64,000 nt of DNA from Rosellinia necatrix (taxonomy: Eukaryota > Ascomycota > Sordariomycetes > Xylariales > Xylariaceae): assembly GCA_021209875.1 (NCBI GenBank), contig JAGYVD010000008.1, forward strand, positions 2,231,501-2,295,500. The letters run 5' to 3'. The position numbers and the translations under genes were made by a program. Below, in pieces: positions 1 through 64,000 of the stretch. Below the pieces are notes generated by a model. It searched no databases, was not told the DNA's origin, and saw only the letters and a program-made list of their open reading frames with translations. Every line of letters begins with the position of its first letter. The first letter of the stretch is position 1.

Positions 1-25
1 CCCAGCCGTCACTAGCCATAACCGT

Positions 26-1543
26 ATGAGGCAACTCCAGCCCAACGCCCTGTGCACCAGCCGTCCTTTTACCATGGACCATCTTACTTCGCGCTTCCGG
101 CGCAACAAGAGAGAGCCCACTATGACACCAACTCCTCAGGGCACCCGGCCAACCTCCCCAACTACTACTGTTGAAGGCAAAGCTGCTCTCCCTTCCCTTT
201 CCATCACCACAACCTCCCTGACCACGCCGCCCGGCTCTGGCTATACCGCTCATAGCCTGCTACCCCGGTCCCCGCTTCGCAGCCTCAATCATTTGCGTAC
301 CGCCCACAAGAGAGCCCGATCGCCGGCATCGATGCAGGCCAATGCCCCTAACGTCATGTCCAACCTATCACCCGTCGAGGTTGGCACTGACCAGCCCATG
401 AGTCCGTCCACGAAGTCTAGGAAGCCACAAATACCACCCTTTCTAAGACTTCCCGATGCAAGTACGTACCCCCAGCAGTTGGATCTGGTTCGATAGATGT
501 GGTTCGATCTATACTAAGCTAACCTTGCAAACCTGCTCCATATAGAGGTTGAATATAGATTTCAAGAGCTGATCTGGCTCGAGCGCATGCGAACCCAACA
601 AGCCTCCCAAAACCCCTCGCCTAATTTCCAATTTGCTCGCGTCCTATCGTTAGATACCAGGGTCCTCGACCGATATGTAAATATCCAACCCTGGGCCAAT
701 AATCGTGTCCGCCTTCCGGTGCCCGAGGGCAAGCTCGATTACATCAACGCCTCCCCCATCATTTCTCCGTCGCCACTCCGCCCAAAAACACGTCCTTCCT
801 TCAACTATATCGCCATGCAAGGACCCAAGGTCAACACCGTCGAACACGCCTGGCGCATGATTTCCCAGCTGAAGGGCCCGGTCGTCATTGTCATGCTTAC
901 CGACACCCACGATGGTTACACGGAGAAGTGCTACCCGTATTTCCCGCACGATTCGGATGACGAACGGATCGAAGTCGGTGAGACGGATGAGTTCGAGGAT
1001 GGATTTCGCGCGTGTGTGGATTGCATCAGTCTTCAGGAGAGACAGGATGGCGCTATCCAGATGCGCAAGCTGAACCTCCATGTGGATGGCCGTAAGGATA
1101 TGACGGTCTGGCATCTCTTGTACCGCCGATGGCCTGACTTTGGCGTTCCCAAGGTGGAGGATCACCAGAGCTTCTTTGAGCTCATGAAGCTCTCCCAGGA
1201 ATTAAATGCCTGTACTGATAATCCCCGCATCATCCACTGTTCGGCTGGCGTCGGGCGGACTGGCACGTTCATAGCTCTCGAGACCCTATTGCGTGAGATC
1301 GACGAAGGAGCGATGGACTATCTTGATCCGGAGAGGGACGGTAACGACGCCGATCTGGTTTTCAGGACGGTCAACAACCTACGTGAGCAGCGACGCACGA
1401 TGGTGCAAGCTGATGCCCAATATGCCTTCATCTACAAGGTGCTGCGTAGACGCTGGCTAGAGAGACACGGTCTTTCTAGCGATGCCGCGGAGAACGAACG
1501 GGCATCCAAGAGGTTAGAGGTTTATCATGATCCCTTTGTCTAG
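26..1543 (+). CDS. Protein-tyrosine phosphatase (classical PTP domain)
   Basis: Cysteine-based phosphatase that removes phosphate from phosphotyrosine, probably a signalling or cell-cycle regulator in cytoplasm or nucleus. Two exons, 26-461 and 546-1543, are joined across an 84-bp intron (GTACGT...ATAG, CTAAC branch). Joining continues the frame from the Ser/Pro/Thr-rich N-terminal region into the PTP domain (about residues 145-455 of 477). Visible landmarks are a WPDFGVP loop near residue 341, the catalytic loop HCSAGVGRTG with Cys about 377, and a Q-loop-like RTMVQADAQY. The frame is open to the window start, so the 5' end may be incomplete. ATG at 74 (ACCATGG context) is an equally good start and gives 461 residues. 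It resembles fungal cytosolic PTPs (Pyp/Ptp type); the exact orthologue is not assignable. Confidence 0.9.
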
Positions 1544-2800
1544 CACAACGGTTAACCGTGTTTCAAGAACCCAAACTACGTTGCGGGGCAAGACGACATT
1601 TGGACAGGTGCGTAGGTCGCGCCGTGTCCGTCAACCCCCCCAACCCATCGACAACGATAGCAGCGACGATTCGGCACCGGGTGGTGCGCCTTTACGCAAC
1701 ACAGAGAGCTAAGCCTGGGCATGAAGCAACGAGGCACCACGGTGACATATTTCTTCCCAGGCTTCCGACATGTTTTTTACGCGATCGGCTGCCGAATGGA
1801 GCGGCACGTACTTGGGATCCAAGGACCGACCAATAAGGGGAACACGGCTGATGATTCATTTGCATTTGTTTTTTTTCGTTCATTAGCACGCATATAAAAG
1901 GTGTGTTTTTCAGCGGCACAGCTTAGCATAGCATGGTAAGGATTTGCATTCCTCAGGAGGGCCAGGAAAAGGGTGGGCGATTGTTTACGGAATGAACAGG
2001 AACGACCAGCTTTGTATTACCATAATTAAGCAGGAGTACATGGAACACCGGCGTCTGATAGAGGGGCTGGCTCATGATGGACGGGTTCGTTCGAGATACC
2101 CCCCTACTACATGCTTTACTAGGGATAGATATGGGAGGCACATGTATGCTTCCGACACGCGCCAACTCATAAAGCTACGATCAATTTACTCCAACACCGG
2201 CGACAGTGAACTTTGAACCGTGATACGAAATGATGTTGCAAGTCCCCTTGTCGTCCTCCATGTCCGAAGTGGCACAAACACAGGTCATGCCTGACCACAC
2301 ACCGGGAGAATTCTTACATCATACTTGCATCTACCCCGCGTTGTGTACCGATACAAGTGAGGCTCAAACGGGTTTCTCAAGCTTCCCTATACAACCTTAT
2401 ACCTTTACGCGTTATCGTCGCCAAGAGACCAAGGAATTTCCATTGGTAAGCTTATGTCTTGATGGTTGCATTTCGCCGGCAATAGTGTACCCTCCCTACC
2501 TTCACCCGCTGGCCTGGGCATAGCTATGTTATTTCTCCTCACCAGTAGTGTGGATTGAATACGTGCCAGGGGCGGTCCGAACTCCTTTACCTACCTTTGT
2601 CACGAAATCAGAGCCCTTACGGGTTTCCCCCTCTCCCCCTTCCCCTCCCCAGCTCTGCCCCAGTACCTAATCACAGTTGTCGTCGCCAGACCATATCTCC
2701 TACGGAGCCCACCTTCCTCTCCTTCACAGACACCGGGCATGTGAGCGGGTTAGCGCTCAGCTGGAGAAAAAGTGCAATACGTAGTGAGTAGGTATCACAT
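1544..2800. other. Intergenic, no gene seen
   Basis: This is the 3' flank of the phosphatase gene. All open frames are short, overlap one another on both strands and lack domain-like composition. A T8 tract followed by TATAAAAG lies at about 1867-1900. Nothing else can be supported. Confidence 0.6.
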
Positions 2801-3460
2801 ATAGTACATACGCTCATACGAAAGAGAGAAAAAAAAAGGGGGGAGAGAAGGGGGAGGGAAGAGAGAAGATAAGTGTCGTCTTCTTGCCCCCTGAGGACCC
2901 TGACACAGACGAGCCTGGGTACCCGCTGTGCTCACCACCGACAGGGGGCCGGCGGCCAAGGGCCAAGATGTTTTTGCCCACGACACGCCCGCAGTCCGGC
3001 GCGCCGGGCGACATCTTCGTGTCGGAAACACGACTCGACACGGCACGCGTGGGCAAGCGGGCTCTCTTCTGCTCTTTTTCGTTCTTTTTCTTTTTTCTTT
3101 CCTCCTTCTCTCAGCTAGAAGGGGGGCGGGGCCGCTCAGACAACTAAAAAAAAAAACCCGTGACGGGATCACGAACTCGCACGCAACCGGCCCGGAACGG
3201 ACCCTTCCCCGGCGCGCCCCGCCCCTTTTCCCCCGACCGGTCGTTCTGTCTATCTCTTCCCGCGCGGCGGAAGGTGGTTTGGCGGGTCGAGTATGAGTTT
3301 TCGACAAGGTGGCCCGCCTCAAGGAGGAAGAAGAGGGTTCATGCGGGCGCGCCAGTGCGAAACACATTTGAACATTCTGTCGTCGTTGTCGTCGTCATCG
3401 TCGTCGTCTCTGTCTCGGGGCATGCGTGCGATGTCTCCCCAATGCCCTGTCCTGCGCTCG

Positions 3461-3485
3461 GCCCGGCCCGGCCCGGCCCGGCCCG
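3461..3485. repeat. (GCCCG)5 tandem repeat
   Basis: Five perfect 5-bp units followed by a CCGCTCC pyrimidine run. It is a GC-only microsatellite in the intergenic block. Confidence 0.9.
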
Positions 3486-3780
3486 CTCCGCTCCCTCCTC
3501 CCCCCCGTCTTTGTATTATTATATTGTATGTATGTGCGAAACAGCTCTGCCCGGGGAGGAGGGTTCCGGTTCCCGCATAACGTACGGTACGATACGTACG
3601 CACATGTCTAGTATACATGCCTACCACTACCGACATGTGCGCGCGGGAGGGAGGGAACTGGGTTGAGGAGGGAAGGGGGGAGGGGAGAGAGGGGAGGGTT
3701 TCTGCTTGAAGGCGAGTCGGTTTTTTTACGAGCTTTTTTTTGTTCGTGCGTGGACGGGATGACTTACCACACGCACACGG

Positions 3781-3831
3781 TGCTGCTGCGGTTGTTGTTG
3801 TTGTTGTTGTTGCTGCTGCTGTTTTGTTGTC
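3781..3831. repeat. GCT/GTT trinucleotide microsatellite
   Basis: An imperfect trinucleotide tract, GCT then GTT then GCT units, outside any credible gene. The minus-strand frame through it reads poly-Gln but has no supporting coding context. Confidence 0.85.
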
Positions 3832-5450
3832 ATTAGATAAGTAAAGTAGAGAGAGGGACGCGGGAAAGAATCGGTGTCGAACTTGGCCTGAGAGGACGCT
3901 CGAATCACGCCGGTTTCGCGAAGTTGTCGGGATACGTGGTTCGTTCGGTGGCGACCCGGGTGGTAGATTTTGGGGCCTCTTCAGGGTGAAGCTGAGGTTG
4001 GCTTCACTTCACCACGACGGCGGGTCTCGGAGAGGCTTCGGTGCTGTTGGTACCGTGCGACAAAAGTAACCTCTCGACCGAGGTCGGCCGTCTGCGTCTC
4101 GTCGAAATTGTCGTGTTGGATATTCTGATGGTTAGTTGTTCTCAGGGGGGAGGGCATACGTTAGCTTTCGAGCCAGATGACCTCTGACTAGGAGCCCACT
4201 CGACAAGGTGTATGCGTTATTGGTCCTCGTATTGTGCGATTAGTTTACAAAAGTGCCATCCCGAATTAGAATATGCCGCACGCTGGGTTGGATTCATCTG
4301 AAGTGTAGTGTAAGTTAATTTTCTGCTTTGCCGATATCCGTCGGTTGGCATACTTTATGGACGAATCACTTGGACGATGGGCCATTTAACTTGCCATCTG
4401 GCGTGTTTATCTCTTGAAACCCATAACGGCATATCCTCTGATCTGGCCACTTTCCTAACCGAATATTAAAGGAAGCCGCTGCTGCTATCATTCTGCTCTC
4501 GTTCCTTGTTTTATAGGCGCATCTATATTGGCCGCGCTTTGTCCACCCTCGTCAAAATGGTCCAATATGCCATATGAATCAGTCGACCGCGAGTATCAAA
4601 AACTATGAAACTATGAAACCAGCACCATGATAATGCATGCACGCGAATCAGATCTCCCGGTGGACACTCCGCGGAGGTGCTTATCGCCAGGGGAACTTCG
4701 CCACGTATGTAACTATGTGCGGTAGGTACGGCAGTCTAGACTACACTACACTACCCTACGAGCGTGAGCCGCCAGTCTCCTCCTCCTGCTCCTCCTGCTC
4801 CTCCTCCTCCTCTTTCTCTCCCTCCTTCTCCTCCGCACCGAACTCGAACGACTTGGCCACTTCTAGAAACATGCAAGCAGGGATCACCCCACGACGGTGG
4901 AAGGCGCCGCATCCCTACGGAATCGAAGCGGGGAATGGGAGAGCAGGGAACATGGGGGATGCGGGCAGTCAGGGCAAAAAGGGGAAAAGAACTCGCGATA
5001 AAGCGATTCACCTCCCCGGTACGGTGCGGTGCAGTGCGGTGCAGTGCAGCACGCGTGTATCAAGATCGAGCGAGAAGACGTGGACAGGGCGATGTTCCAT
5101 CGTGTCGCTTGCATCGATCGCGGGCGGCCGGCTCATGTTGGGTCACTTGCCATCTCAACGACGGCGCGGCGGGCACCGTTAGCCGGAGAAGCGAGCTGGC
5201 GGGGAGGGGTGGAAGGGAGGAGGAGGAGGAAGGAGGGTGCTTGACGCAGGTGTGTCGTACCAAGGTAGGTCGAGTGTCGGCTTCGAGAAACGGAGCCGTC
5301 GCGACGACCCCGGTGTCCTTTCCTTTCCTTGGTGCTAGGTAGGCTCGTGGGGTGGAACCCATTCCCAAAATAGTGCCGGGCCGTCGGCCTCGCGGACTTA
5401 CTGACAGTGCCTGGCCTGGGGAACGAGGGCTGCCGGAGTTAAGTGTACTA

Positions 5451-8260
5451 CACTATACACCACGTAGCACACTAGCCCAAGTTCCCTGACTCCGGCTCTT
5501 GACCACCATAGTGGCTAATTTGAGATACCCGGTCTCCGGCCATCCACCTGACGTGGGCATTGCTCAGCGCTCAGTGCCTCATCGGAACATGTGATCTTGC
5601 CCACGGCAAATCCTGGCCTAGGTTCCCTAGTATAATGTGTCTAGTGTACTATATAGTGCAAAGTGTACACTACATGGTGCATACCACATACCTAGTGTAG
5701 TGAAGTATGTAGTAGTAGTAGTAGTACTAGTAGTTAGTTGCCAAGTTCGACGGTATCATGCATAACACGGACAAATGCCATCCCGCCCGTAATGACATCC
5801 AAGCGATGGCAGTAGCCCACGCACGGACGATCAGAGGGATCTCGAAGCAGAAAGAGGAAGACCGCATCGAGGGGGGGGTTTCCCAATCCGTCCGGGAGTC
5901 AGCGGTTAGGGAACGTGGAATCCCCGCCACGGCTAAATTCGGTGGCGTTTTGGCGAATTGCGAAAGAGTCCTGCATACATAGTGTGCACGCACTTACCTT
6001 CCTCATCGTAGCTGGAAGCCAACGCGCACGTGTAATCAAGACACTAATCAAGATACCCATGGTACAGACCAGAAGTGCAGTACAGTGCGATGCCCTACAC
6101 GTGCACTAAGCAAGGTAGGTAGGTAGGTACACTACTATACTATGTAAGTGCACCGAGGATGGGCAGGCATGCATGTGCATGGCACGGCTCGCAAGTTGGG
6201 ACGAACACTTCCCTCCGATTCCATCGCACAACCTTCTCTAACAATGTGCAAATCGATGCAGGGTTTAGAAGTGTGTTCCCTTGTCATGTATGATGTGAGC
6301 AAACCGTCGCGGCTGGGTTGGGTGAAGGGCAAGGAGCCTGGCTTGCACGGACGCATGCGCAGTCCGAGGAGCGCGAGCCGACCCGTGTCTTGTGTACGAT
6401 GCTATCCCGCTTGCATTCGGTTATTTTTGTTGCCGCATATGTCTATTTTCAGAGTCCCTGGCGGTTTTCTTTCCTATTCTCCCTCCTCAGCCTGATGAAT
6501 GCGGAGGCTCGTCCCGTGGCGGTCCTACCACCAGCATAGAACTCGGTTCTGCGGATCGGAAACAAAAGGGATGTTGAGCTGCGTCTACCCGTCGCCTGCT
6601 GTTTGGCGGGGGAACCTGAGTCTAAGTAGAAAACAGCTAGCAACCGGCGCATTCCCTGGAAGAACATGCCTAAGTGGCGTGATGGAACAAAAGGGCCATG
6701 GACGATCCCTGAAGAGAGGCACATCTGGGGTCGAAAAACGGCCAATGCTCGCGCTGATATGTGATACGGTGGGGAGTCAAGGCTTGAAGCAGAGCGAACA
6801 ACCTGACCAAGATTCGACGCATCACCTCATCACCTCATCATCTCTTCGTCGTCGTGTACGTGTGGTTGCATTGCAAACCGTGTCCGTTGACAATCTGTGT
6901 CCGGTACATGCCTCGAGCTTCATGCACCCCGGTACCCCGGAACACGTTGCCGAAACGAGTGAGTATTACACTACGATCGGAAGGGCATGACTGGCAGCTT
7001 CTGGTGCGGAAGACCAAAGTTACCAACGTTGGATCGCTGGAAAGCTATATGATTAGATGCCCTTTCGCAACTCTAGTGGAAGCCAACCTTGTGAGGACCA
7101 ACTGTGGGACGGCTGAAAGAAGTGAACCGAACTTTACTCTCGAAGGGCAGCAGCGAATGAAACACTTGGGCAGCGCTGACTCTGTACCCCTGTAGGCCTG
7201 TGACAGTTGGGTATACATACCCACCAACCCACGTGCTGGGGTGAGAGGGAGAGGGTCTGGGAGGGGAGAGGAGGGGGTCTGGGAAAGCAACAGAATAACT
7301 ACATCGTTACGGAGTATGGACAGGAGGGAATGACAGATTCCATATCCTGGACAGGCCACGAGGACCCAAGGAACGAAGGCGCTCGGTCCCTATCCCGACC
7401 ACAGCCAGCGCAACCGACCATGCTTGGTTTTGATACCTGGTGCTTTCTATAAAATTAATGCAACGTGGTAGTGTAGAGAGCGGTTAACAAATGCGGATCA
7501 GCCTATAAGCGTATAGCAGGACTACAGAAGATGGATGAGACAATTTAACGACCAAGGATTCCAAAGACAGCGACTGTGATAAGGATAAGCACAGGGCCAT
7601 GCGCTCCGCTCGGCGTGATCTTCACGATGCTTGCTCCATGAAGCAGCTGGTGAGCCAGGCGACGAGAACCCCGTCGCTTATTCTTTGGACAGATCTGCGA
7701 TACCGCATATCTCCTCAACCGCTTCGAGGTCAGCATGTGACTTTCGGGAGGGGGGAACACAACAGCGCGAAACGGAATTGGAATCGGGGTGGACGAAATG
7801 GACAAGATGGGAAACGTTACGAGATATACGCAGAGTAGTTGTTGTTGGGAGAATGATGAATATCCACCACCTACCGTCGGCACCTATTGAGTATGGCAGA
7901 TGCGTACCTGGTAGCAGCTATGGTTCTAAACGACCCTATTACTTCAATAACGTAATCTCCAAGTGAGATGTGCTTACAAGGTAGTACCTACCACACGAGT
8001 CTCTACCATACTTTGGTAACTACTGGTTCGTGATTGAATGGCGGGGTAATTCTACACCATGAATCCTCCCTATCCGATATAGGAATATTGCCTGTGTCCA
8101 TGCAGCTCGCTGCTCCAGGTAGAGGTGCAGGTGCAGGTGCAGACCTTGTGGACCTCGGTGTACAATGTCCCTGTAGGATATCTGAGCTAATTCAGGGATT
8201 AGTTATCGCGCAATATGTGGGCTGGATAAACTGTGCCTGGGAGTTAGTTAGTTTAGGGTA
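5451..8260. other. Intergenic, no gene seen
   Basis: Short open frames only. It holds TAGTGTACTA-like AT-rich runs (5443-5715), a (TAG)n stretch at 5708-5733 and (AGGT)n at 6113-6130. A run of AGGTGCAGGTGCAGGTGCAGA near 8121 is also repetitive. No RNA gene or transposon structure is visible. Confidence 0.55.
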
Positions 8261-10680
8261 ACTATTTCTAAGTCTGTTGCCTACTGGTATTCCTTTCTTA
8301 CTATGTGCCTCTTTTTTTTTTTTTTTTTTCTCTCACTCTATCGGGCTATCCGAAGTTGCGGTTTTTTAGACTAGGTAGTTTGGTTATAGTGTAGACATCT
8401 AGGTACACTAGCAGAGTCAAGGGGTTAGCGCGTGTCATGGATGCTTCACGTACGTAGTATAAGTCAGTGCCCAACTATATCGTGTACGGGATGGTCGTAT
8501 ATAGTTGGATGAGTGATTAATTGATTGGAATCCTTTGCATACCAATTGAGAGAGAGAGAGAAAAGAAAGAAAGAAAAAAACACAACGAAAAACGAGCTCA
8601 AGCTATGCCGAATAAGTGTAGGTGCCTCACTGATTCCTGATACCGTGGCTCTAACCGTTTCAACCGCTCGAACCGTGGAGACAGGCTGACCACGAAGGCA
8701 GAATACGAAGCTAATACTGCAATGCAGTTGGACGGACCCAGCTACATCTGTGATGTATCGTCGTATGGAGAGCCTGCATGCATTGAAGGCTACTGTACCT
8801 TATAGTATACCCGCCTCAACGCCGCCATCTAAAACGTGGTGGTGCCGTAGGCAATGTAGAGGTGTGTAGTTTATATTCATTGTCATGAACAAACACGCAC
8901 TATCCCATGGCGGAACTGGTAGCGAGCCTTTACATGCTTTAACTTTTATATTTAGGGGCACTATGTATGTAGTCGCCCTCTATGGCACAAGATGATGGGA
9001 TGGTGCTGCCAAAACTTGCACTTGGTCCTCTGAACCAATGCCTCAACCGTGTTACCCCTCGGCTCTTTTTCCCCCTTCAGCATTCGTCCCACTAGTTGGT
9101 TATGTTGCCGTCCTCACCTGTTTGCCTCACGTTTCATCAATCCTCCACACAATCGATCTCCATCCCTGCTCACCGGCCTCAAGCGAACATGCACTGGGCC
9201 TAAGCAAGCAATCTTCATGTTCTCGTCATTCGACGAGGGTCCATTCCCTCGGAGGTTTTGTGGAACGACAGGGAAAGAGGCAATCGCTCACGGATTGGCT
9301 GATTGGGCAGAATGGGACAGAATAGTCCCGGGACTGAGGATGGACCCACTGCAGATAGTCCATGGCCTACGTCGTACAGCCGTGTTCAGGAACAATCTTG
9401 CGCAATAGGTACCGAGGGAGGGCAGGAGGTCATGTATGCTGTACGACTCAGATGAGAATATTTGTCCACCAATGAACAATGTCGAGATCGGGCTGATTTA
9501 AGTTAATTGTTGTGGCTTGATAGGCGGCTAGTCTTACAGATTGATCAGAGACCGAATCTTCCGGCATGGCCAATGACCGGTCACCCAAAAATAACTGCGA
9601 CGACTCGACTACACTAGGCAGATAGCACGCTTGCAGTGTCAGCCAGCTAGCCCAATTGCTGAAGCCTCATACTGCGCTAGCGGGTGTACCTGCCTTACTG
9701 GGGAGTTGTGTGGTGAACTAGATGGAAATTATACTTGTATAGAATAATAACAAACATCCTCCCTACCTCACGTGTCATTATACTCAAGGCCGATGCATGC
9801 CCAGTGTTTTGCAGCCTTGACCTTTCTGCTGCTGAGGTGGTGAACTTTGGTATTTCAGCTACAAGGTTTACATAAGTAGGTAGTCCAATGCGAAGCGAGT
9901 TACTTGCCGGGCAGGTTTCCAATGTCAAACAAACATTTCTTATGAAACAACCACGGTCAGGTCAGGTCACGATCTTTTCGCTATTGATTGGATCCAAATA
10001 CCGATACGGTTCGTTCCAAGCAGTGATCATAGCTAGTTAGTTACCTGGTGGTCTCGTGACGAACACATGCCAATCTTATGCCGTCCCACGCTTATTTCAA
10101 GACGGCCAAATCTACTCCCAGCCCTTCCTGCACCCTTACTGCTGCTACCTCGTACGCACACTACTCGTACACTACCGTCGGATCGAGCTACGGCAAAGTC
10201 ATGTATAATTTCCCGACTTGTCAGACACATGGCAATTGCACTGCACCTCTCCACCGACTCTTATTAGCAGGACGGACTGGGGCTAGCCCCGCTTGGCACA
10301 CGCACAGCATCGAGGTGCTCATCAGCTGCCCATCCCGGGCTATGGACGCTAGCCAGGGACGCTAACCCCCAACCCCTGCCTTCTAGCCAGTCTTCTGGAA
10401 GCCATCGATGCGGCCTAGCGTCAGAATCGGCTACGCAACCCGGTCGTGTTGCTCTGACCATTCACTATCCAATCCTGGCTCGATTGGTAATTCGGCTCCG
10501 CTTTGGGGGTCTGGGAGGAGGAGTCCAGGAACAGCCTGCGACGTTTGGCAATAAGAGAGGGGCCCGACGACCCAAGCGCGACTGATTAGCAGCTCGTCGG
10601 GCTCGACTAACGAGTAACAGATGCATGCGAAATAGGTGTGCAGCGACACACGAGGCAATCACAAAAGAGTCGAATTCCCG
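8261..10680. other. Intergenic, AT-richer, no gene seen
   Basis: It includes a T17-type tract at about 8312-8330 and A/G-rich simple sequence at 8550-8595. The open frames between 9038 and 9410 lie in two overlapping frames with no recognisable protein. I see no gene. Confidence 0.55.
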
Positions 10681-10828
10681 ATTCTCCCTCTCCTCAGCCT
10701 CCCACTCCCCTCCTCATCCTCTAATGACTGACGTGTCGTAATCCCGTGTGCACTCTCGTTTGCCCGTGTTTTATCTTGAGGTGCTCCTTGCGAATATCCT
10801 CACGCCTTATCCAACCGAGTGAGACCAC

Positions 10829-10889
10829 CGCACTGCGCCGCACTGCACTGCACCGCACTGCATCATTCGTTCGTTCGTTCGTTCGTTCG
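10829..10889. repeat. CACTGC-rich block followed by (TTCG)6
   Basis: The CACTGC-rich part shares the 13-mer GTGCGGTGCAGTG, on the opposite strand, with the block at 5021-5050. It is followed immediately by six TTCG units. Confidence 0.75.
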
Positions 10890-12830
10890 CCCGTCGTGAC
10901 GCAACGCAAAGGCCAATCCAAGGCCTCATAGTCCGCAGACATACCAGCTTCGCCCGCCGCTCCCGCCCGCTCTCACGAAGCTCACAGCCGACCTCAGGAG
11001 TCCGACCGAACCTTGGTCTTGCCACCTTTCAAAGTCCACTCACTCACTTGCTCACTCACTCAAGGCCGCCTATTCGGGTATCGTGGCTTGTTTGACTTGC
11101 TCTCTTGCGGGACCCTTCGGCGATCTTACCCGAGTTACCCAACGACATTTCACGACGAGACACGTTCCTTGCGCCCGGCGCTACTCTGCTAGACTCGGGG
11201 TAGAGGAGCTTACTCTTACTTGCCAACCGCTATTTCCCGCAGTTTATTTCGCCGAACCCGCTGTCTACACTGCGGGGGTTTGGTGTCGAGATTATTCAAA
11301 TACCTACCGCCTGGGGAATTATGTCGGGTGTTCATCGCCAATCGAGGTAGGGTCATCCCTGGCATACGCAGCCACGCGGTTGAGTCGCTCTAAACTCCAG
11401 ATACGACCTTCGCTATAGTTTGACGAGGGATCTTGAAACGAACCTGCAGATACGTACAGTTGCGGTGGGCTATAACGGGCACGTGGAGAGGGGAGGTATA
11501 CATAAACCACCCACACCAAATCGACGACGGCAGCCCTCTGCCGCGGCAGACACAGCCTTTTGAGACAGGAATATTACCAATCAGAGGGACGGCATTATTG
11601 GTTACCGATAGCGACCGTGTTATCGCCTCAGGGGGCGGACCGTAGTACTGGGACGCACTGCCAAAACAGCCAAACGTTATGACGTCCATTGTAAGTTGCC
11701 GTGAGATTTTCTTCCTTCTTCGCTTCGTCCTCCCCCCGTCTTCTGATTCTTACATCCTCCCCGCGTGTTCCGTGTTCCCCGTCCCTTGTCGGCCGACTCC
11801 GAACCACCTATGTAGAGTCTTTCTTACGTGTGCCCGCTTGCCTATCTTGCTCGTTTGTCTCACGACCGTTATCAACCTGGGGCTGGCTTGTCTGACATAC
11901 CTTACCGCCCCTCACTCCCGCACGCCTCCTCCGCAACCTCCTATCAGATTGCTTTAACCGGGCTTCTCACCGCCTCGCGATTGCTTGAGTTGTTGGTGTT
12001 GGCGACCGGGTGCTATTGTGACAACCTCGTCTCACCCCCCCTCCTTTCCCCTCCCCCCGCTTCCATGGCGCGTAGCCGTACTTGTAGAGTTGATGAGCAA
12101 GCAAGACGGCTGTCTGATAAGCCGCGCTCCTTCCCTCCACCACAAGGAAAGCCGATCCCACCAGTGCCACTCATATTGGGGGCAACGGGTCGGTGCGATG
12201 CGCGCGAGGAATCCACACAACCAGAACCTTGGCACTCTTCCTGTCTGACAGTGGCTGGGCTTGATTCGCTTGGGTACGGCTCCCTCGTGATGAGAACTCG
12301 GAAGAGGCGGCGAGAATGCCACCACCAACCCAAGCTCTGCCGAACTGCCAGCGCCGTCGACGGCAGACGCTCATCCCGTTCCTCATGTCCCGTGTCGCGC
12401 TCCCCGTTTCCTGCTTCCTGCTTCCTATTCCCACGCCCGCCAATTGCCATGCAGGGCGGGGGTTGAATTAAGCCAGTTCCCGCAAGTAACTCTTGATTGA
12501 TCGGCCACAGCTCTGTGCACCTTCCATCCGGGTGGCCTTGGGTGATCCTGGGTAGTCTACCTGCTTGCCAGCATGTAGGCTCGCACATGGGGGGTACCCC
12601 TTCTGTTAGCTATCTCTTGCTCCTGAGTCGTTGTTCCCCCGAGGCTCTTGCCGTTCTAGACGCTTTCACCTAGTCGATGCACGCACACTTGCACCATCAG
12701 CACATGTCACTTCCCTAGCTCCGTCCCCCGGCTCCTTCCCTTGTTTCCGCCTGGGACCGCATCCATCTACAGGCACTGGCTGCTTCTTCAAGGTCGATCC
12801 CCGCTTAGGCTGAACTTAATGATACCCCTA

Positions 12831-12906
12831 TACCTACCTGACTACCTGCCTGACTACCTACCTGACTACCTACCTGGCTACTTACTACCTGGCTAAGTAC
12901 CTACCT
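12831..12906. repeat. Degenerate CTACCTG tandem repeat
   Basis: Alternating CTACCTG, CTGACTAC and CTACCTGGCTA units run for about 75 bp upstream of the LST7-type gene. Confidence 0.8.
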
Positions 12907-13232
12907 GATGCCGCCCTGACACGTCTCCAGCAGCCGTGTGACCTTGGGTATCTCCCTGGGGTAGCACCATCTGGCATTTCCCGGCAGCTTGGTTTCTGGT
13001 CTTGCCCAAACCCAAAGTTGCCCAACCAATCACCCAACTAATTTCCGGTCCAGTTCCGCCGTCTTCACCTTTTAGTAGCACTCGGCCCCTCCACTACCTA
13101 CTATATCTTCCCTACCCTCTTTTTTTTTTTCTTTGTAGCCCGTCTCCCCGTGCAGCTACCTCATTCCTCAAGCTGCCTACACTGTTTGCGCCGAGGTCTT
13201 CGGCACCTTCAACATTCACCGTCACTGTCGCA

Positions 13233-14858
13233 ATGTCTGTCACCGACAGGCCTGCCGTGTTCCCCTTGCTAACCACGGATATCCAGCTATGCCTAGCGCA
13301 TTACTGCGACCTCCACGGCCCGACGCCGTTGATGGTCACCGAAGGCCTGCCGGTTCCCTGCGGCCGATGTTACGATGATAACCTCGCCGACATAGGCCCC
13401 GCACGGTCAAGCGCTGCATCCACCATCTCGGCCACGTCACCTAGCCCTCCGACAGCGGTGACTGATGCCCTACGGAAGATGAACCTAGGCACGGCGCGGA
13501 GTTCATCAGCCACCGTGCCCGAACAAGATGCGCAGACTCACCGAGCAGCATTGCTAAGAGCCTCCAAACTTGCCACGAGCTCAACTCAAACCACTGCTCC
13601 TAATGCCTCGGCAGTACAAACACCACCCCAAAGCCCGCGCAAAATTGTCGATGGGTTTGCCGACTCCAAGCTAAATGCCAACGGCTCGCGGCGCGACTCG
13701 AGCTTTCTGCGCACATATGACGAGTATGTGACGAAGCGTGCGAACCCATGCGCCAACTGTTCCCTCACACTTCCTAAGCGTCAGGATGTTGAGAAAACGG
13801 CCAGTGCCAAATCCGATTCCAAGTTGGAAGTGCAGGGGCCTACCATGAGGACACGCGCTCCTTATGCCCGTGTATACGGCAGCCCAGCCGATACCAGTCC
13901 ACCCCGCTCTAACCCACAATCATCATACCCATCCGACGCTGAGGAGGAAAACTCTCCCCCAAACTCAGCCAGCCGTGCGAGCTCTCGGCGCCGACCTACA
14001 ACATCCACCTCACAATCAAGTGCCATCTCAAAAGGTGGCATGCCCCATCACACCCATTACCTCGACTACACGTCAACTCACGAACCTACCGTGCCCACTA
14101 CCTACACCATTGTGCGTGCGTCGTGCCTACGCACGCTCTCCTTTGAGACCCTTCCACGGCGACCAGAAGCCACTCAATCCACACCCTCTCTCCTTGGATC
14201 TGCGCCTTGCATCCCCCCCTCGTTCCCCATGAACGTTGGCCCTGGTTATATCACCGCGCCACCAACACCGCAATCTGCTGCCAGCGGTGGCCCTATCTTC
14301 TTCGGCGATCCCTCGGCGGGTTATACAACAGCATACATATTTCGAATCCCAGACATGCATGCGCGTGGCCGCAAAAGAGTCTACGCATTCCTGGCGCTTA
14401 GTACGCATCGGGAGCGCCTGGCTATGAAAGCATTTAGCTTTATATCTACCGCATTTCGCGACCTTGCTGCTTGGATTCAGGAACTTGTCGATGCCGAGGC
14501 CGAACGAGCACGCGAACGCGAGGAAGAAGGGAGCGCTGTAGCCGCATTAAATGCCGCTTATGGCAACGGTGGTTTCGGAGGGCGTGGACCTCACGACAGC
14601 GGTATCGGCCTTGGCGGAGGCCTCGGGGGAAAGGGCATAGAAAAACCCAAAGACCGAGATCGTGATACCAGCAGCTTTCTCACGGGGGGCGGTCGAGGCG
14701 CCTACATGCAACGTATGGGTGGTTCTATGGGGCCCAGTGGATTCACACCGAAAGCCCGTGGGTTGGCTGAACTTGTCGGCCTACCTGACTTCTTCATTGA
14801 GCTTCATACACGTTTTGTGAAGCTGCTTCTCGAGCTTGGTATCGTCCTCGGCTCTTGA
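13233..14858 (+). CDS. LST7: Folliculin/Lst7-family protein
   Basis: Predicted 541-residue, single-exon protein. The N-terminus matches the folliculin signature: a longin-type start reading LAHYCDLHGPTPLMVTEGL at about residues 20-38, with the CxLHGP core. A second conserved block (FFGDPSAGYTTAYIFRIPD, then KRVYAFLAL) lies near residues 353-390. Between them is a Ser/Thr/Pro-rich linker; beyond them are a helical stretch and a Gly-rich tail. In yeast and animals Lst7/FLCN partners Lst4/FNIP as a GTPase-activating complex for Gtr2/RagC, linking amino-acid state to TORC1 at the vacuole. The ATG at 13,233 is preferred over the upstream in-frame ATG at 13,002, because the extra 77 codons are low-complexity leader and the context GTCGCAATGTC is good. 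The canonical C-terminal DENN part looks short or divergent. Confidence 0.85.
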   Translation: MSVTDRPAVFPLLTTDIQLCLAHYCDLHGPTPLMVTEGLPVPCGRCYDDNLADIGPARSSAASTISATSPSPPTAVTDALRKMNLGTARSSSATVPEQDAQTHRAALLRASKLATSSTQTTAPNASAVQTPPQSPRKIVDGFADSKLNANGSRRDSSFLRTYDEYVTKRANPCANCSLTLPKRQDVEKTASAKSDSKLEVQGPTMRTRAPYARVYGSPADTSPPRSNPQSSYPSDAEEENSPPNSASRASSRRRPTTSTSQSSAISKGGMPHHTHYLDYTSTHEPTVPTTYTIVRASCLRTLSFETLPRRPEATQSTPSLLGSAPCIPPSFPMNVGPGYITAPPTPQSAASGGPIFFGDPSAGYTTAYIFRIPDMHARGRKRVYAFLALSTHRERLAMKAFSFISTAFRDLAAWIQELVDAEAERAREREEEGSAVAALNAAYGNGGFGGRGPHDSGIGLGGGLGGKGIEKPKDRDRDTSSFLTGGGRGAYMQRMGGSMGPSGFTPKARGLAELVGLPDFFIELHTRFVKLLLELGIVLGS

Positions 14859-16744
14859 TAATGCGCGATTACCCTATTGTGTGGTGTATCAGGTCTTTTA
14901 ACCGTTCTCTGCTTAAGCAAGAACTTTTTCACATTACCCTCGATCACGCCTTGATTTTGTTTTCCTGCTATATTTTTCCCAACAACAATTGTATTACTTA
15001 TTCTTTCCCCTCCCATGGCGGCAAATAGACATGGTTGTGGCGTGTATTATGGACAACAACGTCACAACAAATTAGAATGGGACAAAGGGCACAACGGAAC
15101 GGAACAGGACAGGTCGATCGAGGCACGATAGTTCAGGATCACAGGAGTTACAGCACATGGAAGCATCGAATTCCTTGTACGGCCGCACGCATACACTGAG
15201 CGGCCACTGCGCTTGCGTACTAGTGATTATATACCTTAGCCTTTGAGCTGGACTCTCTGGCCCTAGGTGGTTTGGAGCGGGGCTTGCGCACTGGCGTAAT
15301 GAATCACGACGTTCGGACAAGCTGCATCATTGGTTTTTAACAAGCATGGGCAGCGATGGGACGTTGCGCGTTTTTTTCACGGATCTCATAAGGTTGACCG
15401 GACGGAATGGAACAAGCGGAGGACGTAATGGCACGGGCGTCGTGCGTGGTATGTGAGGTGCTGTACTATGATTGTACCGATATGTCGTTGGTGCGACAGA
15501 AGATATCCCATGAAGTAACGATCGCATAGTCCGATTAGGGGGAAATGTGCATTTAGTTAGTTGATGATATTCAGCTAACTTTTTACCAGTACATATTATT
15601 GATGCGGTGCCTGTGATATGCATACCTCTTTGTTAACTGATCATCTGTCTTATGTGTTAGCTTTGCTTTGTACCAGGGGACTCTGAAACAGGCATACGGT
15701 ATTAGTTCCCGCGAGCCAGCCCTGATCACATCAACACCTGATGCCCCTAGAGTAGTCCAGCCACCATCCCTATAAATGACCAATCATGTATACAGAAATA
15801 ATGAGCTAAGTAAACAAAAATGATTAAAATATTAAAGCTAATATCCTACCGTATTTAAAACAAACTAAATTCCGTATTTTCCATATATTATTTAAGATAG
15901 GGGTGTATATTGTTCTTGTTATCATGTCACCGCTGTCCCCCCTAATTAAGCTATCGTAAGCATTGATGTTTTAGCGTATTCTCCAATTATCTGCCAAGTA
16001 AACAGATTTAGTTATAAATACAAGAGCCAATCCATCAAGTTAGTCCTGACACCTATCCATAGGGGTCTCCTCGACAAGAGGCTTTTTGCCGTTTAATTTG
16101 TGGCACATACCAGGCACGCGAGAAATGATGTTGCCAAGGTTGCAACAGCCTGAAATTGTAGGTCGGCTGAGCTTATCAGCATAGGACAAGGCAAACCGCT
16201 AAATTGACGCTTTTGGGTAGCAGTGCGGCGGTACGCTGGACCGGGAGGTGGCGTTGCTTATAATGTATATATCACCACTGGCGTGAGTGATTAATTAGGG
16301 GGTGTTCCCAGGCTCTCATATCAGCTCCCAGCCTTGTCTTTACAGCAATAACCTATCTACCTAGTTCCATAAATCTGGGCTCAATAAATTCTCTCAAGCA
16401 GACAGCTTACAAAGCAGCTTGGTAGATTTGCTAGCATAGGCCCTCGGTTATTTATGACATTCCGCTATGATCCTACACTGTTGTTTGTTTCTGAATGCTT
16501 CATGAGTACACCACACTCAATCCAAACCGCGCGAACACCAACCCCTATTTTGAGCAAACCGCACTCACAAATAAATAATCACGATCTCGAATGGCCGAAA
16601 CAGCCTTTTGACGGATGATTATTATCCACCGCCATTATGCAATGGTGTGATTAACATTTCTGACTCTACCGGGTTCGAGTCCGAGGGATACCGATATTAG
16701 CTTATGCCCCGGACTTACCACTGCGCAGGATCCGCTCAACAGCG
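14859..16744. other. Convergent intergenic region with AT-rich core
   Basis: It holds the 3' flanks of the LST7-type gene and of the DAL5-type transporter. From about 15,770 to 16,060 the DNA is strongly AT-rich without an open frame, which could be a small mutated (RIP-like) remnant; no repeat partner is visible in the window. A tRNA-like scrap lies at 16,641-16,690 and is listed separately. Confidence 0.5.
16641..16690 (+). pseudogene. tRNA-Gln-like fragment, anticodon arm incomplete
   Basis: ATGGTGTGATTAACATTTC followed by TGACTCTACC and GGGTTCGAGTCC resembles the D-arm, the 5' half of the anticodon arm and the T-arm of a tRNA-Gln. The 3' half of the anticodon stem-loop is missing and the acceptor ends do not pair. 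A-box-like and B-box (GGTTCGAGTCC) elements remain. It is most likely a tRNA pseudogene or SINE scrap; chance resemblance is possible. Confidence 0.35.
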
Positions 16745-18546
16745 TTAAAGAACAAACCTAAATTGAGATCCATAATTCTCTAAGGCGATATCCTCTGGCC
16801 CGAGAGAATCAGACTTGTCTTTCGCAGTCGCGGTGCCATATTTGCGATCAAGCTTGGCATTCTCCCATATCAGAAGATATCGCTGGGCGAGTGCCAAAAC
16901 AGCGGAGAAGAACATGAAGGCGGCACATATACTCATTCCCTCGATATACCTTGGACCCTGGCGTGTAGGGAAGATGTTGGTACCAAGAAAAGGTCCTGTC
17001 TGGCCGACTAGGTTGATGAGAACAAGAGACATCCCACGTCTAGCGTCGCTCCCCTGATTGTCTGTATAAAGAACATTTGTCAGTGGTCTCCGATGTAAAA
17101 GCTATCTGTAACACGATATCATTAACGGGGTAAATACTCACTCAGTGTTAACGCGAGGATGTTCGGAATAGTAGAGAAAACGCCGGCGGAAGCTAGGAAG
17201 GTCGCGAAGTATCGGACCCCAACCGTTTCAACAGTAGCAAGAATGATATATCCGGCCCCCCCTATGGTGGAGGTAACAAAAAGGACAAAACACCGCTGCT
17301 GCGTTCGGTCCGCCACCCAGGTAGAAATAAGGGCACACAAGAAGGCGGCGAACGACGGAGGGGCAGAAAGGCCCTGGGCATCGATGGAGGTATAGCCCAT
17401 ATCCTTCAAAATGGTAGGCAAGAATACGGGTAAGCTGGAGTAAGAAACGTTACCGGAGAAGTACATGAGCGCACACAGCCATGCCTTCCCGTCGACTAGA
17501 ACAGCGCCAAGGTCTCTGATACGGAGCGTCCCAATCCTGGCATTGGCATCTGTGCCGACTTGACGCATTGCTCTCGACCTGACAATCTCTTTCTCTTCCG
17601 GATCCAAGAACCTAGCTTGCTCGGGAGAATCGGGGATAAAATAAAACGCGACAATGGATAGGAGCATAGTGGGTAGGCCTTCGACGAGAAATAGCAGGCG
17701 CCAGTTGGCGAGATGGGAGTGGCCGCTCGTGATACCGTAAGCCAGAGCGCCTGCGAACGTCGACGCTAGCGGGGCAGCCGAGGCGAAGATACCACATCGA
17801 AAACCGATCTCATGCCGGAGATAGAAAAAGGAAAGCAGGTATATGATCCCCGGTCTGGGGCGCCGAGGTTAGCAGCTGCCGGATTACAGAGACCTCGGAT
17901 GGCCCACAACCTACCCGAAGCAAGCCTCGAAGACGCCGAGGAGGAACCGCAGTGCCATAAGGCCACCCCAGTTCTGGGCGCCCGATTGCACGGTCGCGAT
18001 GAGGCCCCTTTGCCAGCCAAAAATAAAAATAAAAATGTTAGACGGGTGTGCCACTGTGGCAATGACATGGCGCGCCTACATACCATCCGAACACGACAGT
18101 AGCGCCGACGATATGCGGTGGGAAAAGCTTCCACAGCAGGATGCCGAACTCAGCGAGCACATACGCAATGTAGAAGATGTTGATTAGCCATTGGTACCTA
18201 TTGCCGCCGAGATGGAAGTCTTCGTCTAAGCCAGCTATCCTGGCGTTTCCTATATTACTCCGATCGAGGAAGGCTAGCATGTCTGCAATTATTATCATGG
18301 TAGATCTGTTAGTGTATTTGCTTCATGAAGGGCGCGTGGTCGCGGACGCCAAGCAACGAGCCGCCACCTCGTCAACTCACACAGGACAAAAAACAGCGTC
18401 ATTATGTTCCAGTCAAGTTTGGAGACGACGCGAGCCTCCTGTATTTGCGTTTTCTTGGCTACGCTGTCTTCTTGGCGCTCTCCCGGCCGTGAATCCATCG
18501 TTGCAGTCCCTTTGGGGTCAGGAGTCGAGCTTGCCTTCTCGGACAT
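16745..18546 (-). CDS. MFS transporter, anion:cation symporter (DAL5/allantoate-pantothenate type)
   Basis: A 495-residue plasma-membrane transporter for a small organic anion such as allantoate, pantothenate or nicotinate; the substrate is not predictable. Five exons on the minus strand: 18546-18381, 18282-18084, 18007-17915, 17854-17142 and 17061-16745. Introns are 98, 76, 60 and 80 bp, all GT-AG, and every join restores the family pattern. Examples are the TM1 block LFFVLYMLAFLDRSNIGNAR, then a TM5-6 region with SFFYLRHEIGFRCGIFAS, and NNQGSDARRG before TM11. Twelve helices are expected. The start is the ATG opening a charged 40-residue cytoplasmic tail. It is divergent from the rhodopsin-like gene. 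Confidence 0.88.
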
Positions 18547-19692
18547 GGCGTGTACAACGTTGGATGGCTTAATGTAGTTTGTTATTGGAATAGTAACGTA
18601 AATCAGCTTCGAAGGATGAAAACGCACACCTCTATAAAATATGTCTACATGGCTTGGGGCTGGCATGTGGGGTTTGGGGGATGGCGGGCGTGCGTAATGG
18701 ACCGAATTGAGGGATAAAGGATACCAATCATACATAATACTACCCGCTCGTTGGTCAAACCACTGATGGTTGTATATTACTTCCGATAGGTCATCCAAAT
18801 GTTCTCAGTCGGAGGTTGTGTCACAACATACTGTACATCGGTTCTTTTGCCACGCCCACGCCCCCCCTCCTGCCTACAACGGTAGATTATCTGCAAGAGC
18901 CCTGTAGCCTGCTTGAGGGCTTGCGAAGGGCCTGATGACTTTAGCATTTTGACTGGGCGTTTGTGGATTGGTCCTCGGAGCTTTTTCCCTTCTTTTTAAT
19001 CTCGGTGGGATGCGTGAAGTTGGAGATACTCATTATTTATATTATCTACACTCTACACTATCGTATCATATCACGTAGGCGCAGACCAAGGCACGTCTCG
19101 TAGTATTCCCTTCATTTCAACGTCCAACTTTACCTTACCCTACCGCAAGAGCTATCGAAGCAGGCTGTGCGGGGATGCCGTTGTGAAACACACCCACGGA
19201 GAATATTATTTTTCCCCAACTGTGGCTCCCGATAGAGTACCGTTCATGGGTAACTCGTAGTTTCGTTCATAGTCAGCTCGGTTGTACCCAACCCAGACGA
19301 TCGTTTCCCCTTATTCTTAACTCATCTCACTAAGTCTAGTCCGTACCTGTAGACGCGATCCTACCAAGTGCCTGAGACATACCATTACGGCCACCACCGT
19401 CCGTCCATACTCTGGGTCGTTATTTATGTGTCTCGGCGCGCCTACGAAGATTGTGGCGTTAGGCGGCTTTATTTTCCAGGCAGCCAGTGGTATTATTAGA
19501 TATGAATGAACCGCTACTACCCTTATGGTACTTCGATGGGTTAAGCATGAGATTCCACCCTATGCTTGATATAGCCTACCGTAAATCCATGTATAACCTA
19601 TCAATGTTCTTGGCCATATCTTCCTTCCAATCTGTAGATTTCTCCTCCAAGAAATACATCGTGAAGCCGGCAAAAGGCTCATTCAACGAACG
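18547..19692. promoter_or_regulatory. Divergent promoter region, DAL5-type transporter / rhodopsin-like gene
   Basis: 1.15 kb between two divergent starts, with short open frames only. It must hold both promoters. No specific binding site can be assigned with confidence. Confidence 0.45.
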
Positions 19693-21294
19693 ATGTCTTC
19701 CGCATCCCCGCTGAGCCCGGAGCAGGAAGCACGTTCTCACGAATCCCTTCAGCTCTCATTATGGGCAAGCTTGGGCTCTTTCCTCCTCATCAATAATGTC
19801 GCTATTGCCGGCAGACTCTGGGCCACAAGGACGGCTGCAGGCACCCGTTCGCGCATCTTGGCGGAGGACGTTCTGATTATTCTGAGCGGAGTCAGTTGTC
19901 TCCTTTCTCCCATCTCTGCGAATTATAAAATACAGACACAGTAGCTACGGTAATACCTTTTTTTTTTAGCTCTGCTCACATAATCAAGGTATTTGTTAAT
20001 GCTATCATCCCAAATCTCATGGTAGCAACTCACTTTGGGCTTGGGCTTCATGTGTGGGTTGTCAACGCTCGTGACCCAGATTATCCGACAAACCTGTCTC
20101 ACACCTTCAGAGTAGGTCAAGCGGCACCTCAGTTCTATCACTCTCCCATCCTATCTCAAAAGTTAGGCTGACTGTCTTCGATTTTGTTTTTGCTCAGCAT
20201 GTCTGGATAACTATGGTTTTGATGGGCAGCTTCTTCCTCTGCATCAAGATGACCTTGCTCTTCTTCTACAAGCGCCTATTCCTAGTAGCCAACCCACGAC
20301 TCCGTATCTTCTGGTGGGCGAACTTCGTCTTCATCGTGCTTTGGTTCTTTGGTGCCACAGGTTTCTATCTATTTCAATGCAAGCCTGTCCAGTGGTACTT
20401 CATACGCTACTATATCCGATTTCCCCATCCCGGCAAGACAGACCTTTCACACCTGAACGGGCAATGCGACGCCACCGCCGTCCTGAATGTCTCTCTACCT
20501 GTGATCTTTAGCCTCATCTCAGATGTCGGACTCCTGATCCTACCAATCTGGGCCGTTTCGACTCTGCAGGTGAACAAGAGCAAGAAACGCGGGCTGCTCG
20601 CCGTCTTCGGCGTCGGCAGTATTGCCGGCGTGCTCGAATTAGCCCGCATAATCACGCTGAACCTGAAGACGGACGATAAAGACGACACAAGCTGTAAGTC
20701 ATAACCCCCCAAAACACCGTCCCCCTCGAACCCTACGGGCCCCGTGTAACCCGGCATGCAGACGGCGTCGCGACGTTCCTGATCCTCACGGCGGCGGAGG
20801 AGACGACGGCGATCGTATGCGCGTGCCTCCCCGTGATCGCGCCGCGGCTCTACAGGAAGTTCCGGGGCGAGAGCTGCCACAGCGGGCGCGCCGCCTACGA
20901 GGACGACAAGCGCGCGACCACGCCCACGAGGTGGAGCAGTCGCGGCTTCAGGCGCGTCGCGAGCCTGAACGCGATGGCCACCCAGGATACCACCATCACC
21001 ACCACCACCACCACCGCCGCCGCCGTCGCGACGCATGCCTCCGACGACAACGTGCCGCTGACGTACGTCCACATCACGGGGAGCAGCCCCGAGCTGGAGA
21101 CCCAGAGGGCGAGAAGGGCCGCTGCGGCGCTGCCCGCCGGACCGTATATCCCCCCCTTTCTATTCCACGACCTGGGCAACGTGGGCGACGTTGCCGCCGT
21201 CGGGATAACCGACCCGACCTCACGCTCCATTCACGTGCGTACTGATATCCAAACCCGCGTGACTGATGCTTCGGGCGGCCCACGGGCTATCTAA
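19693..21294 (+). CDS. Fungal rhodopsin-like seven-helix membrane protein (Pth11-related)
   Basis: 449-residue integral membrane protein of the fungal 'rhodopsin domain' family, related to the Pth11-type receptors but without a CFEM domain. Exons are 19693-19890, 19989-20111, 20198-20693 and 20762-21294; introns are 98, 86 and 68 bp. Intron 1 uses the weaker donor GTCAGT, chosen because joining gives EDVLIILSGVFVNAI, the expected TM2 sequence. Family landmarks are HFGLGLHVW, KMTLLFFYKRLF, the Cys-rich loop around FQCKPVQWYF and the GQCD...SLPVIFSLISDVGLLILPI segment. The cytoplasmic tail (about residues 310-449) is Thr/Ala-rich. Exon 4 is far richer in G/C at third codon positions than exons 1-3. 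The ligand and any receptor role are unknown. Confidence 0.85.
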
Positions 21295-22333
21295 CGGAAG
21301 GTTTTTTTTTTTTTCAATTTTCAATTTTCTTCTCTATGTTTCGGGGGATAGGGGGAGGAACACAGAAATGGGTTGTCCCTTGTTGAAGCTGCACACAGTT
21401 CTCATGCCTCCATTTTCTGGGTATTGTCGTGGCAACGAGGTTTCTTATGCCCTATTTATTTACAAGATACCTCATTCTTTTTCTCAAGAATCTCTTTAGC
21501 CTGGAGTTATAAGGTTTGGTCTATCAATGGTGCGGCCCTCATGGAGTGCCAGGAATACCATATGGGGTTGGTCCAATCGATTGATCGGTTGGTTGGTTGG
21601 ATGTTGTTGTTATTATTGTAGATTCTAGATAGATCGTGGTTCTTGGCAGAATTTCTCCCATCTACATAGCTGCATATAGGTCAACCTAGCTTGTTATTAC
21701 TTGGATCTGCCCTGCAGTGAACCTGCACGTAATCCACCAACTTATATCTTATTCATTATACCTCATTCACCGATCATTCTCGGCCCAAAGCACGGCAGAA
21801 GATAATTCCGGCTATCTTGTCCTCCCCCCCAAAGCTTGTTTCTTGTTTAGTACGTGTGCAGGGGCGCGAAGAGGGAATCCCTTGTCCGTTTACTCCAGCA
21901 ACCGGCGGCCGCCAAGTATTAGCCGCTGCGAAACGCACAGATCTTCCAAATGACGATCGCCAACTTCCTAAAGCGGCAATTCAGATAGGCGGGAATGGCA
22001 GGCGAGATGGGCTTGGCCGCCTATTCCAGGCGGGCTTTGCCTCTTGGCAGAACCTCCCAACGACCCTCCCCGGGGTCTTTGTGTGATTTTCTCCCTGAAT
22101 CACGGTATGGCATGCAATGCGGTGGGGAGCTTTTCGTTGGAGGCACCGAACGAGCCGAGACCTAAATCCGACGACATGTGTATATATATATATATATGTG
22201 TGTATAACTATGTATATATATGTGTGTATATATATTCCGCGAGAGACCCAGTCCTCACCGACCCGTCTTAGAGATCTATCAAACTTTTCCCTCGCGTAGG
22301 TACTAGTCATATATCACAGCACTCCTCGCCACT
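21295..22333. other. Intergenic, no gene seen
   Basis: 3' flank of the rhodopsin-like gene and upstream region of the hydrolase. It contains a TA/TG microsatellite (22,181-22,235) about 100 bp before the hydrolase start. No open frame here is convincing. Confidence 0.5.
22181..22235. repeat. TA/TG dinucleotide microsatellite
   Basis: Alternating TATATA and TGTGTATA units lie about 100-150 bp upstream of the dienelactone-hydrolase ATG, where they probably form part of its promoter. Confidence 0.85.
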
Positions 22334-23354
22334 ATGCTCGGGTCCAAGCTCATCCCTGCTCTCTGGAGCATCGGGATCACCCTCTCCGCGGCCACCAACT
22401 GCCCCGTCGCCGACGTGTCCGTCATCGCGCACAGCGGCGACTCGGTCGGAAAGGAGGTCATCCACAATGACGGTACGTTTGGCTCCCCTGACGGCGGGCG
22501 GCCGAGGCCCTCCTCCTCCTCCTCCTCCTCCTCCTCCTCTTCCCCGCGGCACGGCGGTTACGTGAACACACACAAGCAAGCTGACCGGCCATCGTCCCCC
22601 CCTTCACAGTGACCCTATACGTGACGGGCGAGCCGTCGGACAAGGCGGTGCTGTACCTGACAGACATCTTCGGGATCCAGCTGCTGGAGAACCGGCTGCT
22701 GGCGGACAGCTTCGGGCGGGCGGGGTACGTGGTGGTGGCGCCGGACCTGTTCAACGGGACGCCGTCGACGCTGGACCTGGACGTCATGACGCCGGCGCAG
22801 CGCGAGGTCTTCCTCGCCGCCGCCACCCCCGAGGAGACGGACGCGCTCATCGCCGTCGCCGTCGACTACCTGCGCGACGTGCTCGGCGTCTCCAAGATCG
22901 CCGTCACGGGCTACTGCTTCGGCGGCCGCTACGCCTTCCGCTGGCTCGCCGCCGACCGCGGCCTCGCCGCCGGCTTCGCCGCGCACCCCAGCAACCTCCT
23001 TGACGCCGAGATCACCGCCATTCAGGGCGCCGCTGGTGTCGCTGCCGCCGGTATGTTTTTTTTTTTTTTAGTTCCTCTTTCATGTCGGCTTGAGAAGGAA
23101 AGGGAAAAACAAAAAAAACGCTGATTATCGGTTTTTCTTTTTGCTTTTTAGAAACCGACGGCATGATGTCGCCCGAGCGGCGCGCCCAGATCGAGACGCT
23201 GCTCCAGACCACCTCGCAGGCGTACTCGGTGTCGCTGTACAGCGGCACCTCCCACGGCTTCGGCGTGCGCGCCAACGTCACTGACCCGCGACAGAAGTTC
23301 GGCAAGGAGCAGGCCTTCTTCCAGGCCGTCAGGTGGTTCGACACTTGGCTATGA
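22334..23354 (+). CDS. Secreted dienelactone hydrolase family protein
   Basis: 260-residue alpha/beta hydrolase of the DLH family, which opens lactone rings such as dienelactones from aromatic breakdown and related esters. Exons are 22334-22472, 22610-23050 and 23152-23354; introns are 137 and 101 bp. Intron 1 carries a TCC microsatellite and intron 2 a T-rich tract. The nucleophile Cys (about residue 149) sits in GYCFGG. The acid is probably Asp196 (ETDGMM) and the base His228 (SHGFGVR). The first 20 or so residues form a hydrophobic segment ending SAATNC that looks like a signal peptide, so export is likely, unlike the cytosolic bacterial enzymes. It sits between a membrane sensor-like gene and a regulator/transporter pair, which would suit a small catabolic cluster; that link is inferred. 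Confidence 0.88.
22508..22545. repeat. (TCC)n microsatellite inside an intron
   Basis: A run of CCT/TCC units lies within intron 1 of the dienelactone hydrolase gene and provides its polypyrimidine content. Confidence 0.85.
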
Positions 23355-23973
23355 GCGGGGCCAGGGACCGGTCGCTTTCTTGTAAAAGCCGGCTCTTGTA
23401 ATGTTTCTTGTAACAGGGCTGTCACTATGGCGGACCTTGTGTGTATGTGTGTGTACATGTGTGTGTGGCCCTTGGGCGCATCGAGGCAAGGTAGTTAAGC
23501 TTTGCTTCAAATACATGAAGTTACTTCGCGCTCGTCGACCCCCGACTGACCCCTTCGGCTCTTGGTGTTGTGATTCGCCCATTCTATTGACAACGCAGAC
23601 CTCCCTTTGATAGAATGATAGACACCAAAAAACTACCCCTGGTATATGTACGTTCCCCGTGCGGAATTCACATCGGAGCAAGTTCTAGTTTATCCTGGCA
23701 ATTTGTCTAGAGCCAAGACCTTTTCGATGTAAACAAATTCAATCGCCTCTATATAGTTTTAAAGCGTGATTCTCCAAAACTCCCGCTCTTCCTATCATCT
23801 GGGTTCCTCATGTATAGATTGAAATCATTATTTACGCGTCAGAGGCCCGTAACATGTTCTATATTGTTGATCATTGGTTGTTTGTCAACTGTTCTAGTAT
23901 TTGACCTACTTTTGGTGACCATATATACCTATTTTATAAGCCTATACAGCCTCCTCCGAGAGGCGCAAGAAGA
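23355..23973. other. Convergent intergenic region
   Basis: Holds the 3' ends of the hydrolase (+) and the Zn2Cys6 gene (-), with a TGTGTGT-rich stretch near 23,441-23,470. No gene is seen. Confidence 0.5.
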
Positions 23974-26557
23974 TCATGTTGGTCCGCAGTAGTAGTCGAG
24001 ACCCGCAAACAATTGGTCGTATCCCTCCATATCCGGCATCGTAGCGAAGAACTCATTCCACATGGTGAAGTTATCTGCTGGATTTACCAAATCACCCATC
24101 AACTGGGACTGGCTCCCTGGCACATACGTATGGGATGACGTATCACTGTGGCTTCCGGCATCTTCGGGATTCGAGCTCGGATTTACGACCGGTGGGACTA
24201 GATCGTCGATCTCCTTCACGCTGTACTGTCTCAACACTCCCACCTTGGGGCGCAGGTTAGCTTCTAACCAAGAAAAGACTAATGGCTTGGATAGGAAACG
24301 ACGAATGCTTGGTGGAGACAACCTTGTCCCGCTTCTTGCTCTGTTATATAAGCCGTAGTCGAATGGGAGAACCACTTACTAGGTTACGAAGCAAGTTTGC
24401 CGCAAAGGTGGACTTTTCTCCCGCCTTGGCAAGAACGCGACACGCGTGAGTTATCTCGCCATGCATTTCCGACGTAGTAGCGTCGTTGGCACGCGCATTA
24501 TTGCCTCCATCGCCTGTCGAGCGGTTCCAGATCAATCCAGCGTTGAGCGCCAGCACAGCGCATGCCATAAACATGCCGCTAATAACAAGACCCGCTCGGT
24601 ATGCCAAAGGGTTGCCGAAAACCTGGTTCTGGTCGACGGCGGACGGCCCTTCTAGCATCTCGATTGAGATGGAAAGGACGGTACGGGCAGAAGAGATACA
24701 TTGGCGACGGGACGGCTCGTATTCCGGGTTGTCGGTATCGTGAAGCAGGAAAGGCCTGTGCAATCTTGCTCTTCTGAAATAGAAGCACAATAGCACTAAA
24801 TCTCGCTGCTGCGCAAAGTAATACGGCGCGCCTTCGGGGATTGGGGCGCCTTTGCTGAGGAAGGGCGGCATTTCGGTCAGTATTTTCTCAAAAAGAAGAT
24901 CTAATGAAGTAGCGGTGTTAAAGTCGGTGATTTCCACATCCAAAAGCCCGGGGGGCCGAGCATCAACCATCTCCTTGCATACCTCACTGAGAAGAATCCG
25001 TTGGAGAAAGCATGACACCTGGGTTAGGGTATCCAGTGGGTATGTGAAATTGTCGTCGCTACTGTTAAGGTCGCTGTCATTTAGATTACGCGGGCGGTTC
25101 ACTATAAAGTGACGTGGTTGTATGGTGTCTTTGCGTGAGAATGAATGTCAGCTCTCAGGTTCCCACTAGGCATCGAGTTGCGGTAGGCTATTTCTAAGAG
25201 ACCAACTGCTTAAGACGCGATGGGGAACGATAATGAGACGAAGATAACCCACAGGTACCATCAAGCGGACCACCCACGAGGCTGAGCAACCAATCTGTCG
25301 ATACCAAATGCCACCACAGTCTCCTTTTGATTTCTCGTGTCGCGAAGTCACCCGATGTGTCCGCTGTTGCTGTACTATCAATCAGGTGTAGAGACATATC
25401 GCGTGCCACCGCCACGGCGCAGCTATGTAGAAGTCTATAACGGGCAGAGCAACCTTCGATGTTACAGACGACATAGGCTAGGATCGTTCTCGCTTGGCAT
25501 CTTTCTAGACTCCCGTCGGGGGGAAATTGAGGGTCATCGAGTATGGCTATAGCCGTTTCCCTCCAGACTAAGGAGGCCTCAGTTGCCTTCTCGGTAGAAG
25601 CGAAGATGCCGTGTGTATCGCCATTGGGGCTGAAAAACGAGGCGCTCGTAGACGCTATGCTCAATATCAAGGCGGCGGACGTTGGATCGCCTTCATAGCC
25701 TTGCTCAAGCTGCGTATAAAACACGTCTATCAAGGAACGGGCAGAGGGTTCATATATTATCGGCAGAAGATGATAAGGGTTGTGGAAAAAGTCGTGGAGA
25801 AGCAACAACGCTTCTTCCCGTGTCATAACAAATTCCGGTCCGCTCCACCGTCCCGCCCTTGCCCCATACCCCCCAGCAGGCCGGTTCGGATGGGAAGCAG
25901 CAGGAGTGACTTGGAAGCGCAATCGGCATGTTGGAGTTGTGGCCTGTTCGCCATTAGCCTTCCTAAAGTAATAGGATTGCATCTCAGCGGCGTTGCTGCC
26001 TATATACCGCTCACGGCACCTCACTTTGACTTACACTATGGTCATCCCTTGTATAGGTCATGTCAAGGAATCTGGCGGTCTGTTGGCGTTCCGTGTCTTG
26101 ATGCAAAGATGGAGAGGGCTTATCAACGGCCGTAGCCAGTGCTGGAGCAGGAGGGCTGGGCTGTGGCGGGTTTTTCGTTGGCCCTTCCCCATTGACGGAG
26201 CCACGATTCTGCGCATCTCCAAATACCGCTTTTTCTAAGCGGGACAATCTCTCGAGAACCAAAGCATCAACCCCTGGCCCGGGAGTCCTTCAGAGTTGTC
26301 AACGCTCGTGTCTCGAACATGATTCGATGGCGCGAGATACTCACTTGCGCTGTGGTACCACAACGGGTTTCGAACCTGCCTGGTCCTGGCTCGTACAGGG
26401 AATTCCCCGAATAGTGCACGAGGCACAGGGGGGCCCCTCTATCGCATTTTATCTTCTTCACCCGGCAGTTGAGACAGGAGGTCTGGGGTTGCCGGCGGCC
26501 GGCCTGTGGGGTGGGCTGCTCCGGGGTGTCCGCCTCTGCGGGCTCTTTACGCTTCAT
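23974..26557 (-). CDS. Zn2Cys6 fungal transcription factor, frame broken in the zinc cluster
   Basis: Nuclear DNA-binding regulator with a C6 zinc cluster and a fungal-specific transcription factor domain. Exons on the minus strand: 26557-26345, 26287-26035, about 25982-25259, 25128-24380 and 24243-23974. The first half of the cluster (CLNCRVKKIKC) is in frame with the ATG. The second half (PCASCTIRGIPC) is one base out of frame after a run of six G (+ strand 26,428-26,433). With five, the spacing is the exact CX2CX6CX5CX2CX6C, and the full product is about 735 residues. A coiled-coil (VLERLSRLEKAVFG) follows. The middle domain contains REIKRRLWWHLVSTDW, and IQPRHFIVNRPRNLND follows intron 3. 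The acceptor of intron 2 is uncertain (GAG|ATG at 25,983, or slightly downstream). It diverges from the MCT-type transporter, its likely target. Confidence 0.8.
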
Positions 26558-26995
26558 CCCGGCTGCAGGCGGTACATGCGCTATGCCATCATAGTCCAGA
26601 CCCCGTGGTCGGTGCGATGCAAGTTGATGGCAACAACCAACGCAGGTGAGGTGTAGAGCTCCGCGGATGATCCGATAATATCAGCCATCTTGGCAGGGTT
26701 CTCATCCAATTAGCGTCCCGGAATGTGATCGGATTATCCGTGGAGGATCCGTGGAAAATCCATGGGCAAGTCGCACTCTGCTTAGGAATGGAACGGTGCT
26801 TTCTAATAAGGAATTAATATAGTTTTTTAAGAAAAAAAAAAAAAGAAAAAAAGTTTTTGCCATTAGAAGATAATTGTATTGTTAAAAAGGAGCTGGTTCG
26901 CTGTGATATCCTAGTTATATCTGACTTTAGACGCCGAAGAACATCTTGTCACCAGACCAGAAGTTACAGCTACAACGGCTTTAGACCCGCTCGTG
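26558..26995. promoter_or_regulatory. Shared divergent promoter, Zn2Cys6 regulator / MCT transporter
   Basis: 438 bp between two divergent starts. It includes an A-rich tract (26,829-26,852) and a small repeated GTGGAGGATCC/GTGGAAAATCC pair at 26,741-26,761. CGG half-sites suitable for Zn2Cys6 proteins occur, but they are too short to be decisive. Confidence 0.5.
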
Positions 26996-28549
26996 ATGGC
27001 GCCCCCCCTTAGAACCACCTCCGAATTATAATAGGTAAATCCTTATATATAATGCACAGCACTCCTCGATATTAACTAACAGAATCTCATCACCAGCTTT
27101 CGCTCATGCCTTGCCGTTGCGGGCGCATTCCTGGCGCTATATTGCACAGTCGGCATCCTGAATGCGTTCGGAGTGTATCAACAATACTATAGCACCGGCC
27201 TCCTCAAGGATTACACAGATTCGGATATATCATGGATAGGCTCCGTTTCTATTTTCCTGCTATATATCGGGTCGCCTGTGGCCGGCATCCTAGTTGACAG
27301 GCTGGGTCCTACGGTATGTGCCATCACTAGAGACCGCCACTTCTAGGACACTGGAATTAACGTGACGATCAGATCTTGCTAGTCGTTGGGAGTATTGGCC
27401 AGTTACTGGCCATATTCCTCTCATCTCTGTGCAGCCAGTACTATCAGCTCTTCCTCTCTCAGGCTGTACTCCTTGGGGTGAGCATGTCGCTCATCCTTAC
27501 CCCTTGCGTAGCCGTCGTGTCACGTCGCATGCCGCATCGCCGTGGGCTCGCGTTAGGGATCACCATTGGTGGCTCTTCCATCGGCGGCATTCTCTGGCCG
27601 ATCATGCTTCAGCAACTTCTTTATGCCGATGGTGTGAGCTTCGGCTGGGTTCAGCGGGCCGTTGGCTTCACTATGCTGCCCCTACTTGCGATAGCCTGCC
27701 TGACCGTGGTCGACGCAGAGAAAGAGTCGTCCAAACTGGCTGCTTCCGAGTCCGAGATCCTATCTGGAGAAAGCCTCGCGGGCGGAAACATCGGAGAACT
27801 GCCGGTCGAGGAGAAGCCCAAGGCAAAACATGTGATCGTAGTTATGTTCAAAAACTCCGCCTTCATCCTTCTCTGTTCAGGATTGGGACTCGTGTACTTT
27901 GGCCTGTTCACCCCGTTTTTCTATATCTCCACCTACGCAGTCGATAAGGGGACGTCGTCCTCGACTGCTTTCTATCTCATCTCCGCTATCAACGCAGCCT
28001 CGTTCTTCGGTCGGATTGTCCCGGGCCACCTAGCGGATACATACGGGCATTTCAATATTTGCGCCCTGTCGGTGTTCACTTCGGGCATCATCGGATTTAC
28101 TTGGACGGCAGCATATAATCTACCGGGGATGATCGTGTGGTCGATTGCTTACGGCTTCACATCGGGGGTGAGTCCGCGCCGTGCTGGCATGTGTAAACAG
28201 GCTCTCAGGAGAACTCTGCTGACTAGAAACAGGCCGTCCTCAGTCTTCAAAGTGCCTGTGCTGCCAAGTTGTCAAAGCGTGAGCACCAAGGGACAGCTCT
28301 CGGGTTGTTGATGGGCTCCGTTTCTGTAACGTAAGTCATTGTCTCTTGTTTCATACTGACCCAACCTGCGGCCCAACAGCTAATTGATGGTATAGTGCCC
28401 TGGTAGGGACCCCCATTAGTGGGCAGATTCTATCGCATGGCGGATACTCGAGCTTGGGGATTTGGACAGGAGTAACACTCATAGTGGGCGGTATAGTCCT
28501 AGTCGCGGCAAGATTGAAGCTAGATCACAGAATTCTGGTGGCGTATTAA
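26996..28549 (+). CDS. MFS monocarboxylate-type transporter (MCT/MCH family), frame broken near start
   Basis: Twelve-helix plasma-membrane transporter of the fungal monocarboxylate-porter-like group. Exons: 26996-27034, 27097-27313, 27373-28167, 28233-28330 and 28396-28549; introns are 62, 59, 65 and 65 bp with clear CTAAC-like branch sites. From exon 2 on the frame is clean and typical: CLAVAGAFLALYCTVGILNA in TM1, GVYQQYYSTGLL, DSDISWIGS, then a central loop and RIVPGHLADTYGHFN. Exon 1 has an ATG (26,996) followed by a run of seven C. Six C would join it to exon 2 as MAPPLEPPPNYNS-FRSCLAV and give 433 residues. As given, the ATG frame ends at a TAA inside exon 1, and the frame needed has a TGA at 26,994. 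Substrate is unknown. Confidence 0.8.
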
Positions 28550-29991
28550 ACGAGAGAAACCGGAAACGGCGAAGGAATAAAACATAATTGTTATCGGTAA
28601 GTCGGTAGGTATCGATTCAGTCTACTATCGATTCGGTCTACGGCAAGCCCACATGTATAGGGACGACTGGGTGAGTACCCCTATTTTGGGGCCACAATGG
28701 TGTGAGCTCCTAGGTAACTAGAGAAAGTTCCCAATCGATCCTGAGAATGATGGAAGAGGCGGCGAAAAGGGCATACACAAACTATGGTACCATAGATAAG
28801 ATCTGTGAATTTGTGAATTTGTGAGTCTCTGAATCTGTACATACTATATAGAAAAGCTTGTCAATTATCGAATGAATGAAGGGCCCAAAGTAGTGTAGTT
28901 ATTGTAAGCCCAATTCATTTATTTATTTTCAACCAAGTGGGATAAGTGTTGTTGATAATTAGTGTACTATGGTAGTGTAGATACTTAGTTACCAGATTTA
29001 GGTGGTAGATACCTACATAACGGAGCTGGCGCGACACGAAACAAGGGCATGGGTCAATCGATCGACCAGGGCTGATGGATCGGCCCAACAGGTAGCGCCG
29101 CTACTTCCGGTCCCCACCTCTTTCTTTACGAACCACTAGGCGTTGTAGTGTACCTTTAACACCCGCCAAGAAAACCCAATCGCCCGAATAAGGACGCCAA
29201 GCTAGGGCAGCCGCCAAGGAGCCAATGAGATCCATGGTGGGGGGTAGTGGGGACAATACGTGGCTTGGCCCTGACCATTGCTCTGGCAACCAGGCCCAGC
29301 CACATCTTTTATTTACTTCACTTGGGCATTCATTGGACCGAATTCCCAGCTGCACAACCGCATCGGGGCGTCAATTGTACACGCACCGCACGTCCTTTCT
29401 CTCTCTCTCCCCTCCCCGATTTTCCATGCAGACATTATCTTAGCTATCATCGTCGCTCGCTGAACTTACCTCGACACGCACCAACCAACCTCGTGCTCTT
29501 GACAGCTTCACAGTAGAAGGGCCCTTTTTGCGAAAGAAGATCCGGGATCCTGTCGACAAATCCCAATCTCTACACCGAGACAGGACCTCATCTTCATTCC
29601 AACCCGCTTCCTCCAATCCGCCGCGATTGGGAAGCCATTGAACTTCTTCTAAGTTACAACCATCGTCATTTGCATACCTCCCAAAACCTCCACCACCAAA
29701 CAATACCACCCACACACCGCCACCACCATCCTCATTCTCATTTGTGTGCAGTGTTGATCTGACAGGAATTTGATTCGATCAAAAAAAAAAAAAAAAGGTC
29801 CGAGAGACTCCTTGTGTCGTGTCGACCGCATTTCTCACGATCTCGCCATCACGGATCGCCGTCGCTACCCGCGTCCCAGCGCTGTTGCGCGCCCCCCAGT
29901 TGGCCCGCGCCGTCACTCCACGGGAGGGCGGAGGTGGATTCGCTAGAGAAGACTCGAATTCGGGAACCCAGCACGCCACCAACCCGGCGGA
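28550..29991. other. Intergenic region upstream of the Fig1 gene
   Basis: Open frames are short. The last 600 bp are CT-rich (for example 29,396-29,416) with an A15 tract at about 29,781-29,796, as expected for the Fig1 promoter and 5' leader. Nothing else can be supported. Confidence 0.5.
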
Positions 29992-30976
29992 ATGGAAACG
30001 GCAAGGTTTCAGATAGGGTGGTATCGTGAGTCAATCAATACATCTCGACGACGAGCGATTAGCATGAGGGGAACGTCCAAGATGAACTAACCAAATGCTC
30101 TTCTCCCCCAGGGTTCTTACCGTTCCTGGGATACCACCATGTCTTGATGATTCTGATAGCAGTCACCATCATATTATTATGTTAGTACCGCATACCACCA
30201 CCACCACCACCCGCTTTCACAATCCCGCCCACCATAACTAACGCGCGCGCCGCCTGGCGTAAAAACAAACTACAGCGCTCCTACTAGCGGGCTGTTCGTC
30301 CTCGTCGCCGCTGATACCGGACATCTTCCTGCTCTCGATCTACTACCGGCACTACACGGCGACGCCGGACACGGCGCAGGTGGACTACAAGGCGTACGAG
30401 GCGATCGGGAACATCGTGGCCAACGCGCACCTGCAGGTGCGCGTGGGCTACTTCGGCATCTGCATCAACTCGGACGGGGGCTCGTGGTCGTGCAACAACA
30501 ACGCGACGGCGCTGGCCAACGACCTGTCGGTGGACCAGGACCCGCTGAACCTGGTGTGGCTGGCCGGCCAGTTCAAGGACATGGTGGTGTTCCCGTACCT
30601 GCTCATCATCGCCATCATCTTCGCCTTCGTGTGCTTCCTGCTGCTCGCCACCTTCCCGGGCTGGCACGAAGAGGAGGACAGCGAGGGCTCCGAGCGCGAG
30701 ATCAAGCCCTTCCCCAGCCGCCCCGTCTCCCAGATCGCCCTGGCCATCATCTTCATCGCCTCCATCTTCGTCCTCGTCTCCGTCCTCTGGCAGCACACCG
30801 CCTCCGTCGCCGCCTCCATCATCGCCCAGGACTTCGGCAACGGCTCCGTCCGCTCCGGCGTCGGCACCAGCGCCATCGTCATGGGCTGGTTCAGCTTCGC
30901 CCTGCTCATCATCGTCACCATCGGCCTGCTCGTCATGATATTGAGTATCAGGGTCCTCACGCAGCTGGCTGATTGA
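29992..30976 (+). CDS. FIG1: Fig1-family calcium regulator / mating membrane protein
   Basis: 267-residue membrane protein of the Fig1 family, which in yeasts and filamentous fungi promotes low-affinity calcium influx and membrane fusion during mating and hyphal tip growth. Exons are 29992-30025, 30112-30180 and 30276-30976; introns are 86 and 95 bp. The two short 5' exons supply the start METARFQIGWYR and TM1 (HHVLMILIAVTIILL). The extracellular loop holds the claudin-like signature GYFGICINSDGGSWSC (GxFGxC...C). Three more helices follow, at about residues 125-148, 175-200 and 230-260, separated by an acidic loop (GWHEEEDSEGSE). Joining of the small exons is supported by frame and by the family-typical N-terminus. 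Exon 3 is markedly GC-rich. Confidence 0.88.
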
Positions 30977-32273
30977 TGATGATTTGACGATGATGGGAGG
31001 AAAGAAAAAAAAGCCCCTCAGGACGGGGTTTGGATGACCACAATTAAATGCAGCAAAAGAAAAAAAAGAAAAAAAAAAACCATGAAAAAAAATTTGACTG
31101 CATTGGGTGGCAATTGTGTATATGGTATCGACAACTTGCACGTACGCGCGGGAGGTCTTCTCGCTCAGCATCTGGGAACGGAGTTAGAAAGAACGGATGG
31201 GTTATTTTTTTCGTCGATTTTTTTTTTTCCTATTACGATTAGGGTTTTGGCTTCTACGCTTTTCCCCGCCCGCCCCCTTTGGTGCGCCTCACCAGGTACA
31301 CTCACGCAGACATGTTATTAGACATGATGAAGCGGGCGGCGGCGGCGGCGACTGCTGCCGTGGAGCAGAGACACCGGAACACGGCGGCAATAATGAAGAG
31401 AACTACGAACGACGGATGAAAGAGAAAGTGGGAACCCCCCTCGTGCGAGCGAGATGACGACGAACGACATGTGAGATGGATCAGGATATTGGATGTGGAA
31501 ATGAATGCCCTGTGTGTATAAGGTAGAGAACGAAGCTTGTACCGGGGAAATTGATTGGCATTCGAAATCTGGGACTCGACTCTCAACTTATTAGTACATA
31601 AAATGAATGTTAATCCACGACTCTGCCACAACAACCCAGTGCAAAAACACCATATGAACCAGGTTCCTATCTCAACAACTTCCTTATGCCGTTTATTACA
31701 TTTAGCTATAAACAAATATACGAAGGTCAGCGACATTTTTAGACCATCTCGTAAGAACCCTGTTCTGTCAAATACGGTAAACCTAATTCACCCTACGAGA
31801 AAGTATCATATCGTGCAGCATCTTAGGGGCCCGCCGTGACGAAGCATAGAACTATAGCTTACGGCAGCACATACCGTTCACAGAAGCCCCTGCAGCGCAA
31901 CAGTATAGCTTCATATACGTGGGTAATGACATAGCCAAAGCTCTACGACGCCAGGGTTTGAGAATGAGTGGCCTATGTCGAAATATATTACGTGAAAGCT
32001 TCGTCAGCCTGTCTCCTCCTCTTCAACAACCAGTCATGAACTAATTTTGAATCGCCATCCAGGTATGTGCCCTAGGGGACTAGCAGACAATTAGTTGAAT
32101 TGAGGAATCTATTCCATATGCAGCGTTGATTCAGGCATACCCATAAATGTGATCTATACTGTATTACTAGGGACTCGCTTCGTGATTAGACTTGAGGTCT
32201 ACACCAGGGTATCCCCCGCCGATTTCGCAGCAAGGGCCATAACTGCCAACCCGATTCAAATATAAACAGACGA

Positions 32274-32820
32274 TTACCGAAGTTTGTCTATCTGGAGAAG
32301 ATCCAGCAGAATGGGTGTTGGGGAGATGGAGATATGAACGTGCAGATTTCTTAACTTTCGACTTGAGTGGAGATCTGCATGGCGCGACATCTGCATGATG
32401 TATGCTGGTCCCTTCCTACACCAATAGAGCGTCTGCCCAAGTGATTTAGATTCCAATCGTTCGTATAGACGCCGCAATGCTAAATTTGGGATACCACTCA
32501 GTGCCGGAACATTTGAACCGCCGAGCGGCCGACGAAGATCCCCAGTGAAGACAGGAATCTAAGACGTCGGATCCAAGGCGCAGAAGAAATGCCAGTTGTC
32601 CATGGTGCATCAGTGCGTTGCGCAAAGGCGACATGGCGTGCACAATGATAGGCATATAAACCTCATGCAGGAATGCTTTGTTACCTTCCTGAGATGTTGT
32701 CTGGTTTCTGGTGACGTCTGTCCACAGATCAAGGTCCCACCTAGTCGTTTCTAGAGTTTCCAGGTCTGATGGTCCGTAGTCTCTGCTTAGAGGTGCCATC
32801 CTGTCCGTTAGCCATCTCAA
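32274..32820 (-). pseudogene. Possible decayed protein gene, unrecognised
   Basis: A 124-codon frame (32,820-32,446) is rich in ordinary-looking helical sequence (for example LRNALMHHGQLAFLLRLGSD). It ends at a stop exactly where a second frame (32,477-32,274) continues with RRLYERLESKSLGQTLYW. One frameshift or a very short intron would join them into about 185 residues. There is no recognisable domain. It could be a relic or a coincidence of AT/GC-balanced DNA. Confidence 0.25.
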
Positions 32821-34245
32821 TGCTACTTACTTGTGATAGAATCCATGTATTTCTATTAAAAGGTAGTTGTCGGTGAGACTCGGTTTGCCGTAATCACTAT
32901 AATATCTCCCCGAAAATGTTATCGCAACAAGCGGACAAGTCGGGCAACAGAGCCAACCTCGCAAAATATGATATATAAGCAGTGGGTGGTATCAACGCAT
33001 GCGATGGAAGCCTAGGAGGCGTATTCGCCTATTCCCCACATGGCCATGTCGTTCTGCGTCAGCCAAACTGCTACCCGACAGTGATTAGATGGTAATGTAG
33101 GGTACGAAGCGCCGGCTTTGCCTCCAGCGTGCATAGCTAAATATGGCCCATGTTGAAGGCTAAGCGAGCGGTCGAGAGGAGATCACATACCTTCTTAATC
33201 ATTCACGTTACTAGATCACAAATCGGACTGATGCCAGTTCATCATCCTCGATAACCGACAGTTGCGTAAAGGTTGTTTGGGGTCCGATATGTGATGCGAC
33301 GCATAGGAGAGGTCGTCGTGCGGGGCATATATGCCAGTTATCGAAATGTACCATATATAGAACATAGCATATCAGAGTAGGGTGGGATACCAGCTCCGCG
33401 AATATCCTCGACGTCACGTTAGCAGCGACCACCAGAGCGTCGGTAGTTGGTCTCTCAATACCACATGCCGATGGTAATGACTCGCATATGAACATATTTC
33501 ATTATCGTGACGCGATATCGATGTATACCACACAACCGTTATCATTATGAAGAAGCACAACGTCAATGACCCATGTCAGGCTAATACCTTTTAAAGAATA
33601 TCGGTAGTGTTCACTGGAAGTCAACAACGCCAAGCCAGTCGCGTCAGTATCTCCAATAGGTAGTCATCTTTTGGCCTCCTATGCGTCCTGAGCCCATGAA
33701 CAAGGCTCTAACCTATGAGCAAGGACAACGCTCCCGGGGACCATAGAAAAAGGTACTCTCTAGTGGCGAAGAATCGAAGCTTTGAATATTATTTGCTGGT
33801 ATATTTACCATCGTTCGTTTCCACGAAGCCGTCACAGGGGGGATACATGCCACTGATGCATGTCCAGTTGACGTGAAGCAGACTATAAGTAACTCAACCA
33901 ACTTAAGGCCAGAAGGATGTGGCTTTGCTGCCGTGCCATGGGCTCCGGTTGCAACTCCGGACGGAGCACCGGCATCGAAGCCTGCAGTGTTACACCTTGA
34001 AAGTGATGTCCGAGGCAGAAGGCGCTAAGGGTCCAGCGGTGTGACCCGACATTAAACTTCAACCTCACCGAGCATACCGCAACACATACGGGGCGCGGGA
34101 ATAGTGACGGGTGGAGCATCCATGGCGAGATGATGTATCGACATCCATCATTACATGTGAATGGAGCTGTGTTGGGGTACCTAAGACGCAGAACGACAGG
34201 GTTTTGGTCATTTACCCCTTCTTGACGTGCGAAAAGAACAGAGCA

Positions 34246-34250
34246 TATAA
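34246..34250 (+). promoter_or_regulatory. TATA-like element of the MFS exporter gene
   Basis: CATATAAC lies 137 bp upstream of the ATG at 34,383. Placement is plausible but unproven. Confidence 0.35.
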
Positions 34251-34382
34251 CATGCGTGTTCCCAAGCGCACCTAAGACGTTTTGACAATGCTCTTGTTTG
34301 GAGAATAACGCCCAGTGAGACGGAACTGCGAGGTTCTCGCGCTATACGTTTTCTCGATCAACTTCTCTTTCTTCTTTAGAAG

Positions 34383-36512
34383 ATGTCGGCAGATTCTAAA
34401 AGTAGTACTGCCACCATGTCGGCTGCCACCGCTGCCCCTGACTCTCCCACAGAGTCGACCGCTACTTCTTTGTCAGACTACAAGACTTGCACTGAAAAAG
34501 AGAAAGAGCATCCAGAGTCTAATCCGGGCAAATCCATTGTTGTCGATGACGAGGCCCAGCGGTTGCCAGAGGCCGACTGGGCGCCGTCGAGGCATGAAAA
34601 AGCTGTCATCTATACGCTGGCCATCACAAGCCTGATCGTAGCCCTTGATGCTACCATCGTCATTACGCCCCTGAGCGTAAGTTCGCCATTGCATAGTAGC
34701 CAACGTATGAAAATCCACTAACAACGGCGCTGGATAGACAATAGTCCAAGACCTCAAGGGGACCGCGACGCAAGCATTCTGGATCGGCACATCTTACCTC
34801 CTCGTGAATGCGGTGACTATGCCAGTGATATGCGCCGTAAGCGATGTGTTCGGCCGTCCCATCTGCCTGATCTTCTCTCTTGTGGCCTTCGCTGCCGGTA
34901 CGGTTCTCTGCGCTGTCGCGCAGGACATTGCTACACTACTTGTTGGCCGCTCTATCCAGGGCATCGGCGGTGGCGGGATTCACAGCTTGGGGTTGGTGAT
35001 CCAGACTGATATCGTACCACTCCGATGGCGCCCGAAGTGGTACGGAGTAACGTAAGTTCATATCCCGCTACCCCTCGCACTTCAATTCACAAATAGACAC
35101 TAATGCGTCTACTCTCCAGCCTAGGCTTCTGGGCTCTTGGGCTGGCCATCGGGCCTATCATCGGAGGCGCCGTTGTGAACGGCACGACTTGGCGCTGGAT
35201 ATTCTACCTCATGTTTCCCTTCATTGCCTTCAGCCTGGCAACTATACCCTATCTGCTGACTCTGAAACCGAGAGAGGCCACCTTCTACGAGAAGTTAGCG
35301 CGGATAGACTGGTTTGGGTCGTTTGTTTTCACCGGATCCGCGACTTCGTTCTTGGTCGCGGTTTCTTGGGGTGGCTCACAGGTACGTATACATATGAGAA
35401 TGGTTGATGACCAAAGCGGATGATTATTCGGAAGCCCGAAATAAAATAGCTAATAGACTGTCTGTGCTGACCCCGTTCTGTTGCAGTTCGAATGGAATAG
35501 CGTTCAGACTTTGGTCCCTTTGATAGTAGGCTTCGTCGGTTTAGTCTTCACCCTAGTGTATGAAAAACTCTGGGCAAGGCAAGCTTTCTTGCGACACAGC
35601 TTATACCACAACACCTCCTCGATTGTCGCCTATCTATGTGGTTCTATCCAGGGCATGGTTGTAAGATAAACCCACACTCCTGCAGCGACGACATCATCTG
35701 AGGCTAACTCGTCACCCTTCTATTAGCTATACGGATTGCTGTACTAGTAAGTTCTTCGCCAGGCATTCGGTTGCTAGGAATTTCTAACATGAGTCTTTAG
35801 CGGCCCGTTCTTCTTCTTATCCGTGAAAGGGTATTCTCCGCTCGACACCGGTGTAGCGATGCTGCCAGCGACCCTGACGGTTACAGGGGCTGGCATCGTC
35901 TGTGGCCGTCTCGTGACACGCTACAACAACTACCGATGGCCGATTCAAGTCGGTTGGCTGATTGCATGCATCGGCGTGGGGCTGTTTCTCATATGGCCAC
36001 ACAATAACAGCGCTGGTGTCTGGGTGGTGACATACCTCGTCATCGGCCTTGGGCAAGGCGCCATCCTCAACGCGCAGAATTTCGCGTCGCAAGCCATGTG
36101 CAAAGACGGCGACGAGGCGGCGGCGGCGTCCATGTACGCTTTCGTCCGGCAGTTTGGCATGGCGCTTGGCGTCGGCATCGGCGGTACGACGTTCCAGAAC
36201 GTGATGGCCATCAAGCTGCGGGAGCTCGGGCTCCCGGTCGAAATCGCGAGGCAGGCCGAAAGCTACATCAGTGTGCTTCACGAGCTTCCCGCCGGCGATT
36301 TCAAAGACAGCGTGATGGAAGCCTACAAGTATGGCTTCACCGGGCTCTATTCCTTCTACCTCAGCATTTCCGTCGTCGCTTTCGTGCTAAGTGTCCTCTT
36401 CATCAAAAATGTTGACCTCACCCGCCGCCTTGAGAGCGAGCATCAGCTGGATGGGAGCCGGTGGGAGAAACAGCGGAGCAAACCCGCCGTCACGGCTGCG
36501 CCGAGTAGGTAG
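34383..36512 (+). CDS. MFS multidrug-type exporter (DHA2-like)
   Basis: 591-residue proton antiporter-like exporter of the major facilitator superfamily, probably pumping out toxins or secondary metabolites. Six exons: 34383-34676, 34738-35051, 35120-35381, 35487-35660, 35727-35746 and 35801-36512; introns are 61, 68, 105, 66 and 54 bp. Exon 5 is a 20-nt micro-exon; its inclusion gives LYGLLYYGPFFFLSVKGYSP, the expected TM7-8 sequence. Motif A is VSDVFGRP. A motif-C-like segment is LGLAIGPIIGGAVVN, where DHA2 members read GPxxGG. LDATIV in TM1 is also typical. It converges with the P450 gene 846 bp downstream. This neighbour suggests a role in export of an oxidised metabolite, which is inference. 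Confidence 0.88.
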
Positions 36513-37358
36513 GATTGCAGGTGGCTGTGTACTCCATGGGGGAGTAGGTAGTGTAGTAGTAGGAACCTACCTAGTCCTAGACATCTTGCACGGATAAAAA
36601 GCGGAACCCTCACCATGTTCACGCAACGGCAGGCAAGTTGGTGTCGACCGAGTCAATGCCAACCAGCGGATAGAGCATAGATTAGACAGCCGGAAGGAAC
36701 CCTCCCAGTTTGTTGGAGAGTCGAAGCTCAGGAAGGAGACACCTGAGAAGTTTCACATACAGAGACCCTTGAACTCTAATTTTCACGCCAGTATAATACT
36801 CTCTAAGTGGTTAGATCAATACACGCATATCTATAGTTAGGTAGTTTAGGTAGATCTGGAATGTTAAGCAATACCTAGGTACGATTATAATAAACCTTCT
36901 TAGCACTGTCCCGCATCAAACAAACAAGTGTCGCCCAAGCTTGCTTTTTTTTTTTTTTTAATACCTACCTACCCACTGCCGTTCGCATCCACACGTCTGG
37001 GTCTTGGCCAGGGCATACACAGTTCACTTGGCGCGATCTAAGTTCAGGTGTCAGGCAGGGACTTGGCTGACGTCGACAGGATTACCCGGGCTCTTTATGT
37101 ATGCCCCAAGCTTGTACGGGTTCAACAAATACGATGCTGGTCCTAGTCTGGCCAGCAGACCCCGGTCTCAAGCTCATCCTTCATCTTCAGCCAGCACAGT
37201 CGGCCACCCGGGTCAAACAAAAAAGATGCCATCAATTTATGGCTTGCTGTTGCGAGCGATAGGCGCAAGGAAGATGCAAGTCCAGCTTTACTATCTCCAT
37301 GATATCTGACCACAGGGCCCGTACGCGTCCCCCCGTCCCCCCGTCCCCCCCTTCTATC
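36513..37358. other. Convergent intergenic region
   Basis: Holds the 3' flanks of the MFS exporter and the P450. It includes T14 near 36,946-36,959, ACCTACCTACC and a CCCCCCGT run at 37,331-37,350. No gene is seen. Confidence 0.5.
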
Positions 37359-39171
37359 CTACACGCTCCCTCCTCCTAACCCTGATCCTGACGTCGCTGG
37401 GGGGGGGATGCACGCATCCGCGAGCCAGCGGTTCTCCGGTCTCCGGCCCTCGTACTCGGCTGGGAAGTCGACGTCGTAGTTCAGCAGCACGTGGGCGATG
37501 ATCATCTTGAGCTCGAAGTCGACGAGGAAGCGGCCGGGACAGGCGTGCTTCCCGTGGCTGAAGGCGAGGTTTTGCGCGCCCGTCGAGACGAAGCTGAGAC
37601 TCGGGAGGCCGGCCTTGTTGCTGCTGCTGCCGCGGCCGCCGCCGCCATCCTGCGCATCATGGACGGCGGTGGAGGCCGCCTCGCGGGCGCGCGAGAACCG
37701 GAACGGGTCGTACTTGAACGGGTCCGCGAACGCGTCGCCGTCCGTCTGCGACCAGTACGCGATCACCGACACCGTGGACCCGCGGGGCAGCGCGATCCCG
37801 TCCTCCGTCACGAGGCCGTCGCCGACGATCCGCCGCGCCACGCTGCGCAGTGAGAACGAGTACAGCCGGAGCGTCTCGCGCGCCACGCTGTCCGCCCGCG
37901 TCATGGCTGCCACCCTCGCCTTGTCCCAGCCCGCCGAGGGCCCGGAGTCGCCGGCGACCCGCGTCGCTTCGTCGCGCAGTATCGAGATGGTGTCGAACTC
38001 GGTGTCCGAGGCTATGATGTTGAGGAGTATGTTCACGACCTGGATGGCCGTCTGGTGCATCGAGCCGAAATTGGCCACGCAGAGCCTCTTCGTCATGTCC
38101 GGGACATTGAATACCTCATCCTGTCGCTCCTTCAATGCATAGCGTAGCATCATTTGAAGGTGGTCCTCCGGCATCTCCATCCCCGGGTTCGCGGCTTCCT
38201 CCTCTAGCATCCGCATTCTCTCCCTCAATACGGGCTCAAAGTACTTCTCGAGGTCTTTAATCTGCCGCCTAGCAGTGATGCCACCGATCCGACCCAGTAC
38301 TGGGCGAAGGAGCTTGGGGCTCGCGCCACCCAATCCCGCACTCACAACAAGTGCGTCGGAGATATCAAGGCATGCTTTTAGGTAGTTCTGATCGTGACCT
38401 GAGGATGGCATTAGCGGACGCCGGCTTTTCGAGAGCTTCAAGTATGAATGGCACGCAACTCACATAATTTACGGCCGGTGGGTGATCCTCCTAAGGTGAA
38501 GCGAGTAGCGGCTTGAGCTACAATCATGCGAACCGTCGGCATCAGGTCAATGTCCCTCCAGACCTTTGTATTGGTTCCAAAGCGAGAATCGACAGCGAGG
38601 CCCAACTCGTCATTCATAGCCGCACAGACATTCTCCAGTACCTCATTGAGAGCCGTCTTCACCAGCATCCCAGCCCAAGGATCGTCGATGAACTTGTCAT
38701 GTCCAAGGCCGTAGAACGGCTGGATTACTTCAGTCTGTGAGGCATTCGCGCTTACCAGTCGCTCGGGCTGGCGTTGCAGCCAGCGCAAAGCGCTTGGCGG
38801 TAGGATGATGTCGTCATGGAAGCCAAGTCCGGGAGCCAACACGGTCTTGCCCCTTTTAGAGTACTGTGCATTACTGTGAGCGATCGCCAACGGTTACATA
38901 CCACCACCATAGACAGGGTGTTTCTTTTATAGGCAGCAGCACGCACATTTTCATAAACCTCCTTATACAATTCACGAGCACCAGTGTGATACCTCCATCG
39001 CATCCGCAAGCTGAATCTGGTCCGGCCCCCAATCCTAGGTAGGTTCGACGGATAGCGAACGGCGAACCAGAGTTGCTCCACCACCCAGGCGGTCGCGAGA
39101 AGTAGAGCCGGCACAACCAGAAACGGATGTTCGCGGAGTGGTATCCCTACCATCGCCATGAATCCTGCCAT
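37359..39171 (-). CDS. Cytochrome P450 monooxygenase
   Basis: 569-residue membrane-anchored haem-thiolate monooxygenase. Exons on the minus strand: 39171-38902, 38863-38464 and 38398-37359; introns are about 38 and 65 bp. The N-terminus has a hydrophobic anchor (FLVVPALLLATAWVVEQLWF). The I-helix region reads FGSMHQT near residue 334, ETLR (ExxR) is at 398-401, and the haem loop FSHGKHACPGRF places the ligand Cys at about 510. The layout resembles the ent-kaurene-oxidase-like and related fungal P450s of secondary metabolism; the substrate is unknown. Intron 1 is unusually short. Donor alternatives one or two codons upstream would make it 41 or 44 bp, so residues 88-91 are uncertain. G/C use at third positions rises sharply in the C-terminal half. 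Confidence 0.87.
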
Positions 39172-39219
39172 TTATAACCTCTTTTGCAGCAGCGAAAGAA
39201 GAGCTGCTATTATGGCAAG

Positions 39220-39227
39220 TTTATATA
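39220..39227 (-). promoter_or_regulatory. TATA box of the P450 gene
   Basis: Reads TATATAAA on the minus strand, 49-56 bp upstream of the P450 ATG. Confidence 0.5.
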
Positions 39228-40951
39228 TGGGAAAGAAAACTAAGCTGAAACGAACACGAGCAATAGATTAATACGAAGGCCGGAAGCTTTTAGCAGCATA
39301 TATATAAGCCGAAGTGGCTAAATCCACGGTAGCTACACCCTATTAGTCTGACTTGTAATTCCAGCGATAATAAATCACCTGGCGCATACGCACTGGTACT
39401 TCTGAACCAAGTTGTCTGTTTACTTGGTGCAGTGGCTTATACTGGTCTGCAGGTCCTACGGCTCCGACAGCCGCAGTGTGACTGTACGAATTTCTATCGT
39501 GGTTGACCGTCACAAAGATCGGTGCCCCTTTTGATTATACTGTTGTGCCAAGCACCGGGTCAATGCTGTCCCTGCGTGGTGTTATGAAAGCCGTGACTCT
39601 TCTAGACATGCTATTGCCGGCGCTTCAAGCGCGATTTCCTAGCCTCTCAAAGGTATAGACACCTCGCTGTAAGATATGCTGGTGAACGTACTGGTAAAGG
39701 TGATGATTTATCGCCGTAAAATTGGTAAGATTGTCAACTGCAATGCAACAAGGCGACAGTGGAACTCAGGCTGCTGATATCACTAGAAGCAAGGATACCT
39801 ATAATGAAGCTCATGTCGTCGATGACGCCATCCTCGGGTTTAGTGGGTGTAGCGTAACAGTGGTTGAATGGCTTGCAGAATAGAAGGGACTTGCTTGTTT
39901 GCTTATTTAGCCAAGCAGGTGTCTGGACCCTTTATATATGTACGCTAGCGGCTGGATCCACTCAACCAAACCGTTGATTGACCTAAATATCTGGTCATCC
40001 TATTGGAAATACCCTAGAAGCGGTACGCTGTCGTTCTGTGAGGAGGGCTCGAAACTGTCGCGAAACGAGGAGCTCTCAAACAGCGGTTGATAAGGTTGGG
40101 ATTCTTTTACCCCTCGCATGATTTGACAGTCTCTTAAGAATATCCGTCTTCAAAAAAAAAAAAAAAAAGCATCCAGCCAAGATACACGACACCCCCCCGT
40201 ATAGTTACTATCGAGGGAACAGTAACCATCGCAGTACGGCCGATACCGCCGGTAGCCATTCTTGCATGCGCGATATGTAATAGGCTTCGTGATTTAGGTG
40301 GAGTGGGCACTGAAACGCCACCACGCATTGTCAGCATCGAGCTAGAGGCTTGATGCTCGTCATCAGCCTGGCGGAAACACGCTCCCGTAGCCACAGGCCG
40401 GTAGCGTGGGCTTGGCCGCCGGCAGCCCGGGTCGCTGAGATAACGGCCTTCCTAGTCTACATATGGATGTTACGTACCCCCTCCACGCTCTGCAGTCAAT
40501 ACCTTGCCTACGTATACCTTGCCTATGTATACCTTGCCTATGTATACCTTGCCTACATATTTGTCCTTGTTGTTTGTAACACCCAGCAATGATAGCATGG
40601 GCTGCCGGCAGTTTGATTGGGACTGGGCAACAACTGCCATGGCAATTAATAAAGCACACCTTGGGCGCATTGCCGGGATCGCGAGGATGATGACCGATTT
40701 CAGCTGCTCATGTTCCGAACCGGTCGCCCATGGACTTTAGATATGCAAGTAGTTATTTGGAATACGGCGGAAGACAAGTACATTGCAAAGATGCAAGGAA
40801 CTGAGAACAAACCTATTAAAAAGAGGCATTAGAGAAATGGAACTAAATATGGAAAAGTTAAAAAGAAGAGCAAAAAAAGAGGGAAGAGCGAAGATGAAAT
40901 CTAACAAGAAAAAATTGAGTTACTCCCATAGTCGGGAGGCATCAGGAATTG
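39228..40951. other. Intergenic, P450 upstream region to tRNA
   Basis: Contains A16 at about 40,151-40,167 and four copies of a 15-mer at 40,501-40,560. There are no convincing open frames. Directly next to the tRNA 3' end is a small hairpin (CTCCC/GGGAG, 40,922-40,937) and a minus-strand T6 (40,909-40,914) that could stop RNA polymerase III. Confidence 0.5.
40501..40560. repeat. Tandem repeat, four copies of a 15-mer
   Basis: Units read ACCTTGCCTATGTAT with single-base variants (CGTAT, ACATAT), four consecutive copies, about 390 bp from the tRNA gene. Confidence 0.9.
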
Positions 40952-41108
40952 AGCCCGATGCGGGGGTCGAACCTAGTGGATAGGGTTAGCAACTTATAAC
41001 ACCAAGAATTTTTTGGAATTTTTTTTTGTTTTTTTTTTTTCCTCGGTAACACATACCCGCAACCTTGAGATTAAGAGTCTCACGCTCTACCGATTGAGCT
41101 AACCGGGC
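40952..41108 (-). tRNA. tRNA-Lys(CTT) interrupted in the T-arm
   Basis: The 5' exon, 41108-41057 (52 nt), holds the acceptor GCCCGGT, D-stem GCTC/GAGC, anticodon stem TGAGA/TCTCA around loop CTCTTAA (anticodon CTT, + strand 41,073-41,075), variable AGGTT and T-stem start GCGG. The 3' exon, 40972-40952 (21 nt), supplies G-TTCGACC-CCCGC (T-stem and loop), acceptor ATCGGGC and discriminator T. Joined, they form a complete 73-nt cloverleaf with every stem paired (one G-T pair in the acceptor) and no intron at the usual position 37/38. A-box TAGCTCAATCGG is intact, and B-box GGTTCGACCC spans the 3' junction, so polymerase III promoter elements survive. The 84-bp insert lies between nucleotides 52 and 53. 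Confidence 0.88.
40973..41056 (-). other. Spliceosomal-type intron within a tRNA gene
   Basis: 84 bp on the minus strand beginning GTATGT (41,056-41,051) and ending CACTAG, with a branch-site match GCTAAC at 40,990-40,985 whose branch A lies 13 nt before the last base. The middle is A-rich (A12-C-A9). Size, donor, branch and acceptor match the mRNA introns of this window. Because a G is shared, the junction is ambiguous by one base, but the GT-AG register is available. Exact removal restores the T-stem. Confidence 0.75.
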
Positions 41109-41935
41109 GAGTGTTGAAAATTGAGATTTCTAAAGCATTGATGTCCCAGGCCTACCAAGTGTGTGCGCAGGTGGTAGGTGGGGGCTTGCCTACGCACGTT
41201 ACCTATCGTCTTCGTGCGGTATTAATCCGTAAGGTCTAGTAAGTGTCAAACTAATGTGCTCGTAAAGGGCATTTTGTTTGTTGTATAAATAAATAAAAAG
41301 ACCGGGCTGGATGGCCTCAACTCATACGACAAATCAAGCACCCGTCAAAGCAGGTACAGGCGACGGGTCCCGGATAGTTCAGGGGCACGAGTCATATTTC
41401 TATTGCCGGTGTCTGTCGATGTATTCGCGCATCATAGATCGTACATCTGGCTGCTTAGACGCGCGCCCAATTACATCACGAGACGTCCCTGGATTAATAT
41501 GACTGATGAGGCCTAGATTCTGGTCAATGACGTACCATGATGCCCGTCCAAATGCCCAAAGGCCATCCGACGCGTGGAGTTGTTCGACAATTTGGGTGGT
41601 GTTAAACTTCAGACGACTGCCCTATGATGTGTGTCTATTTGCCCGTAAGAAGATTTAGGGTTAGAACGACCGGCCAGGTCCGCGGCGAGGTCATATCGAC
41701 GTCGTCGTCGAAACCCAGAATCCCTCTCCAGCCAACCTCAAAATACGCCCTCTCACAGGACGGGTGTGCCTCGACCGGCCCAAGAGAGCCCATTCTACGT
41801 GAATCCGAGAGACGACGCCATCCTACCCCAGGATCGAGCGAGCGAACATAGGGCGTAGACAAACCACCACTCCTCGAAAAAGAAAACAAAAAATCTTCCA
41901 ATTTTTCCGATTTCGACCCAGCCAGACAAAACACG
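41109..41935. other. Intergenic, tRNA 5' flank and GNAT upstream region
   Basis: No convincing open frame. The GNAT start at 41,936 is preceded by an A-rich and pyrimidine-mixed leader. Nothing else is supported. Confidence 0.5.
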
Positions 41936-42977
41936 ATGCCCGCCAACGTCGGCGCCAAGGTGGCGACCCCGGTCGCGGTGAGCATGGCGACGCCGGACGA
42001 CATCCCGGCGCTGATCCCGCTGTTCTGGGAGGCCTTCAGCGGGCCCGGCGAGGCGACCTTCCCGCACACCGACGGCGGCCGCGCCTGGCTCGAGCGCAGC
42101 TTCCGCAACTTCCTCGGCCTGCCCTCGCGCTACCGGCCCGAGAGCAAGGTGCCCGTGGTGCGGAACGCGAACGGTACGTTCTATCTCATCCCATCCCATT
42201 CCATCGCCCCCTTCAAGTTTCCCCCTCCAGCCCTCCTTTTGCTCTCCCTCGAGAACTCTTCTTTTTTTTTTTTTTTTTTTTTTTGGTCCTTCCCTTTCCT
42301 TTCTGTTTCCCCTTTGGGAGGGCCTTGCCCGCAGCGACGATCATGTAAAAGTCGGGGGTTCGGGAACGCTGATGGTGATGGTGATTGGGGGGCGGTATAT
42401 AGGTCGGCCGGTCTCGTTCGCCATTGCTCACGTCGTGAGGCCCGCTCAGTCCGCCGTCGGCGGCTCGTGGCGGCGCCGCTGGGGCGCCGCCGATGATATT
42501 CCCGGCGTCAGCGAGGAGCGGCTCGCCGGCTTCTTCGAGCCGCTGGCACGGCCACACCACCTATCTATGGGCAAGGAGGGGCACGTATGTGAGTTGACCC
42601 CCCTCCCCTCCTCCCCCTTTATGCGACGGGCGCGCATTTGTGCTTCTCCCGTGTGTGTGATCCCAAGCTCTTCCGTCGCCCCAAGTCATGTCGTCGCAAG
42701 GTGAAGGTAGACTTTTTTTTCATGCAAGCTGACGAGGTGTTGTGTAGACATCGAATTCTTGACGACGAAGTCGACACAGCGCCGCAAGGGGTACGCCACG
42801 GCGCTCGTGGACTGGGTCGCGAGGCTCGCCGACGATCTCGACTACGCCTGTTATCTCGACGGCGGCGGTCGCGGCATGGGGATCCTTGGGCGCGCCGGGT
42901 TCGTGGCGCACGACCTGGGGAGTAAATATAGTGATGCCCCGCCGCCTTGTGTTCCAATGGTAAGGCCAAGGAAATAA
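41936..42977 (+). CDS. GNAT family N-acetyltransferase
   Basis: 217-residue acetyl-CoA-dependent N-acyltransferase; the acceptor is not predictable. Exons are 41936-42173, 42403-42588 and 42748-42977; introns are 229 and 159 bp. Intron 1 contains a T-tract of more than 20 bases. The N-terminus MATPDDIPALIPLFWEAF is the usual GNAT opening. The middle exon supplies RPVSFAIAHVV (beta-4). The last exon has IEFLTTKSTQRRKGYATALV, the acetyl-CoA binding motif (Q/R-x-x-G-x-A) after beta-4/5. The C-terminal GFVAHDLG is the usual final strand. It is similar to the many small fungal acetyltransferases of secondary or xenobiotic metabolism. Confidence 0.85.
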
Positions 42978-43622
42978 AAGGGGAGGGGAAGGAAGGGGGG
43001 TGCGCGCGATGGGGCGGGTGTTGATGGGTCATGGGAAGGGAGTACAACAAAAGCAGCAAGGAAGACACATATTGAAGGGCGCATTTGAGTAGAAGCAGCA
43101 ACTAATATTGGCATGGACATCTCTTGAAATTCAGAGAATAAAGGGCAACCTAATACCCAACCTCGATCCTATTGAAGCTTACACTTTCCTCTTCCTACTA
43201 CCTATCCTGTACCTTACTGGTCTGTCTGTATTAGACACGACCATTTTCCAATCCTGATACCCGTACTGTTGGTAACCCTGTTGGCGTGAGCGGGGTGCGA
43301 ACCGGCGGGGGAGCACGGTGACGTTTTACGAACTTTTTCTTCTTTCCAAGTATTAACATTTTGTATGTCGGCCGCGGCGAAGCGTGAAGGCGACGCCGGG
43401 AAATTCGTCAAACGGTCCCGCCGCCCAAAGGGTATGTATGAATTTTAAAGCCAAGCTGGCATACTGTTTTACAACATCCCACGATAACGTTGGTGGTAAA
43501 AAAAAAAATTAAAAAATCGACTATCGTCTGATAATTCATGTCCAAGCCGTGGCACCGCCGTTTTCGTTGTCGTCGTGATCGTCATGATCGTCGTTGTCGT
43601 CGTAGGAATAAGCAAGGTTGCG
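42978..43622. other. Convergent intergenic region
   Basis: 3' flank of the GNAT gene and of the small minus-strand ORF. It includes an A-rich run at 43,497-43,516. No gene is seen. Confidence 0.5.
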
Positions 43623-43928
43623 TCATGGTTCCACCTTGATGTCGAGTCGCCGAACGACATCGTCGTACATGCCGTCGATCTTGGCGAGGAGGAGCGCTCT
43701 CCCGGCTTCCTGACGGTATTCTTTGTGGAAGGCGCGGTACTCGGAAGAAGGGACCGGGCTCTGTGGCACCTCAGCTCCGGTCACGATGTCCCGGGCAATG
43801 TCGTCGAATGCCGTGCTTTTCTTCGATACCTCTGAGAAGCTCCGAGGCCGCATGTGTAGATCCAAGGTGCTGGGCTTCTTGAGGATGCCCTTGGGCCGTG
43901 ACAGGGGGGAACAGGATAGAGCATGCAT
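43623..43928 (-). CDS. Small hypothetical protein
   Basis: A 101-codon intact frame with an orderly composition: a basic N-terminus reading RPKGILKKPSTLDLHMRPRS, then a helical C-terminal half (EYRAFHKEYRQEAGRALLLA, KIDGMYDDVVRRLDIKVEP). It is not low-complexity, unlike most chance frames around it. The KGILKKP motif is seen in unrelated regulatory proteins and carries no firm meaning here. Extra 5' exons are possible. No family recognised. Confidence 0.5.
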   Translation of the reverse strand: MHALSCSPLSRPKGILKKPSTLDLHMRPRSFSEVSKKSTAFDDIARDIVTGAEVPQSPVPSSEYRAFHKEYRQEAGRALLLAKIDGMYDDVVRRLDIKVEP

Positions 43929-45430
43929 CTTGATTACTTGGTCTGGTTAAGGTAGAGACTGGATAGAGCGTGGAAGGTTCTGAGAGTGAGGTCTTTGGGA
44001 TTCGAACTTTGTTTGATGCTGATGAGGTTCGGTAGGGGTTAAACTTAGGACGTCTACAGGCAGGTGTTATATCAGCCTCTGAACGGGTACCTGGGTGGTA
44101 GCCGGCTCGGGACGCAAGGCTAGTTGGTCGATATGCTTGAGATCAACAAGTTGGGTTCTCGCCAACGCCATCATCTGACAACAAACGGTAACGACAGCGA
44201 GGGCGGATTGTCCGTTTGTCCTTCTGGGATGTGCCCGCTATACCGTACCGTGATCCCGCAGTGCCTTGAGGTGTCGTGGGGGGGATTGGATCGAAGGGGG
44301 ACGGATCGGGGATCGGTCGATGCAATAATCAGCGTCGCAACGAGGAGAGGCAAGGGCGAGGACCCAATGGTGTCCGACCTCTGGGCGCCTCTGGGGTTTT
44401 GTTGGGGAGACGTGCGCTGTCTGCGCTGTCTGACGTGGCCGGATAGCACGCCGCCGAGTCAGCCTGGGCAGCCTATGCAATCGGGCCTCATTCTGCAGGC
44501 CACACACTGGCACACACTGACACACACTGACTGGCCAGACATCGGGGGGACTCAGGCCATCGTTGCTCTGTGCCTCGCCAAGCATGTCCACACGTGGCGG
44601 GTCCCGGGACCATTGGAGGAAGTACTGTTGTAGCTGGCCGGGTGAAACTATTCTGCCGCGAGCTCTGGCGACGAATACGATGGGCCGGCTCGTGACAACC
44701 GCACAGGGACCACCCGCCAGCGACCCCGCAGCGAAATGGTTATATAGGGTGGTCAGAGGGTGGTTAATGCAGCGTTTGTTGGTGACTGAGAGCCGCCAAG
44801 AGCCGGACGAGCCGAATCGGCTTCGACCCCGGGGGAAATCGGCATTGTTCGTCGCCTGTTCTGTGACAAGACAAGCAAATCATCAAGTCATTAGGCGCGT
44901 GTTGTTGAGTCAGAATTGGCCCATATTGGCCCGCATATCACGATAGAATACCGGGATCTGACTGGGACTTTCAGACCACTCTGGCAGAGTCCTCTCTCTG
45001 CCCCTCTGCCGTCTTGCCCCTCGGTTGCCCCTTGGGGGATTTCTGCTCCCACCTCATGAATTGCTGGCTAGGAGGGGGGAAACAACCATTGCCCAGCCAA
45101 GCTGAGAAAGGAGTTCTCCGCAAATGATTATCGTGGATACCGAGGTGCAGTATTAGTGGCAAGTGTTGTCTTCTCTAATGCAGATCCAAAGGCCGGGATC
45201 TAACAAGGTCAACTATCTAACACACCTACTTCTTTTTCTTTATATAAAGGTATATATAAAGTGGTTCTAAGGACACTATAGGGCCGGGCCCCCATCACAT
45301 TAAATGTTTCACTGTAATTCGCATACAACTCAGGAGTAGTGTACAGCAGCTAGTTAGTTACATACTTACTTCTTACTTACATACTATACATCTGTTGTAG
45401 ACAATATTGGGGCGATATTGGGGCGGGACT

Positions 45431-45463
45431 AGGGTGGAGGTAGGGTGGAGGTAGGGTGGAGGT
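45431..45463. repeat. 11-mer tandem repeat, three copies
   Basis: Three perfect copies of AGGGTGGAGGT in intergenic DNA. Confidence 0.9.
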
Positions 45464-47822
45464 AAACTAGATGGCAGCAAATAATATGTAAAAATAGGAC
45501 CTTCAACCTTGGGGCCCAGTTAGGGGGTTCCTACAGGCCACGGCTGATTCATGGGTTTATTGGGGTAGGCCGAGGGTAGATAGAGGGTAGGGCAGAGGCA
45601 GGGTATACTCCCTACCAGCAGATTCCCAGCCTTGGTCGGGTCACTGGTCATGTGTCGCCCATGCACCCCGCACAATGATCGACGCCTCCTAGTAACTAAC
45701 ACACTAGACCCTGAAATGGTGCTGAAATGAGAATGGATAACACTAGAGGTACTATGTTCGATGGGGTTAGGGTGAGCTGAACAGATAACTTACATACAAG
45801 TACATACATACATGTGCATATGTATGCATGTAGGAAGATTCATGAGTGATAGGTAACTATACTATGGTACTCGAGGATGGTTAATATAATTTTTCCTTTT
45901 GATTTGTGAGGCTTTCAAACCCGGCCATTCCGCTCAGCCATCGAATTGCCCCAATTGGTAGTCGAGGTGCCCAGTAAGCAAGGTGTCCGCATGGCATGAA
46001 AAGAAAAGGCATCCCCCATAGTGTACATACATACAAACCAATACTACACTACGAGTACGGTAAAAGTGGCCATGGAGAAGACCCAGCTTGACCAGGGGTC
46101 AGCCTTTTTGTTCCAATTCCCGACAATGCGGAGAAGCTATCAATTTATTGGAGATTGTTCAGGTAGATCGGCCTGGTTTACGTGAGCACACCTATACACT
46201 ACTTGTATCTATCTATCCGACTCTACTTGTATTTCATGATCCTCGTATCTAAGTATTTAGACAGACAACTGCATCCCATGCATCCATAGTGCGCTCTGTC
46301 GAGTCAGTAGGAGGCATAATAACCTGTTCAGCTCAGCCCAGATAATTATGCCGTCCGTCTCGCGTAAGGTCTCGCTTAAGGTACGAAGTACGCTAAGCGA
46401 CGCTAGGTGCTTGTTACTGTACATATCCACATCGCCAGCGGCGTAGCGTCTTTAGGAAGTTTGCACCAGGAACGCCCGCCTACCTAGGCACGATTTTGGC
46501 TGGATTAGCGACTCAGATTCACTTGGGCCATAGGAGGCCTTAATTAGGTATCTGTCTGTATCCCCTTCAATACCGGCAAGGTAACGGGTTACCCAATTGC
46601 ACATTGCAAAGCAACTACCTTAATTATTTACCTACACTACTTTTCACAAGGCTTAGGGAAGGTATTATCTAAGTGCCTAGGTCGCCTTGAATCAAGGTGA
46701 GAGGCGCGTATATGTATGGACCTGCCATAACAGGAGTTATGTTGCGAGTCCTACAGCATGACAGATGCCATGACGGAAGCTTCCCCATTGTCGTTATTAT
46801 TACCAGGTATGTTACATCTCCCACTGTTATCAGGTTTTGCAGGTGAGCAGCTCACATCAATATCTATTAGTACTGTACATACTCCAGAGATGCACTGTGG
46901 ACCTTTGCTCCTATCGGCTGGTTAACTACTTACTTGTAAGTGCGCATTACTGTCCATGGATGAAATGGAAACGCATAGTTACGTAAGTACATAAGTACAT
47001 ATGTATGTAGGTAACACCACCTAGATACATACTGGCCACTGGTATCTCAATCATGATTGGAATTATGATAGTATTATGCATATAGTGAACCATAATCGTC
47101 ACTAGACTTCCAAATTGAACACAGCGCCTACATAGGTATGTTATAAGTGATACCAGGAGAACCCTACCTACACAATCAACCAAACCAACCCAACTTGACT
47201 ACTAGGTAACTACCTACCTACCTACCTACCTACCTGGCCACAATACACAAAATTTGCAACAGTAAAAGTTGGTCCAAAATAGGTTGCGGACTTGCACGCG
47301 GCTATTTCTGTTTTCGGACATGCCCCAGATCTAGATTTCTGGCTTGGTGTGCCTGGCCGGGACTCGGAACGGTGGTCAATATCCCGATACGATGCCAAGC
47401 GCCAAGCGCCAAGATCCAAGAGCCAAAGGGGACGGCAAAATGGCTTCAGGGACTCCGTACTGTATGAACGACCTAACCCGCCCGCCTGGCCTGTGATCCG
47501 TCCTGTGTTCCCAGGCCGGTCGAGCGACTAATGGGAGACCAAGTTAGCGTACAGTACGGGGGAAGAGCAGTGCACGACCTACCGAAGAGAGGTATCTTTG
47601 TTAACCAACCACATGTTCCATCCATCCCATAGTGCATCGTATCATACTACATCACATCGCATCGCATCGCGGCGCATCCCAATCTGTTCTCTACCTACCT
47701 ACTTACCTACCTACCTACCTAGTTGTCACCTCTAGACCTACGTCCAGATCTACCTTCCGACCTGCCTACAGACCTACCTACTTAGATTGGGCGTTCACCG
47801 ATCTGGTGTGTGCGTGCGTTTG

Positions 47823-47860
47823 CGTGTGTGTGTGTGTGTGTGTATGTGTGTACGTGTGTG
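47823..47860. repeat. (GT)n microsatellite
   Basis: About ten GT units plus interrupted TGTACGTGTGTG, about 700 bp upstream of the mannosidase gene. Confidence 0.9.
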
Positions 47861-48211
47861 TGCCGTTCTTTCTTCGGCGGGCAACTTCTCCCACCTCTCG
47901 GTCCAGTCGCCACCTTCGCTGGGGCGATGAACTGAGCTTCGCTCCATCGTTCCATCGCTCCCTTTGCTGCCATTTCCTGCTACCATTTCACCTCCCTCAG
48001 CCTCTATCCTTTGCCGGCTACACTCTCTCGGGCAGTTGGCAGGGCATCCACCGGCAAAGCATCTACGTGCAGGTCCAGTAGCTGCTGCCGAACCGACTAT
48101 AATCCATCGTACCCGACCATAACCGGCCACACTCAACCATCTACAGCTTCGCCAACACATCCTTGCCCCGCCTATCTCGCGCAGGAACTATCTACTACAC
48201 GCCACCGAACC

Positions 48212-48252
48212 ATCGACCAACGACCAACGACCAACGACCAACGACCATTGAC

Positions 48253-48284
<32 letters not shown>

Positions 48285-48298
48285 AACCATCAACCATC
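48212..48298. repeat. Heptamer tandem array in the GH47 leader
   Basis: Consecutive CGACCAA units (about four) turn into ATCGAAC units (about four) and then CATCAAC units. It lies 270-360 bp before the mannosidase ATG, probably in transcribed leader. Confidence 0.85.
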
Positions 48299-48569
48299 TC
48301 CAAACCACCGTATCCCGGCTCGAACCCCTCGGGACTCATAGCCTCGCCAACCTCGTCTTGGTTATGGTCGCATGCTCTTCTTCACCACCACGGGGAATGA
48401 TGATAGCACTCGTCCTTTACTAATATCCCCTGTTGCATTAGCCCCGTCTTGCCACGGGGCGTTCGCACGAGCGCGCAAAGAAAAACCACCCATCTCGACG
48501 ATCCCTCCTCTCCCTGTTTAGCTAATCCTCCACCGCCCTTCGACCCATTTGTCCTCGACATCCTGCGCC

Positions 48570-51500
48570 ATGGTTCGCCTTCGAAGATACCGATACTATG
48601 TCTTTTTCGCTGCCATCGTCGTGTTTCTCCTGTACCGTGTTGCCCAGAATAGCGAGCAATGGGAGGCTGTTTCGGCCTCGTTCTCCCATGCCGCACCCCC
48701 ATCCAAATCCAAATTGCCTCCCACCAGCAAGTCCGGTACGGATGCTCAAGCCAATACCCAACCCGACGGCATTTCTAGCGATGATGATGACCTCCCCCAG
48801 CGAATATTAGGCAGGCCTACCAAGGACAATTCTCCCAGCCAAGACAAGTCCCCTAGTAAAGATGGCCGTCCCATTAAGGACAATGCCCCCGTCAAGGACA
48901 CCACTTCGTCCAAAGACAGCATTCCCCCCAAGAATAATGCTCCTGCTAAAGATAATTCTCCCGCTAAGATTCCCGAACTGAAAAGCACCCATCACGCCGA
49001 GGACACCGGCTACGACGATGAAGATGATGACTTCGATCTCACTCCTCAGACCGATGCTACCGTCAAGGAAGGGGGAGTCATAGCCTACGACCATGAAGGA
49101 GCTGCCAAGGTCACAACTGCTCCTATCATCAACATGCCGGACAAAAACGTTGGTCAAGGTGCTAAAGATGCGGATCAGAAACCTATAAAACCAACGACTA
49201 CTGCCATCCATTGGGAGAAGGTCCCTGAACACTTCCCGGTTCCGCGGTCTGAGATTATTACGCTTCCCACCGGGAAGCCCAAGAAGATACCGGCTATACA
49301 GTATGCTTTCGGAAAGGAGTCGTCTGCCAGCCGGGAAATGCGCGAGGCACGCCAGCAACAGGTCAAGGCCGAGATGGAACGCGGCTGGGCCGGTTATTGG
49401 AAATACGCCAAAGGCCACGATGAATTGAGTCCTGTCACCAAGAAATTTCGTGACCCGTTTTGCGGGTGGGCCGCCACGCTGGTTGATTCGCTTGATACGT
49501 TGTGGATTATGGGCATGGAAGAAGAATTCAAAGAGGCTCTTCTGGAAGTCGAAAAAATAGATTTCACCGTCGGTAAACGGTCCGAAATCCCCGTGTTCGA
49601 AACAACGATCCGATATCTCGGCGGATTAATCGCCGCGTATGATGTGAGCGGTGGCAAGAGCGGTGGATATGATATACTCCTGCAGAAGGCTGTTGAGCTG
49701 GCTGAGATCCTGATGGGCGTATTTGACACGCCGAATCGTATGCCTGTGCTTTACTACAACTGGAAACCTCAATTTGCCTCGCAACCCAGGAGGGCGGGTA
49801 CCAGTGTGAGTGTTGCCGAGCTGGGTTCGCTTGCGATGGAATTCACCCGCCTTGCTCAGCTCACCAAGGAGAATAAGTACTATGATGCCGTTGCGCGCAT
49901 CACGGATGCCTTTTACGAGTGGCAGGAGAGGGGTACTTCCATCCCCGGCATCTTTCCTGAGCATATCGACGCAAGCGGATGTAACAACACTGCCCAGAGA
50001 GAACTTGAAGCCGCCCAAAGCGCCGCTGAAGCTGAGGCCGAAGATGAGGACAGTGACGACGACCAGGTGACCGGGCTGATTGCGAATGAGGATGACGAAT
50101 TTGACCTCGAATCCGGCGACGCCGTGTCCCGTGTTCTCAAGCGTTCCGGAAAGAGTACTGCTCTGAATCTAAACGTCAAGAAGACCAAGGACCCGAAAAC
50201 CGGCAAGGTTAGACTCATTGCCGGAGAAAGGGCCTTGCCCGAATGCGTGTCGCAGGGACTAACGTCCGGTGGCTGGGGATCAGAGCAGTATAGTATGGGA
50301 GGATCACAAGACTCCACTTATGAATATTTCCCAAAACAATGGTTGCTTCTCGGTGGCTTGGAGCCAAAATACAAAGAGCTGCATCTGAAGGTTAGCGAGG
50401 CGGTTAAGAAGTGGTTGTTATTCCGGCCGATGGTCCCAGACGACCGCGATATCCTGTTTTCTTCCAAGATTATCACGACTGGGCAGCCCGAACAGGACGC
50501 CACTAAGCAATATGAAGTCACGCACCTTACCTGTTTCATAGGAGGCATGTTTGGCATGGGTGGGAAGATTTTTGATATCCCGGCTGACGTTGAAATTGGT
50601 GCGAAGCTCACCGAAGGTTGCGTGTGGGCATATGAAAGCACGCCAACCGGTATAATGCCTGAAGGTGCCCACGTGTTGCCCTGTCTCGATGCAAAAGACT
50701 GCCATTGGAACCAGACCCGGTACGAGCATGCTCTAGATCCTTCGTTTGATAGTCGGGACGAACAGATCCAGGCATACAACGAACGAAAGGCCAAAGCTAA
50801 AGCTGCTGCGGAAAAAGAAGAGGAAGAAAAGAAAAAGGCCGCACAAGACCTTGCTTCGTCAAGACGCAATCAAGTCAGCCACAATAATGCCAGGGTTGAA
50901 AAGAGAGCCCCAGTTTCTGCCACCGAGATAGAAGACTTGGAGGATAGTGATCCGGCTCCCGGATTTAAGAAATCCGCCATCGTTCAGGTCCCCCCCCAAG
51001 AAGAAGGGGATACTATCGAAGAGGACCCTTTTCGGCCACTGTCGCACGAGGAGTATGTAGCCAACAAAATTAAAAGTGAGAAGCTGCCAAAGGGCTTCGT
51101 AGACGTGAACTCAAGGGCGTATATTCTACGGTGCGTCGACCTCCTTTTTTCTTTCTTCCTCACTTCCCGTTTGGAGCGCTTGAGATTTTCACAGTATTGC
51201 TGACGTGTGTACACAGACCCGAGGCCATTGAGTCGGTTTGGTATATGTACAGAATAACCGGGGATAAGAAGTGGCAGGAGGAGGGCTGGAAAATGTTCGA
51301 GTCCATCGTACGCTACACGACAACAGAAGTCGGTAGTAGTGCTATCAACAACGTGTTAACTACGAGCACGACTCAGCTGAACGAGATGGAGAGTTTTTGG
51401 ACGGCTGAAACATTGAAATACTTCTACTTGCTGTAAGTCTCCCTACTTGGCGGCATTTGATCGTGGGTGAGGAATTGGGCTGACGCTTTTTCATGAAAGG

Positions 51501-51593
51501 TACTCGGAACCGAGTCTAATCAGTCTGGACCATTATGTCTTCAACACCGAAGCGCATCCTTTCAAGCGGCCAAAAGCGCCGTTTGGCGTATGA
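48570..51593 (+). CDS. Class I alpha-1,2-mannosidase (GH47), large form
   Basis: 956-residue type II membrane glycosidase that trims alpha-1,2-linked mannose from N-glycans in ER or Golgi. Exons are 48570-51130, 51217-51432 and 51500-51593; introns are 86 and 67 bp. There is a short cytoplasmic tail, then an anchor ([17 protein letters not shown]), then a long stem (residues about 35-250) with Lys-Asp/Pro repeats near 83-133. The catalytic domain contains [59 protein letters not shown] and the end TEAHPF. Two insertions are unusual: an acidic loop (about residues 480-545) and a Lys/Glu-rich coiled segment (about 735-770). The ATG at 48,570 (GCCATGG) is preferred over the in-frame one 21 bp upstream. 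Confidence 0.9.
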
Positions 51594-54537
51594 TTTCCCC
51601 GAGGCGCATTAGAAGAAGAAAAAATACGATATTACGACGACTGCGCGTGACTGGGTATACTATATAGAGGGCCGATGAGCAGAACATTGCAGCCCCACAC
51701 GTCGAAATCACAGGAGTGGGCGTCGTCATCAGCGGGGCTCCGTATCAGGATTCATTGCGAACGGGCCTCGTCTCATTGCGGGCAATCCTCCACACGACGC
51801 CCAATCATACTATAACCGCGCATTATCGCGCAACCACTTTTGTTGGCGGAACGAGCCGAGGTTATTTGCATAGCACATATCCCACATTATCGCGCTGACT
51901 TTGTTCGTAATGGTTACTATATGTATAATTATGCTCAGCGACATGTTGTATATATATATACACTCAATCCCATGAGCTTCATGTTGAGATGGGCAATTGC
52001 CATCTTACCGCATTTCTCTGTTCATTTTCGGATGCCGTACACGATTCACTCCACGCGTCTTTGCCATAATACGTATGCGCTAGGTAGACGGCCCGGCATT
52101 TAAAATGCACGAGATGGTAAATCGCCGAACAATACCACGCCGTCTAGGCGGGTTTCGGCCATTGATATGCAGTCATAGGAACAATTAAACTAGCTATCGG
52201 TAAAATGATGAGGTTATTATACCTGTAATTTCATACTCTTGCTGTTTGCAAAACCGATCTAAATATGTTAGCTCAACTACGAATGCATATGCATACCACC
52301 CTGACGGGCGTATCGAAACGCCCCGAGCCCTTGGTAATCCATCGAATCACAGTATCAGTACAACCTGGGGATGCGAGTTGCCCCGGTATGAAGACCAAGT
52401 CGGACTTCCTATCCCGCAAGCAGCATCGTATCAAGACTTGAGCTGTTGAAATGTACACTAGTGTATTTATCGGGAACAGGTTGAAGGCAGGGAGGCAGCG
52501 CAGTGTACTACTCTTATACTAATATATTCGCATTGGAGATCACATCTCGGCTCTACAAGCCCCCTTAGCCAGGATCCAACACACCACATCTTCTTTGAAA
52601 CCCGCCGACCCTTGAGATGTACAGGATCACGCTAGCAATTCATGGTGAAAATGCTATAAACTGCCGTTAACGTCCAGTTCGCCCGATCTCCCGGGGCTAA
52701 GTCGGGGATAAAAACGTCCTCAAGTACGATACCCCCCCCCAACGCTAATTTGGAGTTCGAGGTGGTATCAAGGTACTTGAACCGGGTGATCTGCCAATGC
52801 AGCCCACTACCACCTTAGGGAGACCGGCAGTGGCCAGACCCAGACCAAGTGATGCCGTGCGTGAAAATGAGATGCTTGGGATAGCCCGCGGCCGCGGTCG
52901 GACCTGTCTCTCTCTCCAAATCGGAGCCGTCGTGTTCCCGATGGACCAATGCAGAATGTTTATGGGCTGTATTCAAGAGACAAGAGATTTTTATCCTCGA
53001 ACCCTAGCTCACGACCCCGTCCGCACGTTTGAACCCTCCTAAGGCCTGGAGAATCACTCTTACCCTAGAGCTGCTTTCACGGGAGTTTCCACACTCTCAA
53101 CACGCCTACTGAGCACGCTAATGCACTCTACACTGACCCTCATTTTTGTGACAAGGTAATGGATACGCGGCGTGTCCTTGCCGATGACGGGCTAGCAATT
53201 CCATTGAAGGACCGCAACGAAAACACTGTCTGTATCGAAAGCACCTCGTCTCGACGGAATTTAGAACTCTCCATTCGTTGGCCCTACACTACCGAAGTAT
53301 GGCGGGGCAGCCTATATAACCGGGGATGTTTGGCATTCGGTCATCGGGAATACACAGCGGAGATAACTATACCCCTGAACGCGTACTAGAACGCGAATAT
53401 GCCCCTCGAGAGTGGCCTCTGCTCTCGAACTGAGGATTGAGATAGTCATGGATACCGCCAGTAGATGTCGTCAGAACGTGTCTTCTGACAGGTGTGATGC
53501 GGGGAACTATACCTTTCGCCACAGCGAAAATGACCATGGCAGGTCTCTCAACGTTCCATGTCATAATCTTTCGCTGCTGTTTACCTAGATACCAAATACA
53601 ACTTCGCCATACCCTTCTACGTGGGTTACCGTTTCTGAGGGGCGGTGTTGTCCCATCGATATTGTACTCGTTCATCTTATCGGGGACCTAAAGAGGTGCT
53701 CATGCTCATGGAAGCGTTCCTGGCTTTTCATTGCTGCTCATGTAACTATCGCCTCATGTCCCGGTCCAAAGGCAGATTCGACAGCTCGGTCAGGAGCGGC
53801 GGTCTCGTAATGATGGCCCAAGTAGTGTGTCTTTCATATAACAGCATGCATTTGGCTCCAACTATGCGACCAGAACTAATAAGCCCTTCTTTCTCGACAC
53901 GCGAGCGTAGGTTTTCAGTCGCGCGTCAAACCTTCGACCTGCCTATTAATGAGTGTTGGCAAAAGGTTCTGTTTCTGTGAGGCCGTACCCGGTGGCTTGT
54001 GTCGCACGTTTCCTAACTCTACGCAGATGGCACCGGCCTCATATAAATGCATATGTGCAGATCGTGCCGACAGACACTGTTGCGACGCTCATCTGCTGAG
54101 TAAATTGCGAGAATGAAGACGACGTTCGGTCGCGTGTTGGTTTACTGCGTTGATGCTTAGCATCTTACGACATTACTAAAAATAGCCCGTTTTGCTTACT
54201 AGAGTCGCTGGCGTCTCGGCACTACACTGAGGCTGACGTCCCAATGGGGGAAAGCTCTTCATCTCCTTTTTTTCTTACTCGGGCCCTTCATGCTGGGAGC
54301 CATTATTCATCCTCATCCAAATCGAGATTGCTTCATCAGGACAGATTTCTCTCTCTCCATGACCGTGTGTGCTCATCATATATAAGAGATAATTGGCGGG
54401 CCAGGGAACCGATGGTCGAGAGGGCCGCGTTATTGAAGTAGATCTCTTATTTTGCAAAAAGTCTTGGCGAAGGCGGGTCACGATCTTTCTTACCGTTCAC
54501 TAACGCAATCAATCTCATTCACACCGAGGGTGCCATC
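51594..54537. other. Intergenic, no gene seen
   Basis: 2.9 kb with only short frames on both strands, none protein-like. TATATATA lies at about 51,951-51,962 and C-runs at 52,731-52,740. No RNA gene or transposon feature is visible. Confidence 0.5.
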
Positions 54538-54876
54538 ATGGGCATCTTACGCAAGTTGGGCCTCGTGCTCACCCTCCCGCTGCTCTTCCTCACCTTCCGG
54601 GCGGCGTATAACCAGTACATGCTGGAATCATTAACATATACCATTGACCCGTTATCACCCGACGACCTCGTCTTCGATTCGGAGCTCTACACCACCTTAT
54701 TCAACCACACGACATGGGCCAAGGTCGACTCGTTCGCCGTCGGCGTCGGCATCCCTTTCAAGGCGCTCCCGAAGGATCTACGCAGTGAGGAGGCTTTTGG
54801 AGCCGAGGTGATGAAGCAGCTCTGGGACCAGAGACGTACGACCCTCTTCCCCTTCCCCCCCCCTGCCCCTCGCCCT

Positions 54877-54911
<35 letters not shown>

Positions 54912-55333
54912 CTTCTTCCCTCACAGCGTCGGGATCAGCTTTTGATTAACGCGGAGACACAGTCGCGACGCAGTTCGGCAGGAAGCCGTCGAACAAGCAG
55001 CCGAAGATGGGGGACGGCAGCGTCAGCGACACGCTCGCGGCGCAGGTGGTGAGCGTGGGCGACAAGGACATGTCGATCGCGCTCGTCAGCCGGCCGAAGA
55101 AGAACCAGCTGCCGATGGGCTTCGAGCACGTGCTGGTCACGTTCGACTGGGAGGGCAAGGTGGCCATGGCCATGATCCGCTACATCTGGCACACCAAGAC
55201 GGAGACGCCCCCCGGCTGGCGCAAGTCCCTGGCCCGCTGGTCCCAGAAGAACGGCCGCCGCCAGTGGCTCCTGCACACGGCCAACGCCATCGCCGACCAG
55301 AGGAAGGCCCAGCCCGTGAAGCTGGAGCTGTAG
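54538..55333 (+). CDS. Uncharacterised membrane-anchored protein
   Basis: 222-residue protein from exons 54538-54835 and 54963-55333; the 127-bp intron holds a (CA)n tract and a GATTAAC branch. The frame is preserved across the join (WDQR-LATQFGRKP). A hydrophobic segment at residues 5-23 (LRKLGLVLTLPLLFLTF) is probably a signal anchor. The rest is soluble, with an alternating strand pattern (WAKVDSFAVGVGIPFKA, GFEHVLVTFDWEGKVAMAMI) and a basic C-terminus. No family recognised. Exon 2 is GC-rich while exon 1 is balanced. Confidence 0.72.
54880..54910. repeat. (CA)n microsatellite in an intron
   Basis: About 15 CA units inside the single intron of the uncharacterised gene at 54,538-55,333. 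Confidence 0.9.
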
Positions 55334-57494
55334 AGGGTTGGGTCCGGACCGGATATTATGGGCCAGGGTCAGAAGGTGTGATAAGATTGTTACGAAATGT
55401 GTAATTTTTTATTTTTATTTTTTTCTCAATCAATAGACCTCGCCTTGGTAGGGAATTGGGAAAGGACTCCGGAAAGGGCTACAAGATTTCATTTAAAACA
55501 AAGAGAGAAAAAAACAATAAAACCTATATAATTATCAACTTGTCCAAACGAGATGGTTGGTAGCTAAATTGCCCAGTTAGTTCAAACCGTCTTTGAGTAG
55601 TGTTTCCAATCTCAACATAATCTTATCTTCTCCCTAGTTGTAAATGGCCTGATTCTTATCAACCTAACGGTATATCATCGCATTTAGGAAGCCATCCAGA
55701 TGATATGATATCGCTTAGCATAAGCCCACAATACCAACTGCTGTGTACACTTATCGCGGCAACCCTCGGCTCATTATCATTCGAGGGCTATCCTTGTCAG
55801 TATATGGAAACTTTATTTTGTGCCTTGCGGTAGGTATTGAGATCGGGAAATATCGCGCAGATACGGTAAGTACTGTGTTTCCGATTCGGAGAGAAGGAAC
55901 AAAGTTTCAATAAATTATGAGCGAGCTCACTCAGTCTAGGCGTACTTCTATCACGACGTATTCATATTAGCGATACCATTTCAACTCAACTACTGCCCGG
56001 TTGTTATGTTTAACGTCGTGTTAGACTCTTGATTATATAACTAGCCGTAACGTAGTATGATAGATTTCCTCCGAGGTCCGAGAGCCTTGAACTACCTAGC
56101 CTCTTTCGTCGCGTATGGTATGGAACGGGAAGTCCCATCCATGCACGCACCCGCGCACCTATAAATCCGACTCAACTTTTTTTTTTTTTTTTTTGCCCAT
56201 TGACTAGGTTCATGAACGATTTATAAAGGTACTACTTCTCAATTGCCTGTTATGCTTTCCGACATCTCTCTTTTTTGCATACCAATTGACACCTTAGCCG
56301 CCTTAATAAAGCAGGTTACTATTGGGCTCAGAAGGGAGAGATCGTATTTCTTGCTAGGTTAGCCAAACATGGCCGTGGTGCGGTTGGGGTTAGGCACGAA
56401 AGGATGCGGGGATCGGTTATGTATTTCATTAATTTAAATGATGCTGAACGCCTAAAAGCTGGAGAGAATAACAAGGCAAACAATAATCGTCTCAAGCTTG
56501 TTGTTTTGTAGCCCACATTGCCATCTAAGCCCGTGGAGTTCCCAATTTCAGTACATAGAAGAATTGGACTAGTTATATACTGATACTGATCTATCCAGAA
56601 ACCCCGACTTCTTTAGGTTAAAAAGCCACATACTTCACGCGTACGAGAGAGACTTTTCTGGCATTTGTGACTTTTCTAACTCTTAAATTTTAGTTGTCCC
56701 GACACTTTTACGACCCCTACCTACAATAGTTTAACCCACAAGGTCGACCCCCGGCGCGTGAGCATCTCGAGCCAGGTATATTCCAATTCCCCGTCCCCAA
56801 TTCTGCTCCGCAGTGCTTGGCTCCTCGGCTGGTATGCTAACGCCCCCCGGACCCCGCAAATCAATATCTGCTCTTGGTGCTTATGTGACGAGTTTTCATC
56901 AAGTAATATGGCGGGTCAGGCCCATGCGGTACCACGAGGATCGCAAGATCGGCGGTGCCTTAGCACGCATTCTGCACACATCGAGCGCCCATCTAGGCTA
57001 TCATCGGCCCATGGGTTCACCAAGACTGACCGGGGGACTGTGACATGGTTGCGCGCCCCAAGTGGACACTCGAGTTGGTGATCTCGGCGCGCAGAACACA
57101 GGACATTGCTTCTAGAACGCTGGGAAGAAAACTAGGAAGAGAACGCACACTAACCCTGCGCTATCCCATGCAATCTCAGCCCGTACGCATTACGACAAGG
57201 TAGGTAAAATATAATACATGCATACATCCACCGCCGTTTGCATGCATTCGCTTTCGGCGCCTTTCCCCTCGTCACTTCTCACCTTTAATCCAACCAACGC
57301 GATCCGGGCGGAAGCGTAACCCCCAGCAAAAACGGCACGACGCGAAACTGAGGTGAAAGCCTAGTTTTGCGCCGGAAGGGAAAAAAGGAGAACAAGGGAG
57401 AAGAAGAAGGGGGAAAAAAGACGAGAAAAAAAAAGAAAAACGAAAAAAGAAAAACGAAAAACGAAAAGAGGATTAAACCCGAAGCGCGGTTACG
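55334..57494. other. Intergenic region
   Basis: 2.2 kb. An AATAAAA-type signal lies near 55,516, consistent with the 3' end of the preceding gene. A T20 tract is at about 56,178-56,195. The 130 bp before the permease ATG are strongly A/G-rich. Frames at 56,758-57,081 are not protein-like. Confidence 0.5.
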
Positions 57495-59507
57495 ATGGCC
57501 CGTCACGACGACGACGAGAAGGCCCCGTCGTCCCTCGGGCCGCCCGAGGCCGGCGCCGAGTACAATGTCGCGGCCGGGGAGGTGAACCTCGCCCAGGGCC
57601 ACCAGCTGCAGCGCGGTCTGAAGAGCCGGCACATTCAGTTCCTGGCGCTCGGTGGAGCGTGAGTGCGCCAACGTCAACATCCCAGCCCTCCGGACTCCGG
57701 TCTCTCTAACGTGTGGTCGAATAGTATCGGGACGGGCCTGTTCATCGGCAGCGGCCAGATCCTCGCGACCGTCGGCCCGGCGCCGCTCTTCATGGCCTAC
57801 CTGATCAGTACGTAGACGCGCCCAACTGTCGTTCTCCCCTTTCCCCATCCCATCCCATCCCATCCTGGTCCTCCCCGCCCGCTCTAGTGGTGTTGTAAAA
57901 TAAATAAGTAAATAAATAAATAAATAAGCTGACGTCAGGGGGCCGGGGGCGCTCTCTATAGTGATGGGTGTGGTCTGGGTGGTGATGAACGACCTCGCCG
58001 AGATGACCACGTACCTCCCGCTCAAGGGTATCTCGATCCCGTACTTCGTGGGCCGCTTCGTCGAGCCCAGCCTCGCCTTCGCGGCGGGGTGGAATTACTG
58101 GTACGCGTACGCCATCCTCGTCGCGGCCGAGATCACCGCCGGCGCCATCATCCTACAGTACTGGACGCACTCGGTGCACGTCGCCGTCTGGATCGCCATC
58201 CAGCTCCTCGTCATTCTCTTCCTCAACATCGTCGCCGTGTCCTGGTTTGGCGAGTAAGTCTTCTTCTTCTTCTTCTTCTTTTCCTCCTCCTCCTCCTCTT
58301 CCTCTTGTTTCTCCTCCCCCCCCGTTTGCCCGAAACTACTAAGACAAACTGATTAACTAACCCGCGCCCCCCTCCCCCTCTCCCCCAACTCTCTCCCAGG
58401 GCCGAATTCTGGTTCGCTAGCATCAAGCTGATCACCATCATCGGGCTCATCATCGTCGGCATCGTCCTGTTCTTCGGCGGCGGCCCGAACCACGACCCGC
58501 TGTACTTCAAGAACTGGCAGGACCCGCCGGGGGCGTTCGTGCCGTACCTGACGGGCGGGGCGTTCGGGCGGTTCCTGGCGTTCTGGACGGCGTTCGCGCG
58601 GGCGGGGTTCTCGTTCATCACGTCGCCGGAGCTGATCGCGCTGTCGGCGGGCGAGACGGTGGCGCCGCGCCGCAACATCCCCAAGGCGGCCGGGCGGTTC
58701 GTGTGGCGGCTCGCGGCCTTCTACGGGCTCGGGTCGCTCGTCATCGGCGTGCTGGTGCCCAACGACGACCCGCGGCTGCTCAGCGGCTCGTCCGACGCGT
58801 CCGCCAGCCCCTTCGTCATCGGCATCCAGCGCGCCGGCATCCCCGTGCTCAACCACCTCATCAACGCCGCCGTCCTGACCTCGGCCTGGTCCGCCGGCAA
58901 CGCCTTCTGCTTCTCCGGCTCGCGCGTGCTCTACTCCATGGCCCTCAACGGCCAGGCCCCGCGCGTCTTCACCCTCACGAGCCGCCGCGGCGTCCCCTAC
59001 GTCGCCGTCCTCTCCACCCTCGCCGTCGGCGCCCTCGCCTTCCTCAACGTCTCCAACACCAGCGCCGTCGCCTTCCAGTGGTTCTCCAACCTCTCCACCA
59101 TCTCCGGCTTCGTCGCCTGGATCGTCGTCATGGTCACCTACATCCGCTTCCGCGGGGCCATGGCGGCCCACGGCATGCTGGACGCCCTGCCCTACCGCAC
59201 CCCGCTGCAGCCCTACGCGACCTACTTCGTCCTCTTCCTCATCAGCCTCCTGACCCTGACCAACGGCTTCCAGGTGTTCGTCCCCTCCAACTGGTCCGCC
59301 TCCGGCTTCCTGGCCGCCTACATCACCATCCCCATCTTCCTGGCCCTCTACCTCGGCCACAAGCTCTGGTTCAGGACCCCGTTCGCCATCAAGCTCGAGG
59401 ACGTCGATGTCCTCACTGGCAAGAAGGAGATGGACGAGCTGGCCGAGATGGACGAGCCGCCCGTGCCGCGCAACTGGTGGGAGAAGGTATGGTTCTGGGT
59501 TGCGTAG
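57495..59507 (+). CDS. Amino-acid permease (APC superfamily, fungal YAT type)
   Basis: 548-residue, twelve-helix plasma-membrane amino-acid/proton symporter. Exons are 57495-57658, 57725-57807, 57962-58253 and 58400-59507; introns are 66, 154 and 146 bp. Intron 2 has a TAAA microsatellite and intron 3 a CTT/CCT run. Signatures: HIQFLALGGAIGTGLFIGSG in TM1 (the APC substrate-binding loop), EMTTYLPLKG at TM3, GWNYWYAYAILVAAEITAG, ELIALSAGETVAPRRNIPKA and RVLYSMALNGQAPR. The C-terminus PRNWWEKVWFWVA is typical of yeast-type permeases. Specific amino acid not predictable. Exon 4 has extreme G/C third-position use. Convergent with the GMC oxidoreductase. Confidence 0.9.
57897..57929. repeat. (TAAA)n microsatellite in an intron
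   Basis: An AAATAAATAAGTAAATAAAT-type run within intron 2 of the amino-acid permease gene. Confidence 0.85.
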
Positions 59508-59818
59508 AGTAGCATAGAGAGTTCTTTTTTTTTTTTTTAAAAAAAAAAAGAAAAATTAATAATAACACATTCTCGATCATACATTGCTCTGTTGACCCCC
59601 TATTTGTAAAGGCGCTAGCTAGCTACCCAGGTGATTATATCCAGATAGGGAGCAATCAAAATCAAGTATCCAATGCTAGACAGTGTGTACATAGGAAATC
59701 CAACTATCAATACCCATCCCCCCCCCCCTCATAATATTATATATGCCCATAATCCCCATCCGTCCCCTCCTAGGTCGTCATTTCCGCCCTACTTTCCGCT
59801 TCGCTTCGCTTCGCTTCC
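59508..59818. other. Convergent intergenic region
   Basis: 311 bp with a T14/A10 inverted-looking pair at 59,525-59,550 that may assist 3'-end formation, and C-runs at 59,718-59,729. No gene is seen. Confidence 0.5.
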
Positions 59819-61897
59819 CTACCCCCATCTCCACCCGCCCTCCAATATAACCCTCGCGGCCTTCCTCGAGATCATGTACGTCGCCAGCGCGGGGAAGGCT
59901 CCGGGGGGCGCCGGGGGAACACGGAGGCGTCGACGACGCGCAGGCGGTCGACGCCGCGGACGCGGAACGCGGCGTCGACGACGGCCATGGGGTCCGCCGC
60001 CGTGTCGCCGAGCGCGCACGTGCCCGTCGCCGCGCGCGAGTACGCCTGCGTCTTCAGCGCCTCCTTCGCCGCCTCGGCCGATGGCGGCGACAAAGGCAGG
60101 ACGCCCCCCGCGACCTCCAGCGCCTCCAGCAGCGCCTGCAGGTCCCGCTCCGCGCCGTCCTCGAAGAACCGGAAGTTCACCTCGGGCGGGTCGAGCGGGT
60201 CGGCCGAGCGCAGCGTCACCGTGCCCCGCGCGCCGTGCGGGCTCCTCTTCAGCGCGAAGGCGATCGTGGACGACGACGTGTTCGCCTTGTCGTCGTCGTC
60301 GCCGTGGGTTAGGTAGCCGGGCCAGTAGCCGTCGAAGCCGTACGGGGCGGGCCTGTTATTCGTCGTTCGCCGGGTTAGCAGTCTGGCATACACACACATA
60401 CACATACACACACGCATATACACGCACATATACGACATGGAAGATAATGAAACCGCCCAACCCCCTCAAATCCCGCGCTACTTACCATAAGACAACATCC
60501 GCCCCGCCATCCGACACAGAAGTCCGCATCTGGACCGAATACGACCCGATACTCCCGGCCCGCGACAACGACGACGACGAAAACCCCAACAGCCCAGCGA
60601 CCGACGCGACGCTGCCCTCGTAGACGTCGCCCAGGTTCGTGCCGACGCCGGGGACGTCGGCGACGACGGGGATGCCGAGCGCCCGCAGCGCCTGCGCGGG
60701 GCCGACGCCGCTCGCCATCAGGATCTGGGGCGAGTTGAAGACGCCGGCGGCGAGGATGAGCTCCTTGGCCACGTACGTGAACGCCGGCGTGACCGCCGCG
60801 GCGTCGGCGTCGCCGTCGCCGTCGGCGTCGCCGTGCCGCGGGTCGGCCCCGTAGGCGCCCGGCCCCACGACGTAGTTGACGGCCATGACCGCCGGCGGTC
60901 CGCCCGACGACAGCGGGTCCCAGACGATCCCCGTCACCGTCGCGTTCGTCTCCACGAACAGCGGCAGGTCCGGGTCCTCGGCCAGCGCGCGGCGGATGTA
61001 GTGCGCCGGGCTCGACCGGCGCCCGCGCGCGTCCGCGTGCGCCACGACGCCGAAGACCCCCGTCGTCGTCGTCGTTGTCGCTCCGCCGTCGTCGCCCCGC
61101 GGCGCGTTGATGTCGCGGCGCAGCTGTGCGCGGAGGTCGTCGTCGTCGTCGGATACGTTCGCGGGCGCGCCGGGGAGGCGGGCCAGCATCGCGCGCAGGG
61201 TCGCCGTCGCCTCCGCGTCCTCGCCGACCCACGCATCGCCGTCGCTCGCGCCGGCGCGGTTCGTCTCGAGCCAGCCGGCGAACCCGTGGCCCCGGGTCCC
61301 GTTCGGCACGTAGTGGGCGGCCTCGATCTCGGCGTAGATCTTGCGCATCTCGTCGGCCGCCCAGGACCGGTCCCCCGTGGCGTCGGCGATGCGGTCCCAG
61401 GTGTCGTCGGGGGGTAGCTCGAGGACGGCGTCGCCGGTCATGGCGCCGCCACCCAGCGCCGACGTGCGCGGGTACCAGATGCCGAGCGGCCGGGCGCCCT
61501 CCTCCGGGGGTCCGTCGTCGCCGTCGTCGGGTCCTCCTCCTCCTCCTCCCACATGGAGCGAGCCGTCCGGGGAGCGCCACGTCGTGCGCCTGTACCGGAG
61601 CTCGCGCGCGGGGTCGTCCGAGTGTTTCACGAAGAAGTCCCACCGGCTGTTCGGGCTGTTGACTGCCGCTGGCACGGCGCCGATGTCCCCGTACGTCGCC
61701 GCGTAGTGGGTCGGGTCGTCCAGCAGGTCCGGGCCCGCCTCGAGCAGGAGCACGCTGCTGCCCGACTTGGCCAGGTCGACCGCCAGCGGCCCGCCGCCCG
61801 GCCCCGACCCGACTACCACGTAGTCGTACTCCTGGCCCGCGACGCGGCCCGCCGCGAGCCAGAATGCCAGGCACGTGTAGGATATCAGTCTCGGCAT
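59819..61897 (-). CDS. Secreted GMC oxidoreductase (FAD-dependent), C-terminal frame broken
   Basis: Glucose-methanol-choline family flavoprotein. Exons on the minus strand are 61897-60486 and from 60352; the intron is 133 bp. The signal peptide [21 protein letters not shown] precedes the FAD-binding motif [19 protein letters not shown]. Other landmarks are [15 protein letters not shown] and the second GMC signature around [16 protein letters not shown]. As written the frame stops at 59,872 (630 residues), just after [12 protein letters not shown]. One more base in the G6 run at 59,903-59,908 would restore [20 protein letters not shown] and a stop at 59,819 (648 residues). Both catalytic-pair His positions seen in glucose oxidase appear replaced ([13 protein letters not shown]). 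The central region carries Gly/Asp-rich low-complexity loops. Confidence 0.82.
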
Positions 61898-62016
61898 GGT
61901 CGTGGTCGATTCGCACAGCACGTCAATGGCAAAAAGATGGAGCGAGGTTATTGGAGACCCCCCCAACAACTTCAGGTCGGGCCCTAGGTCCGTATTACGT
62001 TGTTTTCCCCCAGCAT

Positions 62017-62022
62017 CTTATA
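62017..62022 (-). promoter_or_regulatory. TATA-like element of the GMC gene
   Basis: Reads TATAAG on the minus strand, 120-125 bp upstream of the GMC start codon. Confidence 0.4.
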
Positions 62023-63007
62023 CTCGCCCGTTAGCTACAAATTGTAGCGACATCGCCCTTCTTTCCAGAGAGAGCCGTTGGCTATGCCCAATGACCGGCC
62101 CAGCTCTTTAGTTCTGTGCGCCCGCACGTATATAAATCTGCTATCCCGATATTGGTTCCCAAGCATAGCCGCCGGCATTTATTTTTTGTTGATTTCGATA
62201 GACATCTCGCTACCGCGAGAGGCGAGATTGAGGGGGGGCATTTAGCCGCAAGATGATGCAGGATCAGCCGAAGCCAGACATCAACAGACATCTCTTTGCT
62301 CTGTCCAACTGTGCGGCCGAGGCGTACTCCAAAATACCATCCAACGCCCAGGCAACCAGAGCAAATAAAAGTCGCGCGCCTTATCTGGCCACTTGATGCA
62401 CATCGAGCCAGGCTCCTGACTACGGACTCACGATGGCGCAACGCGACTACATAATCCAGGGTGTTATTTGCGCCGCGAATAGAAGGCAGCGATCTCTCTG
62501 AAGCGGGAGAGGAGTTTCGGAGTTTTGTTAGTCAGCGTAGACATATTATTAAATGCAGTCCGTTACTCCAACCCCCGATCATTCTCTGTTTTCTCGATGA
62601 CAGCTGCCTAGCCTGGGCGAGGTTGCAGCAGGAAATACCAAGCAGGTCGGTTACGCTCACCGCGTTTCACATGCTTGTGGTAATTAGTAGATGGAAGCTT
62701 CGCTCTGTTTGTCATCCCGCGCTTTCATCCCACATTGAATGGCCAAATCCACCCCGATGTGGTTCATATATCGGGTCTAAGGAGAGGGATTCCGGAGCAT
62801 GATTGAATAATCACATAACCTAGGTTAGATATGTAAGCAGGGGGACCCAGAAGGACAGGGGTTATCCCGTCATCCAGTCCCGAACAGAGCCCCCAGCGAC
62901 GCTGTGATTGGGAAAATGTCCACAGTTAGCAGCCGACCGCAGTTACCGCATTCTCCCGGTCTGCGATCACCCATCGGTCCGGCCAAGGCTTCATAGAAAA
63001 GGGGGAG

Positions 63008-63015
63008 TATATAAA
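63008..63015 (+). promoter_or_regulatory. TATA box of the dehydrogenase gene
   Basis: TATATAAA within GAGTATATAAACTAGG, upstream of a CT-rich leader leading to the ATG at 63,276. Confidence 0.5.
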
Positions 63016-63275
63016 CTAGGATTCAGCGCCGTAGGACGGGCGGCCAAAAGGTATAATAAGACAAGAAATCATCGGTTGTAAAACGGTAGCCAGTACCTAC
63101 CTATACCGACCGTCCCACGACATCAGTATTACATCGTTGTTGTCATCAACACGTCTACTATACCCCGCCTATCCACTTACACAGTTGAAGTATATCTGCA
63201 TCACCCCTCGACTTAGTTGTATTCGTTTGTCTCTTTTACGCTTATCGTCATCCGCGTCTCAAAACCAAACCCGAA

Positions 63276-64000
63276 ATGGCCGCCCCCACTAGTCAAAAGC
63301 AGTGGACCGTCACAGGGACCGGCAAAGGCTTCGAAACGTTGCAATACGTGGACGGCGAGGTGCCGAAGGTCGGCGAAAACGAGGTCCTTATCAAGCTCCA
63401 CGCCGCCTCGCTAAATTACCGCGATCTGATCATTCCGAAAGGGAAGTACCCTTTCCCGGCCCGGTTTCCCGTTGTGGCGGCGTCCGACGGCGCGGGAGAG
63501 GTCGTCGATGTTGGCCCTAAGGTGACTAAGTGGAAAAAGGGCGACAGGGTCGTCACGCTCTTCAACCAGGGCCACCAGTTCGGCCCCGTAGACATCGCGG
63601 CGACATCTACTGGTGTCGGTGGCGTCGTGGATGGTACGCTGCGCCAGTACGGCGTGTTCAATGAGACGGGTCTTGTGCGCGCCCCTAAGAATCTAAGTTA
63701 TGCTGAGGCGGCTACCCTCACATGCGCCGGTCTGACGAGTTGGAACGCGCTGTACGGCCTCAAGGCATTAAAGCCTGGCGATAGCATTCTCGTTCAGGGC
63801 ACAGGCGGCGTTAGTGTTTTCGCTCTGCAGGTAAGTCGAGCACGCCGGAAATACCCGCATAGCTACTGACATCGATACCGCAGTTCGCCAAGGCAGCTGG
63901 CGCTACCGTCATTGCGACAACATCTTCAAAAGAGAAAGAAGAGATCGTGAAGAAGCTAGGCGCAGACCATGTACTCAACTACAAAGAAGACGAGAATTGG
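63276..64000 (+). CDS. Medium-chain NAD(P)-dependent alcohol dehydrogenase / quinone reductase (partial)
   Basis: The N-terminal 224 residues of an MDR-superfamily oxidoreductase; the gene runs off the window. Exons are 63276-63830 and 63884 onward; the intron is 53 bp. The GroES-like domain reads [20 protein letters not shown] and [15 protein letters not shown]. The nucleotide-binding turn is [13 protein letters not shown], then [15 protein letters not shown] and [14 protein letters not shown]. It lacks the Cys/His catalytic-zinc pattern (NYRDL in place of CHTD), so it belongs to the zinc-independent, quinone-reductase-like or zeta-crystallin-like group. Substrate not predictable. Confidence 0.88.

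What the first reader, a model, noticed from the sequence alone, without database searches (positions are those of the whole stretch)
40952..41108. A spliceosomal-type intron inside the T-arm of a nuclear tRNA-Lys gene
Seen: a perfect 73-nt tRNA-Lys(CTT) split between nucleotides 52 and 53 by 84 bp that starts GTATGT, has GCTAAC with its branch A 13 nt from the end and finishes CTAG. Exact removal rebuilds the T-stem GCGGG/CCCGC and T-loop TTCGACC. The insert has the size and signals of the mRNA introns of the same window. Known: nuclear tRNA introns of fungi sit at 37/38 and are cut by the tRNA endonuclease, while spliceosomal introns in polymerase III RNAs are best known from U6 snRNA. Inference: an mRNA-type intron was gained by a tRNA gene, perhaps by reverse splicing, and either the spliceosome handles a polymerase III transcript or the copy is dead. 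A- and B-box survive, the B-box being rebuilt across the acceptor.
Basis: partly seen in the sequence, partly recalled or inferred. Interest (0 to 1): 0.93.

Follow-up and report, generated by a model that had tools for sequence, protein, structure and literature searches.

The report
mRNA-type introns in fungal tRNA-Lys genes
Four of the seven lysine-tRNA (CTT) genes found in this fungus are split at the same point by introns that look like those of messenger RNA, and the conservation pattern suggests that the spliceosome, not the usual tRNA-splicing enzyme, removes them; that would be a new way of making a tRNA, but no RNA evidence was available here.

Summary
Confirmed, and not a single oddity. 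An exact core pattern finds seven tRNA-Lys(CTT) genes. Three are uninterrupted; four are split between nt 52 and 53 (T-arm) by inserts of 84 (window), 66, 59 and 59 nt. All four inserts read GTRWGT...YTRAY (12-13 nt after the branch A)...AG. Insert bodies are at or near chance identity (44-64%), while joined tRNA halves are 97-100% identical. A further interrupted copy is decayed in exons, donor and acceptor. Both U6 snRNA genes found carry mRNA-type introns, so this organism presumably already splices a Pol III RNA. No complete bulge-helix-bulge forms at the junctions; no further insert copies were found. Best reading: U2-type introns, kept under selection and removed by the spliceosome to give functional tRNA-Lys(CUU). 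All seven genes share a covarying two-hairpin trailer whose first hairpin pairs with the tRNA's acceptor strand. Splicing itself was not observed: no RNA data and no related fungal genomes were at hand.

The parts
41057..41108 (-). tRNA-Lys(CTT) 5' exon, nt 1-52, with A-box and anticodon
   Evidence: identical to nt 1-52 of the six other tRNA-Lys(CTT) genes; Rfam tRNA hit
41090..41101 (-). A-box TAGCTCAATCGG
   Evidence: read from sequence; motif name recalled
41073..41075 (-). anticodon CTT
   Evidence: sequence; ARAGORN calls (ctt) on the three uninterrupted copies
40973..41056 (-). 84-nt mRNA-type intron GTATGT...GCTAAC...CTAG
   Evidence: no other copy found in the genome
40985..40989 (-). 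branch site CTAAC, branch A at 40986, 13 nt between it and the end of the intron
40952..40972 (-). tRNA-Lys(CTT) 3' exon, nt 53-73
   Evidence: identical to the three uninterrupted copies
40963..40973 (-). B-box GGTTCGACCCC, its first G being the last G of the intron
   Evidence: read from sequence; motif name recalled
40939..40961 (-). hairpin 1: tRNA nt 64-71 (GCATCGGG) pairs with trailer CCTGATGC across the loop CTCAATT
   Evidence: present in 7 of 7 genes, one pair with a compensatory change, 100% of cells paired
40923..40938 (-). trailer hairpin 2, CTCCC/GGGAG
   Evidence: covarying in the 7 genes: 4 of 6 pairs have changes on both sides, 95.2% of cells paired
40909..40914 (-). T6 run, presumed Pol III terminator
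   Evidence: sequence; the trailer of each of the 7 tRNA-Lys(CTT) genes runs into a T run of at least five

Best explanation
The insert is a U2-type spliceosomal intron inside a working nuclear tRNA-Lys(CTT) gene. Pol III transcribes 5' exon, intron, 3' exon and trailer from an intact A-box and a B-box that reuses the intron's last G, and stops at the T run (inferred). The spliceosome removes the intron by the ordinary GT / branch A / AG chemistry (inferred). Only then can the T-arm and acceptor stem form and the ends be processed (inferred). The intron was probably gained once in an ancestral tRNA-Lys(CTT) gene, which then spread to at least five loci; four still look functional and one has decayed. 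Shown: four interrupted genes, one site, shared signals, near-random intron bodies, conserved exons, intron-bearing U6 genes. Inferred: transcription, splicing, and translation by the spliced product.
For: Seven genes match the exact core pattern, none the reversed control: 4 interrupted at the same site, 3 not. All 4 inserts have GTRWGT, YTRAY with 12-13 nt after the branch A, terminal AG, and no AG between branch and end. Chance is about 1e-5 per insert. Intron identities are 44-64% against shuffled means of 46-48%, while exon identities are 97.3-100%. Among the four copies there is 1 substitution in 292 exon positions plus one extra C; the decayed copy L084 has 13 substitutions in 73 plus a 2-nt deletion (counted on the alignments; Fisher p = 4e-9), and its insert begins GC and ends AA. 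Column 18 of the trailer alignment is U in 4 of 4 interrupted and C in 3 of 3 uninterrupted genes, as one gain or one loss would give. Both U6 genes found have introns of 53 and 60 nt with GTGAGT...CTAAC...CAG. Frame-derived introns of the window's own genes look alike, e.g. 61 nt GTAAGT..CTAAC, 65 nt GTGAGT..CTAAT, 68 nt GTAAGT..CTAAT. Genome patterns for branch-AG-B-box gave 8 rows (5 rows on the 4 Lys loci, 3 others) and 3 rows (1 nuclear, 2 on contig C12); the 4 other nuclear places show no tRNA. In S. pombe a Pol III U6 transcript with an mRNA-type intron is spliced (PMC8917221, passages seen).
Against: No RNA evidence. Gene conversion with uninterrupted copies could help keep the exons alike. 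One interrupted copy (C1c) has an extra C in the 3' exon and may be impaired, or carry a homopolymer error of the assembly. Absence of TTTT in the four introns fits Pol III but is uninformative (product of the shuffle probabilities is about 0.5). One intron pair (window/C1c) is 64% identical, 2 SD above its shuffled mean, so bodies may not be fully randomised. Three intact uninterrupted genes could supply the tRNA alone.
Confidence: 0.8

Rival explanations
1. The interrupted copies are dead or dying genes; the inserts are leftover introns or insertions, and only the three uninterrupted copies make tRNA.
For: Three intact uninterrupted copies exist. One further interrupted copy is clearly decayed. 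C1c has an extra C. A review says that T-arm insertions in eukaryotic tRNA genes are mostly found in one of many synonymous genes and are supposed to be pseudogenes (PMC4090602, section 5 read).
Against: Intron bodies are near random while exons, donor, branch, acceptor, B-box, trailer hairpins and T run are kept in the four copies. The decayed copy shows changes in exons and splice sites and has no TTTT in the stretch read after its trailer. Here 4 of 7 genes have the insert, not one of many.
Confidence: 0.12
2. The inserts are removed by the tRNA splicing endonuclease as T-arm introns of the kind known from red algae and nucleomorphs.
For: Such introns exist elsewhere in eukaryotes (PMC4090602, section 5), and other tRNAs of this genome have ordinary anticodon-loop introns (ARAGORN). 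C1c can form a near-complete motif (3 of 4 central pairs with both flanks), but so do 136 of 1000 shuffles.
Against: 0 of 4 inserts form a complete bulge-helix-bulge (4 central pairs, both flanks of 2 or more) in any of the four valid registers; shuffles do in 12-14 of 1000, so this is absence of support rather than a strong exclusion. Conservation lies in the GT, branch and AG signals instead.
Confidence: 0.03
3. The loci are parts of Pol II long non-coding RNAs that are spliced as mRNA is, and the tRNA sequence is only a passenger.
For: The splice signals are of mRNA type; nothing here excludes Pol II read-through.
Against: Intact A- and B-boxes and T runs; the upstream 60 nt are unalike among the seven genes (15-44% over full alignments; 39-60% over aligned columns among the four interrupted ones); what is conserved is the tRNA and the trailer hairpins.
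Confidence: 0.04

Closest known systems
mRNA-type introns of U6 snRNA genes (S. pombe; both U6 genes found in this genome)
   Same: U2-type intron in a small Pol III RNA; here the U6 introns have the same signals and hold a B-box-like motif
   Different: the host RNA is a tRNA, with the site in the T-arm; U6 is itself part of the spliceosome, a tRNA is not
canonical nuclear tRNA introns at 37/38
   Same: interrupt a nuclear tRNA gene and must leave before function
   Different: those sit beside the anticodon and are cut by the tRNA endonuclease (PMC3978253, passages); these sit at 52/53 with GT-branch-AG and no complete bulge-helix-bulge
T-arm introns of nucleomorph and red algal tRNAs
   Same: the intron lies outside the anticodon loop, in some cases in the T-arm
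   Different: non-canonical ones in the Guillardia theta nucleomorph are 3-24 nt, and in the red alga C. merolae bulge-helix-bulge motifs seem critical (PMC4090602, section 5); these are 59-84 nt with spliceosomal signals
Introners (mobile spliceosomal introns)
   Same: a new spliceosomal intron appearing in a gene (recalled, and the start of the abstract of PMC9860276 in the listing)
   Different: no sequence-similar copies found in the genome

Membership tests
U2-type spliceosomal intron | GTRNGT donor, CTRAY-like branch site, AG acceptor | tested here: met
   4 of 4 inserts, with YTRAY for the branch
U2-type spliceosomal intron | exact removal restores a functional exon sequence | tested here: met
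   3 of 4 give a 73-nt tRNA (2 identical to the uninterrupted genes, 1 with a single substitution); the fourth has one extra C
U2-type spliceosomal intron | removal as a lariat by the spliceosome | not testable with these tools
   no RNA data held
mRNA-type intron in a Pol III RNA (U6 type) | Pol III promoter and terminator around the intron | tested here: met
   A-box, B-box and T run by sequence only; polymerase use not shown
tRNA-endonuclease intron | position 37/38 | tested here: not met
   the inserts lie at 52/53
tRNA-endonuclease intron | bulge-helix-bulge at the junctions | tested here: not met
   0 of 4 complete; 1 of 4 (C1c) near-complete, as 136 of 1000 shuffles are. The eukaryotic enzyme can also work by measuring distance (PMC4090602), which this does not test
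Group I or II intron | catalytic core, hundreds of nt | tested here: not met
   inserts of 59-84 nt; no such Rfam hit in the window at gathering score; core size recalled
Introner or transposable element | similar copies elsewhere in the genome | tested here: not met
   each of the four inserts matches only its own locus (simple repeats are skipped by that search)

The most novel reading that the evidence does not exclude
In this fungal lineage the spliceosome is a regular tRNA-maturation machine: 4 of the 7 genes found for tRNA-Lys(CTT) depend on it, which ties AAG decoding to splicing capacity. The conserved trailer hairpin holds the acceptor strand away until the intron is gone, so that end processing waits for splicing. 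This would be a class of tRNA intron beside group I, group II and endonuclease introns.
Probability: 0.45. Interest if true: 0.96.

Novelty: new variant of a known kind. Interest (0 to 1): 0.9.

Why it matters
Reviews state that nuclear tRNA introns sit at 37/38 and are cut by the tRNA endonuclease, with algal exceptions, and that T-arm insertions are mostly supposed to be pseudogenes (PMC3978253 passages; PMC4090602 section 5). A tRNA kept functional by the spliceosome would break the separation of tRNA and mRNA splicing, show that a strongly folded Pol III transcript can be a spliceosome substrate, and give a test bed for intron gain in non-coding RNA. Annotation can miss such genes: ARAGORN, with introns allowed, missed C1a and C1c and put the intron after nt 38 in the other two. 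The listings of my ten paper searches (several capped at the first 15-20 of up to 764 papers) showed no report of an mRNA-type intron in a tRNA gene. They cover open PMC papers only, so earlier description elsewhere is not excluded.

Tried and rejected
Tested and dropped: (1) Insert as a repeat or mobile element: no other copies found. (2) Endonuclease intron: a first score listed only the best configuration per register and left out one valid register; repeated in full: 0 of 4 complete, 1 of 4 near-complete (C1c), neither beyond shuffles. (3) T-run avoidance in the introns as proof of Pol III transcription: not significant. (4) A-richness of the introns as a distinct class: the window and C10a introns are extreme against a small, redundant set of 16 frame-derived mRNA candidates (9 of them overlap at one locus), C1c and C1a are ordinary; no claim made. 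(5) Other tRNAs with T-arm introns, by branch-AG-B-box patterns: only the four Lys genes (the 3 + 1 other nuclear places hold no tRNA by Rfam or ARAGORN; two rows on C12, taken for mitochondrial, were not read). The backward control also had 8 hits, so the count alone proves nothing; the pattern needs AG before GTTCRA and a YTRAY close by, and tRNA genes were not fully enumerated. (6) Relatives: no exact match to two tRNA-Lys(CTT) patterns in 2 viral contigs and 2 genome-contig scans, collections of viruses and of bacteria and archaea, so the age is unknown. (7) Other Pol III RNAs: the SRP RNA hit spans 286 nt against a 293-position model, so no intron is evident; RNase P RNA was not detected at all (uninformative). 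(8) Organism: the ITS looks like a xylarialean ascomycete from recall only; no search confirmed it.

Full report
Check of the observation. The minus strand at 41108-40952 reads 52 nt of tRNA-Lys(CTT), an 84-nt insert, and the remaining 21 nt. The insert reads GTATGT...GCTAAC...CTAG, with 13 nt after the branch A. The joined 73 nt fold as a cloverleaf. The B-box GGTTCGACCCC survives because the intron's last G replaces the exon G. Rfam at gathering score sees only a 5' part in the window.

The gene family. An exact search with TCAAGGTTGCGGGT finds seven places in 49.1 Mb and none for the reversed control: seven tRNA-Lys(CTT) genes; diverged copies such as L084 escape this pattern. Three are uninterrupted (C4, C2, C1b). 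Four are interrupted at the identical site GCGG|GTTCGA: window/C10b 84 nt, C10a 66 nt, C1c 59 nt, C1a 59 nt. They begin GTATGT, GTAAGT, GTGAGT and GTGAGT, hold CTAAC, TTAAT, CTAAT and TTAAC with 13, 12, 13 and 13 nt after the branch A, and end in AG with no earlier AG after the branch. Letter shuffles reach such a signature in 1 of 100,000 trials for each insert, all sliding registers allowed.

Selection. Pairwise identity of the introns is 0.44-0.64 over the six pairs (shuffled means 0.46-0.48); joined exons are 0.973-1.000 identical. The four copies show one substitution (C10a) and one inserted C (C1c) in 292 positions. A further interrupted copy at C3:3844768 (L084; found by its trailer, read) has 13 substitutions and a 2-nt deletion in 73 exon positions, a GC donor, an AA end and a 102-nt insert (Fisher p = 4e-9). 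It shows how a dead copy decays, and the four others do not look like that. Gene conversion could also keep the exons alike, so this is strong but not conclusive evidence for use.

The organism presumably splices another Pol III RNA. Both U6 genes found (47 of 2321 first-look candidates scored) match the 105-position model over 153 and 160 nt and carry introns of 53 and 60 nt, GTGAGT...AGTACTAAC...CAG, with B-box-like GTTCGAACC or GGTTCGAGTC inside. [quoted passage not shown] pombe (PMC8917221, passages).

Not an endonuclease, self-splicing or mobile intron. No complete bulge-helix-bulge forms at the junctions in any of the four valid registers (0 of 4); C1c has a near-complete one, as 136 of 1000 shuffles have. 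The size excludes group I or II introns (core size recalled). No copy of the four inserts was found elsewhere. Ordinary introns beside the anticodon are called by ARAGORN in other tRNAs of this genome such as Lys(TTT), Pro and Leu, so the normal pathway exists beside this one.

History. In trailer alignment A1, column 18 is U in all 4 interrupted and C in all 3 uninterrupted genes, and the decayed copy also has T there. One gain before the copies spread, or one loss in the ancestor of the uninterrupted copies, fits better than repeated gains, but this rests on few sites. With no related fungal genome held, the age cannot be given.

The trailer. All seven genes are followed by two hairpins and a T run; in the five copies that ARAGORN called, TTTT begins 36-43 nt after the tRNA. 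Of 40 other nuclear tRNA rows in that call, 34 have TTTT within 30 nt; the 6 exceptions are 3 Ala copies and 3 tRNAs followed by another tRNA. Hairpin 1 pairs tRNA nt 64-71 with the trailer, with a T-loop-like CTCAATT loop (CTCAAAT in C4). The only exon substitution among the interrupted copies (C10a) is matched by a compensatory change in the trailer. Over both hairpins 98% of cells pair and 5 of 14 pairs change on both sides; no shuffle of 500 reaches these or the covariation score, while the number of further pair types (9) is reached by 74 of 500 shuffles. The structure was taken from these same sequences and the shuffles ignore relatedness, so the support is good but not independent. In predicted minimum-energy folds hairpin 1 forms in 3 of 4 unspliced precursors and in 1 of 3 intronless or spliced ones. 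I infer that it can hold the acceptor strand until the T-arm is complete; since intronless genes have it too, it must also serve another end, perhaps as a second B-box (GGCTCAATTCC, one mismatch to a recalled consensus) or in end processing.

Limits. No RNA data; no relatives; tRNA genes not fully enumerated (63 of 1701 first-look candidates scored); the mRNA-intron comparison set is small and redundant. Organism named by recall only. The listings of ten literature searches showed no earlier report.

Noticed in passing
L040:115-210, L053 and L057 (own genome C3, C11, C8): The three tRNA-Ala(AGC) copies read share a conserved trailer GGAGGTTCAATTCCYYC, a T-arm or B-box-like hairpin just after the tRNA, which recalls the trailer of tRNA-Lys(CTT).
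   Followed up: partly
L074 and L075 (U6 genes on C8 and C4): Both U6 snRNA genes found have mRNA-type introns that contain a B-box-like motif.
   Followed up: partly
L084 around 1300-1560 (C3:3844768): A decayed interrupted tRNA-Lys copy; 10 of its 13 exon substitutions are C-to-T or G-to-A, as repeat-induced point mutation would give (counted on the alignments).
   Followed up: partly
G000 contig C12: tRNAs recur at an offset of about 114.7 kb (71544 and 186278; pattern hits 34531 and 149243), as if a circular mitochondrial genome had been assembled past its own start.
   Followed up: no
L003 (C1:6656740), 3' exon: One extra C in the homopolymer of the T-arm; either an impaired copy or an assembly error.
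   Followed up: no
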